Positions 1 through 64,000 of a DNA stretch of 64,000 bases are shown here, piece by piece. The stretch spans positions 791,613 through 855,612 of the forward strand of contig JADGJP010000006.1 in assembly GCA_027603065.1 (NCBI GenBank), written 5' to 3'. The notes beneath the pieces are model-generated. The model was not told the DNA's origin. It was given only the letters and a program-made list of their open reading frames with translations, and did no database searches. The DNA comes from Geranomyces variabilis. Taxonomy: Eukaryota; Chytridiomycota; Chytridiomycetes; Spizellomycetales; Powellomycetaceae. Each line of letters starts with the position of its first letter. The stretch's first letter is position 1. The position numbers and the translations under genes are program-made.

Positions 1-2812
1 GATCAAAAAGGAAAACATTGAGCAACCCAGCCGAAGGGCAAAGCTCATGCGGGAAATATCGCTGTTGCAGGTAAGCATATTTCGGCAGAAGAAGGATACG
101 CTCAGATTCTTGGCACAAGAAATCTTTGTCTCATCTGTCTTTTCTTTACTTTGTTGCTCACAATAGGCGGTCGATCATCCGTTTATCGTTACTGTCTACG
201 AAGTAATTGAAACGCGCGATTACATCGGCATGATTATGGAGTACGCCTCGGGTGGCGAGCTTTTCGAACACATTCTGGCGCACCGCTACTTGAAAGAGCG
301 CGATGCATGTCGATTTTTTGCACAACTTTTGGCAGGCGTTGCATATCTTCACGGTCGTCAAATCGTTCACCGCGATCTCAAGCTGGAAAATTTGCTATTG
401 GACGGCCAGCGGAACGTTATCATTACCGATTTCGGCTTCGCCAATCGCAGCTCTGTGAACCCAGAAAATCTGCTGTTGACTTCGTGCGGTTCTCCCTGCT
501 ACGCTGCACCGGAACTTGTGATAAGCGACGGCTATGTAGGTGAGGCTGCCGACATTTGGTCATGCGGCGTGATTCTGTACGCGATGCTGTGCGGATATCT
601 GCCGTTCGACGATGACCCAAATAACCCGGATGGCGACAACATCAACCTGCTCTACAAGTACATCCTGGAGACCGAGCTGGACTTTCCGGATTACGTCGGC
701 GCCGATGCGCGCGAGCTGCTGAAACGCATGTTGGTGCCTGACCCTCGTTATCGGGCAAATATGAAGGAGATAATGAATCATCGCTGGTTGGAGCCATTCA
801 GGTCGTTCTACCAGGAGGAAGAGAAAAAGTTATTCGGAACCGCCGACCGCAGCAAAACACCCAACGCAACTGCTTCAGATGTTTTGTACGATACCCCGCC
901 CGCTACCCCGCCGAGCGGTCTCCGCGTTCCCGAAATTGAGATGGATGTTGAGGACGTCATGCCGCCCGCGGATGAGATGGAAGTCGACTCGCTCGCGCAC
1001 AAGGGGCAGGCTACCAAGGCCTCGGTGGTCAGCGATGATGCTACGGTTCCAAATGTGCCCGACGTGCCCGTTATTCCTATTTCGGTGCCAATGTCGGCCA
1101 CACTACCGGCGCCAACTTCCAATGCCTTGGAGATGATTCCATTGTCTCCCGACGACACGCTGCGTCCACACTCAACTGTGGATGATGAAGCTTACCGCAC
1201 TCCCGATACCTCCATGGATCTGTCTGAAGCAATGCCGTTGGTGGCCAAGGATTCGCCAATTGTCGCAGATGGTCATCAACGCCAATCCAACTCCTCATCC
1301 GATGAAACCGTTATCCCAGAAGCAAGCCCCTCCGTGCCAAAAGATCCGCTGTTTGCCTACGGCGTGCCTACGTCTGTATCTACCGCTGTTTCCGTCTCAC
1401 ATCCCGCTACTGTGAGCACTCCAAATCTCGCACGCGCGCATTCTCACCGCGAGCCGAGTTCTTCCGAGGCCCGTGTAATGTTCCAGAGCTCAGTAGACCT
1501 TACCACAAAGCCCGAGTCCGGCGAGACGAGCCCTGTTTCGGACACTCCGGTCCCACCTCCGCGCAGAATCGATTACGGCCGCAAGAGCTTCGACGTCCGC
1601 AGGACGGAATCGTCGTCAAGCCGAAAGAGTATTTTCGGATGGATGAAGAAGGGCGGCTACCCTCCTTCCCCGACCGTTCATGCGGCACCGGCACTCGACG
1701 ACAGCGAAGGCATTATCCGACCTCACTCTGCGGTCGATACTGACCGCACGCAGAGCCCGACCGGAGCCCCACCGCGGATGTCTGTCCACGCGCCGAGTGT
1801 CATGTCCACCGCCAGTGAGTGGACCATCGCCCCTGGCCATAATGGGGGGCCCGGCCAGAAAGTCAAGCTCCGCTATCACTCCGGTCCTATCGATCAACGC
1901 GCGCTGTCCTCAAAGGCGCCGAGCGCCATTATGGCGGACGTCAGAGCAGTTCTTCAAGATATGGGTATGATTATCGTTGGCGGCGAAGGGTTCAAGATGA
2001 GAGTTGTGCGGAGTGCAGCTATCGCGATGCAGCAACGGTACGAGCAGCAACAGCAAATTCTTGAGCAACAGCCCGCGGAGAACGAGCCTACCGCGCCCGC
2101 CAATGGTGGATCTCCTCATCGGCGCGAGCGGCAGGTGTCGAACGCTGCGTCCGACATGTCTTTCAACATGACTGCCCTTCAACCGCCGACTCACGCGCCG
2201 CACGCTCCCGGTGCCGGAGCGCCGCCTCCAGTCGCTTTTGAGCGCCGGAGCATAGCCCACGTGTTGGCTTCCTTCCCGGTCAGCATGGTAAAGAAGCTGA
2301 AAAACATGGCTAAATACGGATCGGGATATAACCGAGGGTTTGGCAAGGCCGACGCAGCTGCAATTTACAGTCACCACCACGGCGGATCTACCACAACGCT
2401 TGGCGGTGGCCATCACCACAACGGCGGACATTACGGCGGCGGTTACTCGCCATACTACTCGCATGCAAACACGTCAACGGCATCTCGCGAAAGCTTCGCC
2501 ACCACCCACACTGGAGGCGGCCCATCATACCCGTACCGCGGCGGCAGCAATGCCTCGCACGTCAGCATCCCGCACGCCACGTCGACGCCGCAGCAAGGCT
2601 TCTATGCCCACGGCAACAATTCATCAGTCATGTCGCATCAATTGCCTCCGCTGGTCGAGGGCGAGATCCGCTTCACTGTTGAGGTCCAACGTATAAAGAA
2701 TCTTCCGGGCCTGTTTGTTGTCGAGTTCAAGCGCGCACGCGGCGACGTCTGGGAGTTTAAGAGAGTTTACAACGAGGTTATCGGCAACTGCGAGGACCTC
2801 GGACGCGCATAA
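1..2812 (+). CDS. KIN4: Kin4-family CAMKL serine/threonine kinase, 5'-truncated by window edge
   Basis: Two exons are visible, 1-70 and 167-2812, joined in phase 0 by a GT-AG intron; the N-terminus lies outside the window. The kinase core shows the catalytic loop IVHRDLKLENLLL, the ITDFGFA metal site and YAAPEL. The long stretch from SCGSPCYAAPEL through YLPFDDDPNNPDGDNINLLY is characteristic of the Kin4/Frk1 branch of AMPK-related kinases, which in yeast guards spindle position. After the kinase domain comes a long Ser/Pro-rich disordered region. Near the C-terminus two KA1-like segments can be seen (about residues 543-600 and 811-855, counting from the Met at 230), separated by some 210 residues rich in His, Gly and Ser. 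KA1 domains bind acidic lipids. The family call is firm; the exact orthologue is inferred. Confidence 0.9.
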
Positions 2813-3116
2813 CCCCCGTTTTTTGCTTGCCGCAAGTTCGCCTGTGCCCCACTACCGCTGTCTATTTTGCCTCTTCCGCCACATACTTATGACAAGGACA
2901 CTGGATCTCTCTAGACTAACGTAGCACCCTCGTACCCGTTATTCAATCTTGGCGTAATTCATATATCATTTCCCCAGGGCGTAGTAGCTGCTCTCGTGTT
3001 CACGTTACGCTTTCGTCTCAGTAGTTCACTCTCCGTCTTTCACTTCCTTCGGATGAGCCGCACATAACAGTGTTAATATCTAAAATTCATTCGCTATGTC
3101 TACAACTGATGGAAAA
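2813..3116. other. Convergent 3' intergenic region
   Basis: This stretch separates the stop codon of the kinase from the stop codon of the minus-strand allantoinase. It is pyrimidine-rich and presumably holds both 3' untranslated regions. I see no open frame with coding character and no RNA gene. Confidence 0.6.
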
Positions 3117-4194
3117 TTATGCGCCAATTGGAAATTCCTTTTTCCAGAACAGAGCAATTTCTTCCCGCGTTGCCACCCACACATCATCGCCAAACTCCTT
3201 GACGTAGTCCAAGAATCTTGCTAAGGCAGCAGCACGTCCAGGTCGGCCTGCGATCCGACAATGCAAGCCAATCGACATCATCTTTGGGGCACCGGCCTCG
3301 CCCTCTGCGTACAGCACGTCAAACGCATCTTTGAGGTACGAAAAGAATGCGTCGCCAGATGTAAAGCCCGGTGGTACGCAAAACTTCATGTCGTTCTGAT
3401 CCAGCGTGTACGGGATGACCAGGTGCGGCTTTCCCGCTGGCAAGGGAGAGCGGACATAGTACGGCAAGTCATCGTTGTACGCGTCGGAATCATACAAGAG
3501 CTCTAGACCCATTTTGGCGTATTCCTCCAGCACGATTGCGCGTGAGTCGGGACCAATGCGGCCCGTGTACCACCCGCGCGGGGCGTATCCGGTCGCGTCG
3601 GAAATAGCCTTGACTGCCTGACGACAGTGCTGGGCCTGCGTCTCGCGAAACGGTGTGAGATCGTCGCCTTTGGCGTGGTAGTCAATCCATCGGTGGTTGT
3701 GGCTGCAGATTTCGTTGCCGTCGTCGTGCATCTGTTTAATCACGGCCGGGTTGAGCTCGACGGCGCGGCCGACGGCAAAGCAGGTGTAGCGGAGAGAACG
3801 TTTGCGGAAGAGTCCCATGAGACGATGCACGCCGCAGCGGGAGCCGTACTCGTATTGGGTTTCCATGTTCATGTCGCGGCCGTTGAGTTTTGGTGCCGAG
3901 CCGGGCGTCTCGTTGAGAAACACTTCGGTGGCCGGGTCACCGTTCGCTGGCGTGTTTTCGCCTCCCTGCAAAACAAAGAAAAGATCCCGAGCTTTAGCGA
4001 AACGAGCGCAAGATCAATAAATGCGGAAAGGGCGGACCTGCCTCTTCGTAGTTGATAACAAAGGACACGGCAATCTTTGCGCCGTTGGGCCAGGAGAAGC
4101 GAGGTGTGGCAGGCCCGTATCCAACGATGTCGCGCTGGTCGAAAGATTTAAGGTCGGCGAGGTGCTGCGGAGACACTTGATGATGAGCGGCCAT
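3117..4194 (-). CDS. puuE: PuuE-type allantoinase (polysaccharide deacetylase/NodB fold)
   Basis: Predicted to hydrolyse allantoin to allantoate in purine degradation. Exon 1 starts at the ATG at 4194 and exon 2 ends at 3117, giving about 333 residues, close to the usual length for this family. Recognisable family blocks include DIVGYGPATPRFSWPNG, NMETQYEYGSRCGVHRL, ICSHNHRWIDYH, GWYTGRIGPDSR, LLYDSDAYNDDLPYY and IGLHCRIAGRPGRAAALARF. The splice is ambiguous. A GC-AG intron (exon 1 to 4042, exon 2 from 3965) gives the family sequence NYEEGGENT. A GT-AG alternative (to 4038, from 3961) gives NYEEAGENT with the same total length. No signal peptide is seen, so it is probably cytosolic or peroxisomal. 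It is divergent from the next gene across about 220 bases. Confidence 0.9.
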
Positions 4195-4415
4195 GATGGT
4201 TCTACTGCGTCTTGGAAAAAAAAGTGAAAGTTGAAGGGAGGAATGTGGGGATCAAGCGGTGGCAAGTGGGCCGAGAAAGAGACAAGTGTTGTGCGCCTCC
4301 AGCCGTTTCCGGACAATAATTGTCGGACGTGAGTCATGACGCGGCACAGGCAACCGGTAAACTATGACTCCGACGCCTCTGTCTTTCGTCTCCGCCGTGT
4401 CCAAATTACAACCGA

Positions 4416-5152
4416 ATGACGAGCCACTTCGACAACTTCAAATGGGCCCCAGAACTACCCCCTCTCAATTGGCATGAGGTGCGTGTAGCCCTCAGACTCC
4501 GACAAATGTCAGTAGGCACCGTACAATACCGTCAATCCTGCTCACTACGTTGCACTTTGCAGGCGACGTCCGCCATTAGGGCTCAAAAGTGGGAAATCTT
4601 CTGTCGAACGCAGCAAGGTAAAACTTGATGAATCGTGGCGATTGACGTTGTCAGAATGCGTCATTAATGCAGTGGCTTCAGTTCTAACAGACTACATTCG
4701 TTGGAGAGACGCGGTGCTAGAAAAATATGACTCTCCCAAAGGTATAGTCGAATATGAACATGTGTCATTCACATTTCAAAGGCTGGAAGCTGATTCTTGA
4801 CGAAACTGCGTCTCTGTTGAAAGATGAACTCCTTGTTGAGATATTTGGCTACGTGCCAGTGCAGAACCCAGACACGGGAAAGCAACGCGCGGTTCTCCCC
4901 GAGGACCTTTCCAAGCTCCGCGACAAGGTCTTGCGGACAAATTGCTTTCCTTACTACTTTCGACCGCCAGGAGAGATTACACATGCGGTGCTTTGGTCGC
5001 GAGAACCGATGACAGATGCTGAGATCGAAGCAGTCTTGAGTGAGAAGCTTCCGGGACACGAGTGGATATTTTGGGTCAATCCACCTGGTAGAAAGACGAT
5101 TCCGGACATTGAGCACTGCCACGTATTGAGTAGAAAGAAACAAGAGTCTTAA
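4416..5152 (+). CDS. DUF3605 / N-acetylglucosamine-induced protein 1-like
   Basis: Four exons keep phase throughout: 4416-4478, 4563-4617, 4691-4741 and 4782-5152, giving 179 residues. The C-terminal half carries DUF3605-type blocks: a hydrophobic segment ITHAVLWSREPMTDAEIEA followed by the terminal EHCHVLSRK, and an upstream FCRTQQDYIRWRDAVLEKY segment typical of the family. The family is widespread in fungi and includes proteins induced by N-acetylglucosamine, but its biochemical role is not established. The third intron would be only 40 bases long. It is needed to join KYDSPK to GWKLILDE in frame, so either the intron is unusually short or the N-terminal model needs transcript support. Confidence 0.75.
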
Positions 5153-5178
5153 ATAGATATATTTGCAGAGATGTTTCT

Positions 5179-5835
5179 TTAAGGGTCCGTCATCATCGTT
5201 TTGATTGACAAGCGCGGGATGTGTGGATTACATATATATACATGGGTGCTGGCTGCCGGCTGCTGCTGCACATTCATTGCTCCGGCAGCTGCGCGGATGT
5301 GTGATTTTGTCTGAAAGTGGGGTTTCTTGTGATTAGTCGCCATTTGACTCCAAAAAATGAACAGTAACAGTGAAACGTACTGCACGACCACGCGCACGTC
5401 GTAGCTTGAAACGGGCACATTCGATGGTCGCTTGAAGTTCAGCGTACGTGCGGAAGACGGCGAGTACGGTGTGTAGAAAGCTCCCAAGGGCGCGCCCGAT
5501 TTTATTGGAGTTTGCGGCGGTTCGTGCGCTTGTTGCATCTGCAACCACTGTTAGGAACGGTTTTCTATCACAGGGCATCAAACACGGTGCATCCACACCT
5601 CTCCACGCCGACGAAGAAGCTGGTATTTGGTTTTCATCTTTCGTTCTGCCGGAACAGCCCCTCCTGTTGGAGATTGAAGCTGCTCGGGCTCTGTCGCGTA
5701 TGCAAACGGCCGGTGGAAAGGGGCGACCGTGACGGTTCCGGCGGCAAGCCCGTTTACGAATCCCGGCTCACATGCTGGTCCATCTGCGGTGTTTTTCAAG
5801 GTAGCGTAAAGGTTTGATGTGTCTCGTGAAGTCAT
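5179..5835 (-). CDS. Small hypothetical protein, possible two- or three-exon gene
   Basis: From an ATG at 5835 an open frame begins MTSRDTSNLYATLKNT and reaches RRRGE. A donor at about 5595 (GAG/gtgtgg), a CTAAC branch-like site and an acceptor before 5544 connect it in phase to MQQAHEPPQTPIKSGAP, continuing through LGAFYTPYSPSSARTLNF. The last part, to the stop at 5179, may contain a further intron because a short hydrophobic run there looks like translated intron. I recognise no family. The Pro/Tyr-rich, low-hydrophobicity composition would fit a small structural protein, but that is a guess. Codon usage is protein-like in the two middle blocks only. Confidence 0.35.
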
Positions 5836-5982
5836 GTTTGCCGGGCAAAGGGACTGTTGAGAATACAAGCTTGCGCACCGTGAACTTGCAGTTGCGCGCG
5901 ATGTGTTTTCCCCATCGCCTTGCTCTCTCAACGCAACTGCGAGTACCGGTATCCTCCCCGCTTTATCCAAGTCACTGTCCCA

Positions 5983-6546
5983 TCACAGCAGACGTTTGCG
6001 ACTCAACACACCTCTCCCGCGGCCAGCGAGGCCCGACCAGGGTGGGGCTGCCTCGCGGATTCGTATCCCCGGCCCGCCAGTCTGATGGCTGGCAATCATT
6101 ACTCTGGCTCGCTGTAACGCGGCTCTCTTGTGGGAATCCGCCGTCGCAACCCACGTAATCCACTTTTCAAGCATTACCAACGTAACGAGCTCACAACCTA
6201 GGAGGAGGCGGCAAAGGTGGACATTTGATTTCAATTTTTGAAAAAATATCGCCTTACTTGCACAGTCGAATTTCCTTTGCCATTTCAGGAGGCCAATAAG
6301 CACAAGGCGAAAAAACAAAGGAAGTGAGCCCGTGCTAACGCCTATTTTGAAGACTCGCAGCGTCAGGTCACCTAGGACGCTGGTGTCATCCACGGCCTCA
6401 ACACTCTTCGTGTAATCAATGAGCCTATGGCTGTCGAGGAGACCGTTAATGGGAAGACGTCGGGCCGACGACATCACGGCCAAGGCCTTTCGGTCGGAAG
6501 AGGAACGAATCGTATGTTCATCATCGCGCCCGTTGGCATTCCTCAC
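5983..6546 (-). other. Weak coding potential, possible membrane-protein exon(s)
   Basis: A 187-codon open frame on the minus strand contains DLTLRVFKIGVSTGSLPLFF and a following hydrophobic stretch that could be a membrane segment. An internal GT-AG pair (donor after FDCA near 6266, acceptor near 6200) keeps the frame. Upstream, 7082-6660 is also open on the minus strand but in a different frame, and no convincing junction connects the two. This could be a diverged multi-exon gene, a decayed gene, or chance open frames. I assign no function. Confidence 0.2.
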
Positions 6547-7721
6547 CTCCTCCCTTGCTTATAGTTCTTAACACGAGAACGCTTTCTGCGCGATGCAGTT
6601 GGGGAAGGAACGAAGCAGGTCGACGTTCACGAGTCACTCCTTTCAGAAAGGGAGGGAACTTACGTGAAAGATGTAAGGAGGATTGAAGTAGCCGAGAAAG
6701 CAAATCGGCGGATCGTTTGCGAACGGATGGCCACCGAGGCTGCCGTAGGCCGACGTGGACTTCGGAGCCCCATCAATGTCGCGTGACGGCGATTGAGAAA
6801 AGCGCCCGTTGCCGAGGCACCTTGTTTCCCATATCGGAGAATTTCTCCAAGCACTTCACCCGGAACGAACAGCAAGGCTGCTGCGGATGAACTGAAAGCG
6901 TGGCGATCAACCGACAGCCGAAAGTTAAAAACACCGCGAATCGTTTCCAAGCGCCCTTTAATGCTTGGTTCAGCGAGTTCATCGGCGACTGGGAATGCTG
7001 CGACGGCAGTGCATCGGGCGAGCAGAGACCACGGATTCGATGATGGACTCGAATCGCTCTTCCCGAAACGAACGATTGTCAATGCGTCGGGGAAACATAC
7101 TCCCTGCCAGGCGCACTTTTGTTATTTGGTGCGACCGCACGTTAAAGCAAGTGCGCCTAGCAGGGAGAAGCAGAAAGCATTTGGAAGCTCAGTAGCGTCT
7201 TGAACAGATTCTGGAAAACGGATCCGCAAGGATGGAAAGAAATGGGGGGCCGTTGAGACGCGGTCTCCCAACATGGCCAACGGCAGAACCGAGGCCAATA
7301 TCTTGATTGGATACTTTGTATACGGCTCATCTCCAGCGGAGCCCCTGCCATACTTAGTTGGACCTGTACATAGCCCTCTGATTATCCTTAGCTAACATCG
7401 TAGGATATGTTGTGAGGCGGCGTATAAAGGAGCTAGCTAGAAGGGAAATTGAAAATTCTGAATATATTTCGACTTCTGCGCACATTTGGTTGGCCAAAGT
7501 GGACAATTCCCAACATCATGTCGTTGCTGGCCTATTTCGACCACAACGTCAATCAGTAAACAGCCCAAGCTGCCTTCCTACGAACAGATTGGCGAAAGTC
7601 AATTTAATTAACTTATGCCTACCTGACATGCATGGGCATCTAGCCTATAGCTTGCATGACGGTGACAAAATACAAAAAAAAGAAAAAAAAGGGACAAAAG
7701 GTTTTACCCCCCAATCACCTC
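6547..7721. other. Long stretch without a confident gene
   Basis: Several overlapping short open frames occur on both strands (for example 6660-7082 minus and 6793-7203 plus), but none shows a recognisable domain or a convincing chain of phase-matched exons. A run of A residues interrupted by G lies at about 7674-7695. I see no repeat family or transposon terminus here. Confidence 0.5.
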
Positions 7722-7800
7722 CGCATAGTTATGCTTTATGGAATCGAACCTGCAACATCAGGGTTGTCAGGAAGAAGATTAGACCACTGAACTATGCGAC
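7722..7800 (-). pseudogene. tRNA-like element, probably a degenerate tRNA gene
   Basis: On the minus strand the sequence carries an A-box-like block (TAGTTCAGTGGTCTAATC) and an intact B-box-like block (GGTTCGATTCC) at normal spacing. A perfect 9-base terminal stem (CGCATAGTT with AACTATGCG) closes the element. A loop reading CTGACAA would give anticodon GAC (valine). However, the anticodon stem and the 3' half of the T stem do not pair. The spacing fits RNA polymerase III promoters, so a tRNA pseudogene or tRNA-derived element is most likely. Confidence 0.35.
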
Positions 7801-8037
7801 GACTGTGCTAGAAATGCGCATTTCACTTGCTTCTGTGGGCAAGGGGGCGGCTTTGCGAAAAATCGGATAGACGCGCTGCGCTGACAGCGATGCGCTGCGC
7901 AGCAAGTTGATGGCTGTGCCGAGCGCTCCGCTCAGCTCCGGCACGCTTTCCTCAAAACTTCACTTCGCAAGGTACATCTTGACGTGGACGACGGCCACCT
8001 ACTACATCGCTGCGGGGACCTCGTCGCCGGTGGGAAT
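7801..8037. promoter_or_regulatory. 5' region of the dynein light intermediate chain gene
   Basis: This region upstream of the start at 8038 holds short inverted repeats built from GCGC/GAGC words, including an imperfect hairpin at 7916-7944 with GTGCC and GGCAC ends. No TATA-like box is obvious. The hairpin could affect the 5' leader of the transcript, which is inference. Confidence 0.3.
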
Positions 8038-10199
8038 ATGACCGGACCCAACACAGAGCCAGCCGATATAGCTGCCAAGGCACGATTTGGAAGCACAGAC
8101 ACTCTAGCCGACGGCGCAGGGATCTGGGATTCCATCCTCAAGAGCGTGGCATCCTCAAAGGCCGTCCCTACAAAAAATGTTTTGGTTATCGGTAGGTTGA
8201 TAAAGTAAACGCTTTTTGTTCGTTTTGGTATGCTGAGATTCCATTGCCACTAAGGGGCGGAACAGGCGGGTAAAACAACATTGATAAATGCCATCCGCAA
8301 GCAAAGAGACGCGGAGCAGACGGCGGGAGCCCGAGGATTCACTGAGCCAGAACTCGCGCTCACGTATTCTTATATGGACATATCTGATGAGGAGAATGAG
8401 GGTACGCTTGGACAGCACACCTCACCGGTCTTGCCAGTTTTAGTGATGCAAAAGAAACGAGCAGCTGACTGTCGGCGATTAAAGTCTTAGCGCGGGCGGG
8501 CTTCTATCACTTGGCCAGCGACACCGCTTTCGGGAACCTCATTCGCTTTGCGCTGGACGCGGACGCGCTTAACCATTCCATGGTGCTCATTGTCCTGGAC
8601 TGGACAAAACCGTGGGAGTTTATCACAACGCTCGAGACATGGCTTGGAGTATTGGAACGCGAGATTGCAAAGCGTACGAAAGGGTCACAGGGTCTTTTCG
8701 AAGAGCTGCAAGAGAAATGTGGGTGGTATATTTTCTCAACCCGCCGCAACAGCTTGTGTCCTAACGTCGCCATATGACGCGTAGTGGAGGTCTCCTGGCG
8801 ACGATATACGAGTCCATCAGAGGCCAAAAATGTGGCAGCACCGTCAACGAACGCGACCCCCACGCGATCGTTTCAGCATACTATAACGCTGCCTCTGGGT
8901 CCCGGCACTTTGACAAGGAACATCGGACTACCAATCGTCATAGTCGCTGCGAAGGTGGGTGGGCTTCGCTTAGCGGCGGCGACCTAATAATAATCCGCTG
9001 ACTTCGGACGCTTCAGGCAGATGCTACAGCTGCGCTGGTGCGAGACCTAGGATACAAAGAGGAGCAATTCGATTTTATTCAGCAGACTCTTCGAACAATA
9101 TGTTTGAAATGTATGTTTACTTCATCTGCCCGAGCAACGCGTTCTTATTTCGATGCAGCTAACTTTAGTTTGCAGATGGCGCTGGCCTCGTTTACACGTC
9201 TACACACCTGCCCGAAACTTTTGATACCCTGCGCTCCTACATCTTTGACCTATTGCTCTCACCGCCACCAGATACTTCAACTGCAAACGCAACGTTCAAG
9301 TCGCCATATGGACCACCGATGAAGCCTCAAGTTGTAGAGCGCGACAACGTATTTGTACCCGCGGGATGGGATAGCTGGGGCAAAATCAATATCTTGCGGA
9401 CGGGCTTCGACTGCGCAGCCATAGCTCACGACTCCGACCTAAACGGGAACAACGCGCATGAGGCCTCACCACCTACCGCAATTTACCAGAGCGTCATCGC
9501 GGTTCCGCCCGTACAGAAAGTAAGCCGTTAACTCCATACAGTGACAATTTTGAAGTGATGCTAATCTTTTTCTGCCTAGCTATACACGAGCGAACCGGCC
9601 GTAGTAGCCGAGAATGAACAGACATTCCTCGAACGGCATCTGGAGCTTTTGCAAAATACCACGGGTTCCCCTGGACCAAGCAGCTCGTCGGATCCCTCAA
9701 GGGGTGTCAAGACGCCCACGAGCCCGTCTCCGGCGCCTTCCGATGAGCCAAGAGCATCAAAAACTAGCAAATCAAAAGTAGGTTCTGGCGTCTGTATGCG
9801 CCTCTCCAGTCAGGCCGCTTACCATATCCTGTCTTATAGGATTCCGCCAGCACATCCAATCGCGAGAAAATCAAATCCCCAAACAGCGCGGATTTTCCCC
9901 TTCCAGCGTCCCTCATTTCGTCCAATGCAGTTTCGCGAGCCGCTGGAGCCATCGGGGCCAGCGCTGGAGCCGCAGTGGGCGGTTCTGGAGCAGGCGGAGT
10001 TTCTGCAAGCCAAAATGAGGTCCTCGCCAATTTCTTCCAGTCCCTTCTTCAAAAGAAGGTTCCGCCGCCCGGCCCTGGCGCACCAGTGGGAACCTCATCT
10101 AGCACCTCATCCCGAAGCGTCAGTGTCTCTGGACCCCCGATCGCGGACCTTAAGAAACCAGGCGCGAGTGCTGACAACGGCGACGAAAAAACATCTTGA
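8038..10199 (+). CDS. Cytoplasmic dynein light intermediate chain
   Basis: Eight exons join in consistent phase: 8038-8191, 8255-8401, 8491-8718, 8785-8954, 9017-9110, 9176-9519, 9580-9777 and 9840-10199, giving 564 residues. The first two exons build the Ras-like P-loop VIGAEQAGKTTLINAI. Further family landmarks are LPLGPGTLTRNIGLPIVIVA, the block YKEEQFDFIQQTLRTICLKY, LVYTSTHLPETFDTLRSYI, and DNVFVPAGWDSWGKINIL. The C-terminal third is Ser/Pro/Gly-rich with a short helix-like block (NEVLANFFQSLLQKK) resembling the effector-binding helix of animal light intermediate chains. The protein links dynein heavy chain to cargo adaptors on microtubules. Start choice: the ATG at 8038 opens the exon carrying the P-loop strand. 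Confidence 0.93.
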
Positions 10200-10347
10200 G
10201 CCGCAGGAAACCAGCAGCTGCAGTCAGGTTTCGCGTATTACGCGGCGACATCTGCAACGTCTTGATTCATGTTTATAATTAATATAGATGGGTGCGCGCA
10301 CATGCAGCGCGCATTTATTGAGGGTTCTTAGGATTAAGGCCAGAAAG
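10200..10347. other. Convergent 3' intergenic spacer
   Basis: About 150 bases between the stop codons of the dynein subunit and guanylate kinase genes. It contains AT-rich stretches (TATAATTAATATAG near 10273) that could serve 3'-end formation for one or both genes. Confidence 0.4.
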
Positions 10348-11497
10348 TCAGAGAATTGAGCAAGTCTTGGACTTCTTTTTGGTCGGCGATTCAGACGCGG
10401 AAACTGGTGCCGACGATGACGGCGCTCCTACCGCCGCCGCCATTGAGTCTGTAACTGAGCCCGCTGCGGCTCCGACTGCTGCCAAAGCACTGGATGCGGG
10501 CGCATTTGCCGGATCGGACGGCGTTGTCGTGGCCTCTGCGCCTTCGGTCTGATGAGCAATGGGCGTGGCTGATTCCTTACTGCTTGAGCCTGAGCCGACC
10601 ATGGAGTATGGTTAACACTTCGTTTTTCTGAATTTCACCCGCTCGAGACCAACCAAATATGGCAGCTTCAAGTTGCGCGGTTGCGGCCTCCACATCATCG
10701 CCGTTAATGATAACATGATCATACGGGCAAGGCGTCTCTGCACTGTAATCCATAGCTGAAGTGGCGGCAGCGAGACGAGCGTTCAATGAAGACTCGCTCT
10801 CGCTGCCTCGACCCGTAAGGCGTTCTCTTAGAACTTCGATGGAAGGAGGCTGACCAGAGGCTTGAGCGCGAGCATTTTTCGGTGCTTGGGCAGCGTGAAC
10901 TGTCGTTCTCGTAGACTCACCGCAACAAAAATATACAAGCAAGATTTGCCAGAGTTCTTCAGAGACTTAACGCCGTTCATTTCAAGGTCAAGTATGACTC
11001 TCTTGTCGCCCGCTTCCAGCGCGCTGAACGGCGTCCCGTACAAGTTTCCTGAAAAGCTATGGTGAAAACGATGTTACCGCTACAAAGAGAGTGCAAGAAG
11101 ATTCTCACCCGAAAACTCTGCATGTTCAATAAACCCGTTTTGTTCCACCATCTTCATAAACTCCTCGCGCGTCGTGTACACATAAGATTCGCCAGGCACC
11201 TCACCGGCACGCGGAGATCGTGTGGTATCTGCAAACACTTTGTTAACATCATAGCTATGATATCGCAAGAGGCTTTCTGCAGCCACTATCAACTTACGAG
11301 AGACGCTAAATTTGAAAACCCCAGGATGTTTTGCAATGACACGGTTCAATAAAGTGCTGTTGGGCATTCAAAGTAATTCAGCCGAATTGGAAGCCGGATG
11401 CATTATCCGGATGCGTAAAAGTTCAACATGCTACTTACCTTTTTCCACTACCGGAAGGGCCAGAGATAACAATGGGCTGCGACGGTAGAGGAGCCAT
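10348..11497 (-). CDS. GUK1: Guanylate kinase with predicted CaaX-terminated tail
   Basis: Catalyses ATP-dependent GMP to GDP phosphorylation. Exons in order: 11497-11439, 11356-11298, 11228-11109, 11048-10921, 10849-10639 and 10589-10348, giving 272 residues. Family landmarks: P-loop SGPSGSGKSTLL, GMP-binding SVSHTTRSPRAGEV, NLYGTPFSALEAG, and YIFVAPPSIEVLRERLTGRG. The catalytic domain ends near FGWSRAG. A 49-base GT-AG intron (10638-10590, with a TTAAC branch-like site) then joins in phase 1 to a Ser/Ala/Pro-rich tail ending KKKSKTCSIL, a polybasic stretch plus CaaX box of the kind found on Rho GTPases. If this intron is retained, translation stops at 10577 after HGRLRLKQ, with no CaaX. Known guanylate kinases of this size are soluble, so membrane targeting here would be new. 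Confidence 0.9.
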
Positions 11498-11728
11498 TGC
11501 GGCGACGGTAAGGAGGACTGCGAGCTGTCAGTCAGCTCTTGGAAAATGCCAGGTTCCCACCTTACTATAGTAGGTGCAGGAGCTGTCGAAAAATTGGCGC
11601 TTGAGTCAAGAAAAGGTCAGGCTTGAAGGCGAGCATCAGTCAAAAGTGAGGAATACCAGACCTCTCGCCTGTTGTCTCTTAGCATGAAGTGGCAACTACT
11701 CTTTCTAAATCTAATCTGTCTAATACCC

Positions 11729-14700
11729 TCAAAGTGCAACTGACAACCTGCCCCTCCTGCCCGGCGCCTCTACCATTTTGCTCATTCGCCTGCTTTGACC
11801 GGCGGCGCCCGTCAGAGACTTCGTCGCGTCTGCGAAAATCGGCATAACGAATTCTGCTCCTTCGCCTTCGGCACGGACCTCTGGCGGAACCAGTGTCACA
11901 TATGAGCTTGGCGGGCGGAGTCCGTCTCCGTTGCACAGAACGACAGATGATAGCCATTTTTGAGAGCACCGAACGGACTCGGCCTCCGCCGCCTTTTGCC
12001 TTGCTCGCATACGGGCAAGAAGAATCTGCATTCCACGTTAGAACCAGAAATCGATGCACTTTGATAAATTGTTCACGCTGACTCACATCCAACCAGTTTC
12101 CTCCGGGAGTACTCGTTCGTATCGGCAGCATGTTGAGTTGCTGCATGGTGCTCCGCAGTGAATACGTCGTGTCGATACCAAAATGCGCCAAGCTACGCAT
12201 AGCTGCCTGTCTACACTCCAGCGACGTGGTGAGTGGTTGTCGTCATCCTCCAAATCACTAGTCCCTCCAACCCTACCGGACGTCGGCATTTTCATCCAAT
12301 AATCTTGCCATTAGGGCTTGTATAAGTGGCGCCGCGTAGACGCCATATTTGACCAGATTTTGACAGAGTCGTAGCCGAGTTTGCCAGTCGCGATCTGAAA
12401 GGCTTTCCAGTTGAGGTATAATGAAATCTTGCAGAGGATTTTGGAACTCGTCTTTGAATTTGTGAAATAGCAGAAGCAAAGCATCCGAAGCTTCTGCTTT
12501 TTCTGACCAATAGCCGGTCTTGAGAACGTTGAACAGCACTTGCATGATGTTAAAGAAATTGACATCGCGGCCCTATCTCGAATATTTAAGCAGGGAGCTT
12601 CAGCGGGGGCTCAGGGATGCGCCTACTTACCCCCATTCCTGGAAACCAGAACGCTGAAAGAATTCCTTGCAGCTCAGGGACAATCCGCTCCATGACCACT
12701 TCATGTGTGATTTCGGGAACCGCTGAAGGTTCAGACACCAACTTGGCTCTGGAAGTATAAGGTAGGCTTTGATGACTCATCCGGACATCCCGCAGACTTT
12801 GGGCCACAGATGCAGACTCTATGGTAGATGATTCATGATAAGCACCCGGACTACTTGTTCGTCTGTCGTTAAAGCGCCCGGGACGAGAAATGGATGCGCG
12901 TGAAGCTGCACGGTCGGTACCAGCACGCCGCTCAAACACGACGCGGGTGAGAGAGTCATTGCAAACGTCTTGGTCGAGTTCGGGCTCGGAAATGACTTGT
13001 GCAATAGCCTCAGCGTCATCCACCTCCGCCACCGCTCTTGGTAGCGGAGGAGCACGTTTTGCCCGCGGAGGTATTATTTGAATCGGAATAGGTCGCTGAC
13101 GGCTTGAGTAGTCAGTGTGCACCAACCCCGTGTCGTCGGGCATCAGAACCGTAAGGACACCCTCGGCAGTTATGTCTTTGTAGTCAATGCGTCTTTTCGC
13201 TAAAGCTTTGCGGTGTTCAGGCAGAAGGTCCGGCGGCGGCGCCCGCTTTTTAACTTCGGGCTCGGCTCTGGAACCCTCGACTGCAACGTCGCTAGTTGAG
13301 GGTATTGGAGACTCCAAGGAAGAGACAGCGATTTCCTGCACTGGCTCTAAAGCGGCAGCGACAGCTTGCTCCGGTCGCTTAACCGGACTAGACCCTGGTG
13401 GCACCGGGAGCGCCGGTGGTTCCATGCCTTTGTAACGTGCTTCCCGTTCCGATACCTCTCGGCGCAATCGTCTGCCGTCTTCAGCTTTTTGTGCCTTGTC
13501 ACCCGGGTCCTCCAGCTCCTCGTTTTCCTCGGCGACAGCATCAAATGTTGGGCCCAGCTCTCCTCGTGCCACGCGCTCGGCTCTTCGACGTTGCACCATT
13601 GCCCGCGCGTTGTCCAGCATCACTTTGTCTTTTTCTTTGCGCTGCTGAGCCTCAGCCGCCTTTTTCAGCGTCAGCACCGACACTGTTTGGCCGGCCACCA
13701 TGGAGTTGGGGAGAATGCCCAAGCGCTCCATGCCGCGGCGAATTGCAGCTTGACGATCGACAGCCTCTTCCTGAGCGGCGGGTTCTGCGGACGCTGCGGC
13801 CAACTCTGATTCGGGCTCCTTCGAACCACCCTTCCTATGCCTTTCTGTGGGAACAAGGCCAAAATTGTTAATATATCATCAGCTTACCCGTAGGGTGGCC
13901 GCTCTTACTTTTTACGTGCTTGACGTCCTTCACATCTTTGACAACTTCTTTGTGCGGAATGGGACGAGGACTAGGAGAGGCCGTCGCATGCGGTTTGCTA
14001 GCTGAGCTTTCACTGGTGAGCGCGCGTGGTGTGATGCTTGTTGGCGTTTTAACCGCGGTGAGATGTGGTGTCTTTTGAGTGACTTTCAAGTTTAGCTCTG
14101 CCGAGACGTCCACATGATCTTGTAGCGGCGGCGCACTTTGAGGACGTGGACGCTCAAGCTCTGCGTTGGTGTCTCCGAATATATCTTCCTCCGACCCGAG
14201 TTCTTCAAAAATTCCTCCTCGTCTAAGCCGAGGACCCTAAACTCATAATAACGATTAGCGCGCGGTCGAGGCTGAGGACCTGGACAAGGGCTCACATGAG
14301 GGACGCCAGGACTCTCGGTGCGCGGCCGCACGTGCGCTTCCTGAATTGTTCCATTACGATTGGTGTGTGCCTATTGGGTTACTTAAGTTAGTACTCCATT
14401 TGTGGCGGTTATCACTCCACGACTGACCAACCTTCAAACCTCGCGGCTGACGCCAGAACCGAGTAAGGCTGTAATTGAGCTTCGAACATGTTTCTTTGCC
14501 ACCAAAGAAGCAAGTGCTTACTTACCGAGTGGTGCGCTCCAGGGGCGTCCCCGTCCTCCTCGTCTTCTTCAGTGAGCGACGCCGCATCGGCCCATAAGTT
14601 ACCTTTTCCTTTCGAAGCTATAATTTGCTGCTGTATGAGGGCGCTCTGACCCATAGTCGCACCCCATAAGAGCAGCGTTTCATTGTATGAGGGCCGCCGT

Positions 14701-17650
14701 AGGAACGAGGGTTCTCGCGACACCCGCCTGGACTGGATCCTGGATTCACGCATTTCGCGTGTAAGAGGAATGGGGGCGGCGGCAACGCTAACTGACTGGC
14801 TACGGAGCAGCGCTCTCTCCCGCTCACGTTCCTGTAGTTGAGTTGAGTACGGGGAGAAGGTTGAAAACTAATGCTGGACACCAATTCTACCTCGATGCGT
14901 TGCTCTAGTCGTCGCTCAAGCTCATAACTTGCGTTTTCGCTCGCTTCATCAGCATGAGGATCTCTAGCAAATCAGATAGTAGGCGGATTAGTGGAAGGAG
15001 CCTTGCTAGTGGTTGCAATAGGATGGTCCCTTACGGCTTTCGAACATGCCATGGTGTGGTCTCGCTCTCCTCTTTGCCACGATACAGGCCCCAAAAATCT
15101 AACCCCGAGTCAAAGGTCGCCGCGTCCTCGAGGATGTCGTCCGCCCATGGACCGGCGTCTAGCACAGTGCGTAATTGCGGGCCAGGAAGGTAGTCTTGAA
15201 CGCGCACTGCGATCACTTCTTCTGGAAGCGCAACGAGAAGATCTCCGCGCGGGTTTGCGAACTGCACCGCGGTGACAGGGTACGCAAACTGTATTTCTCT
15301 AAATTCTCCCAAAACCCTCATTGAGCGAAAGTCACATATACAGGATCCATGGCTGGTAAAACGTACCGTAGCAGAACATTTTCAGTCCCATCCCAGATTT
15401 TGACATTACCGTCTAAGCTTCCAGAAGCTACGATTCCGCTAGCTTTGCAGCAAGCAAGGCTGGTGACGGTCCGCGTATGCTCGTCATCGCGAGCGTGCGT
15501 CTTCAGTGTTGCTAAGTTCCGTTAAAGCATGGTGAGTTTTCGCACAAACAGAGCGTTTTCGTCCATTTGCAAATTGAATACTAACCAGATCCGGTGACCG
15601 ACACTATCACGATTCGCATTGTATCAGTCGCACACGCCAAGGTGCTTGAAGTGGCTCCCCATCCTATTCGAGTCACAAAGCCGTCTGGAATGGTGACCGC
15701 GGAGATGAGCGTCAGCTGTACTGTTGCAGAAGTCGCATCCGCAGTCCACAAGTCGAGAGCATCGGCGTATGCATTTTCTGCTGAATCGTGGCCATCGCGC
15801 GCAGAGTTCAGCAATGGCTCGAATCCTGACCCTGAGGGAACTTCGACTGCCCAAACTTTGACCACGCGGTCTTTGCCTGAAGAATACAACCTCATAGCGT
15901 CAGCGTCGTACGCTATGGCTGTGATTTCCCCGGCATGGGCTTGCACAACACTTTGATGGCGAGTCGGATCCCGCACGTCGACGAGAACAATCTGGCCCGC
16001 ATCGCAGCCGCCCCATAAACCAAACACCGTCGATGTGCCGCTGCGAGTAAAGCGATCGGGCAGCAGGCTCTGTAGGCCGCGAGGCGCAAGACCGGCCATG
16101 CAGCAGATGCGCGCGTGCCCTGGTGTGTGCCTCACTTCGTGGATAATCTCGCACGGATTCGTTCCCGTACTATACAGCGCTAAATCGCCGTTGTTCAGAA
16201 GAAGCCACGTCCGATTTCGAGGCAAATCGTACACTGAGGCCACTGGGATCATGTCTTCCATTACCGGAAAGCCGATTGTCAAGACAATGCCGGTAATGGG
16301 GCTAATGATGCGAAGGGACGCATCTTCTGCCACTGCGAGAATCCGCGCGGGCCTATTGCGAACCTCAACCCGCAACAGCTGGCTAACGGGCGAGCGCGTA
16401 AATGTGAAGCTTGTATAAAAGCGATTGAGGTTCCAAACACTGATGCGATCTTTTGCGAAATGGAGGAAGCTATCGCCCTTCATCCATTGCAGACCCAGGC
16501 ATTCCGACGGTGTCTGCAAAGAATACACGCAAACACCCAAATCCGCGTTCCACATCCGCACAGTGCCGTCCAGAGAGCACGATAGAAAGAACGGCGTTGC
16601 AGCCAAAGCGGCAACGCTTCGTCCGGTCCTGTTCTGCGGCAGAGGAACGAGACATAGCCCAGTTACTGCATGCGTGTGTTCGTGCAACCGATGAATGAGA
16701 TTGTTTTGTCGATTAAAGATCTTGATGGTACAATCCCGCGACGCGGTTATAAGGAACCCAAATGGTTCAAATATTGCCATGGCTGTGATAGACAATTCGT
16801 GCACCTCCCGCATTGTCTCGACTCGCTCGCCCGTTCGATAATCGTACACAAAGATCATGTTTCCAACTCCTGCGTAAAGGTGACTGTTCTGAGGGCTATA
16901 CACGGTGTGGGAGACCCAATCATCTTCCTGGAGGTCTTCAATTATAAGTCGACAGCCGTCAAACTGAAATGGGAAAGCCAAGTCGCCGCTTTTCTTGATT
17001 CTCCAAACGCGAATGTTGCCAACTCCTCCAGTGATCAGCTCACTGGAAGATTCCAGAAACTCAAAACTCAGCACTGGTTTGGAGCTCGAGACAGAGGCAA
17101 CCTGCTCAAAGCTCGCATTGAGCAGCTTGAGTTCCAGCTGAGCGGTAGCAATGAATAAAGCTTTGATGCTCGGTACAAACAGCCACCGCGACAGTCCCGC
17201 CAGCGGTGACTTTGGAGTTTTCGGCGCAGGAATTAATGGAATGCTCGACACCTTGGTCTCGTTTTTCCAGACGTTTACATTATGACTGTCGACACTTGCA
17301 ATGCGATCGGGAATTCCAGGAATGTATATTGCAGAGCGCACCGTCGGCCGCTGGTGGTACAGCCATCGGGAGAGTTGAAACCCATGGGGCATAGTGGTCG
17401 GCAACACGGCTCCACCGCCAGTTGCAGTCGCCGCCGCGCGAGCTTGCACCTTCTTCTTGATCATATGCCATGGCATCAGAACGTAATCGCTCGGTGGCGG
17501 GCTAGAGCCGATGTTGTCAGGCCCGTCTGAGTCAAGGCTCTGCGTGCTGGCCCCGAGCTCTTCCAAGTTGCGCGAGCTCAGCTCATCGAACTTTGACAGC
17601 TCTAGCGCCTGCTCAGGCTCAGCAGGGTCAATTGGCGGCACAGGAGGCAT
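11729..17650 (-). CDS. Large WD40-repeat plus HEAT protein, WDR87/WDR97-like
   Basis: Twelve phase-consistent exons give 1,759 residues: 17650-15586, 15511-15367, 15316-15035, 14963-14891, 14831-14526, 14493-14440, 14370-14296, 14236-13888, 13844-12631, 12572-12277, 12210-12087 and 12025-11729. The N-terminal ~740 residues contain WD repeats (for example FLSCSLDGTVRMWNADLG and GIVASGSLDGNVKIWDG), followed by the block NPRGDLLVALPEEVIAVRVQ then DYLP, which I associate with WDR87/WDR97. A long charged, coiled-coil-like and Pro-rich middle follows. Residues about 1521-1661 look like HEAT repeats, ending DVRRQAAMRSLAHFGID. WDR87/97 relatives are linked to cilia or sperm flagella in animals, so a flagellar role is inferred. 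The last exons are less certain than the WD part. Confidence 0.8.
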
Positions 17651-18080
17651 GCTGATTGTTTCGAGTGCGATATGTTGGCCTGTGCAGCTACGAACGCTTT
17701 TTCACGCCGGCGGGCGGCGACCGGAAAGCCACATCGAAGCAGCTGTCAAAAATTTCGGAGGTAGGGATCGGATTACGTAAGCCTAAAAGCGGATAACGGC
17801 TTTTTGCCAACTCCTAGATAATCGAGCGGCGTGCGTTGCTTCGTCGTGCTAGGGTCAGGGAAGGGTGTAAGCAGCAAAGGGAACAACAGTATCGAAAAAA
17901 TTGAATATTTGAAAGTAATTTGAGGAGGAGGGTTTGGGGTGAGACCGGACTACGTGTGCTAGCCACGGTAGCGCGGTCAAGTGGACGAGGGACGAGGGAG
18001 CTGGTGGGTTTCACTGACGGAAATGAAATGACTAGTCCAGGACTTGAATATGGTAGCGACTGTGCGTGCCAAGCGGTCGG
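17651..18080. promoter_or_regulatory. 5' region of the WD-HEAT gene, 3' region of ARL8
   Basis: Both flanking genes are on the minus strand. The stretch therefore contains the ARL8 3' end and the WD-HEAT promoter. I see no additional open frame, repeat or RNA gene. Confidence 0.4.
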
Positions 18081-19115
18081 CTATCTCGATCCTGATGTCG
18101 CGTGCTTGATAAGCCAATTGAGAGTGATGTCAATGTTCGTTGAATTTTTGGCGGAAATCGAATAGCAAGCGACTTCACGGCTTCCAATCGTTCGAAGGTC
18201 ACTGTAATAGAGTGCGACTTAGGTAAGTTGTGCATCCCAAAAATTATCAACGCGCAAGGCTCATGTTCTCAAGCGGAGGGTCATCACGTACAGCTTCTCA
18301 ATAATCTGATCGGAAGTTAGCGCGCCGGGGAGATCATTCTTGTTTCCGAGCACAAGAACGGGAATACTTGCGAGCTGCGGCTTTTCTAGGAGCTGGTGCA
18401 GCTCAGCTTTGGCAGCCGGGAGCTTTTCGTGGTCCGCCGCATCAAGTACAAACCTGAAAAAACAAAGCAGGTAGGTTAGGCTTCGTTCTACGCTGATATC
18501 CTTGGATCGCCTCGACCACGAGGTGCTTTTGCAGGCCTGCGACGTCAGATTGGGTGTTCTGGCGCCCAACCAGCGCTCGCGATACAGCGTTAAGGGACAA
18601 CGCGTAACCCACTGATTGCAATCAACGGCACTCGTGCCAGCACATCTCGTATCTGCTCTGAATTCAATCTGAGCGCTCTCCTTACACTATTGCGTTGACA
18701 CCTCGGCAGTATCGCTCCCACATGCTCCGGAACCGCGCTTGACCTCCAAGATCCCACAGCTTCATAACCACAGCGCCCTTTGTGACTTTGCGCATGTTGA
18801 ACCCGACTGTCGGAATCATATCTTCTGTAAACGAGCCGTTCTGCAAGTCCGTGGAGGGATGGGTAAGTTTGAGGTTGAACATATGTGTCCACTTTCGAAA
18901 CGGACAAAGATTTACATACGGCTACAACGTTCACTAGTGTTGTCTTGCCGGAGTTTTGCAATCCCACAAGAGTAAGCTCCATCTCTGCAATAGCCAGAAA
19001 GAGGTTTGAGCGTTCGGTTGGTATACAGCCGCTTGCAAGCGACTACTGGGACCGTACCCTGCTTCCAGAAGAGGCTGCGCAGCCAGTTTATAAGTCCAGA
19101 GAATAAAGAGGCCAT
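18081..19115 (-). CDS. ARL8: ARL8-type Arf-like small GTPase
   Basis: Five exons (19115-19058, 18984-18920, 18840-18686, 18453-18292, 18201-18081) give 186 residues, the length typical of animal ARL8. The N-terminus [20 protein letters not shown] is the amphipathic helix that anchors ARL8 to lysosomal or vacuolar membranes without myristoylation. Motifs: P-loop [12 protein letters not shown], switch [18 protein letters not shown], switch [26 protein letters not shown] guanine specificity, and C-terminal [20 protein letters not shown]. The Q-to-A change after WDLGGQ is conservative for the family. In animals ARL8 couples lysosomes to kinesin and dynein. It is divergent from the methyltransferase gene. 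Confidence 0.95.
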
Positions 19116-19487
19116 AGCGTTATGTTCGGCGTAGTGAAGAGAGGGTGCGAAGTGAAGACTGCGGGCAGCCGGGCAAGAGGAGGTCGAGAGCGGGGATACA
19201 CCAGGTTTGTGCGGAAGGTAGGCCGTTCCTCAACAGAGGACAATCAAAGCGGCAGATGGAAGCGAGAAGGCCACAGGATAACGACAGAGAGGGCTGCCTG
19301 GCGACAAAACAAAGATCGTGCGGGTGCGGGGATGGAGGGGGCGAAGTGTTGGATGGACAACAGCCGTAAAAATGGTGTCGGCGGGAACGAAGCTCGGACG
19401 GACGTCACGTTCCTCCTTGTCTCGTTCTTTTTCTTTTTGTTTACCGGTACTTTCCCCCGAGCCCCACCTCTCGGTACAGCTTATAAT
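19116..19487. promoter_or_regulatory. Bidirectional promoter region, ARL8 / tRNA methyltransferase
   Basis: A 372-base divergent spacer. An open frame runs through it in phase with the downstream gene from 19122, but its Arg/Gly-rich composition and the good start context at 19488 argue that it is 5' leader. A T-rich run (about 19423-19442) lies close to the start. Confidence 0.4.
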
Positions 19488-21732
19488 ATGAATGCTGGCG
19501 CCAAACGGTCCGCAGACGACGATGATCAGAGCTCAGGTGCGGTTCCTGTAGTCGAAACAGAAACCGTCAGTCCGCCAAGTGAGGATAGCAGCGCGAAAAA
19601 ACGAAAACTCGATGCCGCGGATGGAACTGCAGCGCCCTCCCCCATAGCAAACAAGGATGCAGACACGGCTGATGTCCCAGCTGCGGCAGACGTCGGTCGA
19701 TTCCGCGTGAGGGTGGAGAACCTTCATAAATACGCCGATAAAAAGGAGATCTTGAAAATCTGCCAAAAACTTGACGTAGAAAACGTAGACTCCGTTAAGA
19801 AGGCACCAAATTGGGGCTACTGCTTCTTGATGTTCAAGGTGTGCTGCGCAACTCAGCTTCGATGTGGCTCATCGTAATTGCTATAACGTCGTCGAATTGT
19901 TCGCAGAGCGAGGCAGACCGAGCGGACGCAATCAAAAAACTCAATGGATTCGAATACAAAAATCGAGAGCTTGAAGTGTTTCCAGTTAAGGAAATTGAGG
20001 TTCGCTACCGCTTGGATCATGAGTACATTTGAGCTTAATTCCAATATTAACACGGGGGGATATGGTCAGCGTGAAGGAGTGAAAGCAATCACCGGCCGTG
20101 CGCAAAGCGACGTTGCGAAAGACGGAAGCAACGATGGTCGAACGCGCGAAGAGCGTGTAGCCGATGCAGTGACGCCTCTGTGGAAGCAGCCGTACGATAT
20201 GCAGCTAAAAGCAAAGCACGCAACAATGAAGAAAGCCATGAATCAACTCCGCGACCGTCTTATTAACTACATGCCCAAACGCTACCATTGGATGTCGGCT
20301 CCAAGCCCAGAGCCGGACACAGAGATTCCCGCCGAAGAGGACTCGCAGGATCGTATCAAGCGGCAGCTTGCATGGTTGGGACACCAAAATCGTATAAGCC
20401 GCGACCATGTACCTTGTGAGCTCCTGGAAGTGATGCCTTCTCCAGTGCTGTACCACTACCGCAACAAGTGCGAGTTCACTTTTGGGTGGAACGAAGCCGG
20501 GGAGAAGGTCGCAGGATTCCTCTGCGGCGCTTTCAAAGACGGAGTAGTGACTGTCGTTGAAGCCGAACTTGCCAAGAACGTAAGCCCAGCGGGTGCCGAA
20601 CTCGCTCGCTCTCTTAGCAAATTCTTGCGGAGTTCCTCGCTGCCAATATATGACCGCATTGCCAAAACCGGCTTTTGGCGGCAGGCGTTGGTTCGCACCC
20701 ACAGCACGGGAGAGAACATGCTGGTGGTTTCATACAACCCGCGTGGAATCGATGAGGCGGGGCTTGAAGCGGCGCATAAGCAGCTGCGCGACCACTTTGA
20801 ACCGGAGAAAGGAACCGCCACAGGCGCCACAACGCTGCTGGTCCAGCAGCACGAAGGTGATTTCAATGGCATGGTTGAGGACGCGCCGCTGATAGTACTA
20901 TACGGCGCTGGTGTGGTGCACGAAACGATTCTTGGACTTCAATTTCGCATTTCGCCAACGGCGTTCTTTCAAGTTAACACTGAGGCGACCAACTCTTTAT
21001 ACTCGTTGGTGCGAGACTGGTGCGCGCTGGACGAGGTGCAGGCTGATCGCCGGTCCAGGCTACTGACACCGACCCCAGCGGACATCGTTGACACGGAGGT
21101 GGATGGTACGTCTTCTGCTGTGGAGTCGGCGTTGCACCCCAAGGAGTTGTCCCCACCGGGCACCGTCCTCTTGGACTTGTGCTGCGGCACTGGCACGATC
21201 GGGCTCACAATGGCATCGCACGTGAAGAAAGTCATTGGGGTAGACATGATCAAGAGCGCTATCGACGACGCGAGAAACAATGTTACGCTCAACGGCGGCG
21301 ACCCGGAGGGCAAAATCACGTACTACGCCGACAAGGTCGAGAATGTCATCCGCGAGATCGTTAAAGAGCACGTTGGGGTCAATGACGATGTCGTTGTTGT
21401 TTTGGATCCCCCTCGCGTTGGCGTTTATTATGGAGTCATCGCAACCGTTCGGGCTTGCGCAAGAGTCAACCGTGTGATTTACGTTAGCTGCGACGCCTCG
21501 CAGGCCGTGAGCAACTTTGTTGAGTAAGTACAGTGCTAGTTTTCGTAAACAGATCAGGGTTGCTCTCTTGTGAATTTCCTGCGCGGGTGTCTAACTTGCC
21601 CTCCTCACTAGCCTGTGCAGGCCCACGTCAAGCAAGTTCAAGGGCGAACCATTCCGGCCCGTGCGGGCACAGCCTATGGATTTGTTCCCGCACACTAAGC
21701 ACTGCGAACTGGTGATCGAGTTTCGGCGGTAA
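19488..21732 (+). CDS. TRM2: tRNA (uracil-5-)-methyltransferase with N-terminal RRM, TRMT2A/Trm2-like
   Basis: Predicted to form m5U54 in tRNA using S-adenosylmethionine. Four exons: 19488-19838, 19907-19999, 20070-21523 and 21612-21732, giving 672 residues. Residues about 70-145 form an RRM-like fold (FRVRVENLHKYADKKEI, NWGYCFLMFK), an arrangement seen in animal TRMT2A rather than yeast Trm2. The catalytic part shows YRNKCEFTFGW, the SAM site LDLCCGTGTIGLTMA (about residue 515), VVLDPPRVG (about 591) and YVSCDA with the catalytic cysteine (about 618), and ends AQPMDLFPHTKHCELVIEF. The N-terminal acidic and KKRK segments may be a nuclear signal. The second intron (donor gttcgc at 20000) is the weakest junction. 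Confidence 0.92.
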
Positions 21733-22060
21733 ACGGCCCTTGTTGCGCAACGGATCGGCTCAAGAAACTGCGGCAAAATGCTTTGCATACCACGATCAGC
21801 AGACAACATCGGAGGCCCGCTATGATAAGCCAAACTATTCGTATTAACTTATGCTGCTTTACCGGAGTCATTTGCACTCAGCGAGTAGACGCCCTATGGA
21901 GATATTTAGCTGAAGCGTTCTCACAGTACTTTGGCGGGGTTTATAATTTAAGTGCACTGAAAGTGAGTGAGTGATATGGATGTAATCTTCGGAGATTTGC
22001 GAAGAAAGAGTCAAATGGAAGGAAGATGAAACCCGAGCGGATCCTTTTGATGATGCCAGC
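21733..22060. other. Convergent 3' intergenic region
   Basis: About 330 bases between two convergent stop codons. It is moderately AT-rich with a TTTATAATTTAAG stretch near 21941. No coding or structural RNA signal is seen. Confidence 0.4.
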
Positions 22061-22803
22061 CTATTCGGCGGGAAGAGGAATGTGGTAAGGGCACTGGCTC
22101 CCGCGAGTTGCAAGCAGCTTGTCATGCCACTCTGTGTACTGTGCCACGGCGTGGTCATCTGGAGGTGGAAAGAGTAAAGTCAAATCGTGCGGTTCGACTG
22201 CTGAAAGCATGAAATTCGCTTGAAAACCTACCGATACCACGATTCGTCTTGATGAACACCAACTCATACGGGTGGAAGCTCATCCCGAAATATTTTCCCT
22301 TGTAGTTCATATCTTCGTAACCGCAAAGGTCTGGATCGGCCTGGTAGCTAGTGATCAAAGCCTCAGCTCGATAACCAGCCTTCTCGATATGACCCGTCAG
22401 CGGAACCTCAGCCATGCGGATGGCGTCTTGAATGCTAGGCGGACATCCGAACGCCGGTTTGCCTGCCTCGAAACCCTGCTGGTCGAATGCGACAATCATG
22501 GTCTGGACGTGCCGCGGTAGCTCGGACTTGAGGCAGTAGACGGTTGTGCCGACCATGCGGACCTCTGGCGAGAGTTTCGAAAGAAACGCGTCGGACCAGC
22601 ATCCTGGAACGTATGTCGGACGGAAGGGCCCGCGAACTGAGGCATTGAGCAAAATGTAGTGCGTGTACTTTTTGCCGTACTTTTGTTGCATGTACTCGAC
22701 GCCTTGACCGAAAGAACCCAGGTCGTAGCATCTACGTGGCAAACAAAAGGGGAATGCGGTAAGTGGCAGGCCCAGGTATGGCTTTGTCTGCTATCTTTCC
22801 CTG

Positions 22804-22854
<51 letters not shown>

Positions 22855-23419
22855 ATCCTCTTCTTCTTTCACTCTCTCTTTCTCTCTTTCTTTCTCTATG
22901 TAGCTCCTTCTGTCGCTCGCTTTATCTCGTCCTCTCTCGCTGTCTTTCTGCGTCCTTTTTCCTCTCACACTTTTTGAGAACCTACTTATTTTCTTTCTCC
23001 CAGACGTAGATATTGCTTCTTTGTGGAAACTTGACGGATTTCGGGATGGGACTGTTCATGACAAACAAGTGGTCGACGTTGCTCATGAGGCCGTGGCGGA
23101 GGAAGAATTGCAAGTTTGCCGTTTGCGGCGGGCTTTTGGTGTTTGCATCGGTGAAGGAGAACCCATTGGGAGCTTTCCATGAGCCGCGGATGGCGGCATC
23201 CTCCTGAGTCATTGTGCCGTCGTAATAGACATAGACGACCAGCGTCCGTTGGCCGGTCAAGTAAAGGTTAAGGGATCCTGAGGCATGGTCGTACTGTGAT
23301 GAGGAGAGCCAGAGAACCGCAAGAAGCAGCGTGGAGATGAGCGCTGTCAGCAGCAGGCGGCGGAAGGGCAGGGCGAGCATGGCAGTATGGGGATGGGCGC
23401 GGGCGAGCGGCCCTGTCAA
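22061..23419 (-). CDS. Type II membrane protein, glycosyltransferase-like
   Basis: Three exons, 23419-22986, 22731-22232 and 22197-22061, give 356 residues (343 if translation starts at the second Met, 23380). A single membrane anchor near the N-terminus (LLLTALISTLLLAVLWLSS) suggests a Golgi type II protein. The lumenal part has YVWEKENKCYDLGSFGQG and HYILLNASVRGPFRPTYVPG, then HVQTMIVAFDQQGFEAG and FGMSFHPYELVFIKTNRG. This block order resembles a poorly studied group of eukaryotic glycosyltransferase-like proteins related to rhamnan-synthesis RgpF-type enzymes. No DxD motif can be assigned with certainty, so donor and acceptor are unknown. The first intron is about 250 bases, long for this window, and contains a microsatellite. 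Confidence 0.7.
22808..22852. repeat. (CT)n microsatellite inside an intron
   Basis: A nearly perfect CT dinucleotide run of about 45 bases, read as GA on the coding strand, lies in the first intron of the glycosyltransferase-like gene. It is followed by further pyrimidine-rich sequence up to about 22980. It is purine-rich on the transcript, so it is not the polypyrimidine tract of the acceptor. Confidence 0.95.
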
Positions 23420-24028
23420 CTACTCGGACTCGGAAATGTGGCGGCAGCCTCGCCTGCCTGTCCCCACGCGTTCAACCAACAAAGGTCTCTAAATGGATTA
23501 ACAGGGACGGAAGTGCCCTCCCTCTTGGAGCCGCGAATGTTATCAACATGCTCTACGAAGTAACGGCATATGGCACTCCCATTCTGCCAATGAACGATAA
23601 ACAGATAGGCGCAATCAACAATAGTGGCGGCCCACGCATGTTCTTGTGACTGCGTTGAGTGTGAGTGAGTGCGTGAGTGACGGAGTGAGTTTGTTGTTTG
23701 ACCCGTGAAACACGCGGGGGCCTTTCTTTTCGCTCAGAAGTTAAAAGTATTGGGAAATAGGGGAAACAGGAGGAGCAACCACCCACCAACACCAACAAGA
23801 AAACCGCGGCCTCGTCCTCCCGTCCCCGTTCCCTCGTCCCCTCCTGCTCAGTCTTCTCGTTGTTTGCGGGAAAGAAGAAAGAAAAGACAGTCGCTGGGCA
23901 GTCAGCAGTCAGTCCCCGTATACGCCGGAGAGAAAAGGGAGCAGCAACTCCGTGTTCTTTTGCACGCGCGCGGCATTTGTCCTTCCCACTGCGGGGACCC
24001 CTAAACTCCGCCAATTGCTTTCCACGCA
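23420..24028. promoter_or_regulatory. Divergent promoter region, glycosyltransferase-like gene / PKA
   Basis: A 609-base spacer between two divergent starts. It contains a GAGT-repeat stretch (about 23656-23690) and Pro-codon-like C-rich tracts. The open frames across it look like shadows of biased composition. No recognised operator or RNA gene. Confidence 0.4.
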
Positions 24029-25445
24029 ATGGACCGCCCTCACACTCCTCAACCTGCTCCATCACACCACAATCACCACAACCACAACAGTCAAATGCAC
24101 CGACACCACTCGCAGCACCAACAGCCGGAAGGCGACCTTTTGTTTCCAGAGACCAACGGCGAAAAGCTGGGTTACCACCTTAGCGACTTTGCTCTGCTCA
24201 AGACCCTAGGTCAGTCCTCGCAAAGGCCAGTTTGCCGGCAGCGCCGGAGACAGCCGTGTTTAGGGAGTCTCACTTGGCGTCAACTCCGCTCATTCTATCT
24301 TGCTTTTAAAAGGAACGGGAACGTTCGGCCGAGTGTACCTCACGCGATACAAGGACACGCAACAGTACTATGCAATGAAAGTGCTCAAAAAGGTCGAAGT
24401 TGTCCGCCTAAAGCAAGTCGAGCACATCAACAGCGAGAAGCAGATTCTCTCGCAAATCCGATTTCCCTTCATTGTCAACATGTAAGTGACAAAAAGCTTT
24501 GCAGGTCACACTTTCAATCCTTATAAGTACTGATCGTCGCTTGCCTTCGCTCTCCCTATAGGCTCTGCACATTCCAAGATGATGTGAACCTGTACATGCT
24601 TCTCGAATATGTCGTTGGCGGCGAGCTTTTCTCTCATTTGCGGAGAGCCGGCCGGTTTGCAAACGACCAAACGCGCTTCTATGCGGCCGAGATCGTTGTT
24701 GCGATCGAGTACCTTCACAGCATTGACATCATTTACCGAGATCTCAAGCCGGAAAACCTGGTATGAGCCTTTTTTTGACACGTCGTCTCGTGGCGCGCTT
24801 AGGCTTTCTGCTTAATAACCTTATATTTCTTTCGCCAGCTCATTGATGCAGAAGGTCATATCAAAATCACCGACTTTGGATTCGCCAAAAAGGTTGAAGA
24901 CCGAACATGGACACTCTGCGGGACGCCAGAGTATCTTGCGCCCGAGATCATCCAATCCAAAGGCCACGGAAAGCCAGTCGATTGGTGGGCGCTCGGCATT
25001 CTCATCTTTGAAATGCTTGCTGGGTACCCGCCATTCTTTGACGACAACCCTTTCGGAATTTACGAAAAGATCTTGTCTGGTCGCTTTGTGTTTCCAGCAC
25101 ACTTCGATCCCAACGCGCGGGATCTTATCCGCAAGCTGCTCACGGCCGACAGGACCAAGCGGCTGGGTAATTTGCGCGGCGGCGCAGCCGACATCCGTGG
25201 TCACAAGTGGTTTAAAGGTGTCGACTGGGACGTGCTAGTCGCAAGAGGCACTCGAACACCGATAGTGCCCGTCGTCGCAGGCCCTGGAGACACGAGAAAC
25301 TTTGAAACGTACTCTGAGGTTGAGCCTGAAGCGAACGAGCAAGTTGGCGATCCGTTCAGACACCTTTTCAAGGTAACGCGCACTCGACACGGCGAATATG
25401 AAAGTGACAAAACGCTAAACATCATGTCTTCCATAGGAGTTCTGA
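24029..25445 (+). CDS. cAMP-dependent protein kinase (PKA) catalytic subunit
   Basis: Five exons, 24029-24209, 24313-24481, 24562-24760, 24839-25372 and 25437-25445, give 363 residues. The last exon encodes only the final two residues and the stop. AGC-kinase landmarks: glycine loop [19 protein letters not shown] lysine, [10 protein letters not shown] catalytic loop, ITDFGFAKK, activation segment [16 protein letters not shown], and the P+1 region [19 protein letters not shown]. The protein ends FKEF, the FxxF hydrophobic motif of PKA. The N-terminal ~45 residues are unusual, rich in His, Asn and Gln ([20 protein letters not shown]). Regulation by a cAMP-binding subunit is expected from the family; none is in this window. 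Confidence 0.95.
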
Positions 25446-26216
25446 GCTGGTTCACTAAATGAGTTTCTGCTTTATTTATTTGTTTGAACGCATCCATGCC
25501 GACTCACATCTCTTCCCTGGGAGTGCCTTGTGTTCTCCCTCCTGTTACTGCAGCGACGCGGGCCAGAGGGGTGGTGCTGGCTATCTCTCCTCCCCGCTCG
25601 TTCCTGGCGCCAAGCGCCTCCATCCTTTGCATTCGATCGAAAGTTCTCCGCAACACACACACACGCTCTCCATCCCAAGTACATCCCTCACGCCACCCAT
25701 TTCTTTTATTTATTTGTTTATATATATTTCAAAATGACCGTAGGCTTGTCGCAATCTCTCATCTTCGTGGCGAAACCTGACTTTCGGCATAAGCAAAGTC
25801 CCTTCTCCAAAACCAGGGGGCTTTCCGCTTCCTCCCGCTTGAATAGGCCGGGCCCCTACCCCTCCAGCCCTACCCCTCCGCACCCCCTCCCCCGCTCTTC
25901 GCCGATACCACTAGTTACCACTAGTTTCATTAATGCAGCACATGCTCTATGGTACTCGATTAAGCGGAAGCAATGAAATGTGAAAACTATATGCGCCAGC
26001 GGGTCGAGAGTCTGTGTCCGAGGAATGTAGCGGTTGCCGCACTCATGGAGCGGCCTAACGGTGGTGCTGTCAGAAAACTCGTTCCTCCATTTAGTCACAC
26101 GCGCGATGCGTTACCCGTGGATACTTCAATATACTTTTAATTTATATTCATGCTCAGCAGGAAGTTCGCCTCGCACGAAAATATCGATTTCATTATAAGG
26201 TGCCTTGCGAAAATAT
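25446..26216. promoter_or_regulatory. Intergenic region upstream of a membrane-protein gene
   Basis: A 771-base tandem-orientation spacer. It contains AT-rich words (TTTATTTATTTG near 25473; TTATATATATTTC near 25716) and C-rich tracts. A short direct repeat of ACCACTAGTT occurs near 25908-25925. Overlapping open frames have no recognisable features. No gene is called. Confidence 0.4.
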
Positions 26217-27740
26217 ATGGCACTCAACGTCACAGCATGCGCGGTCGACCTTCACGTCCAGGGCATATTTGCGCTAAAATGTCAGCAGTCGTTGGAACCA
26301 ACTATTCGTCAGTACGCCCAGGCGGCCGCCGAAGCCGCGGCCGAGTCCGCTGCCATGGCATACGGCGGCCCTGCAGTTTTTGTGGGCACAACATGGCCGA
26401 TCCTAATCATTGGTATGGAGCGACGATATCTGGTCCCATTTTCGCTTCATTCTGAATTTGGATTCTTTTTGGTAGCTCTTGTGATCAGTTCCTGGCGATT
26501 GAAAACCAAACCTAGTCCGCGAGCAATCTTGCTGTTTGTGGCATGTCTGTTAAACGTGTGCGACACGGCAAATTCCACTTATGGAAAGTAAGTTATGGTG
26601 CGTTTTTCTGGACTTAAACACTCCCTGCTCATTTTGTACTTAAAATCTAAATGTTCCTAGAATGATTTCGCCAATTGTATTACAAGGTGATAATGCTACC
26701 GCCACGGCGTACTACTACATGCTCATCATACTCGGTCAATACAGGTTCGGAGGTGTGAGGGCGGTCGCCCACTGAAAACTAGCCGGATTTTGTTGACGAG
26801 AAACTTGACTATTTACAGATGTGCGATAATATTCGCTGCCGCAAGCTATCGGTAAACCACAAACCCGAGCATGCAGCTGTGGAATTCCCGTGTCTGACCT
26901 AGCGCTCTCACTTGCTTCTTTTCTCTCTGTCTTTCCCTTTTTTCGTCAAAAGTTTCGCTGCAGTCTACACAGACCCGAAGATTCACCGGTGGGTGACCAT
27001 GGCAATGTGCAGCTTTGCCGCCGTTGCGTCGACGGCAAATGTCGCAATCGGTGTCCACGAGTACGCAACGACGTTGCGGGTCAGCAAGTTATTCTGGGGT
27101 CTCTTGATTATCCTGCCTTTGACGTACATAGTTCTGGGCATCGGAGTCTTTTCGTTTGTGGTACGGCAACACGCAAGGAAAACTATGCATTAAGAAGGCG
27201 GAATTTCGTCCGGCATTTCGAATTTGTATAACTGACAGCTCCCTTTTTTTTCGACAGCTATGGAAGGCACAACGTGAAGTCCGGGCCGCAAGTTCTAACG
27301 TGATGGCCGAGGAAACCAGCACGATGTCCCAACTGCAAAACGCAAACAACATTCTCATGGTTTTGACGATCATATGCGCAGCGATAGTAGTCGCTGTAAC
27401 TCAGGTTAATGCAAAAAAAAAAAAAAAAAAAAAAAAGTTGGGGAGAAATGCGAACGGCTTATCGATCGTATTTCTATGCTAACGCCGGCGTGGTTGCCAT
27501 CTTCTCTTTTTGATATTTGCGCGCGACAACGTACAGGCCCTTGACGCCAACTCGAATCAATATGTGATCCCAGTCACACTGTTCTGCAACACACTATGGT
27601 CATTGATGGAGAACTGCTTCGAGCTTTTAGCGAGGGCACAAAGCCATTCCGCTCCGCAGTCCTCCGGCACCAAAACAATTGGGAGCTATCGAAGAGACCC
27701 TTCAGCGAGGGAGCTAATGAAACATGGCTTCGTAGATTAG
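26217..27740 (+). CDS. Multi-pass membrane protein of unknown function
   Basis: Six exons (26217-26587, 26661-26744, 26819-26851, 26953-27160, 27258-27404, 27537-27740) connect in phase to 348 residues, including a 33-base micro-exon. Hydrophobic segments suggest seven or eight spans: AVFVGTTWPILIIG, FGFFLVALVIS, AILLFVACLLNV, YYYMLIILGQYRCAIIFAA, MAMCSFAAVASTANVAI, LFWGLLIILPLTYIVLGIG, ILMVLTIICAAIVVAV and VIPVTLFCNTLWSLMEN. A soluble loop between the last two or three spans is polar (MAEETSTMSQLQNANN). The topology could suit a receptor-like seven-span protein, but I recognise no signature motif, so function is not assigned. Confidence 0.65.
27413..27436 (+). repeat. Poly(A) tract within an intron
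   Basis: An uninterrupted run of about 24 A residues just after the donor of the last intron of the membrane-protein gene. It is prone to length variation and assembly error. Confidence 0.9.
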
Positions 27741-27951
27741 TTTAAAAACACGAAAAACAAGTGTACTGTAGCTTGCGAGGGACGGAAAGAGAGAGAAAGC
27801 TTTTTCCTTTTTATGTACACCGCGCAATAGACACGCTGAAATGAGATCGAGAAAATATGTTTGTAAAAATTGTAAGGAAACAGATACTATATACAATACA
27901 GGGAAGGGAGGTCGGAGGTGCAGCGCGACACGGCAGCGCTCTTCCCTATTA

Positions 27952-29719
27952 TTACGCTTTCCATACTGCCCAGTTCGTGTCGCTTTTAACGAGGGTGTAG
28001 CCCGCCTTGGGCGCCCACGAGCCAGGCCCAATCTTAACAGCCAAACTGCCTGACGCTCCAGTCGTGTACGCCGCGTAAAGCGAATTGTCGGCTTGCGCAA
28101 TGCTTACGCGCGACGTCGCCGTCACGCCTGCGGCCTTGCGGGCTGCGATCAGAGGATCGATGGTGGACTTGAGCTGTTGCGTTATGTAGTGATACCAGTA
28201 GACCGATGGAACACCTGGGTGGGTCAAAATATACGCGTATCCGAGCATAATGGAGTCCGCTGGGAAGGGCCAAAGGTTTTGGCCCGATTTGCCGTTGCCG
28301 CTCGTCGACGGCCCCGTGTCGTGGTTGTCTGGAGGAGCATTAGAATCGGGAGGTTAAGAATACTTGCCAACCTTTTTTACCTGCAAGCGCGGCTGATGAC
28401 ATACCGACAAAGGTGACCGCGTGGCCAGGGTCGATACCAATTAGACCACATGGTGCGCCATTGATCACAAGAGACGCATAGTTCGATGTGGTAATTGCAT
28501 TTTGCAGCATACCCTTTGTAGTAAAGTCAAACGCCGACGATTGCGATCCAGTCGCGAGAATCCAGTCGTGAATGCTGTTACGATGGCTGGAAGGGTCGTT
28601 GAGGTGCAAGTCCTCCCATTTCTCGCCGACGGAAAACGCGGGCGACGTTGCCTTGTTGTACTCGCCGACAAACTGACCGCCAAATCCACGCACAAAGTCG
28701 TAGCGCCAGCCGGCGTACCCAATGGACTTTAGCGTGTTGAGGTACCGGACGATGGCGGCTCGAACGTCGGCGTTCGTGTGATCAAGGTCGCGCGCGGAGG
28801 CGTAGTCGAGACCCGTGTCCGCGGCGCCTTGTGGGTGCCCTCCCTTTTGGCCCCACTCATCGCCAGAGCAAACTGCAGCGGCATTATTTGGGAACGCTGG
28901 GTTTGAAAAGTCTGCCCAGTCGCGGGTCCCCACGCGGTGGTTGACGACAATGTCGGCGAGGGGGAGAATGTTTGCATCGCCGAGATTCTTGACAAGCGTG
29001 CGCAGATCGCGTTCGAGTCCGTACTTGGTGTCCAAAATGTCCCATCGACGTGGGAGATAACCCTCGTCAGAGCCAGCGTCGGTCGCCGGAGGCAGCCAGA
29101 TCATGTGAAAGATACCCTTCAGGTTGGGTATCTGATTGTTGACGGTGTTCCACCAGGTGCCCGGCGAAATGGACGACGATGTCCATTCAAACCCCTGGAT
29201 CATGACATCGCCGTTTCCAGAAATTGTAGGTGGAGGCGGAGCAATGGTTGCCGTGGCGCCGCCTTTGGTTGTTGTTTCCGTCGCTGTTGGCGTTGTTGTG
29301 GTCGACGTAGTGGTGATTTTGTAGTTCGCGTTGCCAGGAGCATAGAATTCCTGTCTCGTCGAACCCGTAGCTATGTAATGAATGTAGAACGCCGTGGCAT
29401 CAGGAGCGCTTGCCGAAAACTTCCATGTTTCAAAGCCATTGCTTGCGGCAGAGCCGTATACGGCTGGAATCGCCTGCGCAGGCTCCCAAGATTCGCCTGC
29501 GCCCGTAGCATAGACGACAGTGACCTGCTTTTGGTAAGCGATATTCTGAACTCGGATGCTGCCGGCGAGGATTCCCTTGTCATATGTGTAAGAGACCAGC
29601 GACACTTGGACAGGATCTCGGCGAGTGGGCGCTGCGAAAGCCGAGAGGCAGGAGAGAAGCAGAACGAGGAGAGCAAGGCACGGAAGCCGGATCGCCGCGA
29701 GAGTGGTTGCTCGAGCCAT
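27952..29719 (-). CDS. Secreted alpha-amylase, plant-type GH13, with N-terminal starch-binding domain
   Basis: Two exons, 29719-28405 and 28328-27952, give 563 residues. A signal peptide (LALLVLLLSCLSAFAAP) is followed by a CBM21/CBM53-like starch-binding module (about residues 36-130, containing GSIRVQNIAYQKQVTVVYA and FYIHYIA), then a Thr-rich linker. The GH13 barrel shows GIFHMIWLPPATDAGSDEGY, LADIVVNHR, the nucleophile region GWRYDFVRG, acid/base SVGEKWED and the third catalytic site DNHDTG, which spans the intron. The barrel is closer to plant and some bacterial alpha-amylases (GH13_6/7 type, with GYLPRRWDILD) than to the usual fungal GH13_1 enzymes. Predicted to hydrolyse extracellular starch. 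The C-terminal beta-sheet domain is short and complete (ends NWAVWKA). Confidence 0.92.
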
Positions 29720-30601
29720 GGTTGGATGCTTGAATGAATTTTTTTGGCAGACTTGCCGGACATTCTTCCCTCTTTATACTCGCAGCCTTATGATGGTCAT
29801 GCAAGCAAAGGTAAACCCTGAAAGTATCCAGGTGACCTTGGTCGTGATCCACATGGTGGACACCCATCCCACCCCCGTCACTATTTATCTTCCGAAGAGC
29901 ACCACTCTTTGCGTCGCCCCGGTGCCGTCACTGCCGTTGACGAGGGGCAGGAAAGAAAAGAAAAAGTCGAGGGCGACGGGAGTAATTTTTGGGCGTTGGC
30001 TTGTGCAGCACGGCAACACGAGCAGATCACAAAAGAAGGAAAGTCACTTGCGCGTGACGCGCACGCCCCACGCACGTTCCCACCGCCCCCTCTTCAGAGT
30101 CAGAGTCCCTGTCTGTTTCTTTTGTCTTCCTTGGCGAGTGAGTGAGTCGCACCGACCTCGACCTTGGGCACCACCGGGGGCCAGAGGGTAACAAACTCGG
30201 TCGTGTGGGTTTCAACAAGCGACGCCCGACGCCCGTGCTTACGATTTCAACACTTCAAGGAGAACCGGCCACATATACAGTATCTGCCAGACTGCCCTTT
30301 GTGTCCTTGTGTGCGTAAGACCGACATCAACTATCTCAGCAGAAAATCCTTCTCTCTTCCCTGCCTTGGCATGACTGAGGACGCTTCAAAAAAACCGTGG
30401 TGGGCCCTCATTCCTGCCTCAAGCGTTGCTTTCACAGCAGGGGGCGCCTTGGAACAGTTGCAGGCGAAAGGGCGAATGGGTCGGTTACCGCGGGTCACGT
30501 GACATTTCAACATTTCGACAGGCACTTGTCGCGCGCAGCACAGAGTGAGAATCGACGCGTGGGAAATTTCGACCATCCGCAATCCTAGTCCTTCCGCCAT
30601 T
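29720..30601. promoter_or_regulatory. Long divergent promoter region, amylase / MHYT gene
   Basis: An 882-base spacer between divergent starts, the longest promoter-like gap among clearly annotated neighbours. The short open frames across it have Arg/Ser/Pro-rich shadow composition. No recognised motif can be named with confidence. Confidence 0.4.
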
Positions 30602-33600
30602 ATGTCCGCCGACCAACAGGATTCAACCTTCAACATTGCCTGGTCGCCCGGCCTCATTGTCACGAGCTTCTTGGTGTCCACGGCTGGCGCGTGGATTGCC
30701 CTCGAGCTTATCAGACTGAGAACAAGCAATCAAGGATGGCTCAATTGGATGCTGCTGATCCTTGCCTCTCTCGTTACGGGCGCCCTCGCGACCTTTGTCA
30801 TGCATGTAAGGGTTGATGCTGACTTTCACTGCTGCTGGGAAGCCAAAACTAACGCGGGCATCTAAACATAGTTCGTTGGCATGGCTGCTTTCTCTCTGCA
30901 AGGCCCTACGGACCTGCCGATTTATTTTCACACGGGGTTAGCCTGCAGTCCTTTGTGCCGTGAATCTTGCGTCAAAGTTTTTACTCAGTGTCACAATCTC
31001 AGGCTCACCGTAGGCTCCCTCTTCGAGCCGATTTTCTGCATCTCCATTGGAGTCTACGCCACCGGCGCCCAAGAGCATCCATCGTTTCGCCGGCTTTTTG
31101 CGGGCGGAGCGTGCGCCGCCTTGGGAATCACGCTAATGGTGCGTGTGCTAAAAAAAATTCAGTCCAGCCAGCTGAAGTGTTACTGTACTAATGCTTGCAC
31201 TTGATAGCACTTTACTGCCATGCGGGCCATGCGACTGTCGCTGGACTGGATTCCAACGCTTGTCGCTCTGTCGTGTGCTATCTCGTTGCTGGCCACAACG
31301 TCTACTCTGGTGCTTTTCTTTCGACTACGCGCAATGTGGCAAAACAGTCTCTTAAAGCAAACCGGTTGCGCGGTGATGCTCGCTGGGGCCATTTGCGCCA
31401 TGCATTACACAGGAATGGTCGCCGCAAGCTACTCAATCGATCCACACTTCCTGCCGGGCACGCCCGATTTGCTTGACGGAACGCTTTCGATTACCGGCGT
31501 GCTTCATATAGGCTTGGGCCTTTCCGTGCTGTGCTTCTGCATAATGATTGGACTTTTGGTTCTGCGTCTGCAGCGATATTGGAACGTGGTTCACGAACAA
31601 AAAGCACAGCTGAAACTGGCGGTCCTTTGCGTTGACTCCTGCGGTCGTATCATGGTGGACACGTTGGGACACCTGCCTTCACGCGCAGTCATCGGCGAGT
31701 TTGATTTCGACTCGGTCAGGGTTCCTATTGCCCATCCAGCGCTTCTGTGGATGTTGAAAGCGTCAACTTGCTGGGCAAAGTTCACGCATCTCAACTCGGC
31801 GTTCCGCAAGCATGGCGGGAGGGTTACCAGTCTCCTCACGGAAATTCTGGCGCCTAGCCACCCGCCGAAGCGTGGTGTGGCGAGTGAAAGCTTTGAGCAA
31901 TCACGCTTGCCTTTTTTTCGACTCTCGCTCATACAAGCGGTATCGCTCTTGGCCGGCTTCATTGGAGTGCCGCTGCAAGACATGGGTGTTTTGCATGACA
32001 AAGTCCTCAAGGCCAGAGAAGGCTGGGTGGCGTTTCTCGTGGACCGTTACGACGAACGGCGCGTAAGGGATCTTACCGCAAAAGGGTTTCGCTGGGTATG
32101 TTTGGCAAAGCTTTAGTACTCTGCCAGTCACTGAAAGCTGACGAAGCGCTCCGGCATTACAGACCGAACCCAAACTCGTCTTGCAAGTGCTGGGACGCCA
32201 ACTTCTGGTATCGCCAGTTGCACTCAAAGCAATCATATCAGATGCGGAGGACTTTGTAAGGACTCGAAGACGCCCCGTGCGAGCCGGTCTCCACGTGGGC
32301 TTGTTGTCCGTGTACCCGAGAATTTCGGGGTTTGAAGTCCTTGTTCCCACTCGCGATCGGTCCAACATACCTAGCGTTGAGCTTTCACCGATCGCATTCT
32401 CGGCTTTGCTTGAACACGCGTCATGTTTGAAGGATTTTTTGGCTCCAGTCCTATCGAGGGAAGCCGGCGCGGCCATGGTAGTCGCTGACTACGTCGCCGC
32501 GTCTGAAATTCTCTCCGCTCTCACTCGCATGGGTGTAGGCCTGGACGCCTCGTCTCCCATAAATTTGCAAGTGCTGAGTCCGCCTGAGGATGTGCTGGTG
32601 CTCCGTCGTCGTGGAAAACATGAGGGCGGGCCGAATGGAAGCGTCTGCGAATCGAATTCGGAGCGCGCAAGCTACAAGTGGGTCTCACGAGTACCCTTTG
32701 AAGCATACAGGGCCGCGCCAAACTCCTGCGACACGGACATGCTTCTCTTTGTCCGAATTCATTCGTTCTCTTCTGCAAAGTTTTCGCCGCCGACTCCGGG
32801 GTTCCAGCTGATGGACCTTGCTGCCTTTGAAGCCATGAATTACCCGCGCTGCTTTCCGGATCGCTTTCGCCGAATTCTTGGCTTGGAAATGAGCACTGAA
32901 TGGGACGACTTGATAATGCCGACTTTTCTACAGCTCGACAAAGCCACCGGCATGCAATCCACAGATTCGGACAGCGAGAAGAACGACGAGGATGTTACGC
33001 AAGTGGATCTGAACAACTGCGGTTCATCAAACGAAGAGCACGCTGTTATCGATGTTGAACAAATGCTGCGCGAAGGTCCGGCAGGCGGTGAACCGCCTGC
33101 GATCGACTGGCAACTTCGCACTGACAATGCGTCGAAAAATGTGGCCAAACGCGGCGTGTCGCTCATCAGGATGCTTAAAGCGTTTCCGCCACAGCCTATG
33201 CGTCGCGCAAGCGCTATTTTCTCTGAATACAGCAGCAGCACAACGGGCGGTGGGTTTGGCGTGACGAAAGGCGTTTCGGAAAACATTTGCCTGGATGACT
33301 TTCCCGTTCTTTGTCACACTGACATTTATGGCGATAACGGCGATAACGAGTTTTCTGACAGCGACGATAGCATCCCTCTGGCGATTGGGCCGCACGCGTC
33401 TCAGGTGGCTAACGCATGGCAGGCCATGCGCTGGGTCAAGCTATACCTGAACGCTGCGCTTCAGTTTACCGGCCCTTCTGGACCAGGCGGACCGGCGCTC
33501 GCGACGCCCACGTTTGTCAAACCGCCTCCTCCTCCGCGGGCGAAATTTGAGCAACAGGTGCCCGAGCGGGTGGTTGTGGCGCGCGAATCGCTTTCGTCAA

Positions 33601-33683
33601 CGTGGTTTGGAGGCACGCGTCGGAAGGACAGGGAGGCTGGCAGGTCGTCTGTGGTTGGTGGTGACGGCAGCCGTGGCGGATAG
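30602..33683 (+). CDS. MHYT-domain integral membrane sensor-like protein
   Basis: Five exons, 30602-30805, 30872-30936, 31003-31138, 31208-32095 and 32163-33683, give 937 residues. The first ~260 residues hold an MHYT domain: membrane spans each end with a related motif, MHFVGMAAF (about 67), MHFTAMRAM (about 135) and the canonical MHYTGMVA (about 200). In bacteria such domains are proposed to bind copper and sense oxygen, CO or NO. A seventh hydrophobic segment (LGLSVLCFCIMIGLLVLRL) leads into a long cytosolic part that I cannot assign to any family. It has repeated conserved-looking blocks (LPFFRLSLIQAVSLLAGFIG, YKWVSRVPFEAYRAAP) and an acidic, Ser-rich tail. The combination suggests a signalling receptor with an uncharacterised output region. 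Confidence 0.85.
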
Positions 33684-33995
33684 ACGGTGTGAGCGATGGA
33701 CAAGGAAAAGCGCTCAATTGTGTGGGTGGCTAGTTAACCATTGCAGTTATGTAGCAAGGGCAGGTTAGAGTAGAAATGAAGTCGGGACTGAGTTGGGAGG
33801 ATTAGATGGATTGAACAGTAAGGCCTGCCCAATCAAAGTTTATTATGTTATGTACAGTATACAAGTAATGCCATTGTAAAAAGAAAAATTCAATGCGACG
33901 GATGATGGCTAATAATACAAAAAAATCTTGCCAGACACGTCTTTATATATACATGCTACAATGGTAGAGTGCGGCCCCTCCTTCGTGCCGGACCT
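33684..33995. other. Convergent 3' intergenic region
   Basis: About 310 AT-rich bases between convergent stop codons, including TTTATTATGTTATG (33839) and TTTATATATACATG (33941), plausible 3'-end signals. No open frame of interest. Confidence 0.45.
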
Positions 33996-34983
33996 TTATG
34001 ACCCGTAGTGGCGAATTCGTTGCGGCGACGACAGGTCACCACCAGCATCACGAGGCTCGTCGCTAGACAGGCGGACGGAATCAAACGACTTTGCATCGCG
34101 CGGCGAGTAACCGCCACCCAGTGATGGCGCTTGAGCTCGGTCATCATCATCGTCCAACAATGGCGGCGGCGGCGGCGGACGACGCGGGCAGCCCTGCGCG
34201 GCGGCGGTCATTGCCGGCGGGCTTAGCGTGTCCTTTGGTGGTGGTGGTCGATGTTGGTGGTGGTGAGCGACAGCGACGCCGCGCTCCTCGTCCAGCACAG
34301 CGTAAGGAGCCATGCTTGCGCTGCCGCGGCGATCCAAGAGTTGCTCCGCATACGCCGATATCAGGCGGGAAGTCACGTATGCAAACAAGGCTCCACCAAG
34401 GCTGATCAGGGCAGTGGTTACGATCGCCCACGTGACGGCGTTGCCGCAGTCGTTGGCGGTGAGCGGGTTGCGCTGGCGGCAGTATGCGACGAATGTATCC
34501 CGGCCTAGCGAGATTGCGATAGAAAAGGCGATGGCGCGGACAATGTTGAACCACACAATGGCCTGCTGGACGCGTGCAAAGATGATTACTAGCGGGCGCG
34601 AGTGTGTGAGGAGGCCGGCGAGACCGAGGAGGGCGCCGGCGATGGCGCAGGCGGAAAAGACGACGTTTATCCATTGGAAGGGCGACCAGAGCTTGAGCAT
34701 CGAGTCGGGGTCTAAGAGAAAGAAAAAGAAAAAAAAAACGAGGGTGTGAGCGAGACTGAGACAACGACGTGAAGTGGACAACTGTCAAAACAAGGCGTTT
34801 TTGTTTACAGTTGGATCGAGAGTTAAGGTTGCGCCATATGTCTGCAGCGTTTCCCGCAGCAACAATGACGGCGGTAAGGCAAAGGCCGATGCGCAAAGGA
34901 ATGCAGCTGCAGCATGAGAGCGGCGAGCGTCTCGTTGGGCGGGTGTTTGGCCGCCGTCGCGGCGCGCGGGTGACAAAGGTCAT
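33996..34983 (-). CDS. Four-span membrane protein with Pro-rich cytosolic tail
   Basis: Two exons (34983-34809, 34711-33996) give 296 residues. The N-terminus has CCSCIPLRIGLCLTAVIVAA, a Cys-rich 'CIPLR' span start that I recognise from uncharacterised four-span fungal proteins. Further spans are INVVFSACAIAGALLGLAGL, VWFNIVRAIAFSIAIS and WAIVTTALISLGGALFAYV. A conserved-looking LKLWSPFQW sits between spans 1 and 2. The tail contains HHHQHRPPPPKD and a PPPPPPLLDDDDD segment, which could bind SH3, WW or profilin-type partners (inference). Function unknown. Confidence 0.65.
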
Positions 34984-35649
34984 TTTCTTTATGTAGGTAT
35001 GTACTACAGATCAACAAACAGCGAGCGGGTCGGACGGAGGAAGACGGGGCGAAGACGACGTGCGACAAACAAGGAGAAAGGGTATAGAGTAATAGAGTAT
35101 AAATAGTTGTGCTGGGGACCTGGCGTTGGCGGATGGCGAAGGAGGTGGATTGCGCGGGCTGAAGGAAGGCAGGGCCCCAGCCCCACAGCGAGCAAAACCG
35201 CGCAAGGTACCGTCGGTCCCCCAGCCGGCAGCTGCGGGTGGCTGTGCAGTGACGGAGGTGTTTGCGGTGCGAGGCTTCGAGGGAGGGTGAAACTCGGTGG
35301 CACAAAGGGAGGCGCCGCACGGTCTCTCCCTTCACAGACAAGCGAGACGTTGAAGTTGAACGCGCAGAGAGAGGAGAGAAAAATGAGAGGAGGAAAACCG
35401 TCACTCTCTCCCCCCCGCCGCCGTCGGTCGAGAGCAAAAGCTGCTAAGTACATAACAAACATCCCCAACATAGAACAACCCCATTTCACCACTTTGACGA
35501 GACAACCCCCGCCTCGCCCCCGCCCCGCCCCACGCCGCCTTCGCTAGACTGACTGATTGCCGCGGTCTGCACCTCTCACGTCCGACTACCTCGGGCCCGC
35601 CCTTCAACAACCACTCTCGCCCACCCGCCTCGTCGCCGCCACCACCGCC
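34984..35649. promoter_or_regulatory. Divergent promoter region upstream of CHS7
   Basis: A 666-base spacer with strong strand asymmetry: a purine-rich run at about 35360-35400 and a C-rich run (CCCCGCCTCGCCCC) just before the CHS7 start. Open frames on both strands reflect this composition. Confidence 0.4.
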
Positions 35650-36911
35650 ATGTCTGCGTCTTCGGCCGACACCGACTTTGCCTTTGGCAAGTTTGGCTAC
35701 TTTTGCAATCAGGTTGCCCTCAGTCTGTGTCCGCTTGTCGGCGGCCCCTCGGGAATAGAACCACAATGCTACTCCAGGAACATCGAGATGGGGAGTCTGC
35801 TGATCTTTGAGCCAGGTATGCAAAAAGCCATGCAAAGGCAAAGGAAAGCCAGCCAAATGCGATCAAAGCAAAAACAAACTTAGGAGAAAAAGCCAAGGCA
35901 GTGAATATCAATAATTGAATTCTAATTACTGCTTTCCCCATTGCAGCTACGCTGGTCATTCATCTTATCGCGCTCTTCATGACGGGAATCATGATCTACC
36001 ACATCAAGACAAAATACACTGCCGTCGGTCGCAAAGAAATCGTCATGTTCTTCTACATGTACTTTGTTACGATTGTGCTAGAGTTCCTCACAATATCGGG
36101 CATTGTCCAGACCGCGCACGCCGCCTACCCGGTATGTTCCTTCTTCTGTCGACAGAACTGCGTGGATTTTCCCGGACCCTTTTCTCATTGACTTTCGTTC
36201 CTTCTTAAAAGTATTTCGCTGCCGCGCATATCTCCATGATCATCACGACGCTCTGGTGTCTTCTGTTGAACGGCTTTGTCGGCTTCCAGTGGGCAGAAGA
36301 TGGCACAAAGACCTCACTGTGGTCCATTCGCATCAGCTCGCTCGTCATCTGGGGCATCAGCTTTTTCATCAACATTGCTACTTTCAAGAACATGGCGGGC
36401 TTCAACTCCAACAACCCAACACCATTGTTCTTGATCTACTTTGTCTTTGGGGCCGCATTCATCCTTATCTACGTGCTGCTCCAAATTGTTTTGGTAGTGC
36501 AGACCTTGGACGACCGCTGGCCACTAGGTAAGCAACAGGCAGCCGCCACGGACGTCCAGCAATATCTCGTCAACGGCGCTGACCCTTTATTTGTTGTGTC
36601 ATTGATCAGGTGACATCCTTTTCGGCTTTGCGTTCTTTGTCGTGGGCCGCATCTTTGAGTTTGTTCTCTCTCGACAGATCTGCGACATGGCGAAGCACTA
36701 TGTCGATGGCATGTTCTTTGGAACCATCTGCTCGCTCTTGGCGGTCATGATGGTCTACAAGTACTGGGATTCGATCACCAAGGAGGACCTCGAGTTCTCT
36801 GTCGGCGGCAAAAGCAACGTGTGGGAGATTAAGGACCCGCTGCTCAGCGACGACGGGCTGGCAGCCATGGGCCGCGACGACGGCAACCGAGGTTACGAAA
36901 ACCGGTATTGA
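35650..36911 (+). CDS. CHS7: Chitin synthase export chaperone
   Basis: Four exons (35650-35815, 35947-36131, 36212-36527, 36610-36911) give 322 residues, the normal CHS7 length. The protein is an ER multi-pass chaperone required for ER exit of chitin synthase. Family features: [20 protein letters not shown], the following [10 protein letters not shown], span [21 protein letters not shown] continuing into [50 protein letters not shown], and [21 protein letters not shown]. Seven hydrophobic spans can be traced. The acidic C-terminus is short. It is the clearest wall-synthesis gene in the window and strong evidence for a fungal origin. Confidence 0.96.
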
Positions 36912-37382
36912 ACGCGCTAAATGCGATAAGGAACCACTCCGCCCCGCGCCGCCCGGTCTGTGGCAATGCTGGACATTTTTATTTGGTCATTATTTCGCGA
37001 GCTTCCCTGGTTGGACCCGCGACAAGAACGGACTCTTCAAAAAGACATTCCTATCATTAGCCGTGAACAATATTCCGATTTGCCCTCCCCTCTTTCTGCT
37101 TATATTCTATAATGTATTGCCCCGTCCTCCCCGTTCCCTTGTACCCATTACTGTAATATCGTGTTTGCTGTGTCGACCGTAAAGTCAAAGTTGAGGCTGC
37201 CGAGGCGCCTCTTGAACTTTTTTGGCTGCGCTGAAAGGCAAGTCGCGTGGGGGCTCTCATGATGTCACTGATGTCGGTGAGCGCCTCGCTGCCCATCTTC
37301 GACAACACACCATCGTGCCCCCGCAACCACTCTTTACACGCAATCATCGCGCTTGAAAATCCCATTTAGTTTATATTTTGAA
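36912..37382. promoter_or_regulatory. Intergenic region between CHS7 and phosphoglucomutase
   Basis: A 471-base tandem spacer containing the CHS7 3' end and the phosphoglucomutase promoter. A TTTAGTTTATATTTTG stretch ends just before the start codon. No other gene. Confidence 0.4.
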
Positions 37383-39692
<2,310 letters not shown>

Positions 39693-40000
39693 AGCGTTTG
39701 CCGACCAGAGAGTTGGATTCCCTGATTCCCGCCATTTCATTAGTTTTTCCACTATTTTTTGCCTGAATGACAATTTTTATCAAAAACGGATCTCCATCAC
39801 TCCGACTATTGTTCCGTGATGACAATCCTGTCGCTCTTTGCTGTGCCCCCATCCTCTCCCATCGTTCGTATAAACTCGCGTGCGCTTACATCCCAGTTAC
39901 CAGTCTGTTACTTCATCAAGCGGCCTTTCCTGTGGTTAGGATACTCCGCTCGCATCTATTCCTGTCGTAGAAAGACACCGTTCACTTGCGGCTGGCACCT
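39693..40000. promoter_or_regulatory. Intergenic region between phosphoglucomutase and SIP5
   Basis: A 308-base tandem spacer, pyrimidine-rich, containing the upstream 3' end and the SIP5 promoter. No additional gene. Confidence 0.4.
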
Positions 40001-41789
40001 ATGGGCAATTCGCCCGCAAAGCATAGCCCTGAGCACCACAGCTCCACCGGAGGTGGAGCCTCCTCTTCCGCACCAAAGCTTCCCCAGACTGTCAATCTTG
40101 GTGTATGTAGTCGGCTTGCGGGTCCGGCATATCTCAGCAATTGTGTGTTCTAACACCGTTTTGCGCCTCGGCACTTTCCGTGCCTGTAGCATCTCGTGCC
40201 TTCTCCGGACTCGGTATACAAAAATACACCGCAAGACTGGGACCACGATGTAGTCGGCAAATTGATCACCGAGCACCGCATGGCCCCGTTCTATGTGGGG
40301 CTCGCCGAGTATGATGAGAATGACTACGAAGCGGCGGCGGCCGTTGCCAGTTCCGTCCGCGCCAAGTCGGGTTTGACCACAACCGACTCGACTTTGTCGG
40401 GCAGCCCTGCAACCTCGCCATCGCCATCGCCATCCGACGCAGCGTCACAACCACGGCGGATCGGCGCTGAGCGTACTCCGAGTTTTCCATCCCAGCATCC
40501 GCCGCCATCGCTACGGGCGAAGCGGTCACAGTCGATGCCGAGTCAGCTGCACCGAAATGAGTCTGGGACGCAGATTACGCCAGAAAACCTCTATCGATAC
40601 GCTTTGGAATGCCCAATCTGTTTTCTGGTATGTATATGCAGACCCACCGCAATCGCTTTGCATTATGCAGGGTTGTCTAATTCTTCCACATCCCCGCTTC
40701 AGTATTATCCGGCCAATATAAACTACTCGCGGTGTTGTGACCAACCCATATGCACCGAGTGCTTTGTACAAATAAAGCGATCGGACGCAACGCTAGAGCC
40801 CGCATCATGTCCATTCTGCGTCGAGACAAATTTTGGCATACTATACCATGCTCCCGGAAGCGCAGAGTATCAGATGAAGCTTATTCAGGCTCATCCGGAG
40901 GCCTTCACATCCGTCTCCGAAAATAATCTCGCTTCACCAGTCGCGGCTCAGATGTCCGCGAGCTTGCCAAAGGAAAGCGGGCTCCCATCGCCATCGTCCG
41001 ACGACGGGTCAGGTTCGCTGGCTGTTCCGCCACAGCCGGCTCCGTTCAAGCGCCGTCAAAGCGTTTCGCATCAAAGTGCGTTGGTCGTGACGTCAGGTTA
41101 GTGTTTTTCGTTCGAGTCCAACGATTTTTGCAACGGCCTGGCTAAACGTTTGTTTATCCCGTTCAGATGACCTGCGACCAAATTGGCTCCGGAAGCAGCA
41201 GCAGCTGGCCGCAATTCGCGCAGCCAATCAGCGCCGCAACACTCTTCCTATCAATGCACATGCCGCGGCGGTACGACGTACACGACAGCTGTATCTAGAG
41301 TCAGATTCGCGGGATTTGGCAGGAGCGGCGTCTGCGGCGGCTGCGTTGGTGGAAGGGATGAGCCAGTCGCACCCTGGTGGCGGGCGACACATGTTTGGAG
41401 GTTTGCCGAGAGCTGGTAGAGGGAGCAGGGCTCCTAGGCAATCTGATCTGGGACCTAACTATTTGGAAGGTGGGTGTCGCCGCACTTGTCTCTTCTTCAC
41501 TCGGTCCCTTTCAAATGTACCGACTGATTAATCTTTCGTTTCCGTATTTTTAGCGATGAGAAACATGGGAGCCGATTTGGAAGAGCTCATGATGATGGAG
41601 GCGATACGGCGATCTCTTCAAGCAGAAGCAAATCCCGAAGCTGCCGAACCGGCAGCTACCGCAAGTTCTTCGCCGCCCGCAACAACGCCAGCTGCTGTGT
41701 CTCCGCGAACCGAAGAGTCAACATCACCTGTTCAGCCACCGTCAGTGCCTTCGTCCTCTGGCTCAGTTCATGTGCCGCCGACGTCGTAG
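40001..41789 (+). CDS. SIP5: SIP5-like zinc-finger protein (Snf1-interacting)
   Basis: Five exons, 40001-40102, 40190-40627, 40703-41096, 41167-41469 and 41554-41789, give 490 residues. The N-terminus MGNSPAKH is of the kind that can be N-myristoylated, although residue 6 is Ala rather than Ser/Thr. Family blocks: WDHDVVGKLITEHRMAPFY, and the RING-like zinc site YALECPICFL joined to YYPANINYSRCCDQPICTEC then FVQIKR and ASCPFCVETNFGILY. A C-terminal block LEELMMMEAIRRSLQAE resembles a ubiquitin-interacting motif. In yeast Sip5 links the Reg1-Glc7 phosphatase with the Snf1 kinase in glucose response. The Ser/Pro-rich linkers are poorly conserved in the family. Confidence 0.92.
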
Positions 41790-42109
41790 CAATCTTTTGT
41801 GTTTAGTACATGTTTATTCGCCGCAATTGCGCTGTGCGCATTAAAAATTGTCTGGCTTCCTCGACAGATGTACTGTATTCATACATATGGTGCTCGAAAT
41901 AGATGTCCACGATTCACAACTCCGCAAAAGTTTGAGAAGTGGTTTTATATATGTAGGCGGCCTCCGTCTAATGTTCACAAATACGCCAAAAAAAGGGAGG
42001 AGGTGCGGGGAGTAGAGTAGTGTAGGGGGATTTACATTCCAAGATCCAAAAAGGGGGGGTTTCTACACACAAAATCGAGAGAGTCATTTTATAAAGACAG
42101 GTCCCATTA
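41790..42109. other. Convergent 3' intergenic region
   Basis: A 320-base spacer between two convergent stop codons, AT-rich with TTTATATATGTAGG near 41943 and a G-rich run near 42051. No gene. Confidence 0.45.
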
Positions 42110-44865
42110 TCACGCGGTGTCGCCGCCGCTGTTCGTGCCGCCGGTGCCGCCTTGAATCCATCCGGCCTCGTGAGCTGATGGCGCGGCCGTCGGATGCGCG
42201 ATTCGCGTCCGAGCACCAGTGGAGCCTTTTCCAACCGCCACTCGCGGTAATGGCGTCGGCGTGCGCAAAGCGGTTGACAGACGCCGGGAGTCTTGTTGCG
42301 CTCGGACGGTTGTCTGTCGTGGTGGGGACGACCGGCGTGGCGATGGTGAGGGAGGCGATGTTGGCGTCGTTTCTCCAGGTGCCAAGTTAAATTTCCGGAA
42401 CCCGCGAGGGCGGTATTCTGAGGACGCGGACCCGGAAGCCTCGCTCGTGGCACCTGGCGAGCCTATAGACGTGGAGGAAGATCCTCGGCGATGTCCAGTT
42501 AGGCTCCTGACGGGAGGAGAAGGCCGAGGCGACGTGTTGGTAGCGGTGGTCGTCATCCCCAAGGACGAGACGGGACGAGGCAGCTGCGTAGTTGTCAATC
42601 GACGCGTGGGCGTCGGTATACCTGACGCAATGCTACCGCTAAATGTGCTGGCGCGTGACGGCGTCGGAATTCGAGACCGGAGCGTCGCAGGACTCCGGGG
42701 CCCGGCAAGTGCAGCGCTTGATCCAGATGAGGATATCGATGTGCTCGATATTGTTGACGTTGTCGACCGTCGTTTAAGTGCGGTAGCATGAGGCACTGAA
42801 TCAGGCGGTAACGGAGGCGGAGAGCCAGGCGGCGTCATGAATGACGAATGAGCCGGGTGCTGCTGAATCGAGACAGCGCGGTCCCAGTCAGGAGGTTGAT
42901 ATTGTGGAGGCTGTAACCAATGTGGACTCAGCTCATGGCTTCGAGGCTCGTGGTTCTGATATGACCCAAAAGCTGGATGTTGCGAGGCACCAGGCGGTGC
43001 CCAGCGGCCAGAAGCGATCGCGTCCGCAAATTTCAAAAGGATCTCCGTCGGATTAACATTATGAGCCTCCTCCGAGAGCCGTTGGCCTTGATAATCTGTC
43101 TGGGTCCCTTGATCTACACCGCCTGCCATCAATGGCGCGGTCACCCCTTTGGCAAATAATGGTGATAGCGGCGGCTGCTGTTGTGTTACTGGTGTTGGAG
43201 GCCCGTTAGCAAGCGCGCGCAACCCTTGGGAGGTGAGCGAGCACTCAAGCGGCCCGCCGTGCATTGCCACGCTCCGGATGACTTGCGAGGCCAGCACGCG
43301 AGCACATCCGTGGAGAATGACAAGACTTGCACGCGTATGCGTGGCAATCGCCTTGACGCCTGCAGGAGATATTAGATCACACCCTGCAGCGGTGATGGTC
43401 ACAATTTCCGGCGCATGAATGGCGAGCGCGTGTAAAGCAATGTCCGTGAGGGCAGGGCAGAATGACAAGTCGATGTGGCGAAGCCGGTCTCGGGCCGAAG
43501 CCGCAATGCCAAGAACGGCTTCATCAGTGATCGCAGAACATCCGTCTAAAATGCAGGTCGTCAATTGCGGTGCGCGCTCGGCTGCGTTGCGCACGTGCTT
43601 GTCATCGGCACCGCTATTGCGAAGGTTGAGGTGCCTTAGCTTCGTCGGCGCTATGTGAAGTTCCGGAGTCTGCACAGCTGCTGAGGTTGGCTGTGGTCCA
43701 CAACCTTCCATTTCCAAAACCTCAATATCGGCACAGCCCGCCAGCAAGACGCATATTGTCGCTACGGTGACCTGGGTGTAGCTCAGATCCACAAATCGCA
43801 GTTGAGCGCATGCGCGTACAAGGCTTGGAATGAGCACGTCAGTGACTGACGAACAGCCTCTCAGGTTGAGCGTCCTTAAGCGCGGGACATTGTCGGCCAA
43901 TGACTGGACCAGGATATTCGAGGCACAAACCCCATTTTCCAAGGCGAAAGAGTCCAGATTGTAGCAAAGCTGCAGCAGGGCGTCCAAATCGCCCATGAGG
44001 ATCTCGTCCGATACTTCGTGCGAGATTCGAAGCGCCCTCACGCACGAGGAATAGACTCTGGCGTGGTCGGCCAGGAATGTCCGCATGAGCAAATGGAACT
44101 GTCTGCCAGTCGGAATCGCAGGGCAGTAGTACAGAGCTTCGGCGACTGGCACTGACCATGCTTTGCAGAGTAACAAGAGCGGGTAGATTGGCTGCGTTTG
44201 CTGCACAAAGACTGCGATGGCGTAGACTACCGAGTGCGGCAGATCTAGGAGCGTTGCTGCCCGCTGCGTTGAGCGGGCTGCATTGCGCAGAGGTACCGGC
44301 TTTATTTCCGTAAGCGGGGGTGAGATCGGGGTTTCCTCGTTTTCGACGGAACCTATAGAGCGAGGCAAATGCCACAATCAGACTTTGCGTTTGAGATCGC
44401 AAGCGGAGACCGCAGTCTTATCGATTGCATACCAAGCAGCATTCCACGCGAGTGCATTCGCTTTAAGCGCATTGTCTTCTGAATTGGATTCGATCCATTT
44501 GGCCGCGATTCTGGCGGCGTGTCTACGGTATTTGTTCCAACGGAGACACCAAATGACAGCCGCCGAGCAGGGCCAGCGTCTCCGGTTCGGCGAAAAGGAG
44601 CGGGTGAGAACGCTTCGCTTTGAGACGCCTCACGTTTAAGTGCTCCTGCCGGTGTGGATTCGCCAAGGTCGCTTCGGCGGACGCTAAGCGGATGATCCGT
44701 TGGAGCGAATAGATCGTCCGAAGCAAGGATTGGCGGTACACTTTCAATATCGTTAAAATCCAGCGGTGACGACTGAAGGAACCCTAGCTCATCATCCTCG
44801 TCGTCCAGCTGGCCTAAATCTTCCACGTCGGAAGGTTCTGGAGAAGGGCTGCAGACGAGGGCCAT
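42110..44865 (-). CDS. F-box/leucine-rich-repeat protein with disordered Ser/Pro tail
   Basis: Two exons (44865-44433, 44352-42110), joined in phase 1, give 891 residues. The N-terminus is acidic and disordered. An F-box-like segment (LLDLPHSVVYAIAVFVQQTQ, then CKAWSVPVAEALYY) precedes cysteine-containing LRRs of the Grr1/Fbxl type: LRTLNLRGCSSVTDVLIPSL, LRFVDLSYTQVTVATI, LRHLNLRNSGADDKHV, LTTCILDGCSAITDEAVLGI and LRHIDLSFCPALTDIALHAL. It probably serves as the substrate-recognition subunit of an SCF ubiquitin ligase. The C-terminal 300 residues are disordered and contain SRIPTPSR and SGIPTPTR, which match the SxIP motif used to bind the microtubule plus-end protein EB1. Specific orthologue uncertain. 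Confidence 0.8.
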
Positions 44866-45414
44866 TCAACAACACGTTAGAACCTGCAGATCACTCCGAG
44901 GAAGCGCAACCATGCAAGACCTGCGGCCGCCGCCAACTAAGTACCTGACAGCTTCGACCGGTGAGCGTGTGTGAGAATAGCGGGAGGACGCCAGCATGAG
45001 GGCGGGCGGAGAGTTGTGGGTGGAATTGGCGGAGAGGACTTTATGAAGTCAGCAGGCAATAGTCGGAAGAACACCGAGCTGGCCAAACGGAGGGCAGTAG
45101 TTTCTTTTTATGTCTTTATATATGTATAAGCGTATGAGGTTGTTGGTCGTTCCGGGTGTTGTTAGATAATTCTCTGGATGCAGCAGCGATGCTTGCTTTG
45201 GGGAAAGAGCGAGAGCGAGAGGCGGGGCGGGAAACAGCGAGCAACAGCGTCACACACGGTCACACACGCCGGAGCAAGGGCGCAGCACAGGCCTCCGGAC
45301 AGCCCCCCAACGCGATATATCAACTGGCATTTCGCTCGACAACACTGTCTATTATGATATACTATGTACATTTGGCGTATTATGCATGCCGCCGCCCGCC
45401 GCCCGCCGCCCGCT
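44866..45414. promoter_or_regulatory. Promoter of the F-box/LRR gene and 3' region of the monooxygenase gene
   Basis: A 549-base spacer between two minus-strand genes. It contains TTTATGTCTTTATATATG (about 45107) and a short GCC/CCGC-repeat run (about 45388-45414) directly abutting the monooxygenase stop codon. No further gene. Confidence 0.45.
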
Positions 45415-46671
45415 TCAGTGCCCTCCCTTCGCCACTTCGCACTCGGCCATAGGCTTCAGGGAAAAGATTTTGGCGCCGCCAGCAAGACTGCCCAAAATCG
45501 CCTCGTGTACGTCCGCCCGCATTTTCTCCTCAAACACGCGAATGTTTTCCATCAAGTCGCCTGTCTTGCCGATAGCTTCCGCAAGCTCCGCCGCAGAGTT
45601 TAGAGCCGTGTTTGCTCCAGACCCGCCAGTGGGCGTCATGGCGTGAATCGAGTCGCCAATCAGCACTACGCGCGACGGGGTCCATGGCGCAAGCTCCGGG
45701 CGCGAAGATGTCATACCCAGAGCTGCCAGCTGGTCAGCAGGTGCCAGTTCAATGAGCGACCGGACTGACGGGTGCCAGTCCCGTACGAGCGCCACCGCAA
45801 AGTCCTTTGCTCCTTGTCCAGACAAGTGGCTGAACGCGGCATCGGCGGCGTCGCTCTGGAGACCCAAGTTGTCGACTGTGCCGCCCAGGACCCAATAGAT
45901 GTAGTCTTTTTGAGATTTCAGGCGGGCATCGACATCGTGCGGGTCCCTGGAGAACCGAACAGGCTCCAAGAACAGAGAGACCGGGCGCGGGTCCTTGAAT
46001 ACAGCCATGCACCGGGTGGCGTTTGGCGTCAAAACGGTAAGAAGTTCGGCAGTGAGAGGTGTCTTGCCATAGATAACCCGCGCGCCCATATCGACGCGCG
46101 GGTGCAAGTCACCGGGCAACCGCTGCTGCTTGACGCGCGAACGCACGCCGTCGGCGCCGACGAGAATGTCGCCAATTTCGCTGGTGCCGTCCGCAAAGTC
46201 AACCTGGATGCGGCCAGTTGGCAGCTCTTGGTAGCGGACAAACTCCTTGTTGAACTGCACTGCCCCCTCTTTAAGGCCAGTGAGAAGCACGCCACGCAAG
46301 GTGGTCCTGTCGCATGTGAACACGTCGTCGGGATTTTCGTTGCCCTTCGGCGGAGGCGGCCGTGGGCCGCCGACGTTGATGTCGCCCGTCAGAGGATTAA
46401 CAGATGCGAAACCAAGAACGGTTTTCGCGGCCGCTTGCTTAAAGAGCTCCCAAGTAGGCGCCGGGAGGAGTCTGCGCAGCGCACCGGATCCTCGTGCGTC
46501 GATACGGAGACGATAACCTTGCGAGCGAGCGCAATAAGAAGCGTCGCGGTCAAAGACGGCGTAATCAGGAATGTTGAGTTTGGCCAAGCCTTGGGCGAGA
46601 GCGAGGCCGCCGATGCCGGCACCGATGATAAGGACTCGAGGATGGGCGGGTTCGATTGTAGTGGTAGTCAT
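45415..46671 (-). CDS. FAD-dependent monooxygenase (class A, PHBH-fold)
   Basis: A single exon of 418 residues, notable among intron-rich neighbours. The FAD-binding Rossmann motif VLIIGAGIGGLALAQGLAKL opens the protein; GDILVGADGVRSRVK is the DG motif and VVLIGDSIHAMTPTGGSGAN the GD motif with flavin-ring contacts. The arginine of GYRLRIDARGSGALR supports NADPH/FAD handling. The enzymes hydroxylate aromatic or polyketide-like substrates; the substrate here cannot be inferred. No signal peptide or membrane anchor. The lack of introns could reflect later acquisition or processed-gene origin, which a phylogeny would test. A tandem repeat lies in its divergent promoter. Confidence 0.92.
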   Translation of the reverse strand: MTTTTIEPAHPRVLIIGAGIGGLALAQGLAKLNIPDYAVFDRDASYCARSQGYRLRIDARGSGALRRLLPAPTWELFKQAAAKTVLGFASVNPLTGDINVGGPRPPPPKGNENPDDVFTCDRTTLRGVLLTGLKEGAVQFNKEFVRYQELPTGRIQVDFADGTSEIGDILVGADGVRSRVKQQRLPGDLHPRVDMGARVIYGKTPLTAELLTVLTPNATRCMAVFKDPRPVSLFLEPVRFSRDPHDVDARLKSQKDYIYWVLGGTVDNLGLQSDAADAAFSHLSGQGAKDFAVALVRDWHPSVRSLIELAPADQLAALGMTSSRPELAPWTPSRVVLIGDSIHAMTPTGGSGANTALNSAAELAEAIGKTGDLMENIRVFEEKMRADVHEAILGSLAGGAKIFSLKPMAECEVAKGGH

Positions 46672-46775
46672 CGTTTGCGTTGTAAGGTGTTGTGGGCCGG
46701 GAGTCGTCGCCGTGCTGGGCTTTTATATATCCCAAGCCCAGACATGGACACTTCCAATGGCTGGAATCCCGCGAG

Positions 46776-46883
46776 TCTCCGGTAGCATAGCCATATGTGG
46801 ACGTCCGTAAAGTGCGACTCTCCGGTAGGATAGCCAGACGTGGACTGGTAGGATAGCCTTACGTGGACGTCCGTAAAATACGG
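46776..46883. repeat. Degenerate tandem repeat in a divergent promoter
   Basis: Three diverged copies of a roughly 43-base unit containing CCGGTAGGATAGCC and ACGTGGACGTCCGTAAA. Copy 1 is 46776-46818, copy 2 (shortened) 46819-46845 and copy 3 46846-46883. Each complete copy contains GTGGACGTCC, with a GACGTC palindrome typical of bZIP-type sites. It lies between the start of the monooxygenase gene and the doublecortin gene. Confidence 0.75.
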
Positions 46884-47071
46884 AAGTCCGATGTTTTTCT
46901 CGGAGATATTCGTTACCAGAACGCGTGGCCTCTTTCGCGCGCGCGTTGGCGGCGGAGGTGGCCGCCGTGGCTTGCGGGTGACTCAGCATGGCGCTGTCCA
47001 AAAACAGCCAAGCGAGCCGGACAAACACACGACAGCCTGCCAGAGTCACTCGTACTTACACTACTACAGCC

Positions 47072-49925
47072 ATGTCAACTCTGGAGGAGCGCAGCAAGCG
47101 CATTCGCGTCTTCCGCAACGGCGATATATATGACCGCGGTCGCAGGCTTGTAATCAACCCGAGGGTGTACCGAAACTTCGAGCAGGTTTGATCGGCGCGC
47201 ATGTGCACGTGGCAGAACCGCTCTTAACTCGTCCTCTATCATCTGTCTGCTTTCTGGGCGTTCTCACCCGCAGTTTTTGTCTCGGCTGTCCAAGGACCTC
47301 AACCTCACCAATGGAGCTGCGCGCCGCGTGTTTGCTCTTACAACCGGCCAGCCGGTCGCCAGTCTCGATGACCTAGCGGATAATGGCATCTACATTGCGT
47401 CCGCCGGGGACGCGCTGAAGCGGATACCATATCTTGTGGATCCGTCTGCAACTACTGGGAGCCAGATGCAGTTACCTCAACACGAACCGCCAGGACGACG
47501 CCTTTGGCATGCGGCGACTGTTGTGCCTCGCAGAGTGTTTAAACAGGGTGTCCTGGAAGCCGGAACTAGCGGAGAAGAACTGCGGGATCGGGAGCACACG
47601 CTGTTTGGACCCACCGTATGTGTGCGCTATGGGTACACGCTCGAGCAATTGCTGAAGTTCTGAATTCCTTTTCCACAGAGCAAAGCATACAAAATCACCG
47701 TGTTTCACAACGGCGAGGCGTCCATCCCAGGAGTCAGCTCCGTTTTGAATTACCGCAACTGCCGGTCTTTCGAGCAGTTCCTTCGCCACCTCACCGAGCT
47801 GTTGCGAGGGAGCGTTCGCAAGGTATACGATGCAGAGACGGGAGGCCGCATCAATAATCTGCGCCAAGTGCGCGACGGTCAAAACATAGTCGTCGCAACT
47901 AGCATGGCGGAAGGCTTTAAGCGCGTTCCGTATCTGTTCCCAGACGGTCGTCGCGGTGTGGTAGAGCAAGACGTAAGCCGAAATGGGAATAAGGTGGCCA
48001 TCTACTTGTCCCGATTTCGCTCATGTTGCTTCTTGCCGATAGACACCAAGAGTGGCGAGGTTCTTTCCTAACGGCGACGCACTGCATACAGGTCAGGTGG
48101 TCACAATTACCAAGAAAATGTTTCCAACAATGCAACGGGTGAGTGCGTTGGCACAGAGCTGAATGCCGTCCGCCATGCGGGCTCTCGACTCATGCAGTCC
48201 CGTCCTCGATATCTGCAGCTTCTTGATCACCTCAATGCCAAAATTCATATGGTTACTGGGACAATTCACAAGGTATACTCGTTGACAGGACAGCGACAGC
48301 ACACGGTGGACGACCTTGCCTCCGGCGGGGACTACGTGGTAGTGTCCAACAACGACGCATTCATCGCCGTGCAGTACAACATCAATGCATTAGGCCACCT
48401 ACATCGCACAAGCATTATAAATCACGATCCGTCGACAACCGCGGTCACGCGGCGCATTCGCAAACTGCGGAAACGAAAAAAGAAAGAAGGAGACGCGACG
48501 CAGCCTGCGGAATCGGCAGACGATTCGGAGGATCAGGGATATCAAACCGATGTCACGACCACGGTTGTAAAGCGTATTGTCAAGAAGAAAAAAGCGCGGG
48601 CACCAACTCATGAAGAGGAAACTCCTGCCGTGCAACATACAGCGACGACGAAAACAGCGGACGTGCCTCCTCGAGCAGTGTCGCCAACCGAGAACATCGA
48701 GCATGATGATTATCACCGCCGCCTTCCGCCAGCTTCTACCACCGCAATTGCTGCGGCGTCTGCAGCATCGAGCTCAAATCCCGCGCCAGCTGCGGCGGTC
48801 ACGCTGCTAGTTTATGGCCCTCAAACCCGCGAGGAAGCCGGCTGGAAGCCGGCTCCGGCACCTGCACCACAGAATGAGGTAGCAAGCGCCACGGTAAAGT
48901 CCCATGTTTCATCAGGACACCAGCCGCAGATCCAACATCATGGCGAGTCTCCTGCCGCAGCGAGCGCTACGACCGCGGAGAAGAGCGCAGATATGAGCGG
49001 CTTCATAAAAGGAACCGATATGAGCGCGTTTATGAAGGGCACCAAGACGCATGTGGAGGCAGCAGAACTTGAGAAGCCCTCGAGTCGCGGAGCTAACACC
49101 AAAACTCAGAAAGAACCGCCGCAGCGTGGCGAGAACGAAGAGTCTGAAGAAGGCCACAGCTTTTTCTCCAAGGGCAAAGAGCGCACAACACAGCAAAAGC
49201 CGGATGAAGAGAAGTCGGATGGACAGGGATTCTTCACAAAGGGCAAAGAGCACACAACACAGCAAAAGGCGGATGAAGAGGATTCGGAGGGACAGGGATT
49301 CTTCACAAAGGGCAAAAAGCAAACAATACAAGTAAAGCCCGAGGAAGAAGAAATCGAAGGACGGGGATTCTTCACAAAGAGCAAAAAGCAGGTGGAGACC
49401 GTGCGGATCACGGACACAGAGTCGACGCGGCCGGCCCACAATGGCAACGCACCGGTCGGTGAGGAAGCACCGCCTTCTCAATCGACTATCACCTTTGTGA
49501 AAAAGTCCGATACGGAAGGATACTTCACAAAAGGTTCACAGAAGCTTGCCGCCCCGCATCTCTCGTCCTCCACCTCCACGACCACGTCGGTATTGAGCAA
49601 AAAGAAGGGGCGAGACGGACAGGCGGGCGAGGTCGAAGAGGAAGTGGTATCGTTGCCGCCCGGTCCGGAAGTGGCTGCTGGACCTGCCGATGCCAACGAA
49701 ATGTACGGCGAATCTTCAGCAGTCCGAGTGCTCAAGTCAACACATCCAGTACACGGCATGTCCTCATACTCCAGTAGTCCAAGCGCTACACGGAGAGAAA
49801 GCGTCGGAGAGAGTGAGGAGGAGGAAGAAGAAGTGGTCGAATACGAGACTGTGACAACGAAGGTGCCAGGCAAGAAAACCCGAAGCTTGTTGCCAGGATT
49901 GCCCCGAAAAAAGACAAATAGTTGA
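47072..49925 (+). CDS. Doublecortin-domain protein with three DCX domains and C-terminal repeats
   Basis: Five exons (47072-47185, 47274-47615, 47679-47972, 48043-48138, 48219-49925) give 850 residues. Three doublecortin domains are visible: IRVFRNGDIYDRGRRLVINP (about residue 11), YKITVFHNGEASIPGVSSVL (about 155) and VARFFPNGDALHTGQVVTIT (about 255), each followed by the typical FLxxLT and 'VRxxYxxxG' features. DCX domains bind microtubule lattices; proteins of this kind in flagellates are doublet-associated. The middle is Lys-rich (KKKKEGD, KKKKARAP). The C-terminus carries 'MSxFxKGT' pairs, then 23-residue repeats with FFTKGKE, then a Ser/Glu-rich end. It converges with the stomatin gene across 51 bases. 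Confidence 0.9.
49152..49391 (+). repeat. 69-base coding tandem repeat
   Basis: About 3.5 copies of a 69-base unit encode 23 residues of the form GFFTKGKEHTTQQKADEEDS. The DNA copies are similar enough, including synonymous positions, to suggest recent duplication. They lie in frame at about residues 593-672 of the doublecortin protein. Confidence 0.9.
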
Positions 49926-49976
49926 ATTGGTGATTGTTTTTAAAAACCAAAAATAGCACCCGTTCCTTTGCAACCC

Positions 49977-51096
49977 CTAGAAGCCTCCAGGGCTCATGGT
50001 TTCCATGTTAACAAGCTTGCGCAGCTCGTGCGAGTTTGGCGGCATGAAGATAACCTATGAACCGCGAGAAAAAGTAAGTCGGCTGTCCTTGTGTAAAAGG
50101 GGCAACCAATGCACGCAGGGTACCCACCTTGGTTCCGGCGGTTTTCGACATGGCTTGCATTGTTTCAAGGTATCGAATATTCATTGCGGCATCCGTGGAG
50201 AGGATGTCGGAAGCTTCACGCATAAGCTTGGCGCTCTCGACTTCGGCCCTCGCCGCGATGATTTTCGATTCACCGAGACGCTGTTGCTTCGCCGCTGACG
50301 ATAGAGTCTCCTGGAGCTCTTGGCTGAACTGGATGTCCTTGATGAGGATAGACTCGACTTTAACCCCCCACGTTGATGCCGGCCCTTCAACGATGGACTG
50401 AATTTCGTGGGCCATAGCATCCCGCTGCTCTACGGCTTCCTGGATGGTGCGGGAGCCGACGATTTGGCGCAGAGTGGTCTGAGTCCGCTCAATAAGGGCT
50501 TGTCGCACGTTTGACACTCCGTAAGCGGCTGTATATGGATCTATTGCGTGGATTTAGCAAATTTGTAGGTGGAGAAACGGAACCATCCACCGAGATGTCT
50601 CCCTTACCAATGACGTGCCAATAGAGCACCGAATCGAGGGAAATGGTACAATTATCTTTCGAGACCGCCACTTGGTTAGGGACCATATCCACATTCACAC
50701 GGATGTCCATGCTTTGGAGCGACTCGGTGACGGGATTAATCTGATGCAGACCGGGGTCCACGGACTTGTAGTAGCGCCCGAACCGAGTGACAAGCCCAAC
50801 AGATCCTTGGTTGACGGATTTGTACGGATTTGGACAGATGAAGCAGCAAGGAATGGACCCAAAACATCCGACTACGCTGCCGAGAAAAGACATGGTAGAC
50901 TCGTAGCATCCATAGGCCTCGCTAGGAAGCGGGATCTCGTGCGCAAAGGACCTAGAAACGTCATTGATGAGTCGGTTTGACTCAAAGGGAAAAAGCGGAG
51001 GGGGACAAACTTTTGCAGCGGGAACATCGGCGGAGGAGCATTTGCGGTGTTGACTTCGCTGACCGCGGCGTGTTTGGGGCTAGAAGAAGATGCCAT
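49977..51096 (-). CDS. Stomatin-like SPFH/band-7 membrane protein
   Basis: Four exons (51096-51011, 50951-50608, 50540-50128, 50054-49977) give 306 residues. An N-terminal polar segment (AVSEVNTANAPP) precedes a Cys-rich membrane hairpin (LGSVVGCFGSIPCCFICPNP), whose cysteines probably carry palmitate. The SPFH domain follows: VNQGSVGLVTRFGRYYKSVD, the stretch VNVDMVPNQVAVSKDNCTIS, YGVSNVRQALIERTQTTLRQ and IKDIQFSQELQETLSSAAK. A helical, Ala/Glu-rich segment (IIAARAEVESAKLMREA) supports oligomerisation. Stomatins form cholesterol-associated scaffolds at plasma or endosomal membranes. The C-terminal block VIFMPPNSHELRKLV is typical. Confidence 0.93.
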
Positions 51097-51480
51097 TATG
51101 ATTCTCTTCCCTTGTAATGAATGGGTGTGGAAGGGAAGTTCCTTTAAGTCTCTGCTTTTTGTATGTTTTTGGCAAAGGCAAAGTGCGGGCGGCACTGAAT
51201 GCCAAGTGCCTCTGAGCGTGTCACAGAGTGTGTCATCAACCGGTGGTCGGTCACTTGTGCTGCCCAAAAACCCACGTGGGCGCAGCGACCGTGCCCCCTG
51301 CCAGCTGATTTCTTGGCATGTCAGCGAGCATGGCTAGCGGAGGACGTCAAAGACGAGCTGTCGGAAACGGGTATGTACGGCACAACGGTCCGTATAGGCC
51401 GGACGACCATCGAACAAAGTCCGGAGTAACGTTTTTTTGGAATTATCTGCTCTTTTCCTTAAAAGTGTGTCTACTACGTT
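51097..51480. promoter_or_regulatory. Stomatin promoter and 3' region of the next gene
   Basis: A 384-base tandem minus-strand spacer. A GTAACGTTTTTTTGG stretch near 51427 and nothing else distinctive. No gene is seen. Confidence 0.4.
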
Positions 51481-52650
51481 CTATTTAAGGCGCCACGGCC
51501 CATTCACTTCAAGCCTCATCCATTGACCGCCCTTAGCGCCCAAATCAATTCTATGTCTGCCCGCTGTACATCCCGCCGCAAGTTTTTGACACGAAAGCTC
51601 GACAGAGCTCCAGGTGTCGATCGGCAAAGCCTGCAAAGATACATTGCTAGAGTCGTTCAAGCCATCCATTTTTGCAAAAGCCAAATGAACAGTTTCCATG
51701 GCAGAATCCGCTGCGACCAGATTGAGAAGCATCCGAGTCTGCATAATGGCGTACTCCCGACCAGCGGGCTCCACGATGAATGGGTGCTGGATGCCAGCAT
51801 CGCTGCGAGCGACGGCTGCCGCGAGGTTATTTAGCGCTGGCGTCAGCTGGTCCGAGTCATAAATCGACGCCATCCCTAGCTTCCACTGTCGGGAAGTCCA
51901 TCTTCGTATCATCCACCACCGCGCGGAGCCGGGCCAGAACGCTTGGGAGAGAAACCAGCCTCTCAGCCCCGCACATTAATTCCATGCCAAGCTGGCGAAA
52001 AACGACCCTCATCTCGGGGGTTGGAAGCTCCGCATGCGCAGAGCCCGCTGCTCGGGGTCGGACAGAGACCGCTTGTCCAAGAAGCCTCGCAAGCGCGAAC
52101 TTGTCGGCTGGCAAGGGACGTTGCCCTTCAGTGGCTAGCCGTAAACGGTTGCCCGCGGCTGGGAACCAGAAACTCCCACACATGCCGTCGAGCCGTCACC
52201 CGAGGTCCTTACCTTCGCTTGCGATTGCCGTGCGCCGTTCGCGGGACGGGGAATTGTGAGTTGTCCGGTGCAAATTTCTTGTAAGATACATTCGAGAAAC
52301 GTTTCCGGGAGCGGCTGGAAACTCATGCGTGGGCCGTTGGTTCAGAAATAGGCCGCGGCCATAGACCGGCGACCTCTAGAGCCAGAGCATCTGGCTTCCA
52401 TGCGAAAAGCTTTGACGAGGACGGCTTTTCCTTCTTTTAGTTGGGCGAGGATTGAAAAGGCGTTGAGGGTATAAAAACCTTGTTCGATAACATTTGAGTG
52501 AAGAGTCCGGGGCACAAGCTGATCTGGAGATACATCCAGCTCTTGTGCTATTGAGCCAGCTATGTGGGTCCGAAAGACGTCGAACTGCGAATCGGGCAAA
52601 GGAAGAATCAACGGCAGTGAGGTATCCGGGCAGCCCCCCTTCAGCTGCAT
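51481..52650 (-). CDS. Hypothetical protein, four-exon model
   Basis: A phase-consistent model joins 52650-52374, 52314-52213, 52158-51941 and 51885-51481 to 333 residues. The first exon has ILPLPDSQFDVFRTHIAGSI and VIEQGFYTLNAFSILAQLKE, the third ADKFALARLLGQAVSVRP and RVVFRQLGMELMCGAERLVS, and the last ALNNLAAAVARSDAGIQHPF with REYAIMQTRMLLNLVAADSA. The helical content resembles the N-terminal/DALR-type domains of aminoacyl-tRNA synthetase relatives, but I cannot confirm this. Exon 2 is the weakest part because an alternative frame also looks protein-like. Function unassigned. Confidence 0.45.
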
Positions 52651-53090
52651 TACGGCTGATTCTGGGGCGGTGCACCAGGTGAAGAGGTGCCGTTGCACTC
52701 AAAACTCCCGGCCCATTGTTGCTCCTTTGCATGCCCGTCGCTCACTCTTCGGCATCATACGGCTTTTGATGTAATTGAATCAATAGCCTCGTTCGGCGCG
52801 ACCAAATTCGGCCTTTCATTATGGTCGATCTCATGAGCACCCAGAGCTCATAATGGGCAGAAGGCCCCGCTGCGGCCTTAGAGGCTCGGCGACACCGTCA
52901 GGGTGAAGACAGTTTTCTGTCAGACTTCTCATTATGGTCACCGCATACTTCATGACAGTTTAGTTAATTAAGAATCTCCACCTATATCAGGGGAGGTGGT
53001 GAAAGAGGGCTGGAGGGAAGGGCCAGCGTCACTGCAATCAGCCCTACGTCTATCTACTTTTTTTTGACAAAAAGAGGCGCGAACTAATAT
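52651..53090. other. Intergenic region with repeated CATTATGGTC words
   Basis: A 440-base spacer between two minus-strand genes. CATTATGGTC occurs twice (about 52818 and 52931), and the first copy faces an inverted CATAATG at about 52850, forming an imperfect hairpin. A TTAATTAAG stretch lies near 52964 and a poly(T) run near 53058. No gene. Confidence 0.4.
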
Positions 53091-54795
53091 TTATAGGAGA
53101 AGCGTACCACTCAAGGCCGCAGCTGCTGCAAGCAGGCCTACAGCGTTGGCCTGAGCGAAAGCCGATCCGGCCGCGTTGTCAACGGAAGGCGCCCGGGTAG
53201 CCGTAGCCGATGTAGATGCCTTGGGCGGCGAGGTGGATCCAGGAGCGGCAGGGGCAGCAACTGTAGATGAAGCGGTTTCCGCGGAACCCAAAACGAAACC
53301 CAAAGGCACGTAGGAGGACTTTTTCTGGCATTGGCCGACGGGCATGACGTTGGGAACAAATAGACCAGCGGCTTTGCGCGCGGCGAGGTCGTCAAGGATG
53401 GCAGCGGCAAACCCATTGACCGGCGCCAAAAGAGAGTGCTCCAGGTCGATGTATCCAGGCTGGGGCGTCATCCATGAATCGAATTTGGCCACAAAGGAGG
53501 ATGCAGGAGTCGAAGCAGCAGTTGCTGACTGGTCTTGCAAATCCTGAGATGCCCGAAAAAACCGAAAAGAGCGTTCAGATAACGCTATACAAACGCGGAT
53601 AAGCGATGTTGGGTGTTGCGCGTGCGTACCTTGGCTTCCTGCCACATCACACTTTCGTAACCCAGGGCGCCGACAATCGCGCGGACACGGTCGTCCACAT
53701 CGCCATACGGCGGCCTAAAGTACCGGGGACGCTGTCCAATCAAAGCGTAAATAAACGCCTCTGTGTACAGAATCTCGGCCACAATCTGCTCCGTGGTGAG
53801 CGAGGTCATTGGCGCATGAGTCCCTTCATAACGAAGAACACAAGGAAATTAGAACGAGCCGAAGAAAGAGCGGTTGCTTGCGGACAAGTTGGAGGCAAAA
53901 GGACTTACATGAGTGAACCGCAATCTCGTGGCCCTCGGCGAAAAGCGCCTGAAGGGCATCCGGGTTGTAGTAACTCGCACCGCCGGTCACAAAGAATGTT
54001 GCGGCGAGGTTCATTGCCTTGAGCTTTTGACCCAACGCCATTGTTGTCTGATTGCCTTGATTAGGCTGACCGGTCGGGCCACTAGGACCTGTAGACAGGC
54101 AAAACGAAGAGCGAGTTAGTTTTTGCGAATGCAGAACATTTCACGACGTAAGCCTGTGTACATAACATCGTCATAATTGAGCTGTTTTTGAAGAGAAAAA
54201 CATCAACAGGAAGGTTAGTTCAGTGAAGAGTTAAGGCTTTACTAGTACGCCAACCTACCCCAAGTGTGTTGGCATCGATGCAGGACACCACGTCCGGCTG
54301 CAAATATGGTGTCTGCGTCACGGGTTTGTGGCATTGCAAAGAGGGCCAGTAGCAGTTGAGGGCCGGGTCGTCCTGGTAGGTGACCTCACTCTGGTATCCA
54401 ATTCGGATAGACGGCTTGATGGCGAGAAGAGTAGGGCTCACAAGAGCGGTAACTTTGGCAACCCCCGCTTGGACCAAGGGAACGGACAAGAGCGCGGGCA
54501 GGCTGATGGGACCTTTAGCCTCGTCTGGGTCGGGCCAAACCTGAGGAAGGTTGAGGTAGTTTTTGGCAGCGTCCACCATTTTGATCCCTGCCGGCATGGT
54601 AGGGAAGCCGCCGGCGACTTGCGGAGAGGGGTTTGCGGGTGGGATGTTTGTGGTGCGTGTTGCGGCAGCGGGCGCGGCAGCGGTGACCGGCGACGGGCCT
54701 GCGGCGCCCGAGGCTTGCGCCCAGGTGAGCGATGCCCCAAGCGGCAGGAGGACGAGCGACTTGGCGATGAGCATTTGCGGGTGGTGGAATCGCAA
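53091..54795 (-). CDS. Chitin deacetylase, secreted, probably GPI-anchored
   Basis: Deacetylates chitin to chitosan at the wall. Exons: 54795-54259, a micro-exon from 54181, then 54088-53909, 53823-53630 and 53543-53091, about 459 residues. Features: signal peptide (SLVLLPLGASLTWAQA), a Pro-rich segment, and CYWPSLQCHKPVTQTPYLQP. NodB motifs are LNYDDGPSG (motif 1), HSWTHAPMTSLT (metal-binding His), and RYFRPPYGDVDDRVRAI. A Ser/Thr/Ala-rich stretch and a final hydrophobic tail (AVGLLAAAAALSGTLLL) indicate a GPI anchor. The join between the micro-exon and the next exon would need a non-canonical TT-AG (or GT-CA) intron; canonical GT-AG shifts the frame by one base exactly at DDG. Confidence 0.88.
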
Positions 54796-54912
54796 GAAGC
54801 GTTGTGGGTGGGCGGAGCGGGGGTGCGGGCGACGAGGGAGCGCCCACGGTCTTTATGTGTTGTGAGTTTTCCGCGTGTTCACGTTAAGCTTTTCTTTTTT
54901 TTGGTGCGCACA
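54796..54912 (+). promoter_or_regulatory. Promoter/leader segment duplicated at 56.6 kb
   Basis: The segment from about 54815 to the ATG at 54913 (including CTTTATGTGTTGTG at 54851) recurs at about 56607-56696, with the same order of words up to the ACAATG start. It lies directly between the chitin deacetylase start and the HNH gene. Confidence 0.6.
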
Positions 54913-56661
54913 ATGGAAATGAAACACACCGCGCCGCTGCGGCTCGCCGTCGCAAAAGAGCACGACGCCACAACGCTATTTTCCAGCACAGAAAAGGCGG
55001 CAATAGCGGCAAAGAAGTAAGTGAGGCGGCGACAGCTGAGGGAAGGAGTCAAACTGACCTTCTGTGAATGTGTAGTCGCAGCCAAGGACCTTCACCGAGA
55101 TCGACATGGCGGATCCGGCCATCCAACCGGTCCATCAACAGGACTGGCGCCGGCACCCCAGGGTGCCTGTCGACGTCTCCCAGCAAGGTTACGTCCGACT
55201 CGCTGGTTCTAGCTCGCTCCTGCCAATGACGGCGACATTTTACGGCCACCGAGGTCTTCCAGTGCCAGGCATTGGCCAACTGCCGCTCCCTGTGCACCGA
55301 CTTGTGTACGAGACCTGGGCTGGCGAAATTCTCGCCGACCTGGTCATCCACCACGTTGATGGAGACCCAAGCAACAACGACTTGGAAAATCTTCAGCCAA
55401 TCACGCGTGAACAAAACGCGAGATATGGCAGGAACTTGGCCAGGAACAATACCTCCGGCTATTCAGGCGTCTCTGGAGCAAATCGGAATTAAAGGTAGCC
55501 TTGCACCGACGCAATGCTCGTTTGCACTAGCTGGCTGATGTTTTCTTTGTTTTTGTTTTTCTCAACAGTGGAAGGTCGCGATTCGTGTTGGGAAAAGGGA
55601 CCTCCACCTCGGCTACGCGGAGGACATTAGCATCGCCGCTGCGATGCGCGCCAAGGCCAACATCGTGTACGACTTTTCACAAGCACCGCGCCTTCCTTGC
55701 GGAAACCCGGCCCTCGTGCCGGGTTTCGACCCTCTGGACCCGCTCGGGCGGAAACCGGACCACCACCTGTCAAAGTACTACAAGTACACATCAGTACAGG
55801 TCAGCAACAATCGCAAGCGATACATCTGGGTGAACAGGTCAGTGGATCGCGATACTGTTAGAGCCTGGCGCGACGAATTGTTTGCAAAGTTCGGGATGAA
55901 GATGTCCCTGAATGGGTCCGTCACCAAGATTGAGAACACCGAACTTTTAGAAGAGGAGGTAAGTCAATGGCCGTATCGCAAGCAACGGTTCTGTACGTTG
56001 CACACTGCAACGTTCCCAGCCTCGGTTTGGACGTGATTTGCGCTGTGGGCTTATATTCAACGCCCAGGTGAAGGCTGGAAACGTTTCAGTGACCGATCAC
56101 AATGTGAAGAAGAGGAAGGAAAGGGAGCAAGCAAAGGAGAAGGCAAAGGAGAAAGCAAAAGAAGTCGACGCCAACGGTGGGTTTATATCGCGCGCTCATA
56201 CGCCCGCCGCTTACCGGTGGGACAATAACTCAGACTTGGATGATTATAATGACTCTCAGACTCGGAAGACGAGCCCCTTGTCGGAAGCAGCGCTAAGCCT
56301 TGCTCCGAAGTCTCCGACGCGCCGCCGCGGTCTTCCCCTGATAACCAACAACGCGGTTCCGATTTCACCGTGCCAACGAAAAAGCGAGAACCTCTTTGGC
56401 CAATTTTTTCGGCCGGGAAAAAGACCCGAAAGGCGTAGAAGCTCGTTTTTCACCCCTTATTATTTAAGATCTCCTATTATAGCATTTTATATAGAAGAGC
56501 GCCGACCTCTGACCCAAGATCGCTTCGAGTGTAGGAACTGTTGTTTAAACCGGAGAGTTTCTTCCTACTGTAAATTTTTTTCAATCGTATCTCTATCATG
56601 GGCCCTGGGGGTGCGACGACGAGGAGCGCCGTCGTGGCTTTATGTGTTGTGCTCGCGTTAG
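54913..56661 (+). pseudogene. HNH endonuclease with AP2-like DNA-binding segment, frameshifted
   Basis: Most of the frame opens at the ATG at 55106; an upstream exon from 54913 (MEMKHTAPLRLAVAKEHDAT) may be spliced to it. The HNH core reads VHRLVYETWAGEILADLVIH then HVDGDPSNNDLENLQPI, followed by NTSGYSGVS, the start of an AP2-like fold. Near 55473 one base appears to be missing: the annotated frame stops soon after, while the next frame continues SKSELK to the donor at 55494. The following exon (from 55569) gives WKVAIRVGKRDLHLGYAEDI, completing the AP2-like unit. A Pro/Asp linker and Lys/Glu-rich tail follow (splice at about 55958/56068). Such HNH-AP2 proteins are typical of homing or selfish endonucleases. 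Either a pseudogene or a sequence error. Confidence 0.65.
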
Positions 56662-57960
56662 TTATAAGCCTTTCTTGTCGTGTTTGTGCACAATGAAATG
56701 AAACAGAACGGACCTCGCTTTCAGGAGTCAAGTCGCTTTCGACATCAACATCGCCGCCGCCATGCGCGCCAAAGCCAACATTGTATACGACTTTTTCGCA
56801 AGCACCGCACCTTCCTCGTGCCGGGTTTCGACCCTCTGGACCCGCTTGGGCTGAACAAGGATCATCACCTATTGAAACTTAGCAAGAATACCACAGCAAT
56901 CCGGATAACGAGGGTCAGTGGATCCCGAAATCGTCAGCGAGGTCTTTGCGAAGTTTGGTTTCAAGATGACCCTCAATGGGTCTAACGTTTGTCCCTACCG
57001 CCCTGCGCCCAACTTTCCCTACGGGGACTCCATCCTGGTGCCCGATTTCAACCCAGTCGACCGGCTCAACCGGAAGCTAAACCACCCATGCAGACAGACT
57101 GCAAGCGCATGCCAACTCGGTTCATTTGGCGCGACAAGAAATATCAATGCGCGGCGCCGACGATGGATCTCCCACCCGCAAAAGCCCGTCGCGACGCAAT
57201 CTTCTAAGAGTTAAGCATTGAAATGACCGGAAACGCGACGCTCACTGCTCTCAAAGAATGCGCCAAACTGGATGCAGAGGCTAGTCGCTGGCCCGGATGC
57301 ATTGGGATCTTTGCAGTTTGCACACTGTAGCGCGCACAGCTGCGACCTAGGCGTCATTCGCCCCGAGGACTTGGACACAACGCTCGCGGCAAAAGAAGAA
57401 AGTGGCGGTCGCGGTGGACGAGAACAGTGAGTTTACTTATTTATTTGGACCAAATTTGTCTATTAGTTGCCTATTGTGGTTGCAGCTCTATTGTTTTAAA
57501 GTCCTTCACTCCTCCGACTGGAAAATGCTCGAATGCAAGCTCAGTCACCATTTGCACACCGATAGCAAGCGCACGCAAACCAGGATCATCGCGGGCGAGA
57601 AGAGATAACAGTGGACGGTCTTAATTCCCAACCGCTAGGGGCGCGTCGGAACGCAATTTGCTAAGAGTTTGGCATAAGGATGACGGGGAACGGGTCGTTC
57701 ACTGCTGTGAAAGAAAGCAGTCGCTGGCCTGAATAGCATGGATTCTTTGCGGCATGTGCTATGGCGTTCGCAGCCGCGACTTGGCGTCCTTCACCCTTTG
57801 AATTTATATTTCAATCTCCAGGTCAAGGCTGGGGCGCCAACACCACACACTTCGAAGAAGAAGAAAGCAGAGGCGGTGGCGGCTGAGGAGAGCAGTGACT
57901 GTGTATTTCTTGGTTCGAGCCACCCTTGTCTTTGACGCTTATTGCGGTCGCAGCTCTATT
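56607..57960 (+). pseudogene. Decayed partial tandem copies of the HNH-AP2 locus
   Basis: At 56607-56700 the promoter/leader of the HNH gene is repeated, but it runs directly into 56738 onwards, which matches the post-HNH part (for example GCCGGGTTTCGACCCTCTGG at 56820 and 55720). The HNH exon is missing. Further diverged fragments follow: a 'PDFNPVDRLNRKLNHP' copy near 57046, another Asp/Ser-rich copy near 57510, and QVKAGAPTPHTSKKKKAEAV near 57821, equivalent to the last exon (acceptor plus QVKAGNVSVT) of the intact gene. Stops and frameshifts interrupt all copies. Confidence 0.65.
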
Positions 57961-58276
57961 GGATCAGAGCGACCTCAGACTTAGACTCCGATGCGGGACA
58001 GCCCCTTACCGGCACTAGCGTCAAGCCCCGCCGACCCCTCTCCGCCAAGCGCGGAAATCAAGTGAACGACTGGGTAATTTCCAACAACGTTTAGAAGCAA
58101 GCATAAGGCGTGAAAACCCATTTCACTGTTACTTTCGGGCAGTTTCTATTATACCACTTCCGGCTCTTGTGGAGGACGGTGGGGGGCGGCAGGGAGGGGG
58201 AGAGGGGTGAGAGGAAGGCGCGGATTTCTTGAATACGTTTCGATATGCATCTTAAAAACCCAATGGTTGTTCCCCC
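57961..58276. other. Intergenic region downstream of COG3
   Basis: About 316 bases between the last decayed repeat fragment and the COG3 stop codon. A G-rich run (GGTGGGGGGCGGCAGGGAGG) lies near 58178. No gene. Confidence 0.4.
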
Positions 58277-61200
58277 TCACAACGGGCTTGGACTTGCATT
58301 CTCATCAACAGTGGGCGCGTTCTGTGAATATGCTACTGGTAAAGACCTGTGCTGTTCAATCTCTCCAATGGGAAGCTTCATGGACGCCCTTCGCGCCCGA
58401 CAGACGGCGTCCACCCCCATCGCAACCTCTTTCACCGACGGAATCGCCTTCATGACCGAATAATCGTACTCGGATGACATGGTGTCGTGAAACGCGGAGT
58501 ACGCTTCAACAACATTGCTCTGTTATTAATAGCACATGGTGCGAAAAGGTTAGCTTGTGCCCGCCCCTCGGACTCCAATGCTTCAAACCCCGATATTTTG
58601 TCATTGCCAATGATCGTTACCTTGATGACGCGCATGAGTACTGTCTCGGTCTTTCTGTCGCCCAGATAGTCGGCCATTTTGGCGGCCGCGGTGCCAATGC
58701 TGTCTGTTAGCGTCTTGCGGAAGGAAGTGTACGCCAGCGTCACTTGCTCTGTTTATCACAACGCAATTGCGGCAAACCATGTCGTCCGTCAGCTAGCCGA
58801 TGCGGGCCCCTCGCGCGCCCAAGAAATGTTAACTACCTGGAGACCCAAAATCCTGTTTCATAAGCGGTTGTTGATACTTGTCAGCCGTTCTGCGCAGATC
58901 CGACACCTGATGATGGAATCTCGTCAACCAAGTGTCACATTGTGTACTTCGTGGCTTGATTCCTCAAGATGCGCCATTACCTTTAGCATGAATGCTGCAA
59001 TGGGCTCGACACAGGTCCTTGCTGTTTCCAATATAAATTCTTCGCAAACGCGCTTGAGGTCTTGATCGACCGACTACACATATATGGGGCATTCTGGTCA
59101 GCAAAAGGCCAACAATGAAGGCCTGTTCCCCGGAGCCGCGTCTGCAAACACACCTGCTTTGCGTCCGCATAGCTCTCCACAATAACTGGTGCCCCGGCAG
59201 TAATGAGGCCCTTGCCAAACGACGACAACGTTCCAATGTTCCAGCGTGATTGCAACACGGTCGACACCGTGTCCCGCAAGTGGGTAAAGTCCAAAACCTC
59301 CTCTTTCCGCACAAAGCTCAACGTATATGGCGTAATGTGTTCGCGTAGCATTAGCAAGTTCTTGATAAGGAAAAACTGTCCGTCCAGCTTGGTCTGCTTG
59401 TTGGAAATAATGCCTGAAGCCACGACAAGGGACTCGCGACAGCAGTCCACAGCCTCCTGAGCGAGTTCCTCGAACGTCGCATTGGGAACGCACTGATAGA
59501 GCTTGCCGAGAATGTACAGAGTGCGATGCATGGTCGGATACCATTCGCCGCCGCCAAATACAAGCTTGCCGATCGCGCTGGCCGAAGGTTCTTGGAATGC
59601 GGACGGAGCGGCGCCGTCCTTGTTTGAAGTGTTAGAATCGCCGTCATCGGCTTCCTCGTCATCGTCGCCATAGGCGTCTTGTGCGGCTTCCACTCTCAGC
59701 ACGGCTGGCGCAGCCGGATCAGCCAGAACTGGAGCGACACTATAGGCGGACTGCAGGGCGATAGGTTGCGGCAGACCTCTCCCTCGTGCAAGGATAGCCA
59801 GCTCCTCTTCTCGAGGGGTGAAGCCCTCAATTTCTTCCCGTATATACGTCTGGCTTCGGAAAACCAGGCGCTGTTGCGCGTCTTCCAAAATGTTTTCCAC
59901 GACCGTCTCAATCGGTCTTGGTTTTACTTCTTCGGCCTCGATTCCCGGCTCGGACTTTGCCGGTGACGCTTCGTCTCCCTGAACGACGAATGCAACTTCG
60001 GGGGAGTTCAGATAAATGTGTAAAGTCTGGCACAATTCAGACAGTGCATCGATCCGCGATTCGCGAAGGATAAGTGGTCGCAAGGTCTCGTATAAATGGG
60101 CTGAAAGAGAATCGAGGTAGACACTGCAAAATGGGCGGTTTTAGATTGCAGTGACTTGCTTCCCAGTTGCTCCGAGAAGACATACGCGAGCTCGTCCTCT
60201 CCAAGATGAAAATACTGATGGAAAAGATTCATCTCGTCTGCGCAAAGCCGCAAAACATATGCACAGCCGCTTCTGGCCTAGAGGTTGAATTGAGTATTTG
60301 AACAATTGCGGAACATTTAAGGTCCTTAGCATTACCATAGTGAGGACATCACCTGTCTCAAGAAACCCAGTGACGTGAGCGGCAATGTAAGGGTCCAGCA
60401 AGCTTTGGCGGACTTGGAAATACGTCGATAGACAATCGCCGAGTAACGCATAATATCTGGAATTGTGAATTAGGATCTGTTTCTCCCCGCGCTCAGCGGC
60501 TTGTCACTACGAACTCTGGATGATTCTCACAGCGCGCTTCGAGCTGCGCGAGCAGGAAACGCAAGCTGGGCGCAAGGGTTCTGAACTTGACGTAAAAGAG
60601 TGATAGTTGCATATTTGGAGTCAGCAGGTCCTTTGGCCCCCGATTTGCAATCTTTTGTTTGATGTCAGCCAAAGTTCCGCGCATGGAACGAACGAAGTGC
60701 ATCTTGATCAAAGTAAGCCCGCGCGTCATGCACTGCCGAAAGCGCATGAGATAAAGCTCTGCGTCTCGATACTGCATGTGGCCTTGAACAAACGTCAGGC
60801 ACTCGTCCAGACGCAATAGCATGGGTACGAATCGATCATCTAGGCAAACGTCATCCCCAGGGCTTGCGAAAAACTTTGTAATTGGCTCGATCTCATTGAA
60901 GTAGCTAAGCCTTGAGGTTAGACTGTCGGCCATTTCCGCAAGCTGCGTTTGCTCTGCTAAAAGCTTTTCGCAAGCGTTCTGCAGTGCTTTTGTACGGCCC
61001 TCCACCGAGTCGTAGTTGTCGTGTAAACCCGTCAGGAGATCCGCGGTCGAGTTTACTTTGCCCAGAATCTCCTCACATGCATCCTGATATACGCAGACTG
61101 TGCTCAAATAGCTCCTACGATCTGCAGAATTGAGTACTTTGGGAGTAGGGTGCAGCTCAAAGCAGCATCTTCTCACCGATAGCCTTCCTCCTGCCCTCGC

Positions 61201-61549
61201 TCCATTTCTTGCTCCACGGTTTCAAACCAGTTGAAAAACTGTTGCGTAGTCTCCACCGGCCCTTGGAGACCCAGAACCGGGTATTCGACAGACCCACATT
61301 TTGGGTCTATTGTGAGAGGTGCTTCATAATCGTCCTCACTCACGGAAAGCTGCAGTGCGAGCCAATCTTATAAGTCATGCGGCCACAGATATGACAAGGT
61401 GACGAAGTTGTTACATCGGACGGGTAAGGCAGATCCAGGCATGCTTCCTGCAATAGGTCAAAGGCAACTTTCTGGTTGTCGGAAAGAGGGAAGCGCGCAT
61501 CCCAATCTTCGGCTCTTGGCGGGCGTCTGGGGACCGGAGGCGCGGCCAT
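58277..61549 (-). CDS. COG3: Conserved oligomeric Golgi complex subunit 3
   Basis: A lobe A subunit of the COG tether for intra-Golgi retrograde transport. Ten exons: 61549-61415, 61349-61177, 61114-60515, 60456-60348, 60277-60186, 60123-59154, 59073-58981, 58906-58837, 58742-58621 and 58519-58277, giving 868 residues. Family blocks: TTQQFFNWFETVEQEMERGQ, YLSTVCVYQDACEEILGKV, AELYLMRFRQCMTRGLTLIK, EYYALLGDCLSTYFQVRQSL, LRLCADEMNLFHQYF, VYLDSLSAHLYETLRPLI, and VDQDLKRVCEEFILETARTC. Two donors (GA/gttcgt at 60515 and GAT/gtcctc at 60348) are weak but required by phase. It is divergent from the F-box-like gene across 200 bases. Confidence 0.93.
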
Positions 61550-61748
61550 GGGCTGTTGAGACTGTGAGATTGTGTCCTCGCGATCGCGGCGGCCGCAACT
61601 TGAACTTGACCTAAAGCAAGTTCGACGGGCGCGAAGGGCGGAAGCTGCCGGAGCGAGGCGTTTCGCCGCGTGCGCCCCTTCGGGCGGTAGCCTGCATTCT
61701 TCCCAGTCACCACCATTATTCACAACTTGCCGACATTCCACAGCACAT

Positions 61749-62618
61749 ATGGCCATCACCCTGCTCGAGCTGCCGGTGGATATCACCATCTACATCGCGG
61801 CTCGCTTCTTGAACCACGACGCCTTGCACGTCCTCTCCTGTACACATAGTCGACTGCGATCCGTCCTCGCCGCAAACTCGACGACGATTTACTTGGGACT
61901 GCAGCAGAATCACATCGCTCCGAGTCTCCTCGCCTGCCACGCCTCTGCAAATGGCGCTATTCCTTTTGCCCAGAGTGATATCGATCTAGAAAGCCGCCTC
62001 CGAGCAGGTGGAACCACCGGCGACCAGAGAGACAAAAAGGACGCTGGCGCGCTGTATTTCTTCCTGCTTTCACGCCAACGCAAGGTAGTGGAGCGTGCCG
62101 CTGCCGTCGTCGCACGACTTGCGGCCGATCCTCGGGCGGCCTCGGATCTCATGGCCAACGGCAAAAGAGTTCTCCGAGCGGGCCGTTCGGCAGAGGGCGA
62201 AGCGGGTCCCGAGGGCGACGGCGACTTAGCGTTAGCAGACTGTGAATCCTGGCCTCGACCTTCTCTGGAGACCGAGGCACTACGGGCAGTCTTGCTGCTT
62301 CAATGGACGGTTGATATTCTCCGCCTTTTTGGCTGCTCGGCGACAAAGGCAAGCAAATCTAGCCCCGGATACAGCCTCATCGGCTGCAAATATGTCCGCT
62401 GGATTCTGGCGGATCTCTGTTCCGAGGAGCTGCGAGTCGTCTTTTGGGCAATCTTGAATCTATCCGGTTACAGCTTTACAGCTCCCAGCACAAAGTGGAG
62501 GTCGGATGCCCAAGGCTTTGAGGTGGCGCGGTTCGAAATGGTTTACCTGCGCCCGTGTCTGAGAAAGGTTCTTAAAGACAGAGGCGATTCACGTTTCAAT
62601 GAATATTGGGATTCCTAA
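61749..62618 (+). CDS. F-box-like protein of unknown target
   Basis: A single exon of 289 residues. The N-terminus (LLELPVDITIYIAARFLNHD, then ALHVLSCTHSRLRSVLA) fits an F-box: a Leu-Pro start, two helices and a conserved Leu/Cys pattern. The rest is mostly helical and Leu/Ala-rich (ALYFFLLSRQRKVVERAAAV) without recognised substrate-binding repeats. The C-terminus ends FEMVYLRPCLRKVLKDRGDS then a short tail. Start choice: the ATG at 61749 begins at the F-box; the open frame extends upstream through sequence resembling shadow coding. Function as an SCF adaptor is inferred. Confidence 0.75.
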   Translation: MAITLLELPVDITIYIAARFLNHDALHVLSCTHSRLRSVLAANSTTIYLGLQQNHIAPSLLACHASANGAIPFAQSDIDLESRLRAGGTTGDQRDKKDAGALYFFLLSRQRKVVERAAAVVARLAADPRAASDLMANGKRVLRAGRSAEGEAGPEGDGDLALADCESWPRPSLETEALRAVLLLQWTVDILRLFGCSATKASKSSPGYSLIGCKYVRWILADLCSEELRVVFWAILNLSGYSFTAPSTKWRSDAQGFEVARFEMVYLRPCLRKVLKDRGDSRFNEYWDS

Positions 62619-63900
62619 TGCAAATTTGGGGAGATTCTAACCCTTTTTCCCAAAAAAAAATGTTCGGCGGTGAACCTTTCTGCCTTAACACAAATATGCA
62701 GCGCGAAAAGGAGGAACGTCCATCGTGCTATGCCGAACTGCACTGAGACTTAAACTTGTCACACATCATGCCTATACACAGGACCACACAAACGTTGCAG
62801 GCGTCCAGGGAGCGGTCTGGCGAAGGGTGTGTGATCGCCCCTTCTTCGAGCTGCGACTCACGCCCTGAAACAACTGTCCCTAACAGGAAACGCCACTGTT
62901 ATGCTAATACCAAAGAGCGACCGGCGCATACGGGCCACCGCGCCTCAGGATTTAATAAGAAGGCAGAGGGGGAAGTCGAATGCCTTGTATGGAAGCTGCC
63001 TAAAACACGCCTATCGAAAAGGCTAAAGCCAGCGAACAAAAAAATGGACTCTCGTTCGCGGTGTAACCTTGTGAGACCTAGGTTGCTAGCCCGCGTTCAC
63101 CAACAAATCTTCTCAACACTCCCAACTACCCCTGCCGGAACTGCTTGCATTTTCATTACACAGCTCTGATGCATGAAGCAACACCACTAAAGGATGCACA
63201 GGAAGCTATTCTACAAGCACCTCCAGCTGCTCCTTCCGCTACTCAAATTCCACAGTGCTACCGCTGTTGAAAAACCAAAAACACTTAAAATTTAAAAACT
63301 GCAAACAACAGGTGTATCAAGCAATACATATTTGCACTAGTATCTAGTCAAGACCCCTTCTGCTTCAGCTAGTGCCTTACTGTGCTCTTGCATTGAAACA
63401 ACCAGGTTTTGGAAATACCAGTGCTCAAAACTCATTCAAATCAGGTCAACATTTGATGCAAGAAAGGGTTTGTTGGTGGTATTGCTAGGTGGGACGTACT
63501 GTTCTGAGCTGTACTGTACCTGTCTTAGGGGTGTGTATGCGGTGATGCACTAAAACAGTTTTACCGCGAAAGCGGCAAACTAGCAACTACGTTCAACGCC
63601 GGCAACAACCAAGCCGACTTGGGCAAAGTAATCGCAACGGCGTACATGGCCTCGAGCCAGCCGCCGCAATCTGCCGGAATCCGACCAGCGCATCCTGCCA
63701 GGGAAAGCGCTGCGGTAACTTTACCCAAGCGGAAGACATCAAAGATCCAACTCACTGCATCATCGGTGAAGTCCAAGATCATCAAGATTGTGAAAAGCGC
63801 AATGCAGTCTGCTATTATGTTGGCAGAAATACAAGGCCTAACGTGTAAGGTGCACCGGTGTCGAGCGTAAGGAATGGAGAAGGAAAGAAGAAAGACTCGA
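62619..63900. other. AT-rich region without a supported gene
   Basis: About 1.3 kb with lower GC than the rest of the window. It contains short homopolymer A runs, a TGTACTGTAC-type repeat near 63509, and short open frames (62756-63169 plus, 63561-63944 minus, 63619-63870 plus) lacking recognisable domains. The minus-strand frame ends inside the palindrome listed next. I make no gene call. Confidence 0.5.
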
Positions 63901-63945
63901 TATGACAGGGCACTATTTCCCTCAGGGAAATAGTGCCCTGTCATA
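63901..63945. repeat. Perfect inverted repeat with 21-base arms
   Basis: Arms 63901-63921 and 63925-63945 are exact reverse complements (TATGACAGGG at one end, CCCTGTCATA at the other) around a TCA loop. Downstream, ATAGGTTA occurs three times between about 63943 and 63986. The palindrome could be a hairpin terminator-like structure or the terminus of an unrecognised element. Confidence 0.9.
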
Positions 63946-64000
63946 GGTTACCGATATAGGTTACAATAGAGCTATGTAATAGGTTATGAACCATAGTCAA

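Follow-up and report, generated by a model that had tools for sequence, protein, structure and literature searches.

A minus-strand guanylate kinase gene with a predicted polybasic CaaX tail encoded by a separate last exon

The guanylate kinase gene and its catalytic domain

The stretch of DNA analysed here (64,000 nucleotides, referred to as the window) carries a guanylate kinase gene of six exons on the minus strand, from 11497 to 10348 (Table 1). Four introns inside the catalytic domain are demanded by homology, and a fifth is predicted at the domain end, from where an 80-residue low-complexity tail leads to the C-terminus KKKSKTCSIL. The full-length predicted protein has 272 residues. Guanylate kinase phosphorylates GMP, a step in the making of GTP, and is generally regarded as a housekeeping enzyme that is soluble in the cell.

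Table 1. Features at the guanylate kinase locus, in window positions
Feature	Position	Strand	Basis
Exon 1, start codon and P-loop GPSGSGKS	11439..11497	-	homology
Intron 1, 82 nt, GTAAGT...CAG	11357..11438	-	removal required by domain alignment; gene finder agrees
Exon 2	11298..11356	-	gene model
Intron 2, 69 nt	11229..11297	-	removal restores SVSHTTR; missed by gene finder
Exon 3	11109..11228	-	gene model
Intron 3, 60 nt	11049..11108	-	gene model and gene finder
Exon 4	10921..11048	-	gene model
Intron 4, 71 nt	10850..10920	-	gene model and gene finder
Exon 5, end of catalytic domain; 3' limit 10639 with the GTGAAA donor	10654..10849	-	alignment
Intron 5, predicted, preferred 64-nt form, GTTGGT...TTAAC...CAG	10590..10653	-	splice scoring
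Intron 5, predicted, 49-nt form of the earlier note, GTGAAA...CAG; frame and tail unchanged	10590..10638	-	splice scoring
Last exon: Ala/Ser/Thr/Pro-rich tail, KKKSK, CSIL, TGA stop	10348..10589	-	frame and coding score
CaaX codons C-S-I-L	10351..10362	-	sequence
AATAAA, hexamer resembling a poly(A) signal, 28 nt past the CSIL stop	10314..10319	-	sequence
Stop codon of the intron-retained form (...HGRLRLKQ)	10577..10579	-	sequence
Dynein light intermediate chain (DLIC), convergent neighbour, predicted model, N-terminus uncertain	7656..10199	+	domain match

With the four domain introns removed, the protein matched PF00625 with 163.6 bits over residues 7-186 (cut-off 25.2) and TIGR03263 with 176.7 bits against a cut-off of 160.45. 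Altogether 43 PDB sequences were matched, with E values down to 2.3e-48, the top matches being single-domain guanylate kinases, and these profile and PDB matches bear out the identity that the earlier note had assigned to the gene. When all families at an E value of 0.001 were considered, the 272-residue protein showed guanylate kinase and four P-loop families, and nothing else. In two alignments, GPSGSGKS, SHTTRSPR, EHAEFSGNLYGT and RLTGRG, which we take to be the P-loop and GMP-binding motifs, all align with solved guanylate kinases (GMKs), and a gap of three residues falls directly after YGTPFSA, outside these motifs. The sequence thus shows a complete kinase domain with its P-loop and GMP-binding motifs, and predicts a probably active enzyme.

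The gene finder that we employed was trained on the window itself (codon usage and donor, acceptor and branch weights); its splice-site training was done without intron 5, while the codon table did include the codons of the tail. It reported 26 genes, recovered all the domain introns except intron 2, and terminated the kinase gene at CSIL. Two features of its output were rejected as artefacts, namely a 1083-residue fusion of a HEAT-repeat gene with the kinase, and the reading through intron 2, whose removal is needed by homology. Intron 2 itself has a length that is a multiple of three and contains no in-frame stop, and its retention would keep the frame and place 23 extra residues inside the GMP-binding motif SVSHTTR.

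The fifth intron and the tail frame

The earlier note had placed at the domain end a 49-nt GT...AG intron (10638-10590) with a TTAAC branch-like site, joining in phase 1. This string is present, and the branch A lies 23 nt before the exon. The proposed donor, GTGAAA, scored poorly: among in-frame joins into the tail it reached 13.1, whereas GTTGGT at 10653, the donor picked by the gene finder, reached 16.6 and is 3.5 bits better, giving an intron of 64 nt with the same acceptor. Measured against the 109 predicted introns of the window, a yardstick of unverified predictions that includes the 10653-10590 intron, the GTGAAA donor stood at the 4th percentile and was used by none of the 109, and the total score of the 49-nt intron was at the 7th percentile. 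Moreover, 168 of 2994 random GT-AG pairs matched or beat the score of the 49-nt form. The predicted intron 5 is thus more likely the 64-nt one, although its signals are weak with either donor. The junction reads ...AAIFG-SSSKES... with donor 10653 and ...AAIFGWSRAG-SSSKES... with donor 10638. The same tail follows from both, and the CaaX claim is therefore independent of which donor is used.

Joining the domain to the tail gains 17.71 bits of coding and splice score in comparison to stopping at 10577. When the downstream sequence was shuffled 1000 times with its dinucleotides preserved, this gain was never reached (best shuffle, 17.69), so that the 80-residue tail with the end KKKSKTCSIL, as described in the earlier note, is both present as a frame and more than chance by the shuffle test. 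The gain was 17.15 bits when the whole kinase gene was excluded from codon training. The length of the tail alone is not rare, because tails of at least 78 codons arose in 64 of the best joins from the 1000 shuffles; Cys at position -4 occurred in 17 of the 1000. A harder control was provided by 226 ORF ends (window ORFs of at least 60 codons with no predicted gene close by on the strand of the ORF), five of which gained at least 17.7 bits, the highest 52.7, in a count whose threshold of 17.7 leaves out ends between 17.15 and 17.7.

When intron 5 is retained, the frame stops at 10579-10577 after the C-terminal extension GEIQKNEVLTILHGRLRLKQ, the product ending in ...FGWSRAGEIQKNEVLTILHGRLRLKQ. 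Per codon, this extension scored -0.09 bits (20 codons), as against +0.16 for that part of exon 5 which belongs to the domain (66 codons) and +0.22 for the tail (80 codons). We also considered the opposite strand, where an ORF at 10322-10552 (+), antisense to the tail, scored 0.20 bits per codon overall and outscored the tail in the 67 codons that they share (0.34 versus 0.24 bits per codon). Synonymous bias over the tail was near equal for both strands (0.054 versus 0.058). Codon usage was thus rejected as a strand test, the plus-strand ORF scoring equally or better, and codon statistics leave the strand unsettled. The coding-like composition of this ORF may simply mirror that of the Ala/Ser-rich tail on the other strand.

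Downstream, about 150 nt separate the CSIL stop of the kinase gene from the convergent DLIC stop at 10199. An AATAAA within 100 nt of the stop was found in one of the 26 predicted genes, the kinase gene alone, which makes the hexamer a weak argument, and it may not be a signal used by this genome.

The CaaX end and its possible meaning

The predicted end KKKSKTCSIL has a C-terminal CaaX motif in which X is Leu, with a basic cluster nearby. CaaX boxes with terminal Leu favour GGTase-I. We surveyed 1902 ORF ends (at least 20 codons, six frames, whole window) and found a CaaX motif with at least four K/R in the eight preceding residues only once, namely in the kinase tail. The marginals, 28 CaaX-like ends (25 under an extra filter) and 66 basic ends of 1902, give 0.97 joint cases expected. 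The chance of a polybasic CaaX is accordingly about 5e-4 per ORF end and about 0.013 across the 26 gene ends. In the other 25 predicted genes, Cys at -4 did not occur. A phmmer search with the last 23 residues against PDB gave no match up to an E value of 10. According to the accessible text of PMC8146680, fungal Ras and Rho proteins commonly end in a polybasic region followed by CaaX, CaaX being present in 99 of 111 fungal Rho proteins and a polybasic region in 76 of 111; prenylation is thus the natural expectation for the kinase tail as well.

Several other readings of the locus have to be weighed. If intron 5 were not real, the gene would encode a soluble kinase ending in HGRLRLKQ, and the tail would be a chance frame in the 3' UTR, perhaps of compositional origin. 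Such a frame would fit the weak donors, the control ORF ends that gain as much, the shuffled joins with tails of comparable length, and the antisense frame, which is just as coding-like. We nevertheless consider it unlikely, for no shuffle attained the gain of the tail, the polybasic CaaX stands immediately before a stop, and the retained extension scores as non-coding; with the tail included, moreover, the convergent stops come to lie close together and an AATAAA follows. An assembly indel could also account for the change of frame between domain and tail, in which case there would be no intron 5 and the CaaX tail would be read directly. The weak intron signals and the overlap of both open frames, from 10611 to 10580, agree with such an error, but an in-frame GT...TTAAC...CAG exists and is used by the gene finder, and the kinase gene has four other introns, which makes an indel most improbable.

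Other readings accept the tail and give it a different role. The earlier note saw in intron 5 a switch, whose regulated retention would yield a soluble form beside the membrane form. Weak or competing donors are common at alternatively spliced introns, and here a weak donor is found together with two competing in-frame donors; however, the retained extension is without a coding signature, its score of -0.09 bits per codon contrasting with those of domain and tail, and some product arises from any retained intron. A meaningful soluble form made by retention was thus not upheld, and a regulated switch seems very doubtful. The tail could also be real but not prenylated, with its end used otherwise, for example in nuclear import or binding. 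Lysine runs, as present here, can act in nuclear import. Substrates of GGTase-I, on the other hand, carry by rule Cys at -4, Ile at -2 and Leu as the last residue, with lysines just upstream, and this is the arrangement found at the end of the tail, so that we regard a non-prenylated tail as distinctly unlikely.

The reading that we prefer, and hold to be rather probable as a prediction from one genome stretch, is that of a normally spliced, prenylated and membrane-anchored GMP kinase in a fungus that is probably zoosporic. The membrane enzyme envisaged in the earlier note is kept in it, as the sequence supports a polybasic CaaX tail on a standard kinase, and the soluble retained form is dropped. 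The separate last exon would extend the kinase by a flexible linker, followed by clustered lysines and a CaaX box, and intron 5, most likely 10653-10590, would be spliced out of most transcripts. GGTase-I would then geranylgeranylate the Cys of CSIL, SIL would be cleaved off and the Cys methylated. The prenyl group and the charge of the lysines may tether the enzyme to endomembranes or to the plasma membrane, and the anchored kinase would convert locally released GMP to GDP. This GMP might come from cGMP hydrolysis in zoospore signalling or from the use of sugar nucleotides in glycosylation, the evidence favouring neither source.

For both candidate sources there is some background in other organisms. 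In Blastocladiella, a zoosporic fungus, according to the accessible text of PMC4046227, cGMP serves phototaxis, a rhodopsin-guanylyl cyclase is located at the eyespot, and cGMP phosphodiesterase activity was reported in zoospore formation, while Dikarya are said there to be without a cGMP pathway. Guanylate kinase belongs to the nucleotide cycle of vertebrate photoreceptors (PMC5826319, accessible part), and in yeast it matters in mannose outer chain elongation (PMC5732230, accessible part). If the proposal is true, the fungus would have an unusual means of producing GDP close to the membrane GTPases, the cGMP turnover or the glycosylation that require it, and the lipid-anchored kinase would be a testable case of local guanine nucleotide supply. 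A Blastocladiella homologue with such a tail, if one exists, would offer a direct route to the signalling link.

Related enzymes and other genes in the window

The kinase resembles yeast Guk1-type guanylate kinase in the whole catalytic domain and in its motifs. The last residue aligned to 1gky, which is presumably the yeast enzyme, is residue 187, the F of AAIF, opposite residue 184 of the 187 in 1gky; the protein predicted here is about 80 residues longer and has a CaaX end. The guanylate-kinase-like domains of MAGUK and FAP42/LRGUK also match it, but these are longer multidomain proteins, the FAP42 chain counting 2540 residues as compared with 272. Fungal Rho and Ras GTPases have the C-terminal layout that is predicted for the kinase (PMC8146680, accessible part), whereas their catalytic domain is unrelated, the window protein being a metabolic kinase. 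MoGuk2 of Magnaporthe likewise joins a fungal kinase domain to a further module, which is, however, an N-terminal efThoc1 domain in a protein of 810 residues (PMC5732230, accessible part), while the module of the window kinase is C-terminal; a profile search at E 0.001 found no efThoc1 domain in the 272-residue protein. The words "membrane" and "prenyl" have no occurrence in the accessible text of the MoGuk2 paper (PMC5732230). Plasmodium adenylate kinase 2 is also a nucleoside monophosphate (NMP) kinase with a membrane-directing lipid (PMC7884776 and PMC4912828, accessible parts), but it is an adenylate kinase with an N-terminal myristoyl group, in contrast to the C-terminal prenyl group predicted here.

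Module-bearing fungal guanylate kinases (MoGuk2) and a lipidated NMP kinase (Plasmodium adenylate kinase 2) are already known, and the window kinase is thus a variant of a known enzyme. What appears to be new, judging from one genome stretch, is the predicted polybasic CaaX end on a guanylate kinase. Among the matches listed in the open-access literature (titles and abstract openings, with most subscription papers outside this set), no prenylated guanylate kinase was named. Searches with the kinase domain gave 7 pattern stretches in viral contigs and 57 stretches in prokaryotic genome contigs, with no confirmed relative in either set. A degenerate DNA pattern for HAEFSGN.YGT was absent from the viral contigs and found in 52 stretches of the prokaryotic genome contigs, all 52 with bacterial titles.

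Elsewhere in the window, no tRNA gene was found and no Rfam match at gathering scores. Its predicted domains include COG3, polysaccharide deacetylase, phosphoglucomutase and an Arf-family GTPase domain, and a match to Chs7, the chitin synthase export chaperone, of 365 bits. We take Chs7 to be a fungal marker, and its presence alongside doublecortin presumably points to a flagellated lineage; the chytrid affinity assumed in the earlier note is plausible. The doublecortin match (141 bits) consists of three stretches in the middle of a predicted protein at 45684-49925 (+), followed by short GFFTKGK-like repeat units; the N-terminal part of this model is doubtful. Upstream of the kinase, in tandem with it, lies a gene with a weak HEAT-repeat match (about 14654-11729, minus strand), which is adjoined by a WD40 gene at 17650-14905. 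A predicted protein at 26983-29719 (-) carries a CBM21 starch-binding module and then an alpha-amylase domain, and another, at 30371-33683 (+), gives an MHYT match (Pfam "Bacterial signalling protein N terminal repeat") within this fungal window.
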